From Candidatus Nitrospira kreftii (GTDB taxonomy: Bacteria; Nitrospirota; Nitrospiria; Nitrospirales; Nitrospiraceae): 64,000 nt of DNA. Below are positions 1 to 64,000 of this stretch, one piece after another. Location of the stretch: assembly GCA_014058405.1 (NCBI GenBank), contig CP047423.1, forward strand, positions 1,426,001 to 1,490,000, read 5' to 3'. Both the position numbers and the translations under genes were made by a program. The number at the start of each line of letters is the position of its first letter. Within the stretch, counting starts at the first letter, position 1. The notes beneath the pieces were generated by a model, which was not told the origin of the DNA, searched no databases, and was given only the letters and a program-made list of their open reading frames with translations.

Positions 1-363
<363 letters not shown>

Positions 364-1929
364 CTACATCCTGACTCGTATCGAGGCATAAAAATAATCA
401 CTATCCTTGTTTCCACCACTGGGCATTTGGGCGATGATGGCGGGACTGTCGAAGTAGGATCCCTTGAACCAATGCACGTACCCGAAATCAAAGTCCAAGT
501 TTTGTCTCATAGTCCATATTGGAGCCCATTGTGCGCGAAGCTCTACATCGTGCCCTAAATAGCTTCCTGACCCTCCTGTGGAGTCTTGTACGAGGCCACC
601 CGAAAAAGCCGCGGTTGCTTCCGCCAGATACCAGAACCGTTGCTTGACTGTCAGGATCAAATTTTCGTTCGGTGTCAGGATCAGCCTCCAACCAGGAGAG
701 TTGATATTGGACCGAAAAAACGGTCCCCAAATTCCCGTGGGGTTCAAATCAAATCGCCGGGCACCGAACAGAGGGTCAAAGGTTCTACTCTCACTTCCTC
801 CCGGGGTTTGAGTGCCGCTGGCATAGGTATATTGAGCCAGAAACCGAGGTGCCCACGGCAAATTAAACGTGTACCCAACTTCAACGTTTGGGTTATAGGC
901 GAAATGATCGACAGTGCCTAGCTTTCCCGTCTGAACGGCCCCCTCGATTTCATAATCGAATTCATTGACCGCGGGAGCCTTGAAGAGGCGAGCGCCCAAC
1001 GTACTATAGGTACGGTGAAGATTCCTATTTTGAAGTTGTTGATCGTTTATCCCAAAGTAAAACACATTCACGTTGAACCAGGGAAAGTGTTCGCTCTCCG
1101 CGTAGGTCCCCCAGAACACACTTTTTGCAGTTTGCTCGTCCAGCCTCACATCATCCCGAATGACTGGTTCCACCAAGAAGGCCCTGAACCGCCAGGTTTT
1201 GCCTTGGCCAATTTGCCAATGGACTCCGTCGAAGGCATTCGTGGTATTTCGGAAATCATTTCTGGCGACATACCGGCGTTTCCCGAAATCCAACGTCATG
1301 CGACCGAAATGCAGGTCCGTTCGCAATCCACTGCCCAAAACATTGTTGAATGTCAATGATCCGACTAGCTGTAAGACGTCAAATTCGTTGACTGTCGTGA
1401 GATTCCTAAAATCCCCAGGATCATTGTTCAAAAAGGCCCGCGTATCCTGCCCTTCAAAGAGAAACCGGAAGGGACCATTGCCTCCCAATCCTACGCGCAG
1501 CCTGGATCGGAGAGCTACCTGGGCATCGGTTCCCCCGCCTCCTGCCACTTGATTCGCTCGCCAAGGATGATCGTACGACTCGAAACGGGTCCGGTTTTCG
1601 AACGCGAGATCCAGCCAGTCCGGCAGACGGAGCAACGACTTTTCATAATGAAGCCAATCGATCTCTTTCCGTTGATTGAGCACCGCATCGGCTGGTTCGA
1701 TCCAATTCTTGCCGGTTCGATCTGTGCTTTTGAAGTAGTCGTTGTCAGTGATCAAGTGTTTGTCATGCATGACTTTGAGCACCGGGTCTTCCGTGTTCTT
1801 AAACGTCCATTGTCCGTCTGTCTCAACGAGTTCACCGTATTCGACGGCCTTCGACGTGTTCGTTCCCATTGGCACGAGAAGAACGAGCAGCACACTTAGC
1901 AAGACCCACCATAACGATCGCTTCGACAT
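364..1929 (-). CDS. Outer-membrane beta-barrel porin, alginate-export (AlgE-like) family
   Basis: A 521-aa protein with an N-terminal signal peptide (KRSLWWVLLSVLLVLLVPMG) and, from about residue 105, alternating aromatic and charged strands typical of alginate-export-domain barrels (LAFENRTRFESYDHPW, LHFGRMTLDFGKRRYVARND, the FYASIRVRM C-terminus ending in an aromatic-rich strand). Such proteins act as outer-membrane channels for anionic solutes; real alginate transport is not implied. It lies between an HTH/PBP regulator (68-bp gap) and modA (12-bp gap), so it may be the outer-membrane gate for the oxyanion that ModA binds. That substrate assignment is inference. Family call is good, substrate unknown. 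Confidence 0.75.
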   Translation of the reverse strand: MSKRSLWWVLLSVLLVLLVPMGTNTSKAVEYGELVETDGQWTFKNTEDPVLKVMHDKHLITDNDYFKSTDRTGKNWIEPADAVLNQRKEIDWLHYEKSLLRLPDWLDLAFENRTRFESYDHPWRANQVAGGGGTDAQVALRSRLRVGLGGNGPFRFLFEGQDTRAFLNNDPGDFRNLTTVNEFDVLQLVGSLTFNNVLGSGLRTDLHFGRMTLDFGKRRYVARNDFRNTTNAFDGVHWQIGQGKTWRFRAFLVEPVIRDDVRLDEQTAKSVFWGTYAESEHFPWFNVNVFYFGINDQQLQNRNLHRTYSTLGARLFKAPAVNEFDYEIEGAVQTGKLGTVDHFAYNPNVEVGYTFNLPWAPRFLAQYTYASGTQTPGGSESRTFDPLFGARRFDLNPTGIWGPFFRSNINSPGWRLILTPNENLILTVKQRFWYLAEATAAFSGGLVQDSTGGSGSYLGHDVELRAQWAPIWTMRQNLDFDFGYVHWFKGSYFDSPAIIAQMPSGGNKDSDYFYASIRVRM

Positions 1930-1997
1930 CGATTCTTCGCTTAATTTCTTTATTCCGGTTGTTGTGAATGTTCGCTCTAAACCTGGCGAAAAAGGAG

Positions 1998-3182
1998 TTA
2001 GGCGGCTCGCAAGGCACGGACTTTCCCGGTTTCGCTGGTATCGTATCCCCCCAACGCTTCGATCTCGTTTCGAAACGGGCGACTGGCAAGTGTTTCAAAC
2101 AGCCGCGTCAGAGTGGAGTGGGACTTGAGATAGGCCTTCGGGACGACCATATCGTACCGAGCCGTTTGCAGTGGCACAAAATCAAGGTCGAAGTGTTGTG
2201 CCGCGGAACAAATCCCAATTCCGACGTCTGCTTGGCCAGTTGCAATCACCCTCGCGACGTCAAAATGCGTCAGTGCAATGTGGTCATATCCTTGAACGTG
2301 TTTCGCCGCGATTCCAGCTGCTTGTAATCGTTGATCGAGAAGGAGTCTCGCTCCAGAGCCTGCTTCGCGATTGACCAGTCTCACAGTCGGTTCAGCAAGA
2401 TCGGCCGCGGTGCGAATCGATAGGGGATTGCCTGGGCGAACGAGGAGTCCTTCCTCCCAAGTCGCGAACGTCACGACTTCGTAACCGGATCCTTTCAGCG
2501 ACCGCCTGAGGAACGGCATGTTGGACTCACCACTCTTTGGATCGAATAGGTGCATACCGGCGACATGGACTTCACCCCGCTGCAAAGCCTCGAGCGCGGT
2601 CATGCTTCCCATGGTCCAGCCTACGACAGACGTCTGATCTTTCTGTCGCCGCATGTGCTCCCCAAGGAGAAAAATAGCGGGATCACAGCCGGCCACGGAG
2701 ATTTCCTGGTGGATTGCCTCACGTTCGCGTGAGAGCTTCACGCGGACAGTGGCGCCAGGCAACTTGCCGGCGCCGTCAGTGAGATACCCGTCGGCAGGGA
2801 CGGCAAAGGAGAATTGGTCGCCCAACTCGCTGACAGGCCGCACCACGGTTCGTTTGCCGATGGTTGTGACCTTGACGCGGATCGGATGAGTCCGTGTCTT
2901 TTCTTGAGGGGAGAGATGGCCGATCAGCGTGCCTTGAATAATCTCTTCTGACGGAACAAGACTGAACAGATCTTCCACGCGGCAGGCCAGCACTGAAGCC
3001 AGCCGAAGAGCAACGGCGGTCGTCGGCAAGTACAAATTCGACTCAATAGACGAGACAGCCTGTCGGGTAATGCCTGCACGACCGGCGAGTTCTCCCTGCG
3101 AAAATCCCCTTTGCGTACGCAAAACTTTGAGGTGATTCGAAAACTGCGGAGAAATGACATCACGCTCTGTAGAAAATTTCAT
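1998..3182 (-). CDS. XRE-type HTH regulator fused to a periplasmic-binding-protein-like ligand domain
   Basis: A 394-aa protein. Residues about 10-70 form an XRE-type helix-turn-helix (LKVLRTQRGFSQGELAGRAG, ITRQAVSSIESNLYLPT). The rest resembles the PBP_like domain found in molybdate-responsive regulators, with segments such as GSMTALEALQRGEVHVAGMH and GQADVGIG. I chose the ATG at 3182; a TTG at 3197 would add five residues but lies inside the upstream palindrome. The protein probably senses an oxyanion or related small ligand and controls its own operon with the porin and modA. A 28-bp palindrome at 3197-3224 is the obvious operator. Ligand identity is inferred from the neighbouring modA. 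Confidence 0.8.
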   Translation of the reverse strand: MKFSTERDVISPQFSNHLKVLRTQRGFSQGELAGRAGITRQAVSSIESNLYLPTTAVALRLASVLACRVEDLFSLVPSEEIIQGTLIGHLSPQEKTRTHPIRVKVTTIGKRTVVRPVSELGDQFSFAVPADGYLTDGAGKLPGATVRVKLSREREAIHQEISVAGCDPAIFLLGEHMRRQKDQTSVVGWTMGSMTALEALQRGEVHVAGMHLFDPKSGESNMPFLRRSLKGSGYEVVTFATWEEGLLVRPGNPLSIRTAADLAEPTVRLVNREAGSGARLLLDQRLQAAGIAAKHVQGYDHIALTHFDVARVIATGQADVGIGICSAAQHFDLDFVPLQTARYDMVVPKAYLKSHSTLTRLFETLASRPFRNEIEALGGYDTSETGKVRALRAA

Positions 3183-3196
3183 AAGCGTTGATAGCA

Positions 3197-3224
3197 ATAA
3201 TACAGGACATATGTCAAGTATTAT
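3197..3224. promoter_or_regulatory. 28-bp palindromic operator upstream of the HTH/PBP regulator
   Basis: Two 14-base half-sites meet at a central GACATATGTC; the left half and the reverse complement of the right half agree at 12 of 14 positions, with outer arms ATAATAC and GTATTAT. It ends 15 bp upstream of the regulator ATG. Its minus-strand face contains TTGACA, so a bound protein could block a promoter. This is the form expected of a dimeric XRE-type repressor site; autoregulation is inference. Confidence 0.6.
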
Positions 3225-3358
3225 GGCATCTTGTTGGTACGTTCATTAGGCAATCGATCAAGGCAGTCCGGGGGCCCTGCGTTCCGCTGGCACCTCTCGA
3301 CCCGACGTTGCTTTCTCCGCCGTTCTGGCTCAGAGTTGAACATCACTGGTGCAATCAC

Positions 3359-4318
3359 GTGACTACCATTCTAAGAATGTGCCTCTGCCTGGGGCTTTCG
3401 TTGGTATTTCTCGCGACGACGGCCCAAAGCGATTCTCCGACCATTCACTCGCTTGAGGATTTTCCCGGTACGAAACTCATCTACGTCTCCGATTATTTAT
3501 CCTTCATCGGACAGGATCACCAAGGGTATGTCGCCTTTGCGCTCGATAGCAGTCGTGGGCGAGATGGGAACTCGTATCAAGCCGAACACCTTGTCCTGCT
3601 GCATGATGAAAAACAGGGCTGGGTGGAGCTCGAGGGGAACGGGCGGTACGACAATACCGGTAAGGAGATCAAGACCATTCCGCAGTCGCCGTCCTTTCGA
3701 TTTGCCGGCATGCCATACACCGGTATGGCGATTGTGAGCGAAAGTAATCGGCTGTCGTTGAAGATTCCGCCAATCGTACGACGAACCCGCACACGGCATG
3801 ACGGCTCCGTGGTCTCCATGGGGACGGCTCAAGCGGTCTTGACCTGGAACGGCCGAACGATCTCGGGGCGGGTGATCTATGAATCCTTCATGATGCCGAA
3901 CGTCAACCGGCTGACTCACACCTACTGGGACATGTGGAATGAATATCAAGGTTTTTATCTGAAGATGGGCGTAGAGAGTGATCTCTATCTCCATAGCCAG
4001 AAAAGTGAACGCCTCGCGCCGTTGATGGGTTTTCGTGATGGATTTATGACGTTGAATAACCAGACCGACGTGATGAAGGACATGCAGGTAGAGGTGCTTG
4101 GCCGCGAGTTAGCCTGGGGCTTTTATAAATGGCCGACCTCCTGGCGAATAACTTGGACAGGGCCCAAAGGACCGGCTGTATTGATCCTTACACAAGTCAG
4201 TAGGACCAACATCGGGAACTGGGCGATCGGAGGTTTCTCGATGGCGGTCGTGACCGGTGAACTTGAGTACGGGGGTGGGAAGTTACCAGTTTATGGGCTC
4301 GTAGAATTGATCATGTAG
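3359..4318 (+). CDS. Secreted protein of unknown function
   Basis: About 319 aa from a GTG at 3359; an ATG at 3377 is an alternative, and neither has a strong Shine-Dalgarno. The N-terminus LRMCLCLGLSLVFLATTAQS is a signal peptide, so the protein should be exported. The mature part is rich in beta-prone, aromatic stretches (YIYVSD-like, YWDMWNEYQGFYLKMG, WGFYKWPTSWRITW). I do not recognise the family; a lipocalin or CrtC/AttH-like beta fold is possible but not shown. It is transcribed away from the mod-type operon across a shared intergenic region holding the 28-bp palindrome, so it might share that regulation. It converges on a YdjM-like gene 12 bp away. Confidence 0.6.
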   Translation: MTTILRMCLCLGLSLVFLATTAQSDSPTIHSLEDFPGTKLIYVSDYLSFIGQDHQGYVAFALDSSRGRDGNSYQAEHLVLLHDEKQGWVELEGNGRYDNTGKEIKTIPQSPSFRFAGMPYTGMAIVSESNRLSLKIPPIVRRTRTRHDGSVVSMGTAQAVLTWNGRTISGRVIYESFMMPNVNRLTHTYWDMWNEYQGFYLKMGVESDLYLHSQKSERLAPLMGFRDGFMTLNNQTDVMKDMQVEVLGRELAWGFYKWPTSWRITWTGPKGPAVLILTQVSRTNIGNWAIGGFSMAVVTGELEYGGGKLPVYGLVELIM

Positions 4319-4329
4319 GAGCCTATTCA

Positions 4330-4923
4330 TCAGCCTTTTCTTGGTTCACCTGGGTGCTCTGGTCGGTGACCGTTTCGGGATAGTCTCCAGAGTCGTATCA
4401 GGTGAAACCCTTGCAGAATGCTGACTATCACAATAGTCGGGAGCCAAATCCATGTGGCTTCGCTGGACAGAATCCGGAATGCTTCTCCAGTAAAAAAATC
4501 CCCAATCCCGATGGGAGAGACAGCGACCGGACGATACGTGAAGAAGTACCGGCTTGTCTCGAATGGCGAGAAAAAGGCGACCCCTAGACCCCCATCGGTC
4601 ATGGCGTCCAGCACACCATGCGAAGCGGTGCAGCAGAAGAAATAGATACATAACATTGTCTTTGCAGAGGTCGATGTCCGCCAGTACCAGAACCTCACGA
4701 GAGTGGCGCTCAGGAGGCACGCGAAGAAGAGAGAATGGGTCAAGCCTCGGTGTCCCCAGAGATCGCCATATCGAATGCCGAAGGAAAAGCCGATGACGTC
4801 GAGATCCGGGACAATCGAGCAGGCCATGCCAAGAAGCACGACCTGCCAGGTCATGACCGGATGATGGGAAGCCTTTCCGAATGCCAGGGCAACAAACGCG
4901 TGGGAAAATGCCGATGCCATCAA
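4330..4923 (-). CDS. YdjM-like inner-membrane metal-dependent hydrolase family protein (DUF457)
   Basis: A 197-aa polytopic membrane protein with about four to five hydrophobic helices. It carries the family signature: an N-terminal SHAFVALAFGK with an early His, the acidic VPDLDVIGF loop, and HRGLTHSLF, which together are proposed metal ligands, plus a later SHGVLDAMTDGG. Related proteins (YdjM in Escherichia coli, LexA-regulated) are annotated as putative membrane-bound hydrolases, but their substrate is not established. Two ATG codons are adjacent (4923 and 4920). It lies upstream of trmL on the opposite side of a convergent junction and has no obvious operon partner. Confidence 0.75.
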   Translation of the reverse strand: MMASAFSHAFVALAFGKASHHPVMTWQVVLLGMACSIVPDLDVIGFSFGIRYGDLWGHRGLTHSLFFACLLSATLVRFWYWRTSTSAKTMLCIYFFCCTASHGVLDAMTDGGLGVAFFSPFETSRYFFTYRPVAVSPIGIGDFFTGEAFRILSSEATWIWLPTIVIVSILQGFHLIRLWRLSRNGHRPEHPGEPRKG

Positions 4924-4949
4924 GAAGCCTGTCGCACCATGATCAACCG

Positions 4950-5432
4950 TTACAACCCGTTCTTAAATCCGACTTGCCGCCACGCCTCGTACACGACTAC
5001 CGCAACGGCATTCGAAAGATTGAGGCTGCGGCTCTCAGGGAGCATCGGCACACGGATGCGTCGTTCCTCGGCAAACGATTCAAGCAGTGTGGTCGGCAGG
5101 CCGCGTGTTTCAGGACCAAACAGAAATGCATCCTTCTCGGCATAGGCGACACAATCGTACCGTTGTGTATTGCGCGTTGAGACGGCAAACAGGCGGCGAG
5201 CTTTGAAGTGTTCCGCGCATTCAGTCCAACTACTGTAGACAGTGAGTGTGGCAAACTCGTGGTAGTCCAGCCCCGCGCGCAGCAGTTGTTTGTCGTCCAG
5301 AGAGAATCCTAACGGTTTTACGAGGTGTAGCCTGACGCCACTGTTGGCGCAGAGGCGGATAATATTGCCGGTGTTGGGTGGAATCTCGGGCTGATAGAGA
5401 ATGACGTCGAACATGCCACGGAAGTGTAGCAT
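4950..5432 (-). CDS. trmL: tRNA (cytidine(34)-2'-O)-methyltransferase
   Basis: A 160-aa SPOUT-class methyltransferase that methylates the ribose of the wobble base of leucine tRNAs using S-adenosylmethionine. The family pattern is clear: FDVILYQPEIPPNTGNIIRL at the start, LFGPETRGLP in the middle, and IRVPMLPESRSLNLSNAVAV at the knot-forming C-terminus. Length matches E. coli TrmL (157 aa). I placed the start at 5432 because GGAGAG stands 6 bases upstream of that ATG on the minus strand; the internal ATG at 5414 lacks such a site. It is divergent from the sigma-54 activator that follows. Confidence 0.92.
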   Translation of the reverse strand: MLHFRGMFDVILYQPEIPPNTGNIIRLCANSGVRLHLVKPLGFSLDDKQLLRAGLDYHEFATLTVYSSWTECAEHFKARRLFAVSTRNTQRYDCVAYAEKDAFLFGPETRGLPTTLLESFAEERRIRVPMLPESRSLNLSNAVAVVVYEAWRQVGFKNGL

Positions 5433-5521
5433 GGTCAGCTCTCCTCTCACGAGATAGGATTGCTGACCAGGGGAGCGTGCCTCTTGAAACTGCCGCTGAT
5501 CCCGCCTCATACTTCTGCCAA

Positions 5522-7471
<1,950 letters not shown>

Positions 7472-7534
7472 TGCCAATTCTCACCGATCACTGATTTCCC
7501 GCATCGTTCTTTGCGAAATATCGTAAATACTTTA

Positions 7535-7561
7535 TGAGATCTCACGACTCGTGAAATCTCA
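7535..7561. promoter_or_regulatory. Dyad upstream of a -24/-12 promoter: probable activator-binding site (UAS)
   Basis: Two 13-base arms, TGAGATCTCACGA and TCGTGAAATCTCA, separated by one base and matching at 12 of 13 positions. It lies 64 bp after the sigma-54 activator stop and about 70-100 bp upstream of the -24/-12 element, the usual place for an enhancer site. Further GAAAT and CTCATGAAAT motifs flank it, hinting at more than one bound dimer. Confidence 0.6.
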
Positions 7562-7631
7562 TGAAATAGCTTCTTGCTCTCTCCAGTTCCTAACTACTTG
7601 AAAACTAGCCGTGTGGGTCGATTTTCAGGCG

Positions 7632-7647
7632 TGGCATCAATGCTGCT
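7632..7647 (+). promoter_or_regulatory. Sigma-54 (-24/-12) promoter
   Basis: TGGCATCAATGCTGCT matches the consensus TGGCAC-N5-TTGCW at the invariant bases: GG at 7633-7634 and GC at 7645-7646 with exactly 10 bases between. The predicted start of transcription near 7658 gives a short leader before the ribosome site at 7683. It heads the orf144-osmC pair. Confidence 0.7.
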
Positions 7648-7694
7648 TTAGTGCCTGTGCATCAGCAGAGTGAATGAACAGAAAGAGGTGGACG

Positions 7695-8129
7695 ATGACG
7701 ACGAATCGAGATCTTGGCTGGTGGTACTGGTTCATGACGGTGGGATTACTCGGCCCTGGTCTCCTGGGATGGACGGCGGGGCTGTATTTGGCGATGGTGT
7801 TGTGCGCTGTTCAGATCATCCATGTGAGTTGGCTGACTCAAAACGTCACGTCCTTCCCAGTGCAGGTACGGCTTGCCTATTTGGGACTGTTGCTTGCCGG
7901 ATTGTGGGAGCCACTGCAATGGATTCACTGGGTACAACTGATCGGAACGAGTGCCAGGGTCGTCGTTGGGTATTGTTTTCTGGCGCGGGTGTTGTCCTTG
8001 GCATCCTGGAATCGAAGGCTTCCACTATCGTGGGATCTCGTCGCGCGCACATTGTTTTCGCGTCAGACCGTCATACCACCCTGCGGTGAGGTGTTTCAGC
8101 GATGGTGGCTCGAACGGGTGCTTGGATGA
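7695..8129 (+). CDS. Small integral membrane protein of unknown function
   Basis: 144 aa from the ATG at 7695, chosen because AGAGGTGG stands just upstream; an ATG at 7674 would add seven residues. Two to four hydrophobic helices are evident (WYWFMTVGLLGPGLLGWTAG, LYLAMVLCAVQIIHVSW, VRLAYLGLLLAGLWEP), followed by a more basic C-terminal tail. No family is recognised. It is the first gene after the -24/-12 promoter and dyad, so it is the most direct target of the adjacent activator. A GC-rich hairpin with a T-run follows its stop, so read-through into osmC may be partial. Trp-rich helices suggest a membrane sensor or accessory rather than a transporter, which is a guess. Confidence 0.7.
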   Translation: MTTNRDLGWWYWFMTVGLLGPGLLGWTAGLYLAMVLCAVQIIHVSWLTQNVTSFPVQVRLAYLGLLLAGLWEPLQWIHWVQLIGTSARVVVGYCFLARVLSLASWNRRLPLSWDLVARTLFSRQTVIPPCGEVFQRWWLERVLG

Positions 8130-8144
8130 ACTGGGAATTGATAT

Positions 8145-8169
8145 GCCGGAGTGCCGACCGGCTTTTCTT
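8145..8169 (+). terminator. Hairpin with T-run between orf144 and osmC
   Basis: Stem GCCGG (8145-8149) pairs with CCGGC (8158-8162) around an 8-base loop and is followed by TTTTCTTT. It lies 15 bp after the membrane-protein stop and 47 bp before the OsmC start. It may act as an attenuator lowering osmC relative to the first gene. Confidence 0.45.
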
Positions 8170-8215
8170 TCGGCAATATGTCATTCACCAATGCAAGCAA
8201 GAAGGAGGAGCACTG

Positions 8216-8776
8216 ATGTCAGAGGCTACGATGAGCGGAGTCATGAATGGAGTCGATGTGGAGCGGTTGGGTCAAACGATTCAAGCCGTGCAGAAGGATC
8301 CAGGGTTGGCCAGGTCACAGTTCCGAGCCGTCAATCGCTGGATCAGTGGTGGCCACAATCGTTCAACGATCAAAGGATTCTATGGCGCAGGCCAGGAAGA
8401 TACGACGCGGACAAAGCCGTTCGAGCTGGATGCCGATGAGCCTCACGTGCTGCTCGGGAAGGATCAGGGCGCGAATCCGGTGGAGTTTGTGCTCCACGCG
8501 CTGGCCGCTTGTTTGACCACCTCGCTGGTCTACCACGCGGCGGCGCGGGGGATTAGGCTTGAGTCCGTAGAGTCGCAGTTGGAGGGGGACCTTGATCTGC
8601 AGGGTTTTCTGGGTCTCTCCGACCAGGTCCGTCGAGGGTATAAGGAGATTCGCGTCAAGTTCAAGGTGAAGTCCGATGCGTCATCTGAGCAATTGAAGGA
8701 GCTGACGAAATTCTCGCCGGTCTACGACATCGTGTCGAATCCGGTTCCGGTGTCGATCCAGATTGAACGGAAATAG
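8216..8776 (+). CDS. OsmC/Ohr family thiol peroxidase-like protein
   Basis: 186 aa, start fixed by AAGGAGGAG just upstream of the ATG at 8216. The central part follows the OsmC pattern: HVLLGKDQGANPVEFVLHAL, then AACLTTSLVYHAAARG carrying the first family cysteine region, and LDLQGFLGL. In Ohr/OsmC enzymes two cysteines reduce organic hydroperoxides. Here I see only the Cys in AACLTTS and no matching second Cys later in the protein, so classical two-cysteine peroxidase chemistry is doubtful and it may belong to the YhfA-like branch. It shares the sigma-54 promoter region with orf144, which points to a stress or redox response. Confidence 0.85.
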   Translation: MSEATMSGVMNGVDVERLGQTIQAVQKDPGLARSQFRAVNRWISGGHNRSTIKGFYGAGQEDTTRTKPFELDADEPHVLLGKDQGANPVEFVLHALAACLTTSLVYHAAARGIRLESVESQLEGDLDLQGFLGLSDQVRRGYKEIRVKFKVKSDASSEQLKELTKFSPVYDIVSNPVPVSIQIERK

Positions 8777-8783
8777 GAGAAGA

Positions 8784-8813
8784 GGCCTGGGTGGAGTGTG
8801 TGCCACCCAGGCC
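8784..8813 (+). terminator. Strong hairpin after osmC
   Basis: GGCCTGGGTGG (8784-8794) pairs perfectly with CCACCCAGGCC (8803-8813) around an 8-base loop, 8 bp after the stop codon. There is no clear T-run, only ATTCTCT, so termination may need help or the hairpin may protect the 3' end. Confidence 0.55.
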
Positions 8814-8917
8814 ATTCTCTAAAACAGAGCTCGGGTGACTAACTCAGAGATGTGGACAATCAAGATCCTCCCCCTGAGTGGAGTCTTCGTTGAACCCCAT
8901 CCCAACCTGATCAGGAC

Positions 8918-10768
8918 GTGCGTTCCATTTTACGATCCAAGGCTTCTTGGTATAGTGATCCACAATCAGTGGATCAGCCAACGAGTGGGAACCAACCCTT
9001 GAAGTCTGAGAAGCAGACCATCTTTGAGTCGTTCCGGTCCTATCCTGGGGCAGGTTGTTTCGTGCTGTTGCTTGTATTGTTGCGTGCGACAGGGATACCC
9101 TCATTCGCCGATGCTTCGGTTGCTCTCTCGGTCGAAAAAGTGGCTGAGGAAGCCAAAGCCACCTGGGACAGTGGAGCCGTGATTGCTGCGCTCGAGCTGC
9201 TCGATCAGGGTATTCAGGACCATCCTCATGCGCCTGCGCTGCAGAAATTGCGAGGGGATATCCTCTCCACGTTTCGAGACCCACAGGAGGCGGTACAAGC
9301 GTACGATCGGGCTCTTGCAGCTGAACCTACGCTGCTCGATGCGCACTGGGCGAAATGGGGGGTGTTGGTGCGGTGGGGACGAGAGGGCGAGGCAATCTTG
9401 GAGTTGCGGAGCATTGCCCAGATTGAGGCGAACAATCCACTCATCCATTGGCGACTGGCGCTCGAGCTACGAAAGCTTGATCGCTTGGAAGAATCACTGG
9501 AATCTTACAAACGAGCGGTGAGACTGATGCCTGAGTTACTTGGTTGGCGGTTGGCGCTCGCTCGTGCCCGATTTGACGTGCTGGATTATGCAGGCGCGGA
9601 CGCCGACCTGCAGCATGTGCTGCAGCATTTGGCACCAGGTTCTCCGCTGGAGCTTCCGGCCAAGAACCAACTTGCGCAACTCTATGAGTCGATGGATCGG
9701 GGGCGACGTTTCAAGCCAGTGCTAACGCCTGAGGCCACGGCGGATCAGTTGAAAGAATGGGCCTCTCTTCGGTCGGATGCATGGAAGCTATTCGAAGCCG
9801 GCCGCTACCAGGAGGTCGAACCGGTGTATCGCAAGTTGTTGGCACTCAATCCCAGCGATCCCGTTGCCACCCAACAGCTCGGACTCACCCTCATGCAATT
9901 GAACCGGTGTGAAGAGGCGATAGACGTGTTCGGCAACATGTCGAACCTCAACCCGAAAGAAGAAGATTTCGCGGATACGACCTATCGGATGGGCCAGTGC
10001 TACGCCGAGTTGGAGCGGTGGGAAGATGCCTTTGTTCACTTCCAGATTCTGTATGACGCGGCCGTTGAATTTGAAGAGGCCAACAAGGGGATTGCTTTTC
10101 CAGCCGGAACTCGTGTGTTGGCGAAGGACAAGATTGCGCGTTGGCTGGACAAAGTAAAGCCCCACGTTCCTGAACTGGTGAAACTGAAAGAAGCAGAGGC
10201 GAAAAGGGAGAAGGAAGTGAACGCGCGTGCTCTCGCTCGAACAGAAGACGCGCTCCTTGCAAAGGCGATTGAAAAGGCGAAGCCACAGAGGACGCTGGAT
10301 GCCGGTGTGGCGATCGCCGGGCGGGACGCGGATTTTAGCTGGTTTCGGTATGTGATTCCGGCCGGCAAAGTACTACGTGACGACTTTCCGACCGGCGCCC
10401 ACGAATTCATCCCATTGAATCCGAGCGACACGTTTCCGAGCACTCAGTCTGAAATTTATTTGGTCTTTAAGCTGGTATCGGATTCATTCGAGGCCGTGCC
10501 GCTGACCGCACGATGTGTTCCGGAAACTCGCGAGATGACTGAAGATCCACAAACAACCGTTCAAGATCGCGTCATGACCGCCATGAACGATCGCTCTGGT
10601 TATTTTCTCCTCACCCTTCCAAAAACCGGCTGGACACCCGGCTTCTACCGCTGCGGCTTGTTTGCTGGAGAGCAGACTTCGGCTTACTCGTATGTGGATG
10701 AGGTGAGGTTTAGGATTGTCGAACCTACCACTGTCAGGAGTCATGATCTGGACAGAGCTGCGCACTAA
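8918..10768 (+). CDS. Exported TPR-repeat protein with an unassigned C-terminal domain
   Basis: 616 aa from a GTG at 8918; a TTG near 8999 would place the hydrophobic segment (CFVLLLVLLRATGIPSFADA) as a normal signal peptide, so the start is uncertain. Repeats typical of TPR helices follow from about residue 75 to 380 (for example DPQEAVQAYDRALAAEPTLL, LDRLEESLESYKRAVRLMPE, GRYQEVEPVYRKLLALNPSD). A basic, Lys/Glu-rich helix precedes a C-terminal beta-rich region (SEIYLVFKLVSDSFEAVPLT) ending near FRIVEP that I cannot assign. Likely a periplasmic scaffold. It follows the osmC hairpin and has its own long leader. Confidence 0.75.
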   Translation: MRSILRSKASWYSDPQSVDQPTSGNQPLKSEKQTIFESFRSYPGAGCFVLLLVLLRATGIPSFADASVALSVEKVAEEAKATWDSGAVIAALELLDQGIQDHPHAPALQKLRGDILSTFRDPQEAVQAYDRALAAEPTLLDAHWAKWGVLVRWGREGEAILELRSIAQIEANNPLIHWRLALELRKLDRLEESLESYKRAVRLMPELLGWRLALARARFDVLDYAGADADLQHVLQHLAPGSPLELPAKNQLAQLYESMDRGRRFKPVLTPEATADQLKEWASLRSDAWKLFEAGRYQEVEPVYRKLLALNPSDPVATQQLGLTLMQLNRCEEAIDVFGNMSNLNPKEEDFADTTYRMGQCYAELERWEDAFVHFQILYDAAVEFEEANKGIAFPAGTRVLAKDKIARWLDKVKPHVPELVKLKEAEAKREKEVNARALARTEDALLAKAIEKAKPQRTLDAGVAIAGRDADFSWFRYVIPAGKVLRDDFPTGAHEFIPLNPSDTFPSTQSEIYLVFKLVSDSFEAVPLTARCVPETREMTEDPQTTVQDRVMTAMNDRSGYFLLTLPKTGWTPGFYRCGLFAGEQTSAYSYVDEVRFRIVEPTTVRSHDLDRAAH

Positions 10769-11221
10769 CTGGAATTGAGATTTTTTTCTAAGCAGATGCA
10801 GGTGAATCGCGTGATCGATACAAAGCTCCTGCAGCAAGATATTGGCAGCTAAGCGGTATGTTTGCTCAATCCGTTGGCGGCATCGCCATTACCTTCAGGT
10901 CATCGCCAGGTACGGACTCGATCATCTTGACTCGCATTGGCTGCAGACCGCACTGGGGTTACTCGTGACTGAGATGGCGGCCCAAGGGTGTGCGCTCTAC
11001 TGCTTGACCGAACGGATGCAACAACGGATAGAGTGATGTGCTGCTGGGCGGATGGAGTTCTCTTAAACGGATTAAGTTGACACATTCATCTACTTTACAG
11101 AGGATTCACCAGATTTTGCGTGGCTTGAGATGAGGAACTACACGAGATTGACCGCCAGCTCGCACAGCGCCTTGGCAGTTCACTGGTTTAGCACAGGCGT
11201 CGGAACACTGGGAACACGACC
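10769..11221. other. Gap of about 450 bp with no convincing gene
   Basis: An open frame at 10842-11036 (TTG start, 64 codons) has no ribosome site and no recognisable family; its later part (LDSHWLQTALGLLVTEMAAQ) could be a decayed or small helical protein, but I do not call it. A TTTTTTTC run near 10781 follows the TPR gene without a clear hairpin. The right part should hold the promoter of the 188-aa gene. Confidence 0.4.
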
Positions 11222-11788
11222 ATGGATTGGCCATCAGTCATAACCATCATCCTCGGAAGTAGCTTGCTAGGGGCGCTACTAACAAACCTGAGCAGCTGGA
11301 TTCTCAGTTCAAGGCAGAGAAATCGGCACAATCAGTTTCTTGCATTAACTCTAGCACACGCACTAGAGAAGTACTCCTATGACTGTATGAACGCCATCGA
11401 AGATCATGACTTGCATCAACAGTCCGGAGGGCATGCGGGGAAGACGTTGGGATACCCGCCAGAGGTGATGAAACTTCCTGATGAGCAGTTTAGAGATTTT
11501 GATCTGGCGCTTCTTGACGCTGTGTTGGACTTTCCTCAGAGAATTGCCTTCGCAACGGAGGAAATAGGATTCTTGGCAGATGTCGAAGACGACGACGCAG
11601 TAATCGAGAAGTCTTATCAAAATACCATTATGCTAGCCAGCGAAGCAGTGGCGCTAGCCACGAGACTAAGAGCGCGCTATGGACTTGCTCGTCGAGATCT
11701 GAATTTTGGTGAGTATGACTTGCGGCAGCTCATTGATGAAAAGGTCGCCAGTCAAGCGTCAGGCGGTGCGGCGGGAGGGTCGGAGTAG
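11222..11788 (+). CDS. Membrane-anchored helical protein of unknown function
   Basis: 188 aa. One N-terminal membrane helix (SVITIILGSSLLGALLTNLS) is followed by a basic RQRNRH stop-transfer, which suggests a cytoplasmic soluble part of about 150 residues. That part is helical, with an acidic stretch (ADVEDDDAVIEK) and a closing helix (DLRQLIDEKV). No catalytic motif is recognised. No Shine-Dalgarno is obvious. It stands alone between a TPR gene and a small exported protein, all on the plus strand, and may form a loose set with the 361-aa membrane protein, which has the same single-anchor plus helical-domain design. That grouping is inference. Confidence 0.65.
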   Translation: MDWPSVITIILGSSLLGALLTNLSSWILSSRQRNRHNQFLALTLAHALEKYSYDCMNAIEDHDLHQQSGGHAGKTLGYPPEVMKLPDEQFRDFDLALLDAVLDFPQRIAFATEEIGFLADVEDDDAVIEKSYQNTIMLASEAVALATRLRARYGLARRDLNFGEYDLRQLIDEKVASQASGGAAGGSE

Positions 11789-12064
11789 TACCGTCTAACA
11801 AGTGGGGCAGGTCCAGAATTATCATAGATCACCCATCCATTGGCAAGCAGGCAATACAAGGCGTGAAGGTTTTTCGAACTTGCCTAAGTGGCGCATGGCT
11901 CCTGCCTGTCCGAGAGCGGTTGAGCAGAAGGGCTGTAGTATGCGACGATCAGCTGCAACCTCATGGCATAGGAAGTCTGTGAGGGTGAAAGCGAGATCTG
12001 ACTTTGGGTTTCTCGCGCGATGGGGAGGAATTGGTTCTGAGAGCTCGAAATGGAGGGATAACGA

Positions 12065-12349
12065 ATGTGGTTCATACGCAGGATAGGAATCGCATCGATT
12101 GCGCTGGTCTTGTCGATCATTGCTGCCCCACTTCTTGCGGCGGAGCTGTCTGGAAAGGTCTACCAGAGTGGGAGGCCAGCTGCCAATCTGACCATCACCG
12201 TAGAGGGTGGGAATGTTGCGGCGAGGACAGATGGCAGGGGTGAGTATAGTCTCGACTTGCCGCCGGGAGACTACATTCTCGTCATCCGAGGTCAACGAAT
12301 TTCTGTTACGGTCTCCTCTGGAGGAACGAGGCAGGACATTCGCCTCTAG
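12065..12349 (+). CDS. Small exported protein with a carboxypeptidase-regulatory-like domain
   Basis: 94 aa with GGAGGG placed 8 bases before the ATG. A signal peptide (IGIASIALVLSIIAAPLLAA) ends near residue 26. The remaining 68 residues match the carboxypeptidase regulatory-like beta-sandwich seen in many exported proteins: LSGKVYQSGRPAANLTITVE, then a turn RTDGRGEYSLDLPPGDY and a final strand. It is a single domain alone, without enzyme or receptor parts, so it may be a binding or assembly factor in the periplasm. It precedes the 361-aa membrane protein by 32 bp, making a shared transcript likely. Confidence 0.75.
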   Translation: MWFIRRIGIASIALVLSIIAAPLLAAELSGKVYQSGRPAANLTITVEGGNVAARTDGRGEYSLDLPPGDYILVIRGQRISVTVSSGGTRQDIRL

Positions 12350-12381
12350 AAAGATCGGAATGGCACCAAGGAGCACTGCGG

Positions 12382-13467
12382 ATGGGCGATGAAGCAGGAG
12401 GTAGGAAGGATCTGTGGGACAAGTGGGAATCCTTCGCCAAGATCCTGGCCGGAGTCTGTGCCGCCGCGGGAGCGATCGCGATTCCGTGGTTTATCAATCA
12501 CTACACGGAGGAGAATCGCAAGTCTCAAGTGTATGTTCAGATGATGACTGAACGGGAAAAGTCCGATACGAGCATCAGAGAGAACATGTTTAGGGCCCTG
12601 TTGGATGGCTATCTCAAAACTCTCGGGGACGATGTCAAAAATGAGGATTTGGAATCCTTTCGAAAACGTATTGTGTTTCTTGAGCTTCTGACGGTGAACT
12701 TTCAGGAGTTCTTCAATGCCAAGCCGTTGTTTGAGGAAGTCTATGACAAGCTGGTGGAACATCGGGACACGGCGAAGGATGCATCCTCACGCTCCGCGTG
12801 GATGGGGTTGGTGAAGAAGATTACGGGGGTTGCCAAAGAGACTGCTTCGAGACAGGCTACGACGCTGAATACGATCGGCGACAGTGTGGTGTTTACGATG
12901 AGAACAGGCGAAATGGGTTGCGTGCATCTGTATGAGAAGTTAGGCATTGAAACTCTTCGAAAGGGTGACGGGGTGACTCGCTTCAAGAATTTTGAGGAGG
13001 GCGAGTGTCTGCCCGTTCAAGCAGCACAGGGAGCGGGAACGTCAGGGACTACTATACCGATGAGCCAAGATCAGAACCGCCAAGAGTCGCTGATTACCAA
13101 GGGGTATCAGAAGAGGCAATCCATCCAGATCCGTGTCGTAGAAGTGAAAGAGGCAGGCGTGGCTGTTGAAGTGACGGTCTATGGCGACTTCTTCAATGGG
13201 AATACGTATGTCGGCAGCGAACCGGGGAGAGGATTCCCGGTCAATGTTTCCTATTTTGATCTGCCGTACATGGACAACATCAAATTGGTTGACGGGAATC
13301 GGTTTGCACTGGTCCTGAATGGCATCTACGGAGGATCGGATGGCAACGAAAGCGCCGAGGCAGATATCGAGGCGATCCGCTTTAGGAATGATTTCATGAG
13401 TCTGCGGGACCGCCCTCTCTTCGAGGAGATGCTCAAGAAGCTTCAACAGAATTCTGCGGCTCGTTGA
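12382..13467 (+). CDS. Membrane-anchored protein with helical and beta-rich parts, unknown function
   Basis: 361 aa; AAGGAG lies 8 bases before the ATG. A short cytoplasmic start is followed by one membrane helix (ILAGVCAAAGAIAIPWFINH), a helical region to about residue 160, and a beta-rich region from about 170 (GDSVVFTMRTGEMGCVHLYE, IQIRVVEVKEAGVAVEVTVY) ending in a helical tail. No enzyme motif is seen. Co-orientation and close spacing tie it to the 94-aa exported protein. Its plan recalls small membrane-anchored effectors in accessory regions, but nothing in the sequence proves such a role. Confidence 0.65.
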   Translation: MGDEAGGRKDLWDKWESFAKILAGVCAAAGAIAIPWFINHYTEENRKSQVYVQMMTEREKSDTSIRENMFRALLDGYLKTLGDDVKNEDLESFRKRIVFLELLTVNFQEFFNAKPLFEEVYDKLVEHRDTAKDASSRSAWMGLVKKITGVAKETASRQATTLNTIGDSVVFTMRTGEMGCVHLYEKLGIETLRKGDGVTRFKNFEEGECLPVQAAQGAGTSGTTIPMSQDQNRQESLITKGYQKRQSIQIRVVEVKEAGVAVEVTVYGDFFNGNTYVGSEPGRGFPVNVSYFDLPYMDNIKLVDGNRFALVLNGIYGGSDGNESAEADIEAIRFRNDFMSLRDRPLFEEMLKKLQQNSAAR

Positions 13468-13637
13468 TCCAATTGGCCGACATGCGTGACCACGAGAACT
13501 CCTATCGCTTGACTTAGGCGAACGAGGCAATGCGGTCTTGAAAGAGTCGCACCACGTTTTTCGGTTGGATTTTGGACTTCCATGGAGATCATGATGAATC
13601 TGGCTGTTTTCCTCACCGTCTTACAGTTTCAGGAATC

Positions 13638-13796
13638 TCAGGGTTTCTTCGCCACCACTTTGCCGTTTTCCCACACATAGATCGGTGTCCCGTACATCTT
13701 GGCGGTTTTCCGGGCCGCCTTGGCGGCTCGGCGGAGTGCGCGGCCGACCGCTTCAGAAAAGGCCTTCGTCTCTTTCTTCCGTGTCGCTTTCCTCAT
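13638..13796 (-). CDS. 52-aa basic protein paired with the zeta-type gene, possible antitoxin
   Basis: A short gene: the ATG at 13796 overlaps the TGA of the zeta-type gene in ATGA, which indicates translational coupling. The protein is very basic at the start (MRKATRKKETK), has an Ala/Arg/Lys-rich helix (GRALRRAAKAARKTAKMYG) and ends in a short beta hairpin (TPIYVWENGKVVAKK). Small proteins of this kind often follow zeta-like P-loop genes in bacterial genomes, to my knowledge, and are candidates for the partner that restrains them. The classical epsilon antitoxin is not recognisable here. Function is inference from position. Confidence 0.7.
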   Translation of the reverse strand: MRKATRKKETKAFSEAVGRALRRAAKAARKTAKMYGTPIYVWENGKVVAKKP

Positions 13797-14328
13797 GGGC
13801 CTTCCTCCAGCAGTCGTGGAGCGTCGCCTGAATTCTCATAGACCGACCAGGTGTCTGCCAGTGGTCGATAGAGCGTATGAAAGTTGTGCCAGCTACGGTC
13901 GAAACGCCGGATGACATCGACACGAGGGACATCATGTCCACCTTGTTCGACCCTGGCCGCGACTCGTTCTAGTGAAAGCTTGGATGATAACAGAGAAAGA
14001 AAGACAATTTTGATTGTATACCCTGTCGCCTTCCAGGTCTGTAAGAGATGCAGGTATGTTCTTCCACTCAGAGTGCTCTCAAACGCAAAGTTCTTCCGAC
14101 CGCTCACCAAACGATAGAGCTCTTTGAGGACAAGCCGTGCTGTTGCCGCGAGGCCAGTTCTGGACGAAGAGGAGAAAGCCCGCTCGCAATCAGGTCGGCA
14201 TTCACGAAATGGATGACTCCAATCTCACCAAGTAGAAACTCTCTCGCGAACGTGGTCTTTCCCGAACCGTTGGGCCCAGCAATAAGAATGCAGCGAGGAT
14301 GTCGAGCCGGTCGGTCGCCTATTCTCAC
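13793..14328 (-). pseudogene. Zeta-toxin-type P-loop kinase gene interrupted by one frameshift
   Basis: The first frame (GTG at 14328) gives the Walker A motif [17 protein letters not shown] and [20 protein letters not shown], then runs out of register and stops at 14104. The second frame, entered near 14147-14153, continues with [29 protein letters not shown] and a C-terminus RRFDRSWHNFHTLYRPLADT. One missing base around TCGCGGC would restore a single protein of about 179 aa of normal length for this family. Family members phosphorylate UDP-N-acetylglucosamine or other small molecules. The start is 2 bp after the bioB stop, so it is transcribed with bioB. Either a true inactivation or a sequence error. 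Confidence 0.8.
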
Positions 14329-14330
14329 GA

Positions 14331-15323
14331 TCAGCCAGCGACTGGCTGCTGATAATCCACTTCGATGGTGAAGCCGAGATCTTCGATCATGCCCCAGACT
14401 TCTGGAGCCGGCGCGCCTGGAGTCGTCAGGTAGCCGTTCACGAAGACGGAGTCTGCCGGATACAGCGCAAGGGGCTGGAGGCTACGAAGATTGTGCTCCC
14501 GACCGCCTGCGATGCGGATCTCTGTCCGCGGATGGAGGAACCGGAAGAGGCAGAGCACTTTTAAACAACGTTGGGGAGTCAGCTGGTCGCACTTTTCCAA
14601 CGGTGTGCCGGAGACTGGGGTGAGCATGTTCAAGGGAATGGAGTCCGGCTTGACCTCGCGCAAGGCTGTCGCGAGTTCGATCAGATCCTCGTGGCTCTCA
14701 CCCATACCGACGATTCCGCCCGAGCAAATTTCCAACCCCGCCGCGCGCGCGTTCTTGATCGTCGCCAGCCGGTCTTGAAAGGTGTGGGTCGTGCAGATTG
14801 AGGAGTGAAAGGCCTCACTGGTGTTCAAATTGTGATTCACCCGATCAACGCCGGCGGCTTTGAGCCGCTTAGCTTGAGATTCGCTCATCAGGCCGAGTGA
14901 GCAGCAAATCTGAATCGGCACTTCCTGTTTAATCGAGCGAACGGCTCCGGCGATTTCGTCGATTTCCCGGTCCAACGGGCTACGCCCGCTGATGACGATG
15001 CAATAGCGCTGGGCCTTGGAGGCGGCGGCTTGCCGGGCGCCGTCGATCATCTGTTTCTGTGGGAGCAGGCTATACCGTTCGATCGGTGCCGTTGAAATCG
15101 ACGACTGTGAACAGTAGTGACAGTCTTCCTGGCAGGCCCCGCTTTTAGCGTTCTGCAGCATCTGCAAACGAACTGTGCGGCCGAAGTATGTAGAACGCAC
15201 TTGAAACGCTGCGTGGAGCAATGGGAGTAGATCGTCATTCGGTGTATTCAGGACAGAATGGCATTCTGCTCTGCTAAGGGGTTCGTCGTGGAGCGCCTTG
15301 TCTGCCAACCTCATGTAACTCAT
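14331..15323 (-). CDS. bioB: Biotin synthase
   Basis: 330 aa, start at the ATG of 15323 with GAGGA four bases upstream; longer readings into 15401 lack support. It is the radical-SAM enzyme that inserts sulphur into dethiobiotin. The SAM-cluster motif is CQEDCHYC (CxxxCxxC), followed by family segments [43 protein letters not shown] and [12 protein letters not shown], whose Arg contacts the second, [2Fe-2S] cluster. It lies 120 bp after lapB on the same strand and is followed at once by the frameshifted zeta-type gene. bioD is about 22 kb away, so the biotin genes are split. Confidence 0.96.
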
Positions 15324-15443
15324 GGAGTCCTCAATAAATTGCGATGTGGTGGTGATCCGCTGAGTTTCTGATCTGTTGAATCGAGGGGGAGAAGGTCCCA
15401 CACACTCGCCAGGCCAAACTATGAGCGGACATTGGCGGAAAAC

Positions 15444-16844
15444 CTACACGGTTTCAAATGGAGAAGCAATGCCTTGATAGGGAACGGATGGAACGGACGA
15501 AGACTCGCCGTCCGGCCGGTCTCCGACTTGGCCCGCTTCGAGCCAGGGGAGAGCGGTGAGCGTGTTCCATTTGGCACAGCGGCGGCATCGGCCTGTCCAT
15601 TCGACCGACTCCTGCTGACACTGAGTGCAGATATAGGGGACCACGACCCGTTTCTTGAAACCAAGGGCCTTCTTCAATTCGACAATAGCTTCCTCAAAAT
15701 GTTGCTTGCGCAGATAAAGGTTGGCCATGATCTTGTGGTAATCCAATAAGTGATCTTGCGGGCCTTCAATCGTGGAAAGGAGGTCGAAGGCCTCATCCAC
15801 CATTTCCAGCCGATAATAGAGTTTGCCCAAATAGAACTGTAGGACTGGATTTTGTGGATTGTGTTGCAATGCCTCCTGATAGACACGGATGATCTCGCTG
15901 GGTTCGCCTTGCTCTAAGAACAGTTCTTCCAGTCGATGTAGAATGATGACGCTTCGTGTCCGCGAGTACACTTTCTTGAGGATTTCGACGGCGTCTTTTG
16001 TCTTTCCTTCATGGATCAGAATTTCGCCCAGCCCGATATAGGCAGGAAGAAAACTACGATCCTTCTTAATGGCGCCTCTGAAGTATCGTCTGGCTTTATC
16101 GGAGTGTCCCCGTTCGAGTAGTTGCCGTCCAACTTCATACATACAGCCCACCAACAGCGCGGCTTCCCGTGGTTTTTCGGCGGCGGGAAGATTGGCTTTA
16201 AGCAAACGATGCTGGATTTCGAGTGCTTCGCTCCACCGTTCCATACGGATGTTCAGATCTCGCTTGCGGATCAGCGCCGTCAAGTTGTCGGGTTCGATCT
16301 TGAGAATCTTTTGCAGGGCCTGGAGCGCTTCCTCATACCGTTTGGCATCCTCCAAATCCTTGGCGAGTTCAAGCAACACCTCGATGTTACGATCTTCGAC
16401 GCGATGCGCGTGTTGATGGAGTCGAACGGCCTCTGGAAAATTGCGCTCGGAACGGTAGATATTTCCCAGCCACAGGAGCGAATCAACGCGATTTGGATCG
16501 ATAGCCAAGGCCTTTTCAAAGAGGGTGATCGCTTCCAAGGTCCGCTTCGACATGAACGCATGGGTTCCGTCTCGATGGAGCGAATCGACCTTCTCTTTTC
16601 GACGGACCAGACGGTTGCTCCGCCAGTTCAAGATGAGGTGTGCTGTTTGTTGTAACCCGACGGCGAACGTGGCAAGGACGGCTCCACATGCCATGGAAAT
16701 CAGCATGAGTGTGACCGGACTGAGTTCGAACTCGGCACCGGGGCTGGTGTGGATCACAACAAAACCAGGATTGAGTTCACGAAAGTAACTGTAGAGGAAC
16801 AGCCCGGCACTGATGAGGAAAATGCTGACCAACAGCTTAAACAT
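15444..16844 (-). CDS. lapB: LapA-LapB-like fusion: membrane anchor, TPR array and zinc ribbon
   Basis: 466 aa. The first about 75 residues have two membrane helices with a LapA/DUF1049-like pattern (LLVSIFLISAGLFLYSYFRE, then VTLMLISMACGAVLATFAVG). TPR repeats fill about 90-410, and the C-terminus has a rubredoxin-like ribbon with two CxxC pairs (CTQCQQESVEWTGRCRRC). LapB (YciM) controls lipopolysaccharide synthesis through LpxC turnover in E. coli, where LapA and LapB are separate neighbouring proteins. Here both parts appear in one chain. It follows rsfS by 3 bp in the ribosome/NAD operon. Confidence 0.85.
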   Translation of the reverse strand: MFKLLVSIFLISAGLFLYSYFRELNPGFVVIHTSPGAEFELSPVTLMLISMACGAVLATFAVGLQQTAHLILNWRSNRLVRRKEKVDSLHRDGTHAFMSKRTLEAITLFEKALAIDPNRVDSLLWLGNIYRSERNFPEAVRLHQHAHRVEDRNIEVLLELAKDLEDAKRYEEALQALQKILKIEPDNLTALIRKRDLNIRMERWSEALEIQHRLLKANLPAAEKPREAALLVGCMYEVGRQLLERGHSDKARRYFRGAIKKDRSFLPAYIGLGEILIHEGKTKDAVEILKKVYSRTRSVIILHRLEELFLEQGEPSEIIRVYQEALQHNPQNPVLQFYLGKLYYRLEMVDEAFDLLSTIEGPQDHLLDYHKIMANLYLRKQHFEEAIVELKKALGFKKRVVVPYICTQCQQESVEWTGRCRRCAKWNTLTALPWLEAGQVGDRPDGESSSVPSVPYQGIASPFETV

Positions 16845-16847
16845 AGC

Positions 16848-17222
16848 CTACACCGTCTTTTGTGGGCTTGCCTTCCGGACGAGGCGTCGTTTCGGTGGGG
16901 CGATTGGAGTCGACGATTCGTCTGGAATACGAACCCGCTGTGCGTCGTTCCACAGACGCTCGAGCGCATAGTGCGATCGGGAGTCTTCTCTCATGACATG
17001 AGCCACGACATCGCCGAAATCGATAAGGACCCATTGACCGGAAGCGGTGCCTTCGATGCTCAGCGGCCGTTGGCCTATACGAGAGAGTTCGTCGACGATC
17101 GAGTCAGCGACTGCGCGAGTCTGTCTGTCGGATTCAGCCGAACCAATGACTAAATAATCAGCGATCGACGTGAGCGGGGCGACGTGGAGGACTTGGACAT
17201 CAAGGGCCTTTTTCTCAAGCAT
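16848..17222 (-). CDS. rsfS: Ribosomal silencing factor RsfS
   Basis: 124 aa from the first ATG (17222). RsfS binds ribosomal protein L14 and keeps subunits apart when growth slows. Family motifs are VAPLTSIADYLVIGSAESDR, GQWVLIDFGDVVAHVM and YALERLW, plus a basic tail. The ATG product starts about a dozen residues short of usual RsfS N-termini. Fifteen codons upstream, in frame, an ATC at 17267 sits 6 bases after a perfect AGGAGG (17274-17279) and no ATG, GTG or TTG lies between. Translation from that AUC would supply the missing helix (IARTSKATALAAARA). The upstream part overlaps the end of nadD. Confidence 0.92.
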   Translation of the reverse strand: MLEKKALDVQVLHVAPLTSIADYLVIGSAESDRQTRAVADSIVDELSRIGQRPLSIEGTASGQWVLIDFGDVVAHVMREDSRSHYALERLWNDAQRVRIPDESSTPIAPPKRRLVRKASPQKTV

Positions 17223-17250
17223 CGCCCTGGCTGCGGCGAGGGCGGTGGCC

Positions 17251-17991
17251 TTAGATGTGCGTGCGATCGCTGTCCTCCTGATAAAGGCTATGCTGAAGTA
17301 TATAAGATTCTACCGGGGGGGGCAACATATTTGCCAGCGATAGTCTGCTCCGAATTTTCTGTCGAATGTCCGACGCCGAAATGGGACAGAGGGGCAGGAG
17401 TAAGCAGGTAATGCCTGAAGCATCAGGGACTGCAATTTCGAGCTTCTCGAGGACGCCGGCGTCAAGCTGTCTCAGAGGTTCTGGATCCAGATTGGAAAGG
17501 AACGGCGTCCCGGCAAGGGTTTGGAATAATCGCCCCGGCCGAGGCACAACCACGAAGTGGCAGAGCCTCAAGAGTTCTTCAGGCGCCCTCCAGGTTGGGA
17601 ATTCAAGAAACGCATCAAGCCCAATGATGAAAAATAGCTTCCAGGATCGACCGTACTGTTCTCGTAATTCACGAACTGTGTCGATGGAGTACGATTTCCC
17701 TGCGCGATGGAGTTCCATGGCCGACACGTCGAACACGGGAGTGTCGGCTATTGCAAGGCGCACCATTTCGAATCGTATTGGTGCGGGAGCCAGTGATCGG
17801 TTGTGTTTGTGAGGTGGGTCGCCGGTCGGGATGAAGAGGATGCGAGAGAGCTGCATGTGTTCGCGCACATCCCGTGCAATGGCCAGGTGGCCGTTGTGAA
17901 CGGGATTGAAGCTGCCCCCGAATAGGCCGAGGCGTTTCGAAGGTGCGTCTTGCGTGACGGCTATTGATTGTTCAGCGATAGGGTGATCCAT
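17251..17991 (-). CDS. nadD: Nicotinate-nucleotide adenylyltransferase
   Basis: 246 aa. It adenylates nicotinate mononucleotide in NAD synthesis. The nucleotidyltransferase signature GLFGGSFNPVHNGHLAIA lies at about residues 22-39 and the C-terminal SASDIRQKIR corresponds to the ISSTxIR motif. Further family pieces are FIPTGDPPHK and GKSYSIDTVRELR. The first about 20 residues are an extension beyond the usual start, so an internal start is possible. It follows proB by 25 bp and its 3' end contains the AGGAGG that serves rsfS, so the two are translationally linked. Confidence 0.95.
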   Translation of the reverse strand: MDHPIAEQSIAVTQDAPSKRLGLFGGSFNPVHNGHLAIARDVREHMQLSRILFIPTGDPPHKHNRSLAPAPIRFEMVRLAIADTPVFDVSAMELHRAGKSYSIDTVRELREQYGRSWKLFFIIGLDAFLEFPTWRAPEELLRLCHFVVVPRPGRLFQTLAGTPFLSNLDPEPLRQLDAGVLEKLEIAVPDASGITCLLLPLCPISASDIRQKIRSRLSLANMLPPPVESYILQHSLYQEDSDRTHI

Positions 17992-18016
17992 GACTCAAGA
18001 CGTGGCACGCAAGGCG

Positions 18017-19138
18017 CTAGAGAATGACGAGATTGTCTCGATGGATGACTTCTTCATACTCTTGAGGGCCGAACTGTGCTTGAATCACCGCGGTCTTGAG
18101 GCCTTTCATTCTGTGTAACGAATCAGACGAAAAGTTCACAAGGCCTTTTGCGAATTCTTTCCCGTCCGGCGTGAGGCAACTGACCGGATCTCCGGCCTCA
18201 AACAGACCGGTCACCTGGAGGATGCCAGACGCAAGGAGGCTCTTGCCTCGTGTGGTCAAAGCTTCAACCGCTCCCTGGTCAAGCTGTACTTGGCCATGCG
18301 AGCGCAACGTGAAGGCAATCCAATGCTTGCGGCTGTTCAAACGGCGTTTTTTTGCCAGAAAGAGGCTCCCACCCGGTTCTCCTGTGAGGACCGTTGGCAA
18401 AAGTCCGGCTCGCTCGCCGTTAAGAATCAACGTCGGAATTCCATACTCCGCGACTTTCTTGGCCGCCCGGAGCTTGGTGGCCATCCCGCCAGTACCCTCA
18501 AACGTGCTGGACACTCCTGCCAGCTGTTCGATGTCCGGGGTAATTTCAGGAACGAGTGGAATCAAGGTGGCAGAGGGATTCTTGCGCGGATCGTCCGTGT
18601 ACAACCCATCGACATCCGAAAGAATGACGAGCAGATCTGCATCGGCTAGATGCGCGACTTCACTCGCCAGGGTGTCGTTGTCACCGACCCGAATTTCATC
18701 GACTGCAACGGTATCGTTTTCGTTGATGATGGGGATGATGCCAAATCCGATCAGCGCTGAAAGGGTATGACGCGCATTGAGAAAGCGACGGCGATCTGCG
18801 AGGTCGTGATGCGTCAAAAGAATCTGTGCGACTTGAACCGACAGGCGCTCGAAGGCTTTTTCATAGGCCCATATCAGTCGACTTTGCCCGACAGCTGCCG
18901 CGGCCTGCTTGACCGGAAGATTTTTGGGATAGTCTTTCAGCTGCAACTTGCGGATACCGGAGACGATGGCACCGGATGAGACGACGAGAATCTCTCGGCC
19001 TTCTGTTCGGAGCGCGGCGATCTCTTCCGCCAATCGCTCAATCTGCTCAGGACGGAGGCCTTCCGCACGCGACGTGATCAGGCTGCTCCCGATCTTAATG
19101 ACGATTCGTGTGGCCTCTGCTAGGAGCTCGTCTCGCAT
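18017..19138 (-). CDS. proB: Glutamate 5-kinase with PUA domain
   Basis: 373 aa; first step of proline synthesis, phosphorylating glutamate. The amino-acid-kinase domain (about 1-260) shows IVIKIGSSLITS, VSSGAIVSGIRKL, KQAAAAVGQS, INENDTVAVDEI and GTGGMATKLRAAKKV. A PUA domain follows at about 280-360. Its start overlaps the last 19 bp of obg, so it is translated from within that gene's end. The window also encodes a fused proline-degrading PutA, so both directions of proline metabolism are present. proA is not in the window. Confidence 0.96.
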   Translation of the reverse strand: MRDELLAEATRIVIKIGSSLITSRAEGLRPEQIERLAEEIAALRTEGREILVVSSGAIVSGIRKLQLKDYPKNLPVKQAAAAVGQSRLIWAYEKAFERLSVQVAQILLTHHDLADRRRFLNARHTLSALIGFGIIPIINENDTVAVDEIRVGDNDTLASEVAHLADADLLVILSDVDGLYTDDPRKNPSATLIPLVPEITPDIEQLAGVSSTFEGTGGMATKLRAAKKVAEYGIPTLILNGERAGLLPTVLTGEPGGSLFLAKKRRLNSRKHWIAFTLRSHGQVQLDQGAVEALTTRGKSLLASGILQVTGLFEAGDPVSCLTPDGKEFAKGLVNFSSDSLHRMKGLKTAVIQAQFGPQEYEEVIHRDNLVIL

Positions 19139-20145
19139 GGCATCCTTCGTAGCATATCAACTTGCTTCCCGATATAGGTGATAAGGTCATTCAGGCCTTT
19201 GTTGGCGGCAGCCGAAATTGCCAAACATGGATAGCCTTCGCGCTGGCAATACGCCTGCAGTTCAGCAAGCTGTTCGCTTGTACCGACCACATCGATCTTC
19301 GTTGCCACGACAGCAAACGGGCGATGGTTAAGCGTTGGGTCGTAGGCTTTCAGTTCACGACGCAGCGTCTCAAAGCCGGCGACGGGATTTTCGCTAGCCC
19401 ACTCAGACACATCAATCAAATGTAGCAAGAATGCGGTACGTTGAATGTGGCGGAGGAACTGAACACCGAGCCCCCTGCCGTCATGGGCTCCTTCGATCAA
19501 ACCTGGGATATCGGCCACGACGAAGCTGCGATCGGATCCCCAGCGAACGACACCAAGATTGGGAATGAGTGTGGTGAAGGGGTAATCCGCAATTTTGGGT
19601 CGTGCCGCTGAAATCGCGGCAATAAGTGTCGACTTGCCCGCGTTCGGAAATCCGACGAGCCCGACATCGGCAAGTAGCTTGAGTTCGAGCCGCAAGGTAC
19701 GTTCTTCACCCGGAGTGCCGGGGGTGCACTTGGTCGGTACTCGATTGACGGACGTGGCGAAATTACTGTTTCCCTTTCCGCCACGGCCCCCATGCGCGAT
19801 AACAGCGGTTTGACCATCCTCGATAAAATCGGCAAGTATTTCAGTGGTCTGGTCGTCAGAGACGATGGTGCCGACAGGGACGATAATGGTCATGTCTTCC
19901 CCGGACCGGCCTGTGCAATTGGAACCCCCTCCGGCTCGTCCATCCTGGGCCTCGTACTGGTTTTGGTAGCGGAGATCAAGCAAGGTGGTGAGTCGATGAG
20001 ATGCGGTCATGATGATGTCGCCACCGTGACCGCCGTCGCCGCCGTCCGGACCTCCACGTGGGACAAACATTTCTCTCCGGAAACTGCAGATGCCGTTTCC
20101 GCCGCATCCGGCTCGGACGGTGATGTGAACTTCATCGACGAACAT
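19120..20145 (-). CDS. obg: GTPase Obg, ribosome biogenesis
   Basis: 341 aa from the ATG at 20145 (MFVDEV); an earlier TTG at 20169 is unlikely. The N-terminal glycine-rich Obg fold (FVDEVHITVRAGCGGNGICS, GGPDGGDGGHGGDI) is followed by a G domain: G1 GFPNAGKSTL, the switch region around FTTLIPNLGV, G3 DIPGLIEGAHDGRGLG and NKxD-like TKID. The optional C-terminal OCT domain is absent. It acts on the large ribosomal subunit and in stress signalling. It follows rpmA in the common bacterial order rplU-rpmA-obg and overlaps proB. Confidence 0.97.
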   Translation of the reverse strand: MFVDEVHITVRAGCGGNGICSFRREMFVPRGGPDGGDGGHGGDIIMTASHRLTTLLDLRYQNQYEAQDGRAGGGSNCTGRSGEDMTIIVPVGTIVSDDQTTEILADFIEDGQTAVIAHGGRGGKGNSNFATSVNRVPTKCTPGTPGEERTLRLELKLLADVGLVGFPNAGKSTLIAAISAARPKIADYPFTTLIPNLGVVRWGSDRSFVVADIPGLIEGAHDGRGLGVQFLRHIQRTAFLLHLIDVSEWASENPVAGFETLRRELKAYDPTLNHRPFAVVATKIDVVGTSEQLAELQAYCQREGYPCLAISAAANKGLNDLITYIGKQVDMLRRMPCETSS

Positions 20146-20268
20146 ACGGTGGTACCATTCTGTGAGCAATTCAGTGGTTAGGATGAGAAAGTATACCCGA
20201 CTCTGAGCCGAAGAGCCGGGAAGAATTTCCCCAGCCGGGACCTGGGCAGAGGAAGTAGAAAGGGAGAA

Positions 20269-20532
20269 TCAGGATTTGGCTGGGATGGGATATACGCTGA
20301 CTTTTCGTCTGCTTCGTCCGCCTTCGAATTTGACCACGCCGCTCATTGTGGCAAACAGCGTATGATCCCGTCCGAGGTCCACATTGAATCCGGGGAAAAA
20401 TTTGGTGCCGCGCTGACGGACAATAATACTGCCGGCCGTTACTGTCTGTCCGCCATAGGCTTTCACGCCTAGATACTGTGGGTTACTATCGCGTCCATTG
20501 CGTGATGATCCGCCACCTTTGTTTGTTGCCAT
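20269..20532 (-). CDS. rpmA: 50S ribosomal protein L27
   Basis: 87 aa, full length. The start [20 protein letters not shown] and [20 protein letters not shown] are diagnostic. L27 reaches into the peptidyl-transferase centre with its N-terminal arm; no cleavable N-terminal extension, as found in Firmicutes, is present. It lies 20 bp after rplU and 123 bp before obg. Confidence 0.98.
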
Positions 20533-20552
20533 GGTAAGTCCTCTTAGTCCCG

Positions 20553-20867
20553 TTAAGCAGACGCAATATTGGTAATGAGCAGCTTAGTGAATCCTTGTCG
20601 GTGTCCGCGGGTACGGCGGTAATTCTTGCGGCGTTTCTTCTTGAACACGGTGATCGAGCGAGTCCGCCCGTGTCGTACAATTTCAGCCGTAACCTTCGCG
20701 CCACCAATGAGCGGTTGTCCAATCACGACACCGGCTTCGCCCTGCACGAGACGGACTTGGTTGAGCTCAATCTGAGCTCCCACGTCTCCCGGCAGGCTTG
20801 CAACCTGAATCGTAGCACCAGCCTCGACCCGATATTGCTTCCCACCCGTTTCAACGATTGCGTACAT
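20553..20867 (-). CDS. rplU: 50S ribosomal protein L21
   Basis: 104 aa from the ATG at 20867, with GGAGAAGAG just upstream. The sequence [20 protein letters not shown], the [20 protein letters not shown] segment and HRQGFT are typical. L21 binds 23S rRNA. It is the first gene of a run that goes on through rpmA, obg, proB, nadD, rsfS and lapB, and a good sigma-70 promoter lies 31 bp upstream. Confidence 0.98.
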
Positions 20868-20897
20868 GATCTCTTCTCCGAAATTAAAGAACGGTTC

Positions 20898-20926
20898 ATT
20901 TAACATGTGGTGATGCGGACTGTCAA
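20898..20926 (-). promoter_or_regulatory. Sigma-70 type promoter for rplU operon
   Basis: On the minus strand a perfect TTGACA (20926-20921) is followed after 17 bases by TTAAAT (20903-20898). Transcription would start near 20891, giving a leader of about 24 bases before rplU. Confidence 0.7.
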
Positions 20927-21086
20927 GCCAAGCGAGGAGCGCGTGTGGCACAAAGCGATCAAGGGCCCCCTCTATTGGAGGGCTAGGATGGAACGATCTG
21001 TGACGCGTATGCTCAGCGCCACTGAGCCAACGTAGTGATGAGACACATTCGTGCTGCGTGACTGGGAGATGGAAGGACGAAAGAAC

Positions 21087-21431
21087 ATGCCCCACGCCAC
21101 TAAGTTCGTGATCCGGACCTACCACCGGATTCCGGTCCGCTGTGTCATGTATTACTTGGGTGGAGATTTTCTTGGAAAAGGAACGGTAATGAATCTCTGC
21201 CGAAATGGGTTCCGGGTGCTGGGGGATCATCAGGTCGTACCTGGGATGGAGCTGGTGGTTCGCATAACCCTGCCAGACAAGGATGAGCCGGTGGAAATCC
21301 AGCGGGTTGTAGTCCGGTGGGTACGGGGGCTGCTGTTTGGTGCCAAAGTCCTGACGATGAGCCCAGATGGTGATGATCGAATCGGAGCATTTCTAAGTTC
21401 TCGCCTCCGTGCCTATTGTACGTCTTCTTAA
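21087..21431 (+). CDS. Single-domain PilZ protein
   Basis: 114 aa from the ATG at 21087, selected by AAGGA nine bases upstream; a GTG at 21051 and an ATG at 21069 are in frame. The PilZ signature for cyclic-di-GMP binding is recognisable: RTYHRIPVRC near the start (RxxxR-like) and, about 30 residues later, NLCRNGFRV in place of D/NxSxxG. The Cys/Arg for the Ser position is a departure, so ligand binding is uncertain. The gene is divergent from rplU and is followed by ilvE with its own promoter. Confidence 0.75.
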   Translation: MPHATKFVIRTYHRIPVRCVMYYLGGDFLGKGTVMNLCRNGFRVLGDHQVVPGMELVVRITLPDKDEPVEIQRVVVRWVRGLLFGAKVLTMSPDGDDRIGAFLSSRLRAYCTSS

Positions 21432-21452
21432 ACCCACGACTGGTTCGTTTGC

Positions 21453-21481
21453 TTGACCCCCGAATAGCCTCACGCTATATT
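21453..21481 (+). promoter_or_regulatory. Sigma-70 type promoter for ilvE
   Basis: TTGACC (21453-21458) and TATATT (21476-21481) are separated by 17 bases and stand about 55 bp before the ilvE ATG. Confidence 0.7.
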
Positions 21482-21535
21482 CCACTCGTCTGATGTACGT
21501 GCAAGGGCCATCATTCTGCGCGGAGATCACCTTCA

Positions 21536-22450
21536 ATGCTTGAACCGGTCGAGAAAATCTGGATGGATGGGAAGTTTGTGCCCTGGGGGGAGGCTAACGT
21601 CCATATTCTTACCCACTCCCTTCATTATGGCCTGGCTGCGTTTGAAGGTCTCCGGTGTTACAAGGGAAAATCAGGATCCGCCATCTTTCGGCTTCAGGAG
21701 CATGTCGATCGACTGTACGATTCGGCGCACATCGGGATGATGGTCATGCCGTATGACAGGAAACAGATCACCGATGCCATTGTGGAAACAGTTCGCATCA
21801 ATCGCCTCGACGCCTGTTATATTCGCCCATTGGTCTACATCGGATACGGCGCGATGGGTGTGCATCCAGGAGAGAATCCCATTCGGGTTGCCATTGCCGC
21901 GTGGAAGTGGGGAGCATATTTAGGAGACGATGCGCTAGCCAATGGGATGCGCGCTTGTATCTCCTCTTTCACGCGACACCATGTGAACGTGTCCATGACC
22001 AGAGGGAAAATATCCGGCTATTATGTGAATTCGATTATGGCGAAGCAACAAGCCAAGGCTGATGGATACGACGAAGCGATTCTGCTTGATCCGGAGGGTT
22101 ATGTTGCCGAAGGAACGGGTGAGAACGTGTTTATTATTCGCCGAGGTGTTCTCAAGACGACGCCGTTGACCTCGGTACTTGAAGGGATTACGAGAAGCTC
22201 TGTCATGCAACTGGCTCAAGAACGAGCCATCACCGTCGTCGAGGAGCGATTCACGCGGGATGAAATGTATATTGCCGATGAGGTATTCGTGACGGGAACG
22301 GCTGCGGAGCTGACCCCGGTCCGAGAAATCGACAATCGCCGAATCGGAAACGGTACCCCCGGACCGATCACGCGCACCCTTCAAAATGCCTTCTTTTCGA
22401 TCGTGCGTGGGGAAGATCGTACGCACGAGTCTTGGTTGACTCAGGTCTAA
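21536..22450 (+). CDS. ilvE: Branched-chain amino acid aminotransferase
   Basis: 304 aa, class IV PLP aminotransferase that makes leucine, isoleucine and valine from their keto acids. Family features: KIWMDGKFVPWGEANVHILT, HYGLAAFEGLRCY, RGKISGYYVNSIMAKQQAK with the PLP lysine within the SGYYVNS-IMAKQQAK stretch, GYVAEGTGENVFI and VFVTGTAAELTPV. Length is normal. It has its own promoter and converges on secG with a 93-bp gap that holds no clear terminator. Confidence 0.95.
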   Translation: MLEPVEKIWMDGKFVPWGEANVHILTHSLHYGLAAFEGLRCYKGKSGSAIFRLQEHVDRLYDSAHIGMMVMPYDRKQITDAIVETVRINRLDACYIRPLVYIGYGAMGVHPGENPIRVAIAAWKWGAYLGDDALANGMRACISSFTRHHVNVSMTRGKISGYYVNSIMAKQQAKADGYDEAILLDPEGYVAEGTGENVFIIRRGVLKTTPLTSVLEGITRSSVMQLAQERAITVVEERFTRDEMYIADEVFVTGTAAELTPVREIDNRRIGNGTPGPITRTLQNAFFSIVRGEDRTHESWLTQV

Positions 22451-22543
22451 CGAAACCAAAGCCTTACAGCACTTGTCGAATGGATGGTTCCACCGGCACG
22501 GGGCTGGCTTCCGTGGTCCGGGGGTGCTCGGAGCTTGACCGGA

Positions 22544-22900
22544 TCAGTGGCTAGCCTCGGAAGGCTCTCCTGCAGGGTGTGGGTTCTCCGAGGGCTGAGC
22601 AGGGGGGGCAGCCGCTGGAGCTGCGGGTTCGCTCTTGGGCTGCATGTCGATGACAGTCGAGGAGAAGTTTCGTTGTTTCGCTAAAATCGCCAGGCTGAAT
22701 GAGGTCACCATGAAGATCGCCGCGACGACCACTGTCAGCTTACTCAAAAAGTTGGCCGGGCCACGGCTACCGAACACCGTCTGACTGGATCCGCCGAAAG
22801 AGGCACCAATTTCTGCTCCTTTCCCCGATTGGAGAAGAATTGCCCCGATCATCAGAAAACAGACAAACACATGAATGACGACGATCAGCGTATACATCAT
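22544..22900 (-). CDS. secG: Preprotein translocase subunit SecG
   Basis: 118 aa with two membrane helices (TLIVVIHVFVCFLMIGAILL and LTVVVAAIFMVTSFSLAILA) joined by the SecG loop LLQSGKGAEIGASFGGSSQT. SecG assists SecYEG in protein export. A Pro/Ala/Glu-rich cytoplasmic tail of about 35 residues follows. It comes 6 bp after tpiA at the end of the gap-pgk-tpiA block, a common bacterial order. Confidence 0.95.
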   Translation of the reverse strand: MMYTLIVVIHVFVCFLMIGAILLQSGKGAEIGASFGGSSQTVFGSRGPANFLSKLTVVVAAIFMVTSFSLAILAKQRNFSSTVIDMQPKSEPAAPAAAPPAQPSENPHPAGEPSEASH

Positions 22901-22906
22901 GAAATC

Positions 22907-23689
22907 TTAGGCTCCGATTGATCGAGCAGCTGAAGCAGCGCTCGCGATTGTAGCAAAGGAATCGACCTGGAGACAAGCGCCTCCGATCAGTGCGCCGTCC
23001 ACCTGGTTCGAGGCGAGCAGGGATTCGATGTTGTGAGGCGTGACGCTTCCGCCATACAGAATTCTGGTGGAATCGGCGATGGCCGGAGAGATTGTGGTGG
23101 CAAGGACCTGCCGAATCGTTTGGTGGGCGGCCACGGCTTGCTCTGCGGTTGCAGATGTCCCGGTGCCGATCGCCCATACCGGCTCATAGGCGACGGTGAT
23201 TCCGTCCAATGCCTCGGCGGTGAAGCCGGACAGGCTCTCGCGCAATTGTTGGGAGAGCACCTCGTCCGTTGTTCCGCTCGCTCGCTGCTTCAGTGATTCG
23301 CCTATGCAGAGGATCGGATGGAGCCTGTGTTTAAGGGCCGTCCGAATTTTCTTTTGGATACCGTCGTTTTGTTCGCCAAAGAGCGTTCGTCGTTCTGAAT
23401 GACCAAGAATAACGTATCGACACCCGAGGTCTACGAGCATCGGTGCCGAGACTTCTCCCGTGTAGGCACCCTGATCCTCCCAGAACATATCTTGTGCTCC
23501 GAGCTGTAGACGAGAGGAAGAGTCTAGTGCCGTACGGACAGCTTGCAGGGCAGTGAATGGGGGAGCCACGACAAGCTCGATGTGTGACGGGAGGCCACGA
23601 AGGCGTTCGCTCAACTCACGGATGAACGGCACCGCGTCGGATGCGGTCTTGTTCATTTTCCAATTGCCGACGATCAGAACTGTGCGCAC
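22907..23689 (-). CDS. tpiA: Triosephosphate isomerase
   Basis: 260 aa from a GTG. It interconverts dihydroxyacetone phosphate and glyceraldehyde-3-phosphate. Catalytic landmarks are present: VGNWKMNK with the Lys, VILGHSERR with His, and VAYEPVWAIGTGTSAT with Glu, then LYGGSVTPHN. Gene order gap-pgk-tpiA-secG on one strand suggests one transcript. Confidence 0.97.
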   Translation of the reverse strand: MRTVLIVGNWKMNKTASDAVPFIRELSERLRGLPSHIELVVAPPFTALQAVRTALDSSSRLQLGAQDMFWEDQGAYTGEVSAPMLVDLGCRYVILGHSERRTLFGEQNDGIQKKIRTALKHRLHPILCIGESLKQRASGTTDEVLSQQLRESLSGFTAEALDGITVAYEPVWAIGTGTSATAEQAVAAHQTIRQVLATTISPAIADSTRILYGGSVTPHNIESLLASNQVDGALIGGACLQVDSFATIASAASAARSIGA

Positions 23690-23728
23690 GGTATTTCCAG
23701 GAATATTGTTATCGTTGTGGAATAGTGC

Positions 23729-24928
23729 TCACGTTGAGCGGTCAGGTAGGGCCGCAAGGCCGGGAAGTGTTTTCCCTTCGAGTAATTCCAGAGCGGCACC
23801 ACCTCCGGTCGAAATGAACGACATGCTTTCCGATACGCCGGCACGATGAACGGCCAGAGCCGTCTCGCCGCCGCCGACGATCGTGAGGGCATAGGCATCG
23901 GCTATTGCATGGGCCATCGCAAAGGTGCCTCTGGCATAAGCATCGATTTCAAATACGCCCATCGGTCCGTTCCACAGGATGGTTTTGGCATTTTGGACCG
24001 CTTCATTGAACAGCTTGACGGAGGCTGGACCGATATCCAACGCGTACCAACCTTTGGGAATCTCTTGGACGGGAACAATCTTTGTTTCTGCGCCTACCTC
24101 TCGGCTGGCCGCTACGACACAATCGACGGGCAGGTAAAATTTGACTCCGCGTGAGAGAGCATGGTCTTCGATTCCTCGGGCAAAATCCAGCATGTCCATT
24201 TCAACGAGTGAGTTCCCGATCTCCATGCCTTTTGCCTTCAGGAAGGTAAACGCCATGCCGCCGCCGATAATGACCTTGTCGACCTTCTTGCCCAAGTTTT
24301 CAATGACGCCGATCTTTCCGGACACCTTCGCGCCTCCCAGGACGGCGGCAAACGGGCGCACGGGATTGGCCACAGCACCCTCAAGATATTCGATTTCTTT
24401 TTTCAGCAGGGCCCCGGCTGCCGAATCCTTGATGTACTTGGTGATCCCGACAGTAGAAGCATGGGCTCGATGGGCCGCTCCGAATGCGTCATTAATGAAG
24501 ACATCACCCAGTGAGGCCAAGGCCTTGGCGAAGGTGTCATCGTTTTTTTCCTCGCCGACGTGAAAACGAAGATTTTCCAGCAGGAGTACGTCTCCGACTT
24601 TCATCTTGGCAACTAGCTTCTCGACGGCTGGGCCTATACAGTCCGGGGCGAAGATGACGTCTTTCCCGAGTAGTCGTCCCAGACGTTTGGCGACAGGGGC
24701 TAAGCTGTATTTGGGGTCGAACGCCCCATTGGGGCGGCCAAGATGCGAGCAAAGGATGACTTTGGCGCCCTCATCCACGACACGATTGATGGTGGGCAGA
24801 GTAGAGCGGATACGGGTGTCATCGGTAATCTGCAGCGATTCATCGAGCGGGACGTTGAAATCAGCCCGGATGATGACCCGCTTACCACGAAGCTGCACAT
24901 CGTCGATCGTTTTTTTGTGCAAGTTCAT
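23729..24928 (-). CDS. pgk: Phosphoglycerate kinase
   Basis: 399 aa, normal length. It transfers phosphate between 1,3-bisphosphoglycerate and ADP. Diagnostic motifs are RVIIRADFNVPLDE, SHLGRPNG, LLENLRFHVGEEKND, DVFINDAFGAAHRAHAST, LGGAKVSGKIGV and the C-terminal FISTGGGAALELLEGK. It lies between gap (90-bp gap) and tpiA (39-bp gap). In an autotrophic nitrite oxidiser the block would work mainly for gluconeogenic flow; that direction is inference. Confidence 0.97.
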   Translation of the reverse strand: MNLHKKTIDDVQLRGKRVIIRADFNVPLDESLQITDDTRIRSTLPTINRVVDEGAKVILCSHLGRPNGAFDPKYSLAPVAKRLGRLLGKDVIFAPDCIGPAVEKLVAKMKVGDVLLLENLRFHVGEEKNDDTFAKALASLGDVFINDAFGAAHRAHASTVGITKYIKDSAAGALLKKEIEYLEGAVANPVRPFAAVLGGAKVSGKIGVIENLGKKVDKVIIGGGMAFTFLKAKGMEIGNSLVEMDMLDFARGIEDHALSRGVKFYLPVDCVVAASREVGAETKIVPVQEIPKGWYALDIGPASVKLFNEAVQNAKTILWNGPMGVFEIDAYARGTFAMAHAIADAYALTIVGGGETALAVHRAGVSESMSFISTGGGAALELLEGKTLPGLAALPDRST

Positions 24929-25018
24929 GCGGCGTTCCTTCGCTCAGGTTCGGCAAATGTGGAAATGGAGTGGATGGATTGTTCTGTAGCCTGCTCGATC
25001 ATCCTTAGGCGCGGCCAT

Positions 25019-26053
<1,035 letters not shown>

Positions 26054-26097
26054 CTATGATTGTTTGGTACGAGTTGAGTGGTCCAGCACGAAGGGTG

Positions 26098-26127
26098 ATA
26101 GTATCGATGCAGTCTCCTTGTTGTCAA
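26098..26127 (-). promoter_or_regulatory. Sigma-70 type promoter for gap-pgk-tpiA-secG
   Basis: On the minus strand TTGACA (26127-26122) is separated by 18 bases from TACTAT (26103-26098). A start near 26090 leaves a leader of about 58 bases. Confidence 0.6.
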
Positions 26128-26261
26128 GGCACAGGAAGTGCGCACCGGCATCCCCAGGCCACACAACTGAACCGGAGTTCCCGCTTCCGGCAGTGCCGGA
26201 TCTTGTTTCTCCTCCAGTCGCTTCGTTAGAGTTCGGAATGTCATGAGAGAGTAGATTCCGT

Positions 26262-28679
26262 ATGAGCAAGACAGTATCTGAACAAGCGGCGCAGGCTGTG
26301 GAATGGCCTCGTCTGTTGGAGTTCCTCTCCCACTATGCCCAGTCGGGGATAGGAGTCGCTCGATGCCGATCCCTTCCTCTATCGGGTGAACTGGCGAGTG
26401 CATCTCTCCGACAACAGGAGACGACTGAAATGGTGGGTTTGCTGGGAGGGAGCGATCCAGTGCCCGCGCTGTCCTTTCCCGATATTCGTGAACAACTCGT
26501 TCGGTCGAAAAAGGGAGGGGTGCTAGAGGCGGGGGAGTTACGAGACTGCGCACTCGTACTGACCGTAATGGCGGAAGTAGAGCGATATGCGGAGTCTCAT
26601 TCAGACAAGATTCACGCCCTCATGCGACTCTTGGAACCCCTTCAGATCATCAAGAGTCTCAAAGGAGTCCTTAGGGCCATCGAGAGCGCGATTCAATCAG
26701 ACGGCTCCATGAAAGACACGGCTTCGCCGGAGTTACGGCGCCTAACTCATCACGCACAAGACTTGAAGCATGAGATGCGGCAGAAGCTCGAGCTAATCTT
26801 GCATTCCAAGCGGTATGAGGAGGTGCTTCAAGAATCGTATTTCGCACAGCGAGAAGGCCGATATGTGGTGCCGATCAAAACGGACATGCGAGGGAGAATT
26901 CCGGGGATTGTCCACGATGTGTCGGCTAGCGGAGCAACTATCTTTCTCGAGCCGCGTGAATTGGTTGAACTGAACAATTCCATCAAAGTGGCGGATCTGG
27001 AAGTCGAACGGGAGGTGCAGCGCATCTTACGGGAGCTCACCGGTTTAGTGGCATACAGAGCTGAGGAAATCAGCCAAGGGATCGAGGTGTTGGCCGAATG
27101 TGATGTCGTTAGAGCTAAGGCGGAAATGAGCCGGAGATTGAAATGCAGCCCTGTCGTCTTGAATGAGAAGGGACGTGTCCTGCTCAAACAGGCACGGCAT
27201 CCACTGTTGCTCATCGCGAAAGATCATGTTCTGGCGAATGACATTTACATGGATGAAACAGTCCGTGTCCTCGTGATCTCCGGGCCGAATACGGGAGGGA
27301 AAACGGTCACGCTCAAGATCGTCGGTCTATTTGCGCTTATGATCCGGGCCGGACTGCATCTTCCCTGTGCTCAGGAATCCGAGATGGCGATTTTTCCAAA
27401 CCTCTATGCCGATATTGGCGATGCCCAGGACTTGAGCCGTGACCTATCCAGTTTTTCCGCGCATATGACACAGATGATCCATCTTTTATCCGAGGGCGCT
27501 ACCGGCCCGGCTCCGAGTGATACCTTCGCTCAACGTTCGCTCGTGCTCCTCGATGAACCGGTGACCTCAACTGACCCACATGAAGGAGCGGCGCTGGCCG
27601 AGGCGCTTTTGTGTCGGTTGGCCGAGCTGAACATGAAGGTAGTGGCGACTACGCATTATGGTGCGCTCAAAGAATTGGCACAGACGACCCCTGGCTTTGC
27701 GAATGCCAGCGTGGAATTTGACATCGAGCATCTCGCGCCAACCTATCGATTGTTCATGGGAATCCCCGGTGGTTCGTCGGCATTGGAGATTGCCGGCCGT
27801 CTCGGGATGGATCACAGCATTTTGAACGATGCGAGGAAGCGGTTGCGTCGTGAGGATCAACGGCTTGATGAGTTAATGGCCGACTTACAGCGAAAGAAAC
27901 GCCAGCTTATGGAGGATGGCGACAAGGCGCGACAGGCCAGGCAAGAAGCCGAGCAAGCAGCTCGCGACGCACAGACGATTCGCGCACAGCTTGAAGAGGC
28001 CCAACAGGAAGCTCGACGAGGCCTCAAAAAGAAACTCGGTGAGCAATTCCAACGTGCACGGGCGGAGGTGCAGGCGACGGTGGATTTGCTGAAACGAGAC
28101 CAGAAGCTCATTAAGGCCAAGGAGACGAAGGAGCGGCTGCAGGAGTTGGAGTCCAAAGCCAAACAGGATCTTGTGCCACTCACTCCGCCAATTCCCCTTG
28201 AGCAGCTCAGTATCGGTGACACTGTGGAAATTAGTGGATTAGGCCTGACGGGGAATTTGTTGGAAGCACCACAAGGGAAAAAACGTGTCCGCGTCAAGGT
28301 CGGAGAGGGTGAAATCCTAGCCACCGTCTCGAATCTTGTCGGCATTGCTTGCGAACCAAGTGTCATGCCCGTGCAACCAGCGCCCTCGGCTTCAAGTCCG
28401 CGGCGAGTCTCAACGAGTACTGGGCTGGGGCTGGATGAACAGACCGTCGTGGACGTGCGAGGCCACGCCGCAGACGAAGCAATCGATCAGGCTGTCATGG
28501 CGTTGGATCGGGCGACTCTCAGCGGCGCACCGTATCTCCGCATCATCCACGGCCATGGAACAGGCCGACTCAAATCCGTCTTGCGTGACTATCTCAAAGA
28601 TTCACCCTATGTGGCAGAGTTTCGCCCTGGCGATCGAGCCGAGGGTGGGGACGGCCTGACAGTAGTGAAATTACGATGA
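26262..28679 (+). CDS. mutS2: MutS2-type ATPase with C-terminal Smr nuclease domain
   Basis: 805 aa. The N-terminal mismatch domain of MutS is absent, as expected for MutS2. The core has the helical lever region, ATPase Walker A ISGPNTGGKTVTLK, signature LSSFSAHMTQ and Walker B LVLLDEPVTSTDPHEGAAL, then a long Lys/Gln/Glu-rich coiled coil (about 530-650). The Smr domain at the end shows VDVRGHAADEAI and RIIHGHGTGRLKSVLRDYL. MutS2 suppresses recombination and has been linked to rescue of collided ribosomes. It is divergent from gap. Confidence 0.96.
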   Translation: MSKTVSEQAAQAVEWPRLLEFLSHYAQSGIGVARCRSLPLSGELASASLRQQETTEMVGLLGGSDPVPALSFPDIREQLVRSKKGGVLEAGELRDCALVLTVMAEVERYAESHSDKIHALMRLLEPLQIIKSLKGVLRAIESAIQSDGSMKDTASPELRRLTHHAQDLKHEMRQKLELILHSKRYEEVLQESYFAQREGRYVVPIKTDMRGRIPGIVHDVSASGATIFLEPRELVELNNSIKVADLEVEREVQRILRELTGLVAYRAEEISQGIEVLAECDVVRAKAEMSRRLKCSPVVLNEKGRVLLKQARHPLLLIAKDHVLANDIYMDETVRVLVISGPNTGGKTVTLKIVGLFALMIRAGLHLPCAQESEMAIFPNLYADIGDAQDLSRDLSSFSAHMTQMIHLLSEGATGPAPSDTFAQRSLVLLDEPVTSTDPHEGAALAEALLCRLAELNMKVVATTHYGALKELAQTTPGFANASVEFDIEHLAPTYRLFMGIPGGSSALEIAGRLGMDHSILNDARKRLRREDQRLDELMADLQRKKRQLMEDGDKARQARQEAEQAARDAQTIRAQLEEAQQEARRGLKKKLGEQFQRARAEVQATVDLLKRDQKLIKAKETKERLQELESKAKQDLVPLTPPIPLEQLSIGDTVEISGLGLTGNLLEAPQGKKRVRVKVGEGEILATVSNLVGIACEPSVMPVQPAPSASSPRRVSTSTGLGLDEQTVVDVRGHAADEAIDQAVMALDRATLSGAPYLRIIHGHGTGRLKSVLRDYLKDSPYVAEFRPGDRAEGGDGLTVVKLR

Positions 28680-29062
28680 CCGTACGTGAGGTCTTGTAGT
28701 TAGCAGACGGAGCGTGCTCCAAATATTTCTCTATTCACCTGTATTCTTTCTGATCCACCGTAATATCTGATTTAGACTCTGTATCTGATTCAACCATCAA
28801 TCCGTTCCATTTCTTCTTGTGTTCCATTGAGTAATGTAACCACCTGCTCTTGCAGGGGGGTTGCGTATTGCGGTAGCGGTTATCTTAGTTGGTATCAAGT
28901 TGGCTTAATTGCTGCATGCCATATTGCTCGCACAGAGGGTGAGTCCCGCACTGCGAGGCTTTTTCATTGAACATAGGTCATCAAGGTTCACATTAACCAA
29001 CAGTTGTGAGGAGGTTTGTCAGGCGTCGGTCACCATCAAACGGAAACCGGGCCATGAAGGCA
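28680..29062. other. Non-coding stretch with two hairpins after mutS2
   Basis: No supported gene. A small hairpin, CCTGC-tctt-GCAGG (28843-28856), flanked by ACC and GGGG, is a possible end for mutS2. About 80 bp further on is a larger structured element ending in a T-run (see 28926-28964). An AGGAGG near 29009 has no start codon at a proper distance. Confidence 0.5.
28926..28964 (+). terminator. Terminator-like hairpin with T-run
   Basis: CTCGCA (28927-28932) pairs with TGCGAG (28952-28957), the 19-base loop can form an inner GGG/CCC stem, and GGCTTTTTC follows. It lies 250 bp beyond mutS2, so it may end a long mutS2 3' region or a separate small RNA. Confidence 0.5.
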
Positions 29063-29272
29063 TCAGACATGAGGCGTCTCGAAAAGTTGGAGTAGGAGAA
29101 CAGCCTGCTCAGGATTCTGTATGCCGACCTGCTGCAGAAGTTTTCGTCGATGAAGGACGGTCTCGTCAGACAGGCGAGGCTCTGCTAACCAGCTATGAGG
29201 AGGTGTTTCGGTGGAGAGAGAGCTCTCGATTGTCTCCGGCTGTCTGGAGGGTGACTGGGGACACACAGGCAT
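29063..29272 (-). CDS. Possible 69-aa protein with a half LuxR-type HTH
   Basis: The ATG directly follows the TAG of the sigma-54 activator upstream (TAGATG), a coupling arrangement. The second half, LSDETVLHRRKLLQQVGIQN followed by PEQAVLLLQLF, resembles the end of a GerE/LuxR DNA-binding domain (SxxTVxxHRRxLLxKLGVxN). The first helix pair is missing, and the N-terminal third looks random. It may be a degraded regulator or a chance frame. No separate ribosome site is visible. Confidence 0.3.
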   Translation of the reverse strand: MPVCPQSPSRQPETIESSLSTETPPHSWLAEPRLSDETVLHRRKLLQQVGIQNPEQAVLLLQLFETPHV

Positions 29273-30610
29273 CTACTGAATGTGGTGTTTTGCCATGCGG
29301 TAACGCAGGGTGTTGCGGGTCATTTTGAGGAGTCGGCTGGCTTCCGATATGTTGCCCGACGCTTTTTGCAATGCTTCTTCAAGCATCTTTTTTTCCATTT
29401 CCTGGAAGGACAGCCCAAAGGCCAATAAGGATGGATTGGCTTCAGGGCTCAGATGATTGCTCGAAAAAGGAGTTTTGACGGAGGTCGGCAAATGATGTGG
29501 CTGGATCGCGTCTTCTTTGCACGTGATGGTGATCCACTCGACAACATTGTGCAGTTCCCGGACGTTACCGGGCCACGCGTGATTCCGAAGAACGGCAAGG
29601 GCTGATGGCGCGATGGTCTTGATGCGGCATCCTCGTTGATTTCTCACACGCTCCAAAAAAATCAACAGGATTGGTTCAATGTCGTCCAGCCGCTCACGCA
29701 ACGGCGGAATACGCAATTGATACACATTCAGCCGATAGTAGAGGTCAAGGCGAAACCGGCCGACCTTGATCTGAGCCAACAGGTCCTCGTTTGTGGCGGC
29801 GATGATACGGATGTTTATTTTATGGCTGCGAGTATCACCCAAGGGGTCGATGGTGTGGTGTTCCAGCACGCGCAGAAGTTTGGCCTGAACAGTCGAGTTC
29901 ATTTCGCCGATTTCGTCGAGAAACAGCGTGCCTCCTTCAGCCAGCTGGAATCGGCCAGGCTTGGTCCGCTTGGCATCAGTAAAGGCCCCCGACTCATAGC
30001 CGAATAATTCTGACTCTACGAGATTTTCTGGGATGCCGGCGCAATTCAGCGCAACGAGGGGGCCGGTGGCTCGTTGGCTATAACGATGAATGGCCTCGGC
30101 GAACAGTTCTTTGCCCGTTCCACTTTCCCCGGTAATCAGGACGGTGGCATCGGTGGATGCCACTTCTTTGGCTAGTTGTTTGATCAGGTTCATCTGCGGT
30201 GAGGCACTGATGATTGAGGCAAATGGATCTAGAGAGGAAGATGGGGGGGGAAGCGATGGGTGACTGAGTACCCGTGCAATAGCGGCCTGTAGATCATTCA
30301 GAAGAATGGGCTTGGTTAGGTAATCTGCCGCGCCGGCACGCATGATTTCGACTGCATCCTTGACAGAGTGGGGGGTTCCAATGACCAATACGGGCGGGGC
30401 TCCAGGGATCTGACGAGTGTATTCCAGAAGAGGTACCAGGGTAGGAGGATTCCCCTCACCAATCACCAGGGTGGGTAAGACTGCTGACCAGAGACTGAGT
30501 CCCTCCGATATAGTGGACGCCTCGATAATCTTGGCATGAGGAGATGCGATGTGAAGGAGCTGCTTAAGGTCCGGATCTTTCGAGAGCAGGAGGAAAGTAT
30601 GAGGGTTCAT
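29273..30610 (-). CDS. NtrC-family sigma-54 activator with degenerate receiver domain
   Basis: 445 aa; GGGAG lies 8 bases before the ATG. Receiver-like fold at 1-115, AAA+ domain about 140-370 (Walker A ITGESGTGKE, Walker B FLDEIGEM, sensor RIIAATNEDL) and a Fis-type HTH at the C-terminus (NISEASRLLKMTRNTLRYRM). Two oddities: in the receiver, the phospho-acceptor Asp is replaced (LPTLVIGEGNPP, with Glu52 near that place) while the later Lys100 in LTKP remains; and the sigma-54 loop reads GAFTDA instead of GAFTGA. It probably works without phosphorylation. It lies downstream of a cytochrome c gene and beside nirK. Confidence 0.92.
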   Translation of the reverse strand: MNPHTFLLLSKDPDLKQLLHIASPHAKIIEASTISEGLSLWSAVLPTLVIGEGNPPTLVPLLEYTRQIPGAPPVLVIGTPHSVKDAVEIMRAGAADYLTKPILLNDLQAAIARVLSHPSLPPPSSSLDPFASIISASPQMNLIKQLAKEVASTDATVLITGESGTGKELFAEAIHRYSQRATGPLVALNCAGIPENLVESELFGYESGAFTDAKRTKPGRFQLAEGGTLFLDEIGEMNSTVQAKLLRVLEHHTIDPLGDTRSHKINIRIIAATNEDLLAQIKVGRFRLDLYYRLNVYQLRIPPLRERLDDIEPILLIFLERVRNQRGCRIKTIAPSALAVLRNHAWPGNVRELHNVVEWITITCKEDAIQPHHLPTSVKTPFSSNHLSPEANPSLLAFGLSFQEMEKKMLEEALQKASGNISEASRLLKMTRNTLRYRMAKHHIQ

Positions 30611-30744
30611 CGGAGTGCTCCCTTTAGCTTAGCCTCCTATCGAACCTTCGAAAGTATTTGTAGCCTACACCTCTGTCCGTAACGAAAGAAAGGGGGGTAC
30701 ATCAGGATGCCAGCAGATGGTAGGTGGCGCTCAACGTCGAGGTG

Positions 30745-30787
30745 GACGGCGAGCTGTTGGTGGAAGTTCGACCGACAGCTCGCCGTC
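30745..30787 (-). terminator. Strong hairpin between cytochrome c and the sigma-54 activator
   Basis: GACGGCGAGCTGT (30745-30757) and ACAGCTCGCCGTC (30775-30787) form a perfect 13-bp stem; inner bases extend it by four more pairs with one G-U. It begins about 30 bp after the cytochrome stop on the minus strand. No T-run follows. Confidence 0.55.
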
Positions 30788-30815
30788 ACTGGAATCTTGG
30801 AAAACTCCTCGGTCG

Positions 30816-31274
30816 TTATTCGCTATCTTTACAGAACGTCCGTTCGTACGCGATGATCGTCCAGGCCTCTTCTTCTGTGAGCACGCCGCCCTTGACAAGA
30901 CCCGGCATACCGGTGCCAGGGCTGCCGTTCTTGACGACCCAGAGCAGCTCACCGTCATTTCGTTTTTTGTGGAACTTGCAGTTAGTGAAATTGCGGGGCC
31001 CCGGCGTCAGTAGCATTCCGCCTGGGCCGTTGCCATCGCCGTTCTGGCCGTGGCAGTTTGCGCAGGTGCCCTTGCCCTCATAGAGTTCTTTGCCTTTCGC
31101 GACGACCTCAGGTGTGACAGTGATCGGGCTCTTCATTTTGCGCGCCTCGCCACGCTCGGCATCAGGGACACGCGGTTTCAATGGATCGGCTTCAGGCGCG
31201 GTCAATCCCACCGTACTCCATGAGACAACGGCAACTATGCAACACACTGTCATGACCAAACGCTTACCTCTCAT
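30816..31274 (-). CDS. Periplasmic mono-haem cytochrome c
   Basis: 152 aa from the ATG at 31274 with GGAGGAATC before it. Signal peptide (RLVMTVCCIVAVVSWSTVG) ends near residue 25. One haem site CANCH at 71-75; Met123 in PGTGMPG is the likely sixth ligand. The fold matches class I cytochromes, with WTIIAYERT at the end. It is probably an electron carrier or donor for the neighbouring copper nitrite reductase system, which is inference. A weak -24/-12 match lies just upstream. It is flanked by two strong hairpins that separate it from nirK-trHb on one side and from the activator on the other. Confidence 0.9.
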   Translation of the reverse strand: MRGKRLVMTVCCIVAVVSWSTVGLTAPEADPLKPRVPDAERGEARKMKSPITVTPEVVAKGKELYEGKGTCANCHGQNGDGNGPGGMLLTPGPRNFTNCKFHKKRNDGELLWVVKNGSPGTGMPGLVKGGVLTEEEAWTIIAYERTFCKDSE

Positions 31275-31450
31275 GATTCCTCCTTGGTGAGTACCGCTGA
31301 TATTGTCGCCAGATGGCTCCCAGCGCCGCACGTACGGAAGCGCCAGTCTTGTCGATATGATAGTACCACGATATTGTCCTAAGTGGCAGTGTCCAGGTCT
31401 TGTGGAGAATGATCAGATGGAAGTAGCGGCCAGTCTACCAGCACGAGGAC

Positions 31451-31486
31451 CTCGCCGGTCCAGACCTAATCGTCTAGACCGGCGAG
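31451..31486 (-). terminator. Long hairpin after the truncated haemoglobin gene
   Basis: CTCGCCGGTC (31451-31460) pairs with GACCGGCGAG (31477-31486), and AGAC/GTCT continues the stem across one C-A mismatch to a 6-base loop. It lies 42 bp after the haemoglobin stop on the minus strand. No T-run. Confidence 0.55.
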
Positions 31487-31527
31487 CGACTACCTTGGGA
31501 TTACGCAGTGTTCACCACTGCGAGTCG

Positions 31528-31971
31528 TCAGGGAACCTCAACAATATCGCTCTTCATTGGCCCGAGAACGGAGAGTAACTCGTCTTTCTCTTTCTGCGGT
31601 ACGTTGAAGGTATCCAGTGCACTGACCAGGTCCTCCACCAGTGCATTGAAGGCAGCCGTGGTCACCTTCATGCCCTTGTGGGTCGTCTTCATGTCTCGGC
31701 CCGTATATGTGCAGGGGCCGCCGCTCGCCGCACACACTTGCTCGACCAGCAGTTTATTGAGCTTCTTGAGATCGGTGGTGGCAAAATAACCATTGATGCG
31801 CTTGTCTGCTCCCACGTTACCGATGAACTTGGTGACAACGGCTTGAATCGCGCCTTGCCCGCCGAGCCGCTCATAGAGCGACCGGTCCGCAGCAAATGAT
31901 GGGGTACTGCTCAAAGTCCATGCTGCCGCTATTGCGACGGTTGCACAAACGATCTTCTTGCTCAACGTCAT
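31528..31971 (-). CDS. Exported group 1 truncated haemoglobin
   Basis: 147 aa from the ATG at 31971, with GGAGA seven bases upstream. Residues 1-27 are a signal peptide ending SFA, which is unusual because most truncated haemoglobins are cytoplasmic. The mature part follows the family: SLYERLGGQGAIQAVVTKFI, GYFATTDLKKLNKLLVEQVC, and the proximal haem ligand His98 in THKGMKVTTAAFNALVEDLV. Such proteins bind NO and O2 and can oxidise NO. It is 49 bp after nirK on the same strand, so it may remove NO produced by NirK in the periplasm (inference). Confidence 0.9.
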   Translation of the reverse strand: MTLSKKIVCATVAIAAAWTLSSTPSFAADRSLYERLGGQGAIQAVVTKFIGNVGADKRINGYFATTDLKKLNKLLVEQVCAASGGPCTYTGRDMKTTHKGMKVTTAAFNALVEDLVSALDTFNVPQKEKDELLSVLGPMKSDIVEVP

Positions 31972-32020
31972 ATCGTCTCCTTTGTGTAAGAATAAAATGA
32001 CTACATGGCGCACTGACTGA

Positions 32021-32974
32021 CTATGGATTCCATGGGGTGTTTGGCATCAACTGGCCCTTATAGTCCTTGGGATTCTCGTTCGCGATCACCACCGCAATTG
32101 CACCTCGTAGGGCGCTCGTTAATGAGTGAGTCACGACCGGATAGGCCCCCGGTGACTCAGCGATCATATCGAACGTGGCTGCGCTGCCCGGGCCGACCAC
32201 ATAAGTCTGGACTCCCGTGAACTTATTGGCTGGATTACCGCTTTCATAGACATTGTCCCAGATTTCGGCGATCGGATGGAGAGCAGAGAATTCATTCGGA
32301 CCGGCATTCACGAAGTAGATCCGTACCCGCTCGCCCACCTTGACTTCCAACGGTTCTCCTCCAGGCATAAAGGGATGGTGTTTGAAGATACCGCCGTTGA
32401 AGATCGTATAATCAAATTTACGATCGAACATCGCTTGCACATTGTCTGGGTTCTGCCACAGCTCGGATTGCACCAGGACAAATTCCCGATCGGCTTTGGG
32501 CCATGCGTTTGCGTTCTTGGGATCCACGATGATGGCACCAAACATGCCGCGCGCGACGTGCTGGATCATTGGGCTCGCGCCGCAGTGGTAGAAGAACACG
32601 CCGGGCTTCTTCGCGACGAATGAGAACTTGTGTGTTTCTCCCGGTCCAACCGTACGGTGGTAGTTCTTCAAGAAGTCGAGCTCGGCTGCATGAAAGTCCA
32701 TCGAATGTGGAAAGGAATTCTTCTTATCGCCCATGAGGGTGAAGTTTACGGTATCACCTTCGGTGACCCGGACGACCGGACCAGGCATCTGCCCGTTAAA
32801 GGTCCAAGCCTTGTACTTCGTCCCGTTGCCGTCGATGACGATTTCAGATTCAGTCGCGGTGAATGTGACATCGTGGACCTTTGCTCCTGCGGACCCAGGC
32901 ATGGTGATGCACCCGCTGGCTCCCAACAGGACGCCAAGTCCTAGGGTTAATGTGAGTACACGAAACCTCTGCAT
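32021..32974 (-). CDS. nirK: Copper-containing nitrite reductase, lipoprotein form
   Basis: 317 aa; GGGAGG lies upstream of the ATG. A lipobox GASGC puts Cys22 at the lipidated end, so the enzyme should be anchored in the periplasm. All copper ligands are seen: type 1 His90, Cys131, His139, Met144; type 2 His95, His130, His283. The catalytic Asp93 (SMDFH) and His233 (ALHPIAE) are also present. It reduces nitrite to NO. Such enzymes are known from Nitrospira nitrite oxidisers, where their role is debated. Partners are the exported haemoglobin and cytochrome c downstream. Confidence 0.96.
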   Translation of the reverse strand: MQRFRVLTLTLGLGVLLGASGCITMPGSAGAKVHDVTFTATESEIVIDGNGTKYKAWTFNGQMPGPVVRVTEGDTVNFTLMGDKKNSFPHSMDFHAAELDFLKNYHRTVGPGETHKFSFVAKKPGVFFYHCGASPMIQHVARGMFGAIIVDPKNANAWPKADREFVLVQSELWQNPDNVQAMFDRKFDYTIFNGGIFKHHPFMPGGEPLEVKVGERVRIYFVNAGPNEFSALHPIAEIWDNVYESGNPANKFTGVQTYVVGPGSAATFDMIAESPGAYPVVTHSLTSALRGAIAVVIANENPKDYKGQLMPNTPWNP

Positions 32975-33340
32975 AGTAGCCTCCCTTTAGAATTTTTATG
33001 GAAACAAGACGCTGCGCTGACAAGCACGGCTAGTTTTGGCCCCCTCCATCACTCGTCGAGCAGACGCCGGGTCAACTATCTACCAAATTTAGAAGAAAAA
33101 ATACATTGTTCTTGGCAGGGCAAGCAAATTTTTTTTAACGCACGCCTCACCACCCCATGCATGCATGTAGCATCCCCTACCTTGATGGCGATGGCATCCA
33201 CCATACCAAGCACAATACGTACCACTGGTGTTGCAGCTCAGATGTGGCTATAATTTCTGTGGAAAATTGATCACCTACAGGCGCCCGAGTAGATTTTGAT
33301 GATACGGTATAGATTAAATGGTTGAGGATGGCGAGAATCT
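32975..33340. other. AT-rich upstream region of nirK
   Basis: About 370 bp without a supported gene. It holds A- and T-runs near 33091-33140 and the repeat CATGCATGCATG near 33168. A TTGCTT with 18-base spacing to TATTTT on the minus strand (around 33095-33125) is a weak promoter. No FNR-type box or -24/-12 element was found. Confidence 0.4.
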
Positions 33341-33361
33341 AAAAAGATACGCTTTGTATCT
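33341..33361 (-). terminator. Intrinsic terminator after queG
   Basis: On the minus strand AGATAC-aaagc-GTATCT is followed by TTTTAG, 45 bp beyond the queG stop. Confidence 0.6.
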
Positions 33362-33405
33362 AATTCGATTCATTTTAGTACGTAGGGAGAAACTTTGGAA
33401 GGATC

Positions 33406-34413
33406 TTACGCTCCCTTCATATTGCGTTGCGCGATGGTCGCGTTGCGGCGAAGCCCATGGAGCTTTGCTCGTCGGATCGGGCTGTGTTGAAACAGTGTGG
33501 CAAAAGTCGATTCATCTAGTTCGGAAAGTTTCTTCAGGTCTGGGGAGAGGGTCAAATGGGATGGTTGAAAGGCCTCTTCACGAGTGGGCTCAGCTCGTAG
33601 GTTGAACGGACAGACGTCAAGGCAATCATCACACCCGAAAATCTTGTTTCCCATACCCGTTTGCAGCTCGTGAGGAATGGCAGTGACATCCCCACGAAGT
33701 TCGATCGTGAGGTAGGAAATGCAACGAGTGGCGTCGACGACATAGGGGTCGGTGATGGCCCTCGTCGGGCAAGCCTGAATACAGAGTGTGCAGCTCCCAC
33801 AGAGATCGGTTGCCGGCTCATCGGGCTCAAGCTCCAACGTCGTCAGGATCTCTCCGAGTAACAACCAAGAGCCATGCTCGGCTGAGACGAGATTGGAATG
33901 TTTGCCGATCCAGCCGAGACCAGCTCGTTCGGCCCAGGCTTTTTCCATGATCGGGCCGGTATCCACGTAGCAACGGGTATGTGCGGCCGGTGCTATCTCG
34001 CGAATGAATCTTTCAAGTTGCTGAAGACGGCGGAGCAGGACCTTGTGGTAGTCCTTCCCCCAGGCATACCGAGCGATGCGGCCATAGCCAGGCTGTTCGT
34101 CGGCGCGATGTTCGGTGAGGTAGGTGACTCCTACCGAGATTATCGAACGGCAGCCCGGGAGCACATGACGAGGGTCGGCACGTTTTTCTGGGGTTCGTTC
34201 CATCCACGCCATGCTTCCATGATAGCCGTGCCGGATCCACTCGTTGAGACGATCAAAGAGACGCTGAGGCAGGGATGTCGGCCCGTCGTCAGGCGAGCCA
34301 GTGCTTTGGGGTGTGCCGGCCGAAAAAGGGGTGTTGATGACAATAGATGCGATGCCGACCGCATCAAATCCCATCGTACGTGCTTCTTGCTTGATCGTCG
34401 CTCTCAGAGACAT
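33406..34413 (-). CDS. queG: Epoxyqueuosine reductase
   Basis: 335 aa. It performs the last step of queuosine synthesis in tRNA using a cobalamin and two [4Fe-4S] clusters. The N-terminus has ARTMGFDAVGIAS, the central part YGRIARYAWGKDYHKVLLRR and GWIGKHSNLVS, and the clusters are bound by CGSCTLCIQACPTRAI and CDDCLDVCPFN. Length is slightly short of E. coli QueG (379 aa) since the C-terminal HEAT-like extension is reduced. It is 14 bp after a Cys-rich secreted protein gene. Confidence 0.95.
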   Translation of the reverse strand: MSLRATIKQEARTMGFDAVGIASIVINTPFSAGTPQSTGSPDDGPTSLPQRLFDRLNEWIRHGYHGSMAWMERTPEKRADPRHVLPGCRSIISVGVTYLTEHRADEQPGYGRIARYAWGKDYHKVLLRRLQQLERFIREIAPAAHTRCYVDTGPIMEKAWAERAGLGWIGKHSNLVSAEHGSWLLLGEILTTLELEPDEPATDLCGSCTLCIQACPTRAITDPYVVDATRCISYLTIELRGDVTAIPHELQTGMGNKIFGCDDCLDVCPFNLRAEPTREEAFQPSHLTLSPDLKKLSELDESTFATLFQHSPIRRAKLHGLRRNATIAQRNMKGA

Positions 34414-34427
34414 CGGTAACTCGGGAA

Positions 34428-34802
34428 TCAGTGCAGAGCGGAACAGTCAAAGCGGACGCTAAAGTGGGCTGAACAGCGGACTGATTGACATTGGCCGCAT
34501 GCGCCGACGACTTTCGTTTTCCAATCAGTCTTTTTTTCATCGAATCGACACTGGAGTCGGCCGGCCTTCGAGATGGTAGTCCAGGGTTGCTTGGTGCCTG
34601 GGATTTTGGCGACCAGGCAGCCTTGCGGGAATGGGACCTGACAGGGCCGCGCGGTTTCACCTTTTTCCATCAAGAAGCTACATGATAGTTCCGTTGTAGC
34701 TCGTGAATCTTCCGGTTCCTGCGCCCTGGCCTCGAAGGGTATCACCGGTATGAGCAGCACGAGCGAGGTGAATGCAGAAAGCCTGTACCATTGTGAAATC
34801 AT
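34428..34802 (-). CDS. Small secreted Cys-rich protein of unknown function
   Basis: 124 aa from the ATG at 34802; upstream extension to 34871 is possible in frame but would bury the signal peptide. The start YRLSAFTSLVLLIPVIPFEA is a signal peptide ending near ARA. The mature domain has nine Cys, in pairs such as CGQCQSVRC, suggesting disulphides outside the cytoplasm or metal binding. I know no family. It is tandem with queG. Confidence 0.6.
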   Translation of the reverse strand: MISQWYRLSAFTSLVLLIPVIPFEARAQEPEDSRATTELSCSFLMEKGETARPCQVPFPQGCLVAKIPGTKQPWTTISKAGRLQCRFDEKKTDWKTKVVGACGQCQSVRCSAHFSVRFDCSALH

Positions 34803-34894
34803 CGTTGTAGGATCGTAGCACAGTCGTTCGTGTTGCGGCCATGGAGAGGGCCGCGTAGAATCTTCTCCCATCTTCTGGTAGCCAAGGAGGTCTT

Positions 34895-36007
34895 ATGCTC
34901 GCGACGCGGATCACGCAGAAGGAGGGCATGTTCTATTTCATCGCCTATAAGGCCGGTGAACTCTTGAACAAGGTTCGGTTTACGAGCCGATATTATTTTG
35001 AGGGTGAAGAGATCGAGCAGGCTAAGCTCTCTGAACACGATGAGGTGGCGCAGTTCATTGCAGGGATCGAGCGAAGCGAAAAAGGTTTTCAGCGTGTCCT
35101 GAATCGCCAGAAGATTAGGCAGATCGTCAATTTTTATGAAACCGTCGTAGCCCAACCAATGATTCCTGGCACCGTGCTCCTCTTTACCGATGAAACGCTT
35201 CGCTTTCAAAAAGCAGACGGCTCGGATTCGATCGGCCATCTGAGCGAACCGAAGGGGAAGTATTTGGTGATCGACGGGCAACATCGACTCGCCGGGCTGC
35301 ATTTTTTCCATGAAAAACATCCGGATCAAAGCGCACAGGTCGAGGTGCCGTGTCTGCTCTTCGATGGACGCAGCGCGGATTTCGCCACGGAGATGTTCGT
35401 CATCATTAACTCCACCCATACACGGATCAACCGATCGCACCTTGTAGATCTCTACGAAAAAGTGTCGTGGGAGAGTCCGGAAAAGAAATTTGCCGCGAAG
35501 GTCGTTAATCTCTTGTACGGCGAGTCAGATTCCCCACTGCAGTACAAGATCAATCGGCTCGGCGGACGGAGCAAGCAGGAAAAGTGGATTCTGCAGTCCG
35601 AGGTGTTCAATGAATTGCTGAAGGTCGTGACGGTTCACAAACGCTGGATAGAGTCCCATTTAGGCATGAAGCCCGACCGGTGCTACGCGTTGGTTCGTGA
35701 TTATCTGAAGGGCGTCAAGGAAGTCATGGGCGAGGTCTGGGGAGCCAATGACCGGTATATGTTTACTCGCGATGTGACGCTCAAGGCATTGATTCGTGTG
35801 CTCGACGATCTGATCGTGGATCGTAAGCTGATCACAGATTGGGAAGAACAACGCTCGCACAAGCCGTTCGCCGAGCTCGTTAAGCCCTGGTCGCCGTTGA
35901 CCAAAGAATTTCGGGCTGACGGGTTCTATGAGCGGTTTCCCGCGAAAGGTCAGCTTGAGCGGGTGCGAAAGATTCATCAACGGCTGTTGGATGCCATTGT
36001 CGGATAA
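34895..36007 (+). CDS. Orphan DGQHR-domain protein (DndB-like)
   Basis: 370 aa; AAGGAGG lies 5 bases before the ATG. The signature VIDGQHRLAGLHFFHEKH is at about 127-144, with INSTHTRINRSHLVDLYE following. DGQHR proteins include DndB, the regulator of DNA phosphorothioation, and other proteins near DNA-modification genes. No dnd, restriction or modification genes are visible nearby, so its role cannot be named. It is followed by an overlapping START-like gene and thiE, an odd set for a defence protein, so it may be a housekeeping branch. Confidence 0.85.
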   Translation: MLATRITQKEGMFYFIAYKAGELLNKVRFTSRYYFEGEEIEQAKLSEHDEVAQFIAGIERSEKGFQRVLNRQKIRQIVNFYETVVAQPMIPGTVLLFTDETLRFQKADGSDSIGHLSEPKGKYLVIDGQHRLAGLHFFHEKHPDQSAQVEVPCLLFDGRSADFATEMFVIINSTHTRINRSHLVDLYEKVSWESPEKKFAAKVVNLLYGESDSPLQYKINRLGGRSKQEKWILQSEVFNELLKVVTVHKRWIESHLGMKPDRCYALVRDYLKGVKEVMGEVWGANDRYMFTRDVTLKALIRVLDDLIVDRKLITDWEEQRSHKPFAELVKPWSPLTKEFRADGFYERFPAKGQLERVRKIHQRLLDAIVG

Positions 36008-36584
36008 GCAACACGGTGGATCTTCGGTTCCACTCTGGATGGTTGCGTTGGCGGTTTTTCTCTTCGTCATGCGGTTCGGAGCAGGAGAGTCGATTTCGGC
36101 AGAGACGGACAGGTTAGAGGTCGCCGCAGAATCCGGCGGCGGCGTTCGTGCGACGGCACAGGTGTTCTTCCCAGCGAGGCCTGCTGTTGTCCAAGCGCTC
36201 CTGACTGATTACCCCCATTGGCCTGCGCTATTTGTAGTTCGGATGCGCGTGGCTGAGTTGAGTATCCGTGATGGGGTGGCTACGGTCGACCTTCGCATTG
36301 AACATTCACTGATGCCTGGAGAGCATCAGTTGGTTACAGAATCGAGAATCCTCCCGAATGGTGGTCTGGTGACTGACCTTAAGGGCGGGGATTTCAAACG
36401 TTATCATCGAGTGTGGACGCTCAATCCCGTTGAAGCGGGGAATCGGACACGCGCCGATTTTGAACTGGTCGTCGAAATCGAGTCCATGGTACCGGATTGG
36501 TTGGTGGCGATTGCGATGCGGCAGGAACTCGAGGCCCATTTTCGTATCGTCAAACAGAAGGCGTTGGAACAGTCGAAGCGGTAG
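35991..36584 (+). CDS. Exported START/SRPBCC-like lipid-binding domain protein
   Basis: 197 aa from the ATG at 35991, overlapping the DGQHR gene by 17 bp. A membrane or signal helix (PLWMVALAVFLFVMRFGAGE) is followed by a helix-grip pattern: VRATAQVFFPARPAVVQALL, then TVDLRIEHSLMPGEHQLVTE, and a long C-terminal helix (AIAMRQELEAHFRIVKQKAL). These resemble coenzyme-Q binding (COQ10) or polyketide-cyclase-like proteins. It may bind a lipid or quinone in the periplasm. No catalytic residues are known for the group. Confidence 0.7.
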   Translation: MPLSDKQHGGSSVPLWMVALAVFLFVMRFGAGESISAETDRLEVAAESGGGVRATAQVFFPARPAVVQALLTDYPHWPALFVVRMRVAELSIRDGVATVDLRIEHSLMPGEHQLVTESRILPNGGLVTDLKGGDFKRYHRVWTLNPVEAGNRTRADFELVVEIESMVPDWLVAIAMRQELEAHFRIVKQKALEQSKR

Positions 36585-36589
36585 CCGAT

Positions 36590-37264
36590 ATGACGCAGAA
36601 TGCAACACGGACGAACACCGGAGGAGCGCCGCTATCCGGGCTCTATGTTCTCCTCGATCCCTCAATCAGTCCGGATCGTACACTTGTCGATGTCTTGACG
36701 GCCTCAGCGAAAGCTGGAGCCAAGCTGTTTCAGTACCGGAACAAGACGGCCTCGATGAAGGTTGCGTATGCGGAAGCGTTAGCACTTAGAAAGATCGCCC
36801 ATGGTTTGGGCGTGGTGTTCATCGTCAATGATCGGTGCGATTTGGCATTGGCGGTGGATGCCGATGGAGTGCATCTTGGACAAGGAGATTTGCCGTTTCA
36901 ACTGGCGCGAAAGGTGATGGGGCCGGACAAATTGATCGGACTGTCGACTCACAACGCTGAACAAGTGGCGGATGCGGTGGCCGTCGGACCGGATTATCTG
37001 GGCTTCGGGCCTATTTTTACGCCTGGTTCAAAGCGGGACCATGATCCGGTTGTCGGCATAGAAGGGCTGAGAGCCGTTCGTCGGCTGACAACACTGCCGA
37101 TCTTTGCCATCGGCGGGATTGGGCTGAGCCATATTGAAGAGGTGGTTCAGGCAGGGGCCGATGGAGCGGCGGTCATCTCCGCCATCCTGCAGGCATCGGA
37201 TATTCAAGAAACTGTCAGCGATTTCGTTTCGCGGTTTTCTGCATCAGCATCGCCAACTTCTTGA
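36590..37264 (+). CDS. thiE: Thiamine-phosphate synthase
   Basis: 224 aa from the ATG at 36590, five bases after the previous stop. It joins the pyrimidine and thiazole halves of thiamine. Motifs: LYVLLDPSISPDRTL, KLFQYRNKTASMK (diphosphate and Gln), VVFIVNDRCDLALAVDADGV, HLGQGDLP, LIGLSTHNAEQ, YLGFGPIFTPGSK and FAIGGIGLSHIEEV. Its 3' end overlaps bioD tail to tail by 50 bp. No TPP riboswitch is visible upstream, where coding sequence occupies the space. Confidence 0.95.
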   Translation: MTQNATRTNTGGAPLSGLYVLLDPSISPDRTLVDVLTASAKAGAKLFQYRNKTASMKVAYAEALALRKIAHGLGVVFIVNDRCDLALAVDADGVHLGQGDLPFQLARKVMGPDKLIGLSTHNAEQVADAVAVGPDYLGFGPIFTPGSKRDHDPVVGIEGLRAVRRLTTLPIFAIGGIGLSHIEEVVQAGADGAAVISAILQASDIQETVSDFVSRFSASASPTS

Positions 37265-37952
37265 TCGGTGTCGATCGGGAGAGATGTGCAACTGCGGGCC
37301 GGAAGCGGTTCGACATGCCGGATTCGTAGGGGAGAGGCCCGAGCACCGGCACGCCCGCCTGTTGGCAGAGGATTTCAACCGTCGATCGTTCTTGAGCACG
37401 TGCGAAAGCCGATCGTACGGGCTCGGTACGATTTAGGACCAGACCTATCATGTGAATCCTTTTTCGTCGAAGCGCGTCGATCGTCAACAATGCATGGTTA
37501 ATCCCACCAAGCCCCGCACGCCCGACAATCACGACCGGAAGCCGCAACTGTTTCACCAGGTCCATCACATTGTCGCTTCGCGTGATAGGGACGTGCACGC
37601 CGCCGACTCCTTCAACGACCATGCACTCATATCGACTGGCTAGGAGCTGATAGATTTTCCTGATGGTGTCTGGATTGATGGATTGGTCACTCAGTTGTGC
37701 AGCGGTCAGGGGGGCCACCGGCGGTTCAAACGAATAGGGACAAATTGCGCCCAGCGGCTCCTCGCTTTCTATGATGGATTGCAGTCGTGCTGCATCTGAC
37801 CGCGAGTTTTTTCTCGCCAAGGTGCCTGTCTCGATCGGTTTCATGGCGCCGACTGAGCGGCCACGATTTTTGAGATGGAGCGCGAGTGCAGCTGCAACTA
37901 ATGTCTTTCCCACGCCTGTGTCAGTTCCCGTGATGAAGACTCCATACTTCAT
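37215..37952 (-). CDS. bioD: Dethiobiotin synthetase
   Basis: 245 aa from the ATG at 37952; a longer reading to 38108 overlaps the SDR and is a shadow. It closes the ureido ring of biotin with CO2 and ATP. The P-loop is ITGTDTGVGKTLVAAALALH, with MKPIETG, a PPVAPLTAA segment, MVVEGVGGVHVPI and RAGLGGINHALLT. It follows an SDR gene by 43 bp, and the pair could belong to the biotin pathway. bioB is at 14.3 kb and bioF and bioA are not in the window. Confidence 0.95.
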   Translation of the reverse strand: MKYGVFITGTDTGVGKTLVAAALALHLKNRGRSVGAMKPIETGTLARKNSRSDAARLQSIIESEEPLGAICPYSFEPPVAPLTAAQLSDQSINPDTIRKIYQLLASRYECMVVEGVGGVHVPITRSDNVMDLVKQLRLPVVIVGRAGLGGINHALLTIDALRRKRIHMIGLVLNRTEPVRSAFARAQERSTVEILCQQAGVPVLGPLPYESGMSNRFRPAVAHLSRSTPIKKLAMLMQKTAKRNR

Positions 37953-37995
37953 GAGAAAAATCCGATGGCCCGTGCAGTACGGATGTGTTTTTTGT

Positions 37996-38772
37996 TTAAA
38001 GATGTCTGCTGTCGCAGTTCCATACTTGTCCTGATATATCCTTGAGTTGAGCCAAATGCACGATGGTCCCGACGACTTCTTGAATATTCGGCGGACGGCG
38101 CAGGGCATGATCGAGCCAGCCTTGTTCTTCTGGGAAGATGCCTTCGGTCAAGTCGGTCTTTTGCCAGCCCGGTAGTACCAGGTTCACTTGAATATTCTGC
38201 GGTCCCCATTCTCGGGCCGCCGTCCTGACGAGACCGATCAGTCCGGCCTTTGAGGTGGCATACGCGCTTTGGCCAGTGGCGCCATGGAACCCCGTGTGAG
38301 ACCCGATCACAATGATGGAACCTCCGCCGCGAGAGATTAATGACGGCCCGATAGCGCGTAGACAATGAAAGGTTCCGGTGAGATTAGTCGTGATGACGTT
38401 GTTCCAAATCTCTTCCGAATGACGCACAAGCAGGGTGCTCTGTCCGATTCCCGCATTACAGATCATGACCAGTGAGCCCGATGCGTGGCTAGAGAACTTG
38501 TCCGTCATACGACGAACGGATTCACCTTCACGAATATCCGCGGGATAGAGATCACCGGTTCCACCCGCGTGGAGAAGATTGCGCAATGTCGTATCTGCCG
38601 CCGCTTTATTGCGATAATAGTGGACGCCCACGTACCATCCGGCTTTTCCAAAGGCCTCACAGATGGCCCGACCGATCCCACCGGAAGCTCCGGTAATGAG
38701 GGCTGCCTGACGAGTCGTGGTGTGGAGCTCTTGATCAGTTGCAGAGGGGAATGATGATGCTGAGAGTTCCAT
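37996..38772 (-). CDS. Short-chain dehydrogenase/reductase (FabG-like)
   Basis: 258 aa from the ATG at 38772. It has the cofactor motif LITGASGGIGRAICEAFG, the NAG segment MICNAGIG, catalytic Ser in IVIGSHTG and the YATSK pair, and the AAREWGPQNIQVNLVLPGW stretch of 3-oxoacyl-ACP reductases. NADP or NAD dependence is not settled. Its place just before bioD suggests a part in making the pimeloyl chain or another biotin precursor, but fatty-acid reductases of this type are common, so that is inference. Other SDR roles remain possible. Confidence 0.85.
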   Translation of the reverse strand: MELSASSFPSATDQELHTTTRQAALITGASGGIGRAICEAFGKAGWYVGVHYYRNKAAADTTLRNLLHAGGTGDLYPADIREGESVRRMTDKFSSHASGSLVMICNAGIGQSTLLVRHSEEIWNNVITTNLTGTFHCLRAIGPSLISRGGGSIIVIGSHTGFHGATGQSAYATSKAGLIGLVRTAAREWGPQNIQVNLVLPGWQKTDLTEGIFPEEQGWLDHALRRPPNIQEVVGTIVHLAQLKDISGQVWNCDSRHL

Positions 38773-38901
38773 GCTTGAGAGGATTATGCGGTGAGAAGAA
38801 GCCCAAGGCAAGCACGCGTCGGAAGTCAGCGCATCATCAGTCGGCTTGCCGCTCTTGTGACTCCTGTGGTACCGTCAAAATCTAGCTTCTGGAGCACGAA
38901 T

Positions 38902-39798
38902 ATGCGGAAACGTGAACTCATCATGCTGTGTGTAGGGATGATAGGTCTAGGCGTTCTTTCTGGACTTCACGTAGGATCTAAGGTTGCGGGTGCCGAAGAA
39001 ACGGTCACTATCGAGAAATCAGCGGAATATTTCCCCGACAGCCCCGGAAGCCGGTGGACGTATCGCGGTCAGATCAGCGAAGGACCTCTCCAGACGATCG
39101 AGCTGAAATTCTTCACGAACGTGTCGACGGTGTCTGGAACAAAAACCATCAACGGCACCACCGTGACGGTATTCCATGACACCAATCCCGGCAATCACGG
39201 ACCATCGGATAGTTTCTATCGACGAGATGCGGTCGGCATTGTCTACTATGGGTCGGAGCCTGGAACGCCGTTGGAGGAACAGATCACTCCCTATCAGATA
39301 TTTCGGTTTCCCTTAACCGTCCCATCATCATTTCAACAGTTTGATCGTAGCGGGCTCAATTTTGGGAGCGACATGGATCGTGACGGAACGGATGAAAAAG
39401 TCGATATGCAAGGTTGGAGCAGTGTGGTTGGTCTCGAAACGATCGCGGTTCCGGCTGGCACGTTTGATGAGACCATCAAAGTTGAAGCACGAATGAAGAT
39501 GCAGATCCATCTCTCCGGCAGCCGTCATACCATCTCGGGAAGCGACGTGATGACGGCATGGTTCGCCAAAGGCGTCGGTCTCGTGAAGTATTCAGAGCGA
39601 CAGGAGTTAGCCGGCGCGAGAGAGGATCGGGGCGTTGTGACGGAAATCTCGGAAGAACTTGAGGAGTATGACGTGAAAACACAGAAGGCCTCATTGCGTG
39701 GATTCGAACCCACGACGGAGGGTGTTTTCGCTGATCACTCGGCTGACCATGAACTGGGCCAAGTAGTCTTCCCCACCCGTTTTCGCTCCTATCCCTGA
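38902..39798 (+). CDS. Exported protein of unknown function
   Basis: 298 aa from the ATG at 38902, with GGAG seven bases upstream. A signal peptide (LIMLCVGMIGLGVLSGLHVG) ends near VAGA. The mature part begins SAEYFPDSPGSRWTYRGQIS and is beta-rich, a pattern I have seen in exported unknowns with a WTY start motif. There is DMDRDGTDEKVD, a possible calcium-binding loop, and SRHTISGSDVMTAWFAKGVG. The last 36 codons overlap putA on the other strand (108 bp), so the true end could differ by a sequencing slip. Function unknown. Confidence 0.7.
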   Translation: MRKRELIMLCVGMIGLGVLSGLHVGSKVAGAEETVTIEKSAEYFPDSPGSRWTYRGQISEGPLQTIELKFFTNVSTVSGTKTINGTTVTVFHDTNPGNHGPSDSFYRRDAVGIVYYGSEPGTPLEEQITPYQIFRFPLTVPSSFQQFDRSGLNFGSDMDRDGTDEKVDMQGWSSVVGLETIAVPAGTFDETIKVEARMKMQIHLSGSRHTISGSDVMTAWFAKGVGLVKYSERQELAGAREDRGVVTEISEELEEYDVKTQKASLRGFEPTTEGVFADHSADHELGQVVFPTRFRSYP

Positions 39799-42642
39799 GA
39801 AACGGTGCCCTCCGAAGGGTTGACGAGAGACCAGGGCACCGGTAATTGGTCGATTCAAGTACAGGTTACCCACATCAAACTGTTCGCGGGCGATCGCAAG
39901 ACTAGCGGGACTCCTCGTATAGACTCCACCCGTCAGTGCGTAGTCGGTCCCGTTTGCCATCCGTATCGCTTCGATAAAACTATCCGCCTTCATGACTGAT
40001 AATACCGGCCCGAATATTTCCTCTTGTGCCAATCGGTGGTGCGGCTGGATATCGACAAAGACCGTCGGTCCGACAAAATATCCTTCCTGAGCGACGGGAC
40101 ATTGCACAAGCATCCGCCCTTCTTCATGTCTGCTCGAAATGTACCGTTGAATACTGGCTTGCGCTCGAGCATCGATCACCGGTCCCACTCTAGTGCTAGG
40201 CTCCACGGGATCACCGATCTCCAAACTCAACACAGCTTCTCTCAAACGCGCGACGAATGGGTCGTAGACCGAGCGGTGAACGATCGCCCGCGAACAGGCC
40301 GAGCATTTCTGTCCCGCATATCCTGAGAACGACGCCACGACTCCCGTGATCGCCTCGTCGAGATCCGCCGTGTCATCGACAATGATGGCGTTCTTTCCAC
40401 CCATCTCGGCAATGACTCGTTTGATCATGGTCTGTCCTGGGCTTACGCGAGAGGCTTCGTGCAGGATATGAAGACCCACGGCCTGTGATCCAGTGAAGGC
40501 GATGGTCACCACCTGAGGATGTCCAACGAGTGCTTGTCCGATCTCCGGTCCCCCTGGCAGGCACGTCATACAGCCAACCGGTACACCCGCTTCGATCAAG
40601 ATGTCGGTGAGTAACGCTCCGAGGTGAGATGAGCGCTCAGAAGGTTTAAAGAGGACGGGATTGCCGCTCACCAGAGCTGCCGAGACCATTCCGGTTGGGA
40701 TCGCGAGAGGAAAGTTCCATGGCGCGATGACCGCCGTGAGGCCGCGTGGTCCATAGAGACGATGATTCAGTTCTCCTGGGTAGTCACCCAACCGTGTGGT
40801 CTGAGCCAATCGATCCATCTCATCTGCGTAGTAACGAAGAAAGTCGATAGCTTCGGCGACGTCGGCATCAGCCTCGCGCCAAGGCTTGCCGATTTCAACG
40901 ATTTCCCACGCAGCGAGTTCGTAGCGACGGCGGCTCATCGCTGTCGAGGCCTTGCGCAGAATATCTGATCGCGCGTCTGGCGCGGTGCGCCGCCAGTTCT
41001 CCCATTGCTTGACTGCCCGGTCGATGATCAGGCCCAGATCGGACATTGCTGCACTCTTCACTTGGGCGACGACCTCGCTCGGCTTACAAGGGTTTCGAGA
41101 TTGCAGCCATGAGCCGGTCAGTCCAATCTTGGATGTGCTGCCGTCCCATCGCCGACCGAGTTGAGATTGAACCGATATGATGCCTGCGTGCATAGCATCG
41201 CGAACATCGGCTTGAGAAAAGTCGCTGTGCGGTTTATTGACAAAGCTGCGAACGTGGTCCGCCGTCTTGATTGTCGGATGATGGGTCGAGGTCTGTGGGG
41301 GCGCAAGGAGCTGGGTTAGTGGCTGGGACTCCACATACTCTTTTTTGAGGAACGACTCATTGGATGTATTTTCCAGCAACCGCCGCACGAGATAGGCCAT
41401 GCCGGGCAGCAATCGTCCCACGGGAGCATAGAGCCGCACACGACGCCCCAGTTTGACCACGGCCTGTTGGAACGGCTCGGCCATGCCGAAGATCATCTGG
41501 TATTCTCGCGCATCGGGAGCTAGGCCACGCGATTCTGCATGGGCTTCCACGGCAGCCAATGTACGAAGATTATGTGTGCCGAACGCGGGACGGATCAGGT
41601 CCACATGATCGAAGAGAACGGGAATCAGACGTTCATAATTGCGATCCGTGTCCGCCTTCAGCTCAAAAAGAGGAGACGGCCAGCCGGCTTGTTGATACCG
41701 CACGGTATCGGAGTCCCAGTAGGCACCTTTGACCAGTCGAATCGTAATCGGCACGCCGCGGGTACGAACCCAGTCGACTAAGTTCTGAATGTCTCGTTCG
41801 GTGTTTCGGTGATAGGCCTGCAAGGCGAGACCAGCATGGGGATAGGATCGATAGGCTGGTTCGGCAAAAAGCCGCTTAAATATATCGAGGATCAGACCTT
41901 TAGTTTCTGCCTGCTCCATATCAAAAATGAGCCCCGCTGAGAGTTCGCGCGCTTGGTCGACCAGCGGGCGGAGGCGTGCAGCGACCGACTCATAACTGCC
42001 GTCGGGATCAATTGGATCCAGTCTCGATGAGAGAGCTGAAATCTTCAGTGAGAGCTGTACACGAGGAATCTGTCCCAAGTGGTCCTGCTCGAGCGACGGG
42101 GATGGAGGCCAAGCCTTGGCGGCCTGTCCGAGTTCAGACAAGGCATTGAGGCATTGATCTCGATAGTGATCGGCTTCCTGTTCGCTGATCGTGGCTTCAC
42201 CAAGCAGATCGGCGGACCAGGCCCGCCCTTCTTTCCATAACTGCGAGAAGACGGGAACTGATTCTTCAACCGAGGCGCCGGCAATAAAACTTTTGGCCAT
42301 CTGCTCAATCTGTTTCCTGATGGATTTGCCGGTTAGGCGAGCGCCGATGCCGGTTGCAGTCAACGCTCTGAAACCCCATTCCAGTCCGAACAACTGACTG
42401 TTCTCTTTGCCAAAGTACTCTTCGGCGAGGGAGACGACGCGCGCATCGTCTTCGATAACGGGGAGGACATCGATGAAGTGGAACAAACGGGTCTTGAAGG
42501 AAGGGTCTTTCATTGCCAAATTGATGGCTGAATGAGACCACCAGCGGGTATCGAAGATCGAGGGCGACAGACCGGCGGAGAGCTGGGCCAACTGCTTGCC
42601 GATACGGAGGATGGCCGGTTCGAGGGAAGGCGGCGTGGTCAT
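39691..42642 (-). CDS. putA: Bifunctional proline dehydrogenase / glutamate semialdehyde dehydrogenase
   Basis: 983 aa from the ATG at 42642, with GGAG upstream. The proline dehydrogenase barrel spans about 100-440 (QLSLKISALSSRLDPIDPDG, IRLVKGAYWDSDTVRYQQAG, GTHNLRTLAAVEAHAE) and the aldehyde dehydrogenase about 500-970 (VIAPWNFPLAIPTGMVSAAL, EMGGKNAIIVDDTADLDEAI, catalytic Cys in GYAGQKCSACSRA). The N-terminal DNA-binding domain of E. coli PutA is missing, so this is the non-regulatory type. It turns proline into glutamate. Its end shares sequence with an antisense unknown gene. Confidence 0.95.
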   Translation of the reverse strand: MTTPPSLEPAILRIGKQLAQLSAGLSPSIFDTRWWSHSAINLAMKDPSFKTRLFHFIDVLPVIEDDARVVSLAEEYFGKENSQLFGLEWGFRALTATGIGARLTGKSIRKQIEQMAKSFIAGASVEESVPVFSQLWKEGRAWSADLLGEATISEQEADHYRDQCLNALSELGQAAKAWPPSPSLEQDHLGQIPRVQLSLKISALSSRLDPIDPDGSYESVAARLRPLVDQARELSAGLIFDMEQAETKGLILDIFKRLFAEPAYRSYPHAGLALQAYHRNTERDIQNLVDWVRTRGVPITIRLVKGAYWDSDTVRYQQAGWPSPLFELKADTDRNYERLIPVLFDHVDLIRPAFGTHNLRTLAAVEAHAESRGLAPDAREYQMIFGMAEPFQQAVVKLGRRVRLYAPVGRLLPGMAYLVRRLLENTSNESFLKKEYVESQPLTQLLAPPQTSTHHPTIKTADHVRSFVNKPHSDFSQADVRDAMHAGIISVQSQLGRRWDGSTSKIGLTGSWLQSRNPCKPSEVVAQVKSAAMSDLGLIIDRAVKQWENWRRTAPDARSDILRKASTAMSRRRYELAAWEIVEIGKPWREADADVAEAIDFLRYYADEMDRLAQTTRLGDYPGELNHRLYGPRGLTAVIAPWNFPLAIPTGMVSAALVSGNPVLFKPSERSSHLGALLTDILIEAGVPVGCMTCLPGGPEIGQALVGHPQVVTIAFTGSQAVGLHILHEASRVSPGQTMIKRVIAEMGGKNAIIVDDTADLDEAITGVVASFSGYAGQKCSACSRAIVHRSVYDPFVARLREAVLSLEIGDPVEPSTRVGPVIDARAQASIQRYISSRHEEGRMLVQCPVAQEGYFVGPTVFVDIQPHHRLAQEEIFGPVLSVMKADSFIEAIRMANGTDYALTGGVYTRSPASLAIAREQFDVGNLYLNRPITGALVSRQPFGGHRFSGIGAKTGGEDYLAQFMVSRVISENTLRRGFESTQ

Positions 42643-42871
42643 CACGACTCCTGAGCAGGAGACTTCTGTCTGAGTTCAGTATACCTGTACGACAACCGAT
42701 GTGCACGTCCCGACTTCCCCAGTCGATGCATCAGTGATAGACCGACTGACCCATATCATTTGGCGCGTCGCATCGCTTATTATGATGACGGTATAACACT
42801 TCATGACAGCTTAATCGTGTCTCTGTCGCGTAAGAGATGTGGTTGGGCTCAACCCAATTGGAGAGAGGCGT

Positions 42872-43747
42872 ATGGCTGATGAACATACCCATGGGGCTCA
42901 GCAGCCTCAGGCACAAGATAATTTGATTCCCGGAGTGAAGCACGTCATCGCGGTCAGCAGCGGCAAGGGTGGAGTCGGTAAGTCAACCGTTGCGGCAAAC
43001 TTGGCCTGCGCCCTGGCATTGGCTGGAGCAAAGGTCGGGCTGTTGGATGCTGATCTCTACGGTCCTAATATTCCTATGATGATGGGAAGTACGACCGGAC
43101 CGGAACAGAAGGACGGCAAGATTATTCCTGTGGAGAGCTATGGCGTGAAGCTGATCTCCATGGCGTTCCTGGTCCCGGAAGAAGCCCCACTTGTTTGGCG
43201 TGGGCCGATGGTGCACCAGTATTTGCAGGCGTTCTTCCGCGATGTGCTCTGGGGGGACTTGGATTACCTTCTCATCGACTTGCCGCCTGGTACGGGGGAC
43301 GTGCAGTTGTCTTTGTCGCAGATGGTACCGTTAGCCGGCGCGATCACGGTCACGACACCGCAAGAAGTTGCGCTCTATGACGTGCGCAAAGGGATGGCGA
43401 TGTTCCAGAAGGTGAACGTCCCGCTTCTGGGTATCGTAGAGAATATGAGCTTTTTTGTCTGTGGGCATTGTGGGGAGCGGACAGAGATTTTCTCGCACGG
43501 AGGTGGGGAGCGGGCAGCCGCCAAAGTTGGTGTGCCGTTTCTTGGACGGGTTCCGATCGATCCAGCTATTCGGGATGGCGGGGATACAGGGCATCCCATC
43601 GTCGTGGCCAATCCGGAATCGCCTCAGGCAGTCGCGTTTCGAGAGATTGCGACGAGGATCTTGGAAGCCATGGGTCATACCGGGAAAGAAGGTCCATCTA
43701 TCGAGAGCTTGTTGAAAAAGATCAAGCAACCGTTCAGCAGTAATTGA
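42872..43747 (+). CDS. mrp: Mrp/ApbC-type iron-sulphur carrier ATPase
   Basis: 291 aa from the ATG at 42872, with GGAGAGAGG upstream. The deviant Walker A VSSGKGGVGKSTVAANLA, VGLLDADLYGPNIPMMMG, IDLPPGTGDVQLSLSQ and the cluster-binding CGHCGE (CxxC) mark the family. It loads Fe-S clusters onto targets. The DUF59 N-terminal domain found in many homologues is absent. It starts a plus-strand set with a Rieske protein, two unknowns and lipA, all consistent with Fe-S metabolism. Confidence 0.93.
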   Translation: MADEHTHGAQQPQAQDNLIPGVKHVIAVSSGKGGVGKSTVAANLACALALAGAKVGLLDADLYGPNIPMMMGSTTGPEQKDGKIIPVESYGVKLISMAFLVPEEAPLVWRGPMVHQYLQAFFRDVLWGDLDYLLIDLPPGTGDVQLSLSQMVPLAGAITVTTPQEVALYDVRKGMAMFQKVNVPLLGIVENMSFFVCGHCGERTEIFSHGGGERAAAKVGVPFLGRVPIDPAIRDGGDTGHPIVVANPESPQAVAFREIATRILEAMGHTGKEGPSIESLLKKIKQPFSSN

Positions 43748-43769
43748 GAGTCATCAGGTGGGGGAGGAG

Positions 43770-44075
43770 ATGGCGGAGTTTGTGCGTGTTGCAGCGCTGG
43801 CCGAGGTAAAGCCAGGACATGGCATTGTGGCGGAGGCGAATGGGAAAACGCTGGCTGTCTTCAATGTGGATGGGACGATCCATGCGATCAACAATACCTG
43901 TTGTCATCGAGAAGGCCCGTTAGGGGAGGGAGAATTAGACGGCGACATTGTGACCTGCCCTTGGCATGGGTGGCGGTTCAACGTCACCACTGGGGCATGC
44001 ATGAACAACCCTTCTGCAAAAGTTGAAGCCTATCAGGTCAAAGTGGAAGGTGATGATGTGAAGGTGTGGCTGTAG
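43770..44075 (+). CDS. Rieske-type [2Fe-2S] ferredoxin
   Basis: 101 aa from the ATG at 43770; a GTG at 43758 is in frame. The cluster ligands are in TCCHREGPLGEG and CPWHGWRFN, that is CxH and CxxH. It resembles small Rieske ferredoxins that serve NirD-like or dioxygenase reductases. Length and ligand spacing are normal. No partner reductase or oxygenase lies next to it. It follows mrp by 22 bp, so Mrp may help load its cluster (inference). Confidence 0.88.
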   Translation: MAEFVRVAALAEVKPGHGIVAEANGKTLAVFNVDGTIHAINNTCCHREGPLGEGELDGDIVTCPWHGWRFNVTTGACMNNPSAKVEAYQVKVEGDDVKVWL

Positions 44076-44196
44076 GTTGCCACACATCTCGCTCTGTCTA
44101 GTCTCTTCGGTCTGTTCGGCTGTCTTGTCCGATACCAGAGAGACTGGGTTATAACAAGAGAGACAATAATACTACTTCAGGATAGCGAGGCCTTCT

Positions 44197-44562
44197 ATGG
44201 CTCCGACCACCAACGATCAAACTGATATCGCAGCGGCACTCGTACGTCTCTACGTGTTTTTGACGCAGTACCTCGATCGATGTTCGGATGACGCTGCTCG
44301 GAAGAGCTATCCGGATTCCGAACTCCAGAAGCACCTGAATGAAACACGGCGAGAGCTCATGGAGATTCTATCCGTGAATCCGGTTGTGAAGAAGAAACTG
44401 GCCGATGAGTGCGACCGAATTCTGGCATTAGGAGCAAATTGTTTGAAATCTGGTATGGTCGACACGACCACACAGGCGCTGATTCGAGCTGAGCGTACGG
44501 TGCTCAGGCACAAGACTATTGCACTGAGCGATCTGGTGGCTGTCTTTAGAGCGCTCGTATGA
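44197..44562 (+). CDS. Helical protein of unknown function
   Basis: 121 aa, probably all helical and cytoplasmic, with no Cys cluster beyond two single Cys. Segments include LVRLYVFLTQYLDRC, KKLADECDRILALGANCLKS and RAERTVLRHKTIALSDLVAV. There is no known domain that I recognise. A weak Shine-Dalgarno (GGCC-like) precedes the ATG. It sits between the Rieske gene and another unknown, and may be part of the mrp-lipA set. Confidence 0.6.
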   Translation: MAPTTNDQTDIAAALVRLYVFLTQYLDRCSDDAARKSYPDSELQKHLNETRRELMEILSVNPVVKKKLADECDRILALGANCLKSGMVDTTTQALIRAERTVLRHKTIALSDLVAVFRALV

Positions 44563-44574
44563 CGCTGGGGGGAG

Positions 44575-44913
44575 ATGGGGCTCGACAAGCATCAGCTCGC
44601 TGGGTTGGATGATCGGGAACGAGGGTTCAGCAGACCGGTCGAATTTGAGCAGGATGGAGAGGGATATCACGCCATCCTCCGGTACGAAACTTTGCGCATC
44701 ACGACCCAGGCACATCCTACTCAGCATGAAGCCTTAACGGTCCTGATTCACACTCTGCAGTCACAAGGGTATCGGCAACTCAAAACTCAAATGAATTTTC
44801 GTGACGGCGTGTATCTTGGCTCACAGGAACTCTGGGTAGAATATCAGGATCCACCAGAAGCCAAGCAGGAACAGCCCGGCCTCCTGGGAAGAATATTGAG
44901 CTGGCTCAGGTGA
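44575..44913 (+). CDS. Small protein of unknown function
   Basis: 112 aa, start preceded by GGGGGGAG. It is a mixed alpha/beta protein, with AILRYETLRITTQAHPTQHE, LTVLIHTLQSQGYRQLKTQM and a closing amphipathic helix (PGLLGRILSWLR) that could touch a membrane. No family is recognised. It is 12 bp after the previous unknown and 14 bp before lipA, which implies one transcript. Confidence 0.6.
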   Translation: MGLDKHQLAGLDDRERGFSRPVEFEQDGEGYHAILRYETLRITTQAHPTQHEALTVLIHTLQSQGYRQLKTQMNFRDGVYLGSQELWVEYQDPPEAKQEQPGLLGRILSWLR

Positions 44914-44927
44914 CCAGTGAAGGATAG

Positions 44928-45851
44928 ATGGCCGACATGAGCTTCGTTCCATTGGGCGATCTTCGAGCTTCTTCAAGGACCAACCATCCACCATTCGAAC
45001 CCAGCCGACCGCGGCTTCCCTCCTGGTTTAAGGTCAATGCGAGGACCGGTCCTGACTATCTTGAAATCAAACACACGTTAGAACGGCTTAACCTTCACAC
45101 TATCTGTGAGGAGGCTCGTTGCCCCAATCGATGGGAATGCTGGAATGCTCGCACAGCGACATTCCTGATACTGGGCGATATCTGCACCAGGCGGTGCCAC
45201 TATTGTTCCGTGGAAACAGGCAGACCACTTGCGGTTGATACGTCTGAGCCTTCTCGGGTTGCGGACGCGGTGCGAGCCCTCGGCCTTCGCCATGCCGTCA
45301 TCACATCCGTGAATCGCGACGAGTTGCCGGATGGCGGGGCATCAGTCTTTGCTGAAACAATTCGGCAGACAAAGCGGCTGAGTCCAACTTGTACGATCGA
45401 AGTGTTAATCCCTGATTTTGAGGGCAATGAAGAGGCCCTTGCGACGGTCTGTGCCGAGAAGCCGGAGATCCTCAATCACAATATCGAAACCGTCAGACGG
45501 CTCTTTCCATCGATTCGCCCACAAGGAAAATATCAACGATCGATCGACTTCCTCGCAAGGGCTAAGGACTATGGAGTGAGGACAAAGTCCGGATTGATCC
45601 TAGGGATGGGGGAGACGCTTGAGGAAGCTCGTGAAGTCATGCGTGAACTTCGAACAGTCCAGTGCGACATCATCACCATCGGTCAATATCTTCAGCCGAC
45701 GAGAACCCATCTGCCGGTCGCCAAATTTTACGATTCCACGGACTTTGCGATGTTGAAAGAAGAGTGTTTCGCCATGGGATTTGGTCATGTGGAAGCAGGC
45801 CCGCTCGTGAGAAGTTCCTATCACGCGGAGCAACAAGTCTCTTCGGATTGA
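44928..45851 (+). CDS. lipA: Lipoyl synthase
   Basis: 307 aa; a second ATG at 44937 is possible. It inserts sulphur into octanoyl groups to make lipoate. Both clusters are marked: the auxiliary CEEARCPNRWECW (CxxxxCxxxxxC) and the radical SAM CTRRCHYC (CxxxCxxC). Also ATFLILGDICTRRC, VNRDELPDGGASVFAETIRQ, LNHNIETVRRLF, KSGLILGMGE and the end VRSSYHAEQQ. Length is normal. It ends 3 bp before the methyltransferase on the other strand. Confidence 0.96.
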   Translation: MADMSFVPLGDLRASSRTNHPPFEPSRPRLPSWFKVNARTGPDYLEIKHTLERLNLHTICEEARCPNRWECWNARTATFLILGDICTRRCHYCSVETGRPLAVDTSEPSRVADAVRALGLRHAVITSVNRDELPDGGASVFAETIRQTKRLSPTCTIEVLIPDFEGNEEALATVCAEKPEILNHNIETVRRLFPSIRPQGKYQRSIDFLARAKDYGVRTKSGLILGMGETLEEAREVMRELRTVQCDIITIGQYLQPTRTHLPVAKFYDSTDFAMLKEECFAMGFGHVEAGPLVRSSYHAEQQVSSD

Positions 45852-45854
45852 GCA

Positions 45855-46643
45855 TCAATTCTGTTTCCAGCCGGACAAGACACAGCGCTGCGCGATGAGC
45901 GGAGTGAATTGGGCAACGTCTTGAGCAATGTCAGTCATGAAACGGTCTGCGAGAGACTGGTCCTCAAAACATTCGTATACATCATCGAGAAAGCCGCCAC
46001 GCAGTAGTGGGTGATGGAGAAACTCAGGGCCTGAGCCAGTCGCAATTTCAAGCGGATACTCGATCGCCTCAACTCGTTGAAGGTCGAGTGTCTCAAGCCA
46101 CGTTTGTCCGTCCTGTGCGGATGGTCGTTCCTTCAGGTAGGCTTGGAATCGCTCTCGCTCCTTATTCAGCACTTGTTGGACCATTGCCTGATCCACTCGC
46201 TGCCACAATGAATCGAAGGTTCCATAGGACGGAAAGGTCAGGACCAGCTGGCCTCCTGGGTTGAGCCGCTCGACGAGTCCACGGACGGCCTCAAACCTGT
46301 TGGGGCGAAAGAACATGACGGAGAGATTACCCGTGATACGATCAAAGGTCGGTAGATCAGAAGGCAGGGCGCGCATGTCTGCACACTCAAACCTGAGCCA
46401 TGGTAAATGCGTACCTTGAATAGCTCTCGCACGTGCGACCTGACCGGCACTGATATCGACGGCCAACACCTCTCCGAATGGACCAATTTGTTCGGCAAGA
46501 AAAAAGGCGGGGATGCCGTGGCCGGATGCGATGTCGAGAATACGCAGGCCTGGTCGAAGGTCTAGGTGCTGGAGTAACGATTCGGCGAACGGCGTGGACC
46601 AATAGTCGTGCTTTGGCAGGAGCCAGCGTGTGTACTGGTTCAT
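45855..46643 (-). CDS. SAM-dependent methyltransferase, UbiE-like
   Basis: 262 aa. The class I fold is clear: motif I LRILDIASGHGIPAFFLAEQ, acidic loop VLAVDISAGQVARARA and motif II LRFECADMRALPSDLPTFDR. Substrate cannot be told from the sequence; it is shorter in its C-terminus than quinone methyltransferases. It lies 13 bp upstream of pgm's end, in the same direction, and converges with lipA. Confidence 0.85.
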   Translation of the reverse strand: MNQYTRWLLPKHDYWSTPFAESLLQHLDLRPGLRILDIASGHGIPAFFLAEQIGPFGEVLAVDISAGQVARARAIQGTHLPWLRFECADMRALPSDLPTFDRITGNLSVMFFRPNRFEAVRGLVERLNPGGQLVLTFPSYGTFDSLWQRVDQAMVQQVLNKERERFQAYLKERPSAQDGQTWLETLDLQRVEAIEYPLEIATGSGPEFLHHPLLRGGFLDDVYECFEDQSLADRFMTDIAQDVAQFTPLIAQRCVLSGWKQN

Positions 46644-46656
46644 AACGCGGCGAAAG

Positions 46657-48303
46657 TCATGAGGGTGAGGCCAATACTTTGGAAATGAGCGCCTGAGCTT
46701 CTTCCTGGATCCTCTTTAGATGTTCCTTCCCTTTGAAACTCTCCGCATAAAGCTTATACACATCTTCGGTCCCTGAGGGTCGGGCGGCGAACCAGCCGTT
46801 CTCGGTCACAACTTTCAAGCCACCAATCGCTGCACCGTTGCCAGGAGCCTTGGTGAGCATCGCCACAACTTTGTCACCGGCGAGCTCCGTGGCTTTGACT
46901 TGATCGGGTGAGAGCTTGGAGAGAATGGTTTTCTGCTCAGGTGTGGCGGGGGCGTCGATCCGTTCATACACCGGCTCGCCCAACTCCTTTGTGAGGTCAC
47001 GATATAACTCTGAGGGATCGCGGCCAGTCTTCGCCATCATCTCGGCGGCCAACAGATCCATAATGATCCCGTCCTTGTCGGTGGACCAGGCTGTGCCATC
47101 ATGTCGTAAGAACGATGCACCGGCGCTTTCCTCTCCACCGAAGCCAAGTGATCCATCAAGAAAGCCACTCACAAACCACTTGAATCCCACAGGCACTTCA
47201 ACCAGTTTCCGGTTGAGTTTGGCCGCGACTCGATCGATGAGACTGCTGCTGACTAACGTCTTGCCGATACCGGCATCGGACTTCCAGCCATCACGATTGG
47301 CGAAGAGGTAGGCAATCGAGACAGCAAGGTAATGATTTGGGTTCATCAGGCCCGAACGGGTGACGATCCCATGCCGATCGTTGTCGGCATCGTTCCCAAA
47401 CGCCACGTCGAAACGATCTTTTAGCGCGATGAGATTGGCCATGGCATACGGAGATGAGCAGTCCATGCGGATCTTGCCGTCCCAGTCCAATGGCATAAAT
47501 CGAAACGTTGGGTCGACTACCGTATTGACGATCTCGATGTTCAGTCCGTATCGCTCTGTAATGGGTTGCCAGTAGGCCACACCGGACCCACCGAGTGGAT
47601 CAATACCGAGCTTCAGTGGTGCCGATTTGATGACGTCCATCTTGAGGATCTTCCCCAGATCACCGACGTATGTATCGAGGTAGGCGTATCGGTGCGTTGT
47701 CGAAGCCTGTCGGGCTTGTTCAATCGGAAGCCGGTTACATCCGTGGAGTTTGTTCGTCAAAAGAGTATTGGCCCGGTCTTCAATCCACTTGGTGACCTGT
47801 GTGTCGGCGGGCCCTCCATGCGGTGGGTTGTACTTGATGCCCCCGTCCTCAGGTGGATTGTGTGAGGGGGTAATGACGATCCCATCGGCCAGGCCGAAGG
47901 TTCGGCCATGATTGTAGGTGAGAATCGCATGAGAGATGACCGGGGTCGGCGTGTAGCCATCATCCTGATCAATCATCACCGCGACGCCATTCGCTGCGAG
48001 GACTTCAAGGGTGGTCACAAAGGCCGGTTCGGAGAGCGCGTGCGTATCCTTGCCTAGATACAGTGGCCCGGTCGTCTGCTGTGCAGCTCGGTATTCGCAG
48101 ACGGCCTGTGTAACGGCGACGATATGGCTCTCATTGAAGCTTCGTTTCAATGAGGAGCCTCGATGTCCTGACGTACCGAATGAAACACGCTGGCCTCTAT
48201 CCGACGTATCCGGCTTCTCGGCCGAATACGCAGACACCAGTCTCGCTACGTCGACGAGGATTGACGAGGGGGCTGGTTGTCCGGCGAGATGATGAGGCTT
48301 CAT
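46657..48303 (-). CDS. pgm: Phosphoglucomutase, alpha-D-glucose type
   Basis: 548 aa, usual length. It interconverts glucose-1- and glucose-6-phosphate, linking to glycogen or sugar-nucleotide synthesis. The active Ser lies in [20 protein letters not shown], the magnesium loop in [13 protein letters not shown] and the substrate loops in [20 protein letters not shown] and [18 protein letters not shown]. Start at the ATG of 48303; no clear Shine-Dalgarno. Confidence 0.96.
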
Positions 48304-48421
48304 AGGAAAAGGTGTAGTTCTATTATCCAGTCGCTGTCAACTCCTGAGAAGTTGAGTGAACACGAAAGCACCTACACATTCTGGACAATGGAGCGATCAT
48401 GGGGATGTTAGAAGTTAGAGT

Positions 48422-48440
48422 CCATCTTGTCTGAAGATGG
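48422..48440. promoter_or_regulatory. Small perfect inverted repeat between pgm and the AsmA-like gene
   Basis: CCATCTT (48422-48428) and AAGATGG (48434-48440) around 5 bases, with no T-run. It could be an operator or a leader hairpin for either divergent gene. Nothing else stands out in the 276-bp gap. Confidence 0.3.
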
Positions 48441-48579
48441 TGACGTTCGTATCGAAGGCAGTATCGATAACGGAAAAGATCATAGATAAATCCCTTATAG
48501 AACACTGAGTTGATAGATTTCGCAAGGGTGATCCGGTAAGATGTCCAAAAGGACTTGTACGTAGTGTGAAGGGGGTGGT

Positions 48580-51500
48580 GTGTCCCGTTTTCGACTTGCC
48601 TTGTTGATCATCCTCGTCTGTGTGGTTTTGGCCGGTGTCTTCCTTGCCTTCTCACGAGAGTTGACCGGCCAAGACTATCTCAAGGACTTTGTTCTTGAAC
48701 AACTCGAAGAGAGCCTGGGCCGAAAAATCGAGGTTCGTCGAGTCCGATTCATCGTCTTCCCGAGCATACGTACGGAACTTTCCGATATCACAATTCATGA
48801 CCCGCAGTCGGAGCAGGTGGTGTTGACGGCAAAACGGGTCGATCTCGTTCTGCGCCTCCTGCCGCTTCTCAAAAAACAAATCGTCGGGAAGCGATTGCTG
48901 ATCGAAGAGCCGAGGCTGACTCTTCGGCGGAATGAAGGTGGCCGTTGGAATATTTTTGAGGTGGCGGACGGCCAGGCTGATACCGACCGGGGAACGATGG
49001 ACATGATGGCCCGGACCTTCAGGGTTAAAGAAGCCAAGATTGCGAACGGCACGATCACGGTGATCGATGCGACGAGGTCCGATGGAATTCGATCGCTCAA
49101 GCTGGAACATGTCGAATTTGGTCTCTTGATCAGGCCGGAACGTGGTCAGGGAGAATTGCATGCATCGATCACTCATCAGAGCGCACAAGGGGCATCGGCT
49201 GTCTCTCTAAATGGCGTAATTAAACCAGCGGAACCACCGGTGTCTTTAACGGGTGAGGAGATGGGAGATCGCGTCTCAGGATATCAGTTCGAAGGGCATA
49301 TCGATGCGGCTGATCTGAGAATCCGTGAAGCGGCTGACTTTCTTGGTCCGAGACCGGTCTCAGAGCAGCTCCAGGGTGCCCTAAATCTCAAAAGTACGAT
49401 TCGAATGATGCCGGGAGTTGCCGGATATGACATGGTGTTATCCGATATGACTGCGGGCTTGGGCGGCATCACCTTGACAGGGCATGCCAATCTCGCAGGA
49501 GTGTTGACCCCCCAGCCTACCTTTTCCATCACGTTCTCCAGTGCTCCAGTGGCCGTTCGTAAGCTGCTGAATACGATTCCCCCGGATTGGATCCTTCCAC
49601 AGCTCCCCTCTTTGTTGGCGGATCACCAGATCGACGGGAACGTGCAGGTGATTCATGCCACGCTGACCGGCTCCGCGACGACTGGGCCGCACGTTTCGAC
49701 CACGGGGGAGTTCCGTCTTCGAGATGGGCAAGCTGTGATCGGTCGTGATCGTACGGCGGTGAAAGACTTGGCTGCGGTGGTCTTGGTGGAGACTGGACGT
49801 GTTCGAATCGCGAACGTAACCGGAAGCTATGGCGCGATGCATCTCACAGATGGAAAAGCAGACGTGTCGTTCCTTGAGGCAGGCCCATGGCTCGAGCTGG
49901 AGGTTACGGGAGAGATGGCAGCGGCGCATTTGGTCGAATTCCTTGCCAGGACCGTGAAGGCCGAGCCAGTCTCCCACTTCCTCGCTGGCATTCGTGACCC
50001 GGAAGGAACAGGACAGACGACGTTCCGTCTGGTGGGCCCGTTGGATCATGCCGATAAGATTACTTTTTCCGGTGGGGAGATTACAGCTCGCCAGGTGAGC
50101 CTGAACCATGCTGCGTTACCCGAACGGTTGACCGGGCTGCAAGGACGGTTCGTCTTGGCCGGCGGATCGACGCAGTTTGAGCAAGTCATCGGACATGTTG
50201 GGGGCACTGTCGTAGAGGTCCAAGGGGTGATTACCGGGGGAACGCCGAGCCTCTTTCAAGATTTTCTCATTCGCACGCGAGGTGATGCGTCCCAATTGGT
50301 GAGACTGTTCGGATCCACGTCCATCGAACCCGGTACGTTCGCGGGGACGCTCAGCTCCGCGGTGACATTGTCAGGTTCAACGACGAAGCCGCAGATTCGA
50401 GGCTCGCTCGTATTCGATGAAGCTAAGGTTGCACTTGGCCCACTGGAAAAACCCATCGGAGCTCACGCCACGGTAGAGTTTGATGGCATCCTTCCTCCGC
50501 GAAGCGGCGTGACCTTGGAGCGGCTGGAGCTCGTCTTTCCCAGGATCCACATTCCCATCAAGGGAACTATGCATCTTGGTGATCGCTTCATGATCAATAT
50601 GGCGGTGGCGACGAGAGGTTTGTCAGTCTCGAGTTTCCCAGAATGGGTCTCCAAAGCCGGGCTTGAAGCGGGCAACCTTGATGTCTCGATTGATATCAAG
50701 GGCAAAGGAACGGATTGGAAGGCGTGGAGAGTGACCGGGTGGATGGGGATGACGAATGGATTGATGGTCGTAAACGGAGTCGATGGGCATCTCCAAGACC
50801 TCTATGCTCGAGTACGCTTTGCACGCAACGAGATCGACCTCAAGCGGTTATCGTTCAAGCTTCAGGGGAGCGATCTTGCCGTAGAAGCCATGGTTCGAAA
50901 CTGGCTTGTGAAGCCTACCATCACCGGCAAGATTGAATCCAATCAGCTTGATTTGAGTTTGGTGATTCCAAAGGGTGGACGGTCTCCGATACGGGAATTC
51001 CTTGAAACCTTGGCGGCGACCAGTCAGCTGACGATGTCTGCAGCCGTCGCGAAGGGGCACTACCGACATATGAAGTTTGCCGCGCTGTCCGCTCGGATCA
51101 ATATTCAAGATGGCGTGCTTGATTTCGACCGTCTGTCAGGTGAGCTCATTCATGGTCATCTGGCCGGACGACTTGCTGTGCACCTCCCCCCTAAAGCACC
51201 GGCGGATATGGATCTCTCGTTTCGAGTGACAGGAGTGGAATTCGACGATCTGTTGAGACTGACCAACACTCAAGTCCATGGCGTGTCGGGGGAGACCCGT
51301 TTGAGTGGAGTGCTTCGCGGACACGGACGCAACCCTCATGGAATCTATCCTTCGCTAAATGGAAAAGTCGAGGTCCTGTTGGAAAATGGGCGTATCCTTA
51401 AATCGAATGAACGGGCGATATGGAAAATCATCAGTCTATTGAACGTTCCTGCAGTGTTGCAGGGAAAGGTAGATTTGGAAAAGGAGGGATTGCCGTATGA

Positions 51501-51939
51501 CAGAATTACCGCGACCGTCGCGATTCAAAACGGCATGTTCCAGACAGAAAATGTGATCATCGATAGCCCGATTCTCCGGATCACGGCGGCCGGGAATTAT
51601 GATTTGCCGACCGACCAGTTGGATCTTGCTGTTGCCGTAAGTCCGTTTGGGTCCTACTCGCAATTTCTCAAAACCATTCCACTCTTTGGTCGAATGATCG
51701 CGGGAGAGCGAAAGGGCGTAGCTACCGCAATGTTCACCGCGAAGGGAGCGATGGAAGATCCTGAGGTAACCTATCTCCCGGTGAAGTCCTTTGCCTCAGG
51801 GCTATCGGGATTGGCGCAACTTGCTGTCGATGTCCTCACGAATACCCTGACCCTTCCGATCGACCTTGTGGCACCCGATGAAGAAACCGGTATGAAGCCA
51901 AGAGATATTTCCCCCTCACCGGCTCCTGCCATTCCATGA
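48580..51939 (+). CDS. Large AsmA/DUF748-like inner-membrane-anchored protein
   Basis: 1119 aa from a GTG, with AAGGGGGTGG upstream. One N-terminal membrane helix (LALLIILVCVVLAGVFLAFS) is followed by the AsmA start pattern YLKDFVLEQLEESLGRKIEV. The rest is a long set of beta-strand repeats ending in an AsmA_2-like region (PYDRITATVAIQNGMFQTEN, AAGNYDLPTDQLDLAVAVSP) and a Pro-rich tail. AsmA-like proteins such as TamB and YhdP bridge the periplasm and carry lipids to the outer membrane. That role is likely here. Confidence 0.9.
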   Translation: MSRFRLALLIILVCVVLAGVFLAFSRELTGQDYLKDFVLEQLEESLGRKIEVRRVRFIVFPSIRTELSDITIHDPQSEQVVLTAKRVDLVLRLLPLLKKQIVGKRLLIEEPRLTLRRNEGGRWNIFEVADGQADTDRGTMDMMARTFRVKEAKIANGTITVIDATRSDGIRSLKLEHVEFGLLIRPERGQGELHASITHQSAQGASAVSLNGVIKPAEPPVSLTGEEMGDRVSGYQFEGHIDAADLRIREAADFLGPRPVSEQLQGALNLKSTIRMMPGVAGYDMVLSDMTAGLGGITLTGHANLAGVLTPQPTFSITFSSAPVAVRKLLNTIPPDWILPQLPSLLADHQIDGNVQVIHATLTGSATTGPHVSTTGEFRLRDGQAVIGRDRTAVKDLAAVVLVETGRVRIANVTGSYGAMHLTDGKADVSFLEAGPWLELEVTGEMAAAHLVEFLARTVKAEPVSHFLAGIRDPEGTGQTTFRLVGPLDHADKITFSGGEITARQVSLNHAALPERLTGLQGRFVLAGGSTQFEQVIGHVGGTVVEVQGVITGGTPSLFQDFLIRTRGDASQLVRLFGSTSIEPGTFAGTLSSAVTLSGSTTKPQIRGSLVFDEAKVALGPLEKPIGAHATVEFDGILPPRSGVTLERLELVFPRIHIPIKGTMHLGDRFMINMAVATRGLSVSSFPEWVSKAGLEAGNLDVSIDIKGKGTDWKAWRVTGWMGMTNGLMVVNGVDGHLQDLYARVRFARNEIDLKRLSFKLQGSDLAVEAMVRNWLVKPTITGKIESNQLDLSLVIPKGGRSPIREFLETLAATSQLTMSAAVAKGHYRHMKFAALSARINIQDGVLDFDRLSGELIHGHLAGRLAVHLPPKAPADMDLSFRVTGVEFDDLLRLTNTQVHGVSGETRLSGVLRGHGRNPHGIYPSLNGKVEVLLENGRILKSNERAIWKIISLLNVPAVLQGKVDLEKEGLPYDRITATVAIQNGMFQTENVIIDSPILRITAAGNYDLPTDQLDLAVAVSPFGSYSQFLKTIPLFGRMIAGERKGVATAMFTAKGAMEDPEVTYLPVKSFASGLSGLAQLAVDVLTNTLTLPIDLVAPDEETGMKPRDISPSPAPAIP

Positions 51940-51952
51940 TCGATCTCGATTC

Positions 51953-51981
51953 TTGACCGACCCCCGAACGCATGTTAGCAT
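51953..51981 (+). promoter_or_regulatory. Sigma-70 type promoter ahead of the M24 peptidase
   Basis: TTGACC (51953-51958), 17 bases, then TAGCAT (51976-51981). It leaves a leader of about 160 bases before the start at 52149. Confidence 0.5.
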
Positions 51982-52148
51982 CACGGCTACGATGCCGAAC
52001 ATACTCGCTGGTTTGGTCCCTATGGTAAGAGGCCTCAGTCTACCCCAGAGCGCGCGTCGAGCATCTTCACTGGATGGGCATTGCCATGCATCCATCCTGA
52101 GCATGTTCTCCATGTCTTGCCGGTTGCCGTGAGTCCGGTCAGCCATCT

Positions 52149-53297
52149 ATGAAACGCACCACAACCTCCCACGCAGAAGCGGCGACTCTATTTATTGCTG
52201 CCAGCGAGCACGACTCGAATTTGTACTATGCGACGCGATTTATTGCCCCGGACTCCTTTATCTATTTCGAAGTCAAGGGAGAGCGGTTGATGGTCATGAG
52301 CGATCTTGAAATGGATCGCGCCAAGACCCAGGCTTCAGTGGATCGCGTGCTCTCCTACTCCGAAATCGAGCGAAAGGCCAAGAAACAAGGGATCAAGGAA
52401 CCGACGACGATCGACATTGTGAATATCGTCTTAAAAGAGTTCAAAGCCCGTCGACTGTTGGTGCCTGCTAATTTCCCTTTCATTTATGCTACGCGATTAC
52501 AGGAATTGGGGTATAGCCTCAAGCCGAAGCGCGATCCTTTTTACGAGCAGCGTGTCATAAAAAGTGCGGAGGAAGTTCAGCAGATTGAGCTGTCTCAGCG
52601 GGCCACTGAAGAGGCCGTCACTTCAGCCCACGATCTGCTTCGGGAGGCAACTATTCGAGATGGAGAACTTTGGTGTAACGGAGCCGTCTTGACTTCTGAA
52701 CGGGTCAAGCAGCTCATCAACGTCGAACTCATGAAGCGCAACTGTGTGGCCCAGCATACGATCGTGGCAGGAGGCGAACAAGCCTGTGATCCGCACAATG
52801 AGGGAAGCGGACCGCTGCCGGCCAACCGTAGCATCATTTTTGACGTATTCCCACGATCTGCCACAAGCCGCTATTTTGCCGACATGTCGCGTACAGTGAT
52901 TCGTGGAACGGCGAGCCCGGAGTTGAAGCGGTTGTATGGGGCCGTGAAGGACGCTCAGGAAGAGGCGATCACCAAGATCAAAGACGGCGCCGATGGAATG
53001 AAAATCCATCAAGGCATCTGCTCGCGTTTTGAAAAGGCCGGATATAAGACTGGTTTGGTGAACGGACGGATGCAGGGCTATTTCCATGGGACAGGGCATG
53101 GGGTGGGACTCGATATCCATGAAGCACCCCGTATCAGCCGAACGGGCTCTCTTCTCCAAGAAGGGCACGTTGTCACAGTCGAACCAGGGCTGTATTATCC
53201 AGGACTGGGAGCGGTTCGAATCGAGGACATGGTGTTAGTCACGAAAGACGGCTGCCGCAATCTCACCAATTTTCCGAAAATCTTCGAGCTCGAATAG
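52149..53297 (+). CDS. M24-family Xaa-Pro aminopeptidase
   Basis: 382 aa. The creatinase-like N-domain (about 1-140) is followed by a pita-bread catalytic domain. Expected metal ligands are there: Asp in IFDVFPRS, Asp in FADMSRTVI, His in FHGTGHGVGLD, Glu in VEPGLYYPG and Glu in VRIEDMVLV. It trims N-terminal residues before proline or acts on related dipeptides; exact preference is unclear. It is not beside other peptidases. Start ATG at 52149 has no strong Shine-Dalgarno. Confidence 0.9.
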   Translation: MKRTTTSHAEAATLFIAASEHDSNLYYATRFIAPDSFIYFEVKGERLMVMSDLEMDRAKTQASVDRVLSYSEIERKAKKQGIKEPTTIDIVNIVLKEFKARRLLVPANFPFIYATRLQELGYSLKPKRDPFYEQRVIKSAEEVQQIELSQRATEEAVTSAHDLLREATIRDGELWCNGAVLTSERVKQLINVELMKRNCVAQHTIVAGGEQACDPHNEGSGPLPANRSIIFDVFPRSATSRYFADMSRTVIRGTASPELKRLYGAVKDAQEEAITKIKDGADGMKIHQGICSRFEKAGYKTGLVNGRMQGYFHGTGHGVGLDIHEAPRISRTGSLLQEGHVVTVEPGLYYPGLGAVRIEDMVLVTKDGCRNLTNFPKIFELE

Positions 53298-53596
53298 GTT
53301 GCTTTAGGACTCACGTTTTCCCCACGATGGTTCTAGATCGGCGTATCACGGCGAGTGACATCCAATGTCTTATTCCTTCCACGTTCTAGATGATGTTGCC
53401 ACGGCTGACTTGGCGTTTAATGTTTCCGGTGAGTTCCCTCCACTAGAACGGTCTCACAAAAGAAGTGGGTTCATCTATAAGAATATTCGGAGGCCGTCGA
53501 ATCGGTTGATCGTGCAGGAATTACGAAAACAGTGGAGGAATTGCGTCCGATCGGGAATATAAAGGGGTAGCAACTCACCGTCGCAGGGTTGTATCC

Positions 53597-53947
53597 ATGG
53601 AACAACGAAAGGACACTCGGTTTCCGGTTGAATTTCGAAGCTCATTCAGCTCGGCGAATGTGGTAGCGGGGGATGGCACTCTCAACGATCTTTCCATTCG
53701 TGGTTGCCGTGTCTTTAGCCTCATCGACGTGAAGCCTGGGACGGTCCTCAAGTTGCACATCCATGCATCCGAGGACGAACCTCCCATCCAGATTTCCCAA
53801 TCCGTCGTGCGATGGTGTCGATCCGGCAGTTTTGGCTGCGAATTTGTCAATCTCAGTCCAGATGAATGGGCCAGGCTCCATCATGTGATTAGAGAGTTAG
53901 AGCAGCATCCGTTCCAGCGACACCACGACGACACCGAAGTCGCATGA
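53597..53947 (+). CDS. Single-domain PilZ protein
   Basis: 116 aa. The cyclic-di-GMP motifs are intact: RKDTRFPVEF (RxxxR) at 4-13 and LNDLSIRGCRVFSLIDVKPG with DxSxxG at about 30. RWCRSGSFGCEFVNLSPDEW closes the barrel. It may transmit cyclic-di-GMP levels to surface or motility machinery, whose genes are not in the window. It is better conserved than the PilZ protein at 21.1 kb. About 300 bp with nothing recognisable separate it from the M24 gene. Confidence 0.88.
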   Translation: MEQRKDTRFPVEFRSSFSSANVVAGDGTLNDLSIRGCRVFSLIDVKPGTVLKLHIHASEDEPPIQISQSVVRWCRSGSFGCEFVNLSPDEWARLHHVIRELEQHPFQRHHDDTEVA

Positions 53948-54098
53948 TTTCTTGAGCCACTCTCTTCAGTGATTCAGTTTCCACGCAGTTCTGCTGATAG
54001 GACAAAGCAAGGAGTCCACTACCCAGGATATCTGTACCACGACCATCAGATCATGAGGACAAAAGCGGCGTCGATCTGGAAGTCCAATAGCCAAAGTG

Positions 54099-55514
54099 CT
54101 ATGCCGCTTTGGCAGCTCGGCGTTTCGCCACTTGTCCCAAGATGTCTAACGCGGCGATTCGGTAGGCTTCCGCGTAGGTCGGAAAATTGAAGATGTTGTC
54201 GATGAACGATTCGACCGTGGCAGAACTTTGGAGAGCCAATTGTCCGAGATGTACCAGTTCGGTGGCTGAATCTCCAACCACCTGGACCCCAAGGAGGTGC
54301 TCACCTTCAGGATCAGCCACCATCTTCAGTAAGCCGTGGCCTGCCCCTGATATTTGAGCGCGCGCAATTTCTTCAAACTTCGCCCGTCCGATCAACGGAT
54401 CCCGATATCGTTCCTGCGCACTCTTTTCATCAAGGCCAATGCTTCCCATTTCCGGAATCGTATAGATTCCCAGTGGAATGGTTGAGGCTGCGTCACCGAT
54501 CGGGAGATTGAGGGCGTGGCGGACGGCGCGCCGACCTTCTTCCATGGCCTTAGAGGCAAGCGCCGGGCCCTCAGCCATATCGCCGACCGCATAGATGTGG
54601 GTAACCTCCGTCTGGCAATACTGATTCGTGGGAATGAGGCCTTTCTCTGAAACGGTGATTCTCGATGCCGAGAGATCGAGGTCTTCGACGTTCGCTTGCC
54701 GTCCAAGGGCAACGAGCATTTTCTCGCTACAGATTTTGGTGCCATCGTTCAACACAGTGACGACGTGAGCAACGTCGTCCCAGCAAACCTCCGCAATCTG
54801 GCATTTGCCGAGGTAGCGGCCACCATGACGCTCAAAACTCTGTAGAAACTGGCTGACAAGTTCACGATCCATGAATGGCAAGGGGTACTGAGCACGATCG
54901 ATCAGAGTCACCTCCACGCCCAGCAGTGCGAAGATGGAGGCATACTCACACGCGATGACACCGCCTCCGATGACGGCCAATGACTGAGGTAAGTACATCA
55001 TGGAAAGGAGTGAATCGCTGTCCAGAATGTGTTCATGGTCGATAGGGAATTCCTTTGGGGCTCTGGGACGGGATCCAGTGGCGATCACAATGGTATCGGC
55101 CGTGAATTGTTGCCGTGCTCCATCAACGGTTTGCATCTCGATGATGTGTTCGTTTAGGAAGCGTGCACGCCCATGCAGCAACGAAATGCCGTTCCGGCGG
55201 AGCTGTTGACTCATGAAGGAATCGTGTGCCTGAACGACATTTTCAAGCCGACTTAAGAGAGTGGCGATCTGAGTATCGGGTTTGAGGGTAAATTGGAGCG
55301 CCTCGCCGGCCCGCTTGAGTTGGTCGAGGTGGAGGGCGCTTTCTCTCAGTGTTTTGCTGGGAATTGTCCCACGATAGACACAGCTGCCGCCGATCCCGCG
55401 TTCTCGTTCGATCAGGGCAACGCGTTTTCCTGCCTTCGCCCCTTGGACGGCCGCCTTTTGACCGGCAGGGCCGGCTCCAATGACGATAATATCGAATGCC
55501 ACGGGTGTGCTCAT
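54099..55514 (-). CDS. sthA: Soluble pyridine nucleotide transhydrogenase
   Basis: 471 aa flavoprotein. FAD site IIVIGAGPAGQKAAVQGAKA, then GIGGSCVYRGTIPSKTLRES, in which the second redox Cys of related disulphide reductases is replaced by Thr, as in SthA. NAD site SLAVIGGGVIACEYASIFAL and dimer-domain IYTIPEMGSIG follow. It shifts reducing equivalents between NADPH and NADH. Its ATG overlaps the stop of the HDOD gene in ATGA, so the two are translated together. Confidence 0.93.
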   Translation of the reverse strand: MSTPVAFDIIVIGAGPAGQKAAVQGAKAGKRVALIERERGIGGSCVYRGTIPSKTLRESALHLDQLKRAGEALQFTLKPDTQIATLLSRLENVVQAHDSFMSQQLRRNGISLLHGRARFLNEHIIEMQTVDGARQQFTADTIVIATGSRPRAPKEFPIDHEHILDSDSLLSMMYLPQSLAVIGGGVIACEYASIFALLGVEVTLIDRAQYPLPFMDRELVSQFLQSFERHGGRYLGKCQIAEVCWDDVAHVVTVLNDGTKICSEKMLVALGRQANVEDLDLSASRITVSEKGLIPTNQYCQTEVTHIYAVGDMAEGPALASKAMEEGRRAVRHALNLPIGDAASTIPLGIYTIPEMGSIGLDEKSAQERYRDPLIGRAKFEEIARAQISGAGHGLLKMVADPEGEHLLGVQVVGDSATELVHLGQLALQSSATVESFIDNIFNFPTYAEAYRIAALDILGQVAKRRAAKAA

Positions 55515-56374
55515 AGATTTAACGCATTCACCACCGCCAATACCTGGTCTTTCGTGGTTAATAGCTGGTCAATGTCGTTAGGATACAGGTTTAATTCCGC
55601 AAAGGCCGGTTGCGTACGAAGTGACTCCTCCGGCAGGTCCTCTGGTGCCAGCACATGACTTGCGAGTCTATCGGAGGTGCACGTGAGTAAGCACTCCTGA
55701 CGGAATGATTCGGCATGATCGTAATCGTCGTAGTATTGAATGGCCGTTGCAACTTGTTTGGGCAGGCCCCATTTCTCAGCAATGAGGGTGCCGACACGAG
55801 AATGATACCCATCGATCCAGCCGTATAGGATCGCTTTCTCAAGGGTGAGACGCTGCGCCTCTGCGAGTGTCGTTGCTGTTTGCAAAACGACCGGTTTCCC
55901 GATTTCGTGCAGCAGCCCACAGAGATACGCGCTTTCGACGTTGACACGCCTCATGCGGGCAACTTCTTTGGCAAAAGCCCCGCTCGCCAGAGAGTGACGC
56001 CACAGACGCTTCACATCATCTTCATGTCCTGGTGCCTTAAACACGCCTGATTTGAGCGATGCCGTAAAGGCAATCTCTGACAGCAAGGTAATACCCAGCA
56101 TGGCCACCGCATGTTGGAGAGAGACAACGGGGGTGCGTGGCATGTAAGCCGGGGAGTTGGCGATTCGTAGAACATGTGCAGCGAGTGCTTGGTCTTGGTG
56201 AATCAATGCTGAGAGCTTTGCCGCATCGGCGGCTGGATCTGATGCCAAGGCCATCACCTGACCGGCTGCTCGCGGAAGTAGGGGGAGCTCAATCTCACCG
56301 GTCTCAATTTTTTGAATTAATGACTGTTCCAGCCGCTCAATTGAGGTGGTTGCCGATTGTATTTCCGGTGCCAT
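55511..56374 (-). CDS. HDOD-domain signalling protein
   Basis: 287 aa from the ATG at 56374; GGAGGAG is nine bases upstream, and a TTG at 56392 would only add six residues. HDOD domain at about 25-230: LPLLPRAAGQVMALASDPAA, LIHQDQALAAHVLRIANSPA, VSLQHAVAMLGITLLSEIAF and YLCGLLHEIGKPVVL with a partly kept HD pair. HDOD proteins sit in many signalling paths without proven enzyme activity. Overlap with sthA suggests a link to redox state, which is inference. Confidence 0.9.
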   Translation of the reverse strand: MAPEIQSATTSIERLEQSLIQKIETGEIELPLLPRAAGQVMALASDPAADAAKLSALIHQDQALAAHVLRIANSPAYMPRTPVVSLQHAVAMLGITLLSEIAFTASLKSGVFKAPGHEDDVKRLWRHSLASGAFAKEVARMRRVNVESAYLCGLLHEIGKPVVLQTATTLAEAQRLTLEKAILYGWIDGYHSRVGTLIAEKWGLPKQVATAIQYYDDYDHAESFRQECLLTCTSDRLASHVLAPEDLPEESLRTQPAFAELNLYPNDIDQLLTTKDQVLAVVNALNL

Positions 56375-56451
56375 AGAAGCGGACTCCTCCAACGAGAGTC
56401 GGTCGGTTACGACACCTTTCTCGGCTGAACCCGGATGAAAGTTTAGCGGTC

Positions 56452-56480
56452 GTGACTTTGGGAAGGTGGCAGATTATACT
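56452..56480 (+). promoter_or_regulatory. Sigma-70 type promoter ahead of the coiled-coil protein
   Basis: GTGACT (56452-56457), 17 bases, TATACT (56475-56480). The start codon at 56505 leaves a short leader that contains GGGAGGGGGGAG. Confidence 0.5.
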
Positions 56481-56504
56481 CCATCGTCTTAGGGAGGGGG
56501 GAGT

Positions 56505-56942
56505 ATGAGTCGAAGTTCGATCATGGTAATCGCCGCAATTTTAGCCGTCGTGGGAATAACACCTGCACCAAGAATAGCAGCTGAACCCACCTCGAGCGCC
56601 GACAAGGTTGTGAAGGAAGCTCAGGAAACGGTTGAGGCAACCAGGGAATATACGGCTCAGCAGAAGGAGATCTTTCAGCGGAAGGCACAAGAGGAATTGG
56701 TGGCTATTCAGGAGCAAATTCTCGGGTTGCGGGGGAAGATTGCAAAGGCCTCGGAGTCCACACGGGGAGATCTTCAGAAGTCGCTCAATGAGCTGGAAAA
56801 AAAGAAAGACGGTGTTAAAGAGAAATTAGATGAATTGAAAAGCACCGGGGACGCCAAGTGGCACGAGCTACGAGAAGGGATGCATGCTGCCCTGAACGAA
56901 CTTAAGTATTCGTACCGGAAACTGCTTTCTCATTTGCCGTAA
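56505..56942 (+). CDS. Exported coiled-coil protein of unknown function
   Basis: 145 aa with a very strong ribosome site. Signal peptide (SIMVIAAILAVVGITPAPRI) ends near residue 26. The rest is a single long charged helix with heptads (KEIFQRKAQEELVAIQEQIL, LQKSLNELEKKKDGVKEKLD). Such small periplasmic helical proteins are often stress chaperones or spacers, but nothing proves it here. A cupin gene follows by 25 bp on the same strand. Confidence 0.75.
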   Translation: MSRSSIMVIAAILAVVGITPAPRIAAEPTSSADKVVKEAQETVEATREYTAQQKEIFQRKAQEELVAIQEQILGLRGKIAKASESTRGDLQKSLNELEKKKDGVKEKLDELKSTGDAKWHELREGMHAALNELKYSYRKLLSHLP

Positions 56943-56967
56943 TCACCTAGATTGTGGAGTATTTGAG

Positions 56968-57288
56968 ATGAATGTTGCCACGCTTGCCGACTTTCAACAG
57001 TTCAGCAGTGAGAAAATGAAAAAGAACAACATCTTCCAAACGGATCGATTCTTCTGTGATATCTACTGTTTTGAGCCAGGCCAAGAACAAAAAAGTCACG
57101 TACATGGTCATCAAGACAAAATGTATATAGTCTTAGAGGGCCAAGGAACGTTTCAGGTCGGCCTCGAACAACGAGTACTTCTTACAGGGCAGGGCACCAT
57201 GGCTCCAGCCGGAGAAGAGCACGGCGTGAAAAACCATACAAACGAGCGGCTCAAGGTGTTGGTATTTGTAGCTCCTAACCGATCCTGA
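56968..57288 (+). CDS. Single-domain cupin protein
   Basis: 106 aa. The cupin metal motif is partly evident: KSHVHGHQDKMYIVLEGQGT, giving two His and a Gln/Asp where G(X)5HXH(X)3,4E is expected, and the second motif PAGEEHGVKNHT with its His. It may bind a metal and a small ligand; no substrate can be named. It is probably transcribed with the coiled-coil gene and is ended by a G/C-rich hairpin. Confidence 0.8.
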   Translation: MNVATLADFQQFSSEKMKKNNIFQTDRFFCDIYCFEPGQEQKSHVHGHQDKMYIVLEGQGTFQVGLEQRVLLTGQGTMAPAGEEHGVKNHTNERLKVLVFVAPNRS

Positions 57289-57318
57289 AAGTTCCACAAG
57301 AATCGATATCAATGAACA

Positions 57319-57352
57319 AGGGGGAGGGAGCCTCAGGCTCCCCCCCCCCCCT
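57319..57352. terminator. G/C-rich hairpin between cupin and cytochrome c genes
   Basis: AAGGGGGAGGGAGCC pairs with GGCTCCC followed by a long C-run and TT, around a TCA loop. It lies between two convergent genes and could end both transcripts. The long C-run makes the exact length prone to sequencing error. Confidence 0.55.
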
Positions 57353-57401
57353 TGCGTGTGAACCACTGATCACAAAGGTTCTTCGTTCAAGAATTTAACC
57401 C

Positions 57402-57860
57402 TTAAGGTTTGTAACAGGACCGGTCAGCCGGCTTGCCGTCGTGTGAGAACTGATTTTCATAGGCCATCACTTGCCATATTTGCTCTTCGGAGAGAAGCCC
57501 CTTATTGCCCTTCATCTTGGTCTTTGGGATTCCTTCGGCGACGCGCCAGAACCAGTATGCGTCTGAGTAACGGCAAACAATCTTCGGATCGCGAAGGTCT
57601 CGCGCGCCTTTTTTGGCCGGTTTACCATCTTTCCCATGGCAGCTGCTGCAGTTGACCTCAGTCTTGAATTCGCCATTATAGATCTTCGCGCCCTCCGCTA
57701 TGGCTTTTGAATCGGTCCACCCACCAGCTGGCATTTTCTTGTCAGCATACTCTGGTGGAACCGGAGCCAACGGGGGAAGATCTTCGGCAGAGGCTACGCC
57801 TCCGGAAAGCATTAGGGCGCATCCCATCGCCAATACTGAAGCGCTTACGGTCCTTTGCAT
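57402..57860 (-). CDS. Periplasmic mono-haem cytochrome c
   Basis: 152 aa from the ATG at 57860, with GGAGG seven bases upstream. Signal peptide ends near ASAED; haem site CSSCH at 71-75; Met117 in PKTKMKG is the likely axial ligand; an additional CRYSD and a C-terminal Cys may form a disulphide. The end QVMAYENQF matches the class I fold. It is similar in size and plan to the cytochrome at 30.8 kb and may be another carrier in nitrite oxidation or respiration. Stands alone. Confidence 0.9.
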   Translation of the reverse strand: MQRTVSASVLAMGCALMLSGGVASAEDLPPLAPVPPEYADKKMPAGGWTDSKAIAEGAKIYNGEFKTEVNCSSCHGKDGKPAKKGARDLRDPKIVCRYSDAYWFWRVAEGIPKTKMKGNKGLLSEEQIWQVMAYENQFSHDGKPADRSCYKP

Positions 57861-58089
57861 TCGTACCTCCTGCTTAGTTGTAATGGATATGTGGCCTGTG
57901 TGTTTACTTGAGCTAGCCGACATCTTCACACCAACTATACCATAACTTATTTTGTCGAAAAAATAAAAGCATGGCAAGGGACCATGCACCATTGTGGCTG
58001 AATGTTTGGTATGAAAGCATTACCAGTTCTCACGGCAGCTTGAATGTAGAACAGTCAATCAAGCGACCATCATGTGTCATGCAAGTTCG

Positions 58090-59955
58090 CTATTCGATAA
58101 ACTGCTTAGCTGCCTCAACTATCGACCGCACTCCGATACCATAGTGATCCACCAGCTCTTCTGGTTTCCCGCTATGAGGGATTTCACGAACAGCCAGTTT
58201 GTGGACTTTAATCCCCTCAGTAGCAACGGCACTCAGAACGGCATCACCGAGTCCTCCGTGTGCATAGTGGTCTTCCACCGTGAGGATTCGCCCATGGGTC
58301 GATCTCCCACTCTCTACCAAGGTATTTCTGTCGATAGGAGCGATGCTGTAGAGATCGATGATGCGAGCAGTGATACCGGCTGTATGCAATTGATCGTACG
58401 CTTTCAACGCCTCAAACAAGGTTACACCCGCGGCGACGATCGTGAGGGCATCGGAGGAGCTCTGTCGGAGAACCTTGCTGCCTCCGATATGGAACTTCTC
58501 TTCTGGCCCATAGAGCACAGGACTTTTTGGTCTGCCTGCGCGCACATAGACCATTCCCTTGTGATGAGCGGCGACTTCGATCAAGCGATACATTGAGTTT
58601 CCGTCTGATGGGTAGAGTACGGTCACATTGGGCTGGGCTGCCATCATAGCGATGTCTTCGAGTCCCATTTGGGACGGCCCATCCTCTCCGATACTCACGC
58701 CGACATGGGTGCCGACCAGTTTGATGTTTGACCCGCTGATTGCAGCCATGCGGATGAAGTCGTAAGCGCGACTTAAAAAACAGGCAAACGTAGCGGCGAA
58801 GGGGACCTTTCCGCATGCCGCCAGCCCAGCCGCTGCGCCCACCATATTTTGTTCTGCGATAAAGCTTTCAAAAAACCGATTCGAAAATTTCTTGCCGAAT
58901 TTGTCGGTGTATGTGGAGTTCTTCACATCGGCATCAAGCGCGACGACGAGGGGGTTGGCGGAGCCGAGCGCCGCAAGGGCGAGTCCAAATGCTTCGCGCG
59001 TTGCAACCGATTCACCGATCTTGTACGGGGCTAGCGGCATGGCGCCTATAGTGTGGGAAGGAGGGGTGGTAAGCGACGGTGCTGGAATGTGAGCAGCTGT
59101 GCCATTTGGGCTCAATTGTTTTGTGAGCTCATCGAGGGCCTTCTGGGTCTCGTCTCCCTTTTTCAGCGGTTTCCCGTGCCAATCCGGTTTGTTTTCGATG
59201 AAGGAAATGCCTTTCCCCTTATAGGTCTTGGCGAGCAGTACGGTCGGGCGTCCCTTCGTACGAGCAGCTTCATCGAACCCCTTGAGTATGGCGACAAAAT
59301 CATGGCCGTCGACGACAATCGCGTGCCAGCCAAATCCTGCCCAGCGGGAACGGTAGGCGTCCATATCGTGCTGCAACATTGTGGGATCACTTTGTCCGAG
59401 ACGGTTTACGTCCACAATCGCACATAAATTGTCTAAACCGTACTGGCGGCTAACCTCGGCAGCTTCCCAAACAGATCCTTCTACCGATTCACCGTCTCCC
59501 ATAAGCACATAGGTTCGATACTCAAGGTTATCGACGAACTTTGCGTTCAACGCAATACCGACCCCAACCGGAAGTCCTTGACCCAGAGAACCAGTTGCCA
59601 TGTCCACAAAGGGGAGCCGGGGGGTTGGGTGGCCTTCGAGGTCGGATGTCAAGGTACGTAATTTTAAAAGATCACTTATAGGGAAGAGTCCAGCTTCCGC
59701 CCAGGCTGCATACAACAATGGTGCTGCATGCCCCTTTGAGAGAACGAAGCGATCGCTATTGAGTGCTTTAGGATTCTGAGGGTTGTACCGCATGACAGAG
59801 AAAAATAAGGCGGCGACAATATCAGCAGCTGAGGCGCAGCTCGACGGATGACCACTACCTGCTTCGCTTGTGGCCCTCACACTGTCGATGCGAAGCTGGG
59901 TGGCCTTATTGTGTAACGTCGTAAGCAATTCTAGCGAAGCAGGTGAAGCGGCCAT
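58090..59955 (-). CDS. tkt: Transketolase
   Basis: 621 aa from the ATG at 59955, with AAAGGA upstream. Thiamine-diphosphate motif GDGESVEGSVWEAAEVSRQY, then DVNRLGQSD; the pyrimidine domain with FIAEQNMVGAAAGLAACGKV and a C-terminal domain with VEDHYAHGGLGDAV. His residues in GSGHPSSCASA and SKGHAAPLLYAAW contact the cofactor and substrate. It carries two-carbon units in the pentose pathway. The single chain contrasts with the split archaeal type. Confidence 0.96.
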   Translation of the reverse strand: MAASPASLELLTTLHNKATQLRIDSVRATSEAGSGHPSSCASAADIVAALFFSVMRYNPQNPKALNSDRFVLSKGHAAPLLYAAWAEAGLFPISDLLKLRTLTSDLEGHPTPRLPFVDMATGSLGQGLPVGVGIALNAKFVDNLEYRTYVLMGDGESVEGSVWEAAEVSRQYGLDNLCAIVDVNRLGQSDPTMLQHDMDAYRSRWAGFGWHAIVVDGHDFVAILKGFDEAARTKGRPTVLLAKTYKGKGISFIENKPDWHGKPLKKGDETQKALDELTKQLSPNGTAAHIPAPSLTTPPSHTIGAMPLAPYKIGESVATREAFGLALAALGSANPLVVALDADVKNSTYTDKFGKKFSNRFFESFIAEQNMVGAAAGLAACGKVPFAATFACFLSRAYDFIRMAAISGSNIKLVGTHVGVSIGEDGPSQMGLEDIAMMAAQPNVTVLYPSDGNSMYRLIEVAAHHKGMVYVRAGRPKSPVLYGPEEKFHIGGSKVLRQSSSDALTIVAAGVTLFEALKAYDQLHTAGITARIIDLYSIAPIDRNTLVESGRSTHGRILTVEDHYAHGGLGDAVLSAVATEGIKVHKLAVREIPHSGKPEELVDHYGIGVRSIVEAAKQFIE

Positions 59956-60061
59956 TAGAGGTCCTTTCGAGATTGAGATCAAACGGCGTATCCGACTGAT
60001 TGTCCGGAATCAAATCGGGACAGAACCGAAGGCTAGCAAATCGACTAGGTAGAGGTCAATG

Positions 60062-60098
60062 AACAAGCTCCCCTGGTGTTTCCCCAGGGGAGCTTGTT
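60062..60098 (-). terminator. Perfect 15-bp hairpin after the FN3 lipoprotein gene
   Basis: AACAAGCTCCCCTGG (60062-60076) and CCAGGGGAGCTTGTT (60084-60098) pair fully around a 7-base loop, 31 bp after the stop at 60129 on the minus strand. Only short T pairs flank it. Confidence 0.65.
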
Positions 60099-60128
60099 GG
60101 GAGCAGGTAGGGCGGTGTCAGAGTTGTT

Positions 60129-60785
60129 TCAAGCCCCTGCGGGAGGTGTTATTGCTGAGGCTTCATTTGAGCAGGGGCTCTCAAGGCTACCGTAAGCGCT
60201 CACAGCAAAGAAATATGGTGTGTTTGGCTCGAGCTCATCAATGGTCACGGATGGGGTGTCAGCAGCGATTCTGCCGTCGTAAGAGCATACACCTGGATCC
60301 TCGGATGGCTGCTTTCCATAATACACATAGTAACCCTTCACTTTAGGATCTTGGACTAATTGCCACATTACGCTTGCGGCTGCTCCTGTTGGCGTAGAAG
60401 CCATCGAAATGCTCGGCTTATCCTGTGGTGCATCAATCAGAGAGGCGACCGTGTCTTCTTCGGGGTCAGCTGAATTGGGATCAGGGGCAACGTCAGTGAA
60501 CGAATCGGCATCAGTTCCTTCCGCCAACAAAAGGGGAGAATCAATGGGTTCTTCCCCACCAAGAACTGGTCCTTCAAGAGTTGGGTCCAGCGTAGAATCG
60601 TCCGTGGTGTTCGCAGATTCATCGGTGTCAGTTGGTGTGGAAAGTGAAGAAATAGCGGGACCTCCTCCTTCGCTGTCGCCACATCCGGTTAATGGAAGCG
60701 CGAGAACGCCCAATATGATCAAGCTAGCTATCGATCTCGGGAACTGCCGATACAAGAAGCCGACCGGACTTGCATTTTCCAGCAT
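60129..60785 (-). CDS. Lipoprotein with one fibronectin type III domain
   Basis: 218 aa. Signal peptide with lipobox LPLTGCGD, so the mature protein is anchored by that Cys. A long Ser/Thr/Asp/Glu-rich low-complexity linker (about 40-125) resembles a flexible stalk. The last 90 residues are an FN3 domain: AASVMWQLVQDPKVKGYYVY, TIDELEPNTPYFFAVSAYGS. It is probably a surface or periplasmic binding protein. Two Cys (VCSYDG and SPCSNE) may pair. Confidence 0.8.
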   Translation of the reverse strand: MLENASPVGFLYRQFPRSIASLIILGVLALPLTGCGDSEGGGPAISSLSTPTDTDESANTTDDSTLDPTLEGPVLGGEEPIDSPLLLAEGTDADSFTDVAPDPNSADPEEDTVASLIDAPQDKPSISMASTPTGAAASVMWQLVQDPKVKGYYVYYGKQPSEDPGVCSYDGRIAADTPSVTIDELEPNTPYFFAVSAYGSLESPCSNEASAITPPAGA

Positions 60786-61087
60786 AAGAATCGCTCCTAT
60801 TTAAATGAATTGCGTAGCTCCTTGCAGCTCAAGTATGCAAGGTAGGATGATCTTTGAGTAAGCAAATCAAATGTCAGATAGAATGATTTATATTTTACAA
60901 ATTAATCAAATAGTTACATATTTCATCGTACTGATGAAAGTGGAATACGTGAAGGGTTCACCATTCATGTACTGATGAGCGACAGAGAAGGAAATACTGA
61001 AAAATGAGGAAGGAGGGATGCCTTGTGTTCGGCACGATTTTCCTTTGAGCAAACAAGGCCCACATGAATGAGCCAGGTCGGAAGCTA
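60786..61087. other. AT-rich gap of about 300 bp
   Basis: No gene is supported. The left part (60880-60930) is strongly AT-rich with TTTATATTTTAC and likely carries the promoter of the FN3 lipoprotein gene, but I could not fix its -35 and -10. The right part follows the TauE stop and has no clear hairpin. Confidence 0.35.
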
Positions 61088-61936
61088 TCAAGGTGGTATA
61101 GGCTGGCGAGGAGTGCGATCTCTAAAATATTTATACAGCAAATAGCCATTCGCTAGAACCACGATCAACAGAATGCTATAGGTCGTCACTGGTGAGGCAA
61201 GGTCTAACTCACCCAAGACCCGGGACAGGCCGAATCCTACGACTAGTCCGTCGAATGCCATGCAAATGCGTCGGAATGTTTCTGGATCCATCAGCCGAAT
61301 GATATACATTCCGAGTGGAATTCCAAGCATCGCGCTGGGAACAATATATGGAATAATTTCCATGCTGCCGGCACTGTAGAAACCGATAAAGCCATATGCG
61401 ATTGCTGTGAGAGAGGATTCTGCAACTCGGATGACTCCTAGTGCAGCTCGGAAATCCTGTTTGGCATAGCCCTGATTATTGAAAAGAAGGGCGAGGGGAG
61501 GGCCTGAAATGGTTGTGACGGAGTAGAGTGTCCCGATGCCTATTCCAAATGGAACAGCAATTACCCTTTCCGCCTGAATGGGCTTTCGAATACCCGCGGC
61601 CTGAAGGAGAATTAACGGTAATAGAAAGAAATAGGTGACAAATTTGATCCAGGCCGGTTGAATGAGAAAGAGAATATAGCTACCGATGCCGATGCCGATG
61701 ACCAAGCCGATTAGAATGGGAGCCACGCGTCGCCAGATATTCGGGATACTTCCTCGATTCAAGAAGAGGACATATCCGTTGATCACCAGTTCAATGAGCA
61801 CAAGCGCCGGATTCAAGATGCGATTGGTGTAAAATAATAGAGCGACAGGAACAGTGATGGAGGAGAAGCCATAGCCCAAGGCGCCATTCACCGTGGCGGC
61901 CACAAACGTAATAAGGACTAAGACAGCTGTATCCAT
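61088..61936 (-). CDS. TauE/SafE-type sulphite or anion exporter family protein
   Basis: 282 aa from the ATG at 61936, with about eight membrane helices. The first repeat starts FVAATVNGALGYGFSSITVP, and the second carries GIGIGTLYSVTTISGPPLAL, as in the family, which exports sulphite, taurine derivatives or other small anions. It follows the Rrf2 regulator by 5 bp on the same strand, so expression is likely controlled by it. Substrate cannot be set from the sequence. Confidence 0.9.
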   Translation of the reverse strand: MDTAVLVLITFVAATVNGALGYGFSSITVPVALLFYTNRILNPALVLIELVINGYVLFLNRGSIPNIWRRVAPILIGLVIGIGIGSYILFLIQPAWIKFVTYFFLLPLILLQAAGIRKPIQAERVIAVPFGIGIGTLYSVTTISGPPLALLFNNQGYAKQDFRAALGVIRVAESSLTAIAYGFIGFYSAGSMEIIPYIVPSAMLGIPLGMYIIRLMDPETFRRICMAFDGLVVGFGLSRVLGELDLASPVTTYSILLIVVLANGYLLYKYFRDRTPRQPIPP

Positions 61937-61941
61937 AAAAA

Positions 61942-62376
61942 TCAGACTTCTGAACGATCGGCCGCAAAGTCGGCAAGTGTGTAATGATCGAGGATCCCCG
62001 CAATTGCATCCCGGACCACGCCCATGACTTGCTGTAGAGGGCACCGTGTTTTGTTTGCATAAGGGCATTCATTGCATTTCTGATAGGCGGTCTTGCTGAC
62101 ACACCCAATTGGTGCGAGCGGGCCATCGAGTAGGCGTATGACGTGACCAAGTGTGATCTCTCTGGGCTGCTTGATCAGGGCGTAGCCACCTTTGATACCC
62201 CGTCGGCTAGCGACAAGCCCGGCTCGTTTGAGTGTGAGGAGAATCTGCTCCAAGAATTCAATCGGGATGTGTTGACGATCAGCAATCTCATGGCGCTGTA
62301 AGGTCGTTTTCCCATGTGTGACCGTGAGTTCAAGCAAAGCCCTGAGGCCATATTCGCTTTTTTTAGACAGTTTCAT
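61942..62376 (-). CDS. Rrf2-family Fe-S type transcriptional regulator
   Basis: 144 aa from the ATG at 62376. Winged HTH start MKLSKKSEYGLRALLELTV, then HEIADRQHIPIEFLEQILLT and the wing GIKGGYALIK. Four Cys in GCVSKTAYQKCNECPYANKT and TRC (GCxxxxxxxxCxxCxxxxxxxC) could hold a cluster, as in IscR or NsrR, though the spacing differs. It is likely a sensor of redox, NO or sulphur state. It is co-transcribed with the TauE gene and has an 11-bp palindrome in its leader. Confidence 0.9.
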   Translation of the reverse strand: MKLSKKSEYGLRALLELTVTHGKTTLQRHEIADRQHIPIEFLEQILLTLKRAGLVASRRGIKGGYALIKQPREITLGHVIRLLDGPLAPIGCVSKTAYQKCNECPYANKTRCPLQQVMGVVRDAIAGILDHYTLADFAADRSEV

Positions 62377-62393
62377 GAAGGGTTCAATACACA

Positions 62394-62404
62394 ACTAACT
62401 TAGT
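62394..62404. promoter_or_regulatory. Palindromic ACTAA-C-TTAGT, possible Rrf2 site
   Basis: A perfect 11-bp inverted repeat 18 bp before the Rrf2 start codon. The neighbourhood on the minus strand reads TTGACTAAGTTAG, so it would overlap a -35 region. Autoregulation is inferred. Confidence 0.4.
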
Positions 62405-62551
62405 CAACAATTGAAACAATAGGCGCAGGATAGGTAACCTGTCAAGTTGAAATTAGCCAGAGCACTTCAGGTGTGTCAGCCTTGATGGGTGAGCATCTTG
62501 AGCTCGTCACGACTCTTCATATGCAACCATAAATATGGAGTGTCCTGTTCC

Positions 62552-62581
62552 TTGACAGTGGAAAAGCATTCTTGCTAGCCT
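62552..62581 (+). promoter_or_regulatory. Possible sigma-70 promoter for glyQ-glyS
   Basis: Perfect TTGACA (62552-62557), 18 bases, then a weak TAGCCT (62576-62581). The leader would be about 50 bases. Confidence 0.4.
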
Positions 62582-62636
62582 GCAACCCTCTGATGTAAGT
62601 ATCTACTCACTCTCTTCCGACCGATCAGTAGGTTCT

Positions 62637-63572
62637 GTGACTTTTCAAAACCTTATTCTTACCCTTTATCGATTCTGGGCGGATCAGGGTTGTGTTATCC
62701 ATCAACCATATGACATGGAAATGGGTGCTGGGACTTTTCACCCAGCCACATTTCTACGGTCGCTTGGACCAGAGCCCTGGCAGGCCGCCTACGTTCAGCC
62801 CTGCCGTCGACCAACCGATGGACGGTATGGTGAAAACCCCAACCGTCTTCAACACTACTATCAATATCAAGTTGTCTTGAAGCCTGCTCCTGACAACATT
62901 CAGGAGTTGTATCTCGACAGTTTGGCTCAGCTCGGGATCAATCCCAAACATCACGACATTCGCTTTGTCCAGGATGATTGGGAATCTCCGACGTTGGGGG
63001 CGTGGGGACTGGGGTGGGAAGTACGGCTGGATGGGATGGAAATTACCCAGTTTACCTACTTTCAGGAGATTGGTGGAGTTGAACTAAGTCCGATCACGGG
63101 CGAAATCACCTATGGCACAGAGCGCATTGCGATGTACTTGCAGGAAGTGAATAACGTTTTTGATCTAAAGTGGAACGACAACGTTCTGTATAGGGACATT
63201 CATCACGAAACCGAAGTGCAAGGGTCTCGATACAACTTCGAGCAAGCAGACGTGGCAATGCTCATGCAGGCGTTTCAGTCGAATGAAGCGGAGTGCAAGC
63301 GATTGCTTGCGCAGGCCGACCAGCGCCTGACGTTGCCGGCCTATGACTACTGCATCAAGTCCTCCCATCTGTTCAACCTACTTGATGCCCGCGGGGCGAT
63401 CAGTGTGGCGGAACGGACGGGCTACATCGCCCGGGTGCGGGCACTGGCCAGACAATGTGCCGAGCGTTATCTCGACGAGCGAACGGCGATGGGACATCCA
63501 CTATTGAGTCTCGTAAATAGAAGCCTGAAGGCGGGTAGGCCTCGTTCGAAGGCCGGAGCAGACCGAACGTAA
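62637..63572 (+). CDS. glyQ: Glycyl-tRNA synthetase alpha subunit
   Basis: 311 aa from a GTG at 62637. This is the catalytic chain of the bacterial alpha2beta2 type glycyl-tRNA synthetase. The class II motifs are clear: [60 protein letters not shown] and [21 protein letters not shown]-terminal tail is basic. It precedes glyS by 6 bp. Confidence 0.97.
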
Positions 63573-63578
63573 CAAGTT

Positions 63579-64000
63579 ATGGCGACTCAACAGAAACCAG
63601 TACGCCGCCCCGCCGCACCGAAAAAAGGCAGAGGGACATCCGTACCTCCCGTGGCAGAGCTGTTGTTGGAAATCGGTGTGGAAGAACTTCCCTATCAGTT
63701 CATTTTGCATGCTCTTACTGAATTAAAAACGCAGGCCGAATTTCAATTTGCGGGTAACAGACTGTCGTTCAGTTCAGTGCAAACATATGGGACGCCGCGC
63801 CGACTGGTGTTGGTAGTGGAAGGTCTCAAAACCCACCAGGACTCTTTTATAACTGAAATCATAGGGCCATCCAAAAAGGTAGCATTCGATCAATCTGGTC
63901 AGCCGACTAAAGCAGCTATCATGTTCGCGAACGGAAAGGGTGTGCCTGTTGAGAGTCTTCAAGTAAAGCACCTCCCTGAACGAGGTGAGTATGTAGTTGC
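63579..64000 (+). CDS. glyS: Glycyl-tRNA synthetase beta subunit, cut by window edge
   Basis: The ATG at 63579 follows the glyQ stop by 6 bp. The first 140 codons are seen. After a basic Lys/Arg/Pro-rich extension of about 25 residues, the family start ELLLEIGVEELPYQFILHAL appears, then TYGTPRRLVLVVEGL and IIGPSKKVAFDQSGQPTKAA. It binds tRNA with GlyQ. The extra N-terminal extension is unusual in length but harmless in appearance. Confidence 0.95.
   Translation, partial: MATQQKPVRRPAAPKKGRGTSVPPVAELLLEIGVEELPYQFILHALTELKTQAEFQFAGNRLSFSSVQTYGTPRRLVLVVEGLKTHQDSFITEIIGPSKKVAFDQSGQPTKAAIMFANGKGVPVESLQVKHLPERGEYVV

Follow-up and report, generated by a model that had tools for sequence, protein, structure and literature searches.

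The rsfS gene of Candidatus Nitrospira kreftii, encoded on the minus strand of the 64,000-nucleotide stretch of DNA analyzed here (the window), is very probably translated from an AUC codon at position 17267. Few bacterial genes besides infC are known to have starts outside ATG, GTG, and TTG, one reason being that gene-finding programs do not search for such codons. On sequence comparison, the AUC start of rsfS is an infC-like conserved non-standard start that extends through one phylum more widely than expected, and the comparative data alone point to a non-standard start that is conserved through the family Nitrospiraceae and frequent in the phylum. A link between initiation factor IF3 and ribosome silencing is thereby suggested.

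Read from the ATC (17265..17267), rsfS occupies positions 16848..17267 of the minus strand and comprises 139 codons and a stop codon. Its product belongs to the RsfS/Iojap family of ribosome silencing factors, the curated cut-offs of which are exceeded along the whole domain for both PF02410 (E-value 5e-30, 104.1 bits against a cut-off of 21.6, profile positions 3-98) and TIGR00090 (106.8 bits against a cut-off of 56.9, profile positions 5-99), and it matches RsfS chains in the PDB by sequence. Members of this family bind uL14 and block the joining of the ribosomal subunits. The gene lies downstream of nadD (17251..17991, minus strand), an open reading frame (ORF) that exceeds the cut-offs of NCBIfam models NF000840 and TIGR00482, and the first 17 nt of rsfS are shared with nadD in another frame. 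The arrangement on which the original prediction was based, an AGGAGG Shine-Dalgarno sequence (17274..17279, minus strand) separated from the in-frame ATC by a 6-nt spacer, ACAGCG (17273-17268), is exact, and the rsfS frame contains no ATG, GTG, or TTG between the upstream stop codon (TAG) and the ATG at 17220..17222, which opens an ORF of 124 codons in frame with the ATC. Considered as a motif alone, AGGAGG-N6-ATC is within chance, with one occurrence in the window against 0.65 expected from dinucleotide shuffles, and the looser AGGAGG-N4..9-ATH is found five times against 8.6 expected; the case for an AUC start therefore rests on relatives. The start region showed no notable RNA structure on folding (z -0.12), and a promoter-like TTGCCC-17-TATACT element upstream (17297-17325, minus strand, within the end of nadD) is likewise at chance level (one found, 0.7 expected). 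Many relatives have a TATAAT-like sequence here, but the same bases encode a Tyr-Ile motif of NadD.

The rsfS gene was found in 166 of 175 Nitrospiraceae genomes, and 150 genes were readable with their starts (the loci of G150 and G034 were left out for runs of N, and both copies in G027 enter the count). The aligned start column of these genes holds ATC in 127, AGC in 22, and TCT in one (G010, L021), where the ATC has been displaced by a short insertion, so that ATC is kept in 128 of the 150 and the proposed AUC start is supported; neither ATT nor ATA occurs in the column in any of them. Although ATC is only one base away from ATG, its recurrence in all 22 genera read, from separate assemblies, reduces the probability of a sequencing or assembly error to practically nothing. 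A Shine-Dalgarno core (GGAG, GAGG, or AGGA) stands upstream in 146 of the 150 genes, and 115 lack any standard start from 12 codons upstream to codon 14. The 22 genes with AGC all belong to genus g24 and all carry a GTG directly upstream, a codon found there in only 6 of the 127 ATC genes, so that the loss of ATC has been accompanied by a neighboring standard start. Relatives with ATG exactly at the place of the ATC, which the original prediction had envisaged, were not found in the family, the nearest approach being this GTG one codon upstream. In g24 (L092, L095-L099, L134-L148, and others) the distance from GGGAGG to the GTG is only about 3 nt. The two rsfS copies of G027, which differ and lie on two contigs (L012 and L055), both begin with ATC; this genome may be a mixed assembly.

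As judged from the alignment, the start column is conserved as a codon and not as an amino acid. Among 31 columns in which at least 97% of 127 sequences share an amino acid that has a choice of synonymous codons, 30 use more than one codon and the ATC column alone uses a single one, while Ile elsewhere in rsfS is encoded by ATC 578 times, by ATT 307 times, and by ATA 38 times (923 in total). The sequences in this test were chosen as ATC genes, and the unselected 150 are equally free of the two synonymous codons at that place. A constraint on an internal Ile as an amino acid was rejected. The overlap with nadD, which could be anchored in 144 genes (six could not be), offers a second candidate constraint. 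The nadD frame reads through the ATC in 129 of the 144, and the base after AT there opens a nadD codon, in most cases one for Arg, which could help to preserve the C of the ATC. In the remaining 15 genes (genera g1, g15, g23, g25, and g27), nadD stops short of the ATC or terminates at it, with two different frames represented, and ATC is kept in all 15, in three of them as TAATC, which led us to reject the overlap as the sole constraint. The frequency of the overlap might also suggest that RsfS arises as part of a NadD-RsfS fusion, or through a frameshift out of nadD, with no initiation of its own. This is highly improbable given these same 15 genes and their two frames, and given that the rsfS frame upstream of the ATC is without coding signal and meets a stop within 12 codons in 26 of 127 genes.

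By the pattern of codon change among relatives, coding selection starts at the ATC. In codons 7-14, a segment that precedes the internal Met and in most genes is clear of the nadD overlap, the synonymous fraction of single-base codon changes is 0.62 against 0.31 expected, comparable to the 0.59 found in the body of the gene (both codons 16-30 and codons 31-100), whereas in the eight codons upstream of the ATC it is 0.26 against 0.27 expected. Stop codons within the 15-codon stretch that precedes the ATG (17223..17267, minus strand), named at the outset as evidence that would count against an AUC start, were not seen in relatives. This stretch is predicted to encode most of the first helix of RsfS. 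In an AlphaFold2 model of the window protein (mean pLDDT 92.2), computed with 31 aligned relatives, helix 1 spans residues 2-18 and is followed by strands and helices, in agreement with the N-terminal helix and alpha/beta core of the RsfS family.

These observations bear directly on the possibility that translation begins at the ATG at 17222, leaving the upstream codons untranslated and yielding an RsfS of 124 amino acids. The ATG is the first standard start in the frame, a Met codon occupies its position in 97 of 127 aligned relatives, and the shortened protein still scores 103.9 bits against TIGR00090. Against it stand the coding selection upstream of the ATG and the 30 relatives of the 127 with no Met at this position, among them a member of the same genus (L015) that has Leu there. 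In addition, the AGGAGG is positioned at the ATC and not at the ATG, and, as had been expected of the N-terminal helix, a start at the ATG would remove residues 1-15 and with them 14 of the 17 residues of the modeled helix 1. Relatives and model together lead us to reject the ATG as the main start, and initiation there is very unlikely; initiation at the AUC at 17267 is the reading retained here. Since the ATG is the first standard start, annotations of these genomes probably give a truncated rsfS.

What the original prediction did not see is the extent of the phenomenon: other members of the order and the phylum repeatedly show non-standard rsfS starts, and infC of these genomes also starts with ATC. 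Within a span from eight codons before to four codons after the aligned column, no standard start is present in 120 of 150 genes of the Nitrospiraceae (f1), in 7 of 7, 10 of 26, and 3 of 4 genes of families f2, f3, and f4, respectively, and in 7 of 9 genes from other orders of the class. The same holds for 34 of 61 genes from other classes of the phylum (a part of the matched loci, chosen by score or family) against 8 of 70 from other phyla (the best 80 matches of one scan, minus 11 Nitrospirota rows and plus E. coli; Fisher p 6e-8), and with a wider span (-15 to +9) for 26 of 61 against 3 of 70 in the same two sets. Two codons downstream of the Nitrospiraceae ATC, the 70 genes of other phyla often have ATG (24), TTG (10), or GTG (2), and the TTG of E. 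coli rsfS aligns there; in the 61 genes from other classes of the phylum this column most often holds ATA (15) or TTA (13). By alignment and spacing, f2 genes appear to start with ATA behind AGGAGG, and those of genus g3 in f3 with an apparent ATT behind AAGGAGCCGCCCT. We infer these starts, like the putative TTA, GTA, or CTG starts of other classes, with less certainty than the Nitrospiraceae ATC. Loci L231-L300, from other classes of the phylum, often have ATA or TTA at the start column without any standard start, and rsfS of a Planctomycetia metagenome-assembled genome (L335) resembles the Nitrospirota cases, with TTA behind GGAGGA at the start column. A tree of RsfS (155 rows) indicates at least 21 exchanges between standard and non-standard starts within the phylum, but its resolution was too low for gains and losses to be dated.

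The start codons of other genes provide a background for this pattern. In the source genome, infC (L200, at about G000:C1:3535514-3536011, outside the window) begins with ATC behind AAAGAGGTGG. In the 31 infC loci read (30 from a set of 57 genomes, and L200), the start is ATC in all 17 from the Nitrospiraceae and ATG in all 14 from family f3. The remaining genes surveyed start conventionally: a standard start precedes the first motif of nadD in all 48 genes located (49 loci searched), the gene downstream of rsfS begins with ATG in 49 of 49, and for hpf and for frr, each searched in 15 genomes, the conserved place holds ATG in 14 of 14 loci. Only one exact initiator-type anticodon stem-loop was found, with the anticodon CAU, the others carrying a mismatch, and on this ground we rejected the idea of a dedicated initiator tRNA whose anticodon is GAU.

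The most likely explanation of the rsfS AUC is a weak start against which, as in infC, IF3 would discriminate, the control by IF3 being an extension of established biology. With the third position mismatched, AUC would be read by the ordinary fMet initiator tRNA, so that IF3 would discriminate against the resulting 30S complexes and initiation would be weak. A strong Shine-Dalgarno sequence would partly compensate for the weak codon, as would the stop-start overlap with nadD that occurs in some species. The level of RsfS would then be low and would be expected to increase whenever free IF3 became scarce in proportion to 30S subunits. Because AUC is also the infC start in these genomes, the two anti-association factors, IF3 acting on the 30S subunit and RsfS on the 50S subunit, would be set by the same check. 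Conservation of so odd a start suggests that a deliberately weak start controls the amount of RsfS. Whether this involves a response to IF3 is evenly balanced. In its fullest form the model would describe a circuit in the Nitrospiraceae in which both mRNAs begin with AUC, IF3 represses itself and RsfS, and 50S silencing is tied to the balance of free IF3 and 30S subunits, with rsfS kept phylum-wide on very weak starts (AUA, AUU, perhaps UUA or GUA) where other bacteria use AUG or UUG; this we hold only tentatively, somewhat below even chances.

A nearly balanced alternative is that the ATC start has no regulatory meaning and either fixes a low, constant level of RsfS or is simply tolerated behind a strong Shine-Dalgarno sequence, which we consider a serious possibility at a little under one in two. 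The repeated switches between standard and non-standard starts noted above are in keeping with it, and two further observations limit the model of shared control. Family f3 combines an ATG start of infC with, in one genus, an apparent ATT start of rsfS, so that a weak start of rsfS does not require an IF3 loop common to both genes, and genus g24 has mostly moved to GTG, so that a weak start is not indispensable. Against the alternative, the strict identity of the codon throughout the family and its pairing with the ATC of infC look like selection for an IF3-sensitive codon. As between IF3-linked regulation and plain low-level tuning, the odds are about even. UUG is itself a standard start, and IF3 does not reject it as it does AUC. 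The same gene in E. coli is reported to begin with this weak though standard codon (PMC10917681), two codons from the place of the Nitrospiraceae ATC, which counts in favor of this alternative.

The comparison with infC places rsfS among known systems, as both encode anti-association factors and both have a conserved AUH start (AUU, AUC, or AUA in infC) behind a Shine-Dalgarno sequence. The infC start is described as ATT in E. coli and ATC in Streptomyces, and its autoregulation in E. coli as proven in the literature cited there (PMC5472188), whereas rsfS encodes another protein, for which we infer control by IF3. In vitro, more IF3 is reported to lower the yield from weak third-position pairs, for example AUC with UAU or AAU anticodons (PMC10158994), and IF3 in excess is reported to inhibit non-standard starts and re-initiation (PMC2268962). 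Outside infC, sigR of Streptomyces has a non-standard start that is described as mis-annotated in genome records and as repressed by IF3 (PMC5472188); sigR differs from rsfS in encoding a sigma factor, in starting with GTC and not ATC, and in that the effect of IF3 was measured. Conserved non-standard starts behind strong Shine-Dalgarno sequences are also described for cvfC1 (AUU) and ccpN (AUA) of Staphylococcus aureus, where AUU and AUA give about 10% of the output of AUG (PMC13009471); these are other genes, and their starts are reported as proven by Ribo-Ret and reporters. Literature searches found no paper on a non-standard rsfS start, and a preprint by Gvozdjak and Samanta (arXiv 2008.10758), cited in PMC9845219, might list rsfS among genes that avoid AUG.

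Elsewhere in the window, two adjoining ORFs in different frames (13793-14328, minus strand) together resemble one P-loop kinase, which we take from its motif to be of the zeta type, and they are perhaps a single frameshifted gene.
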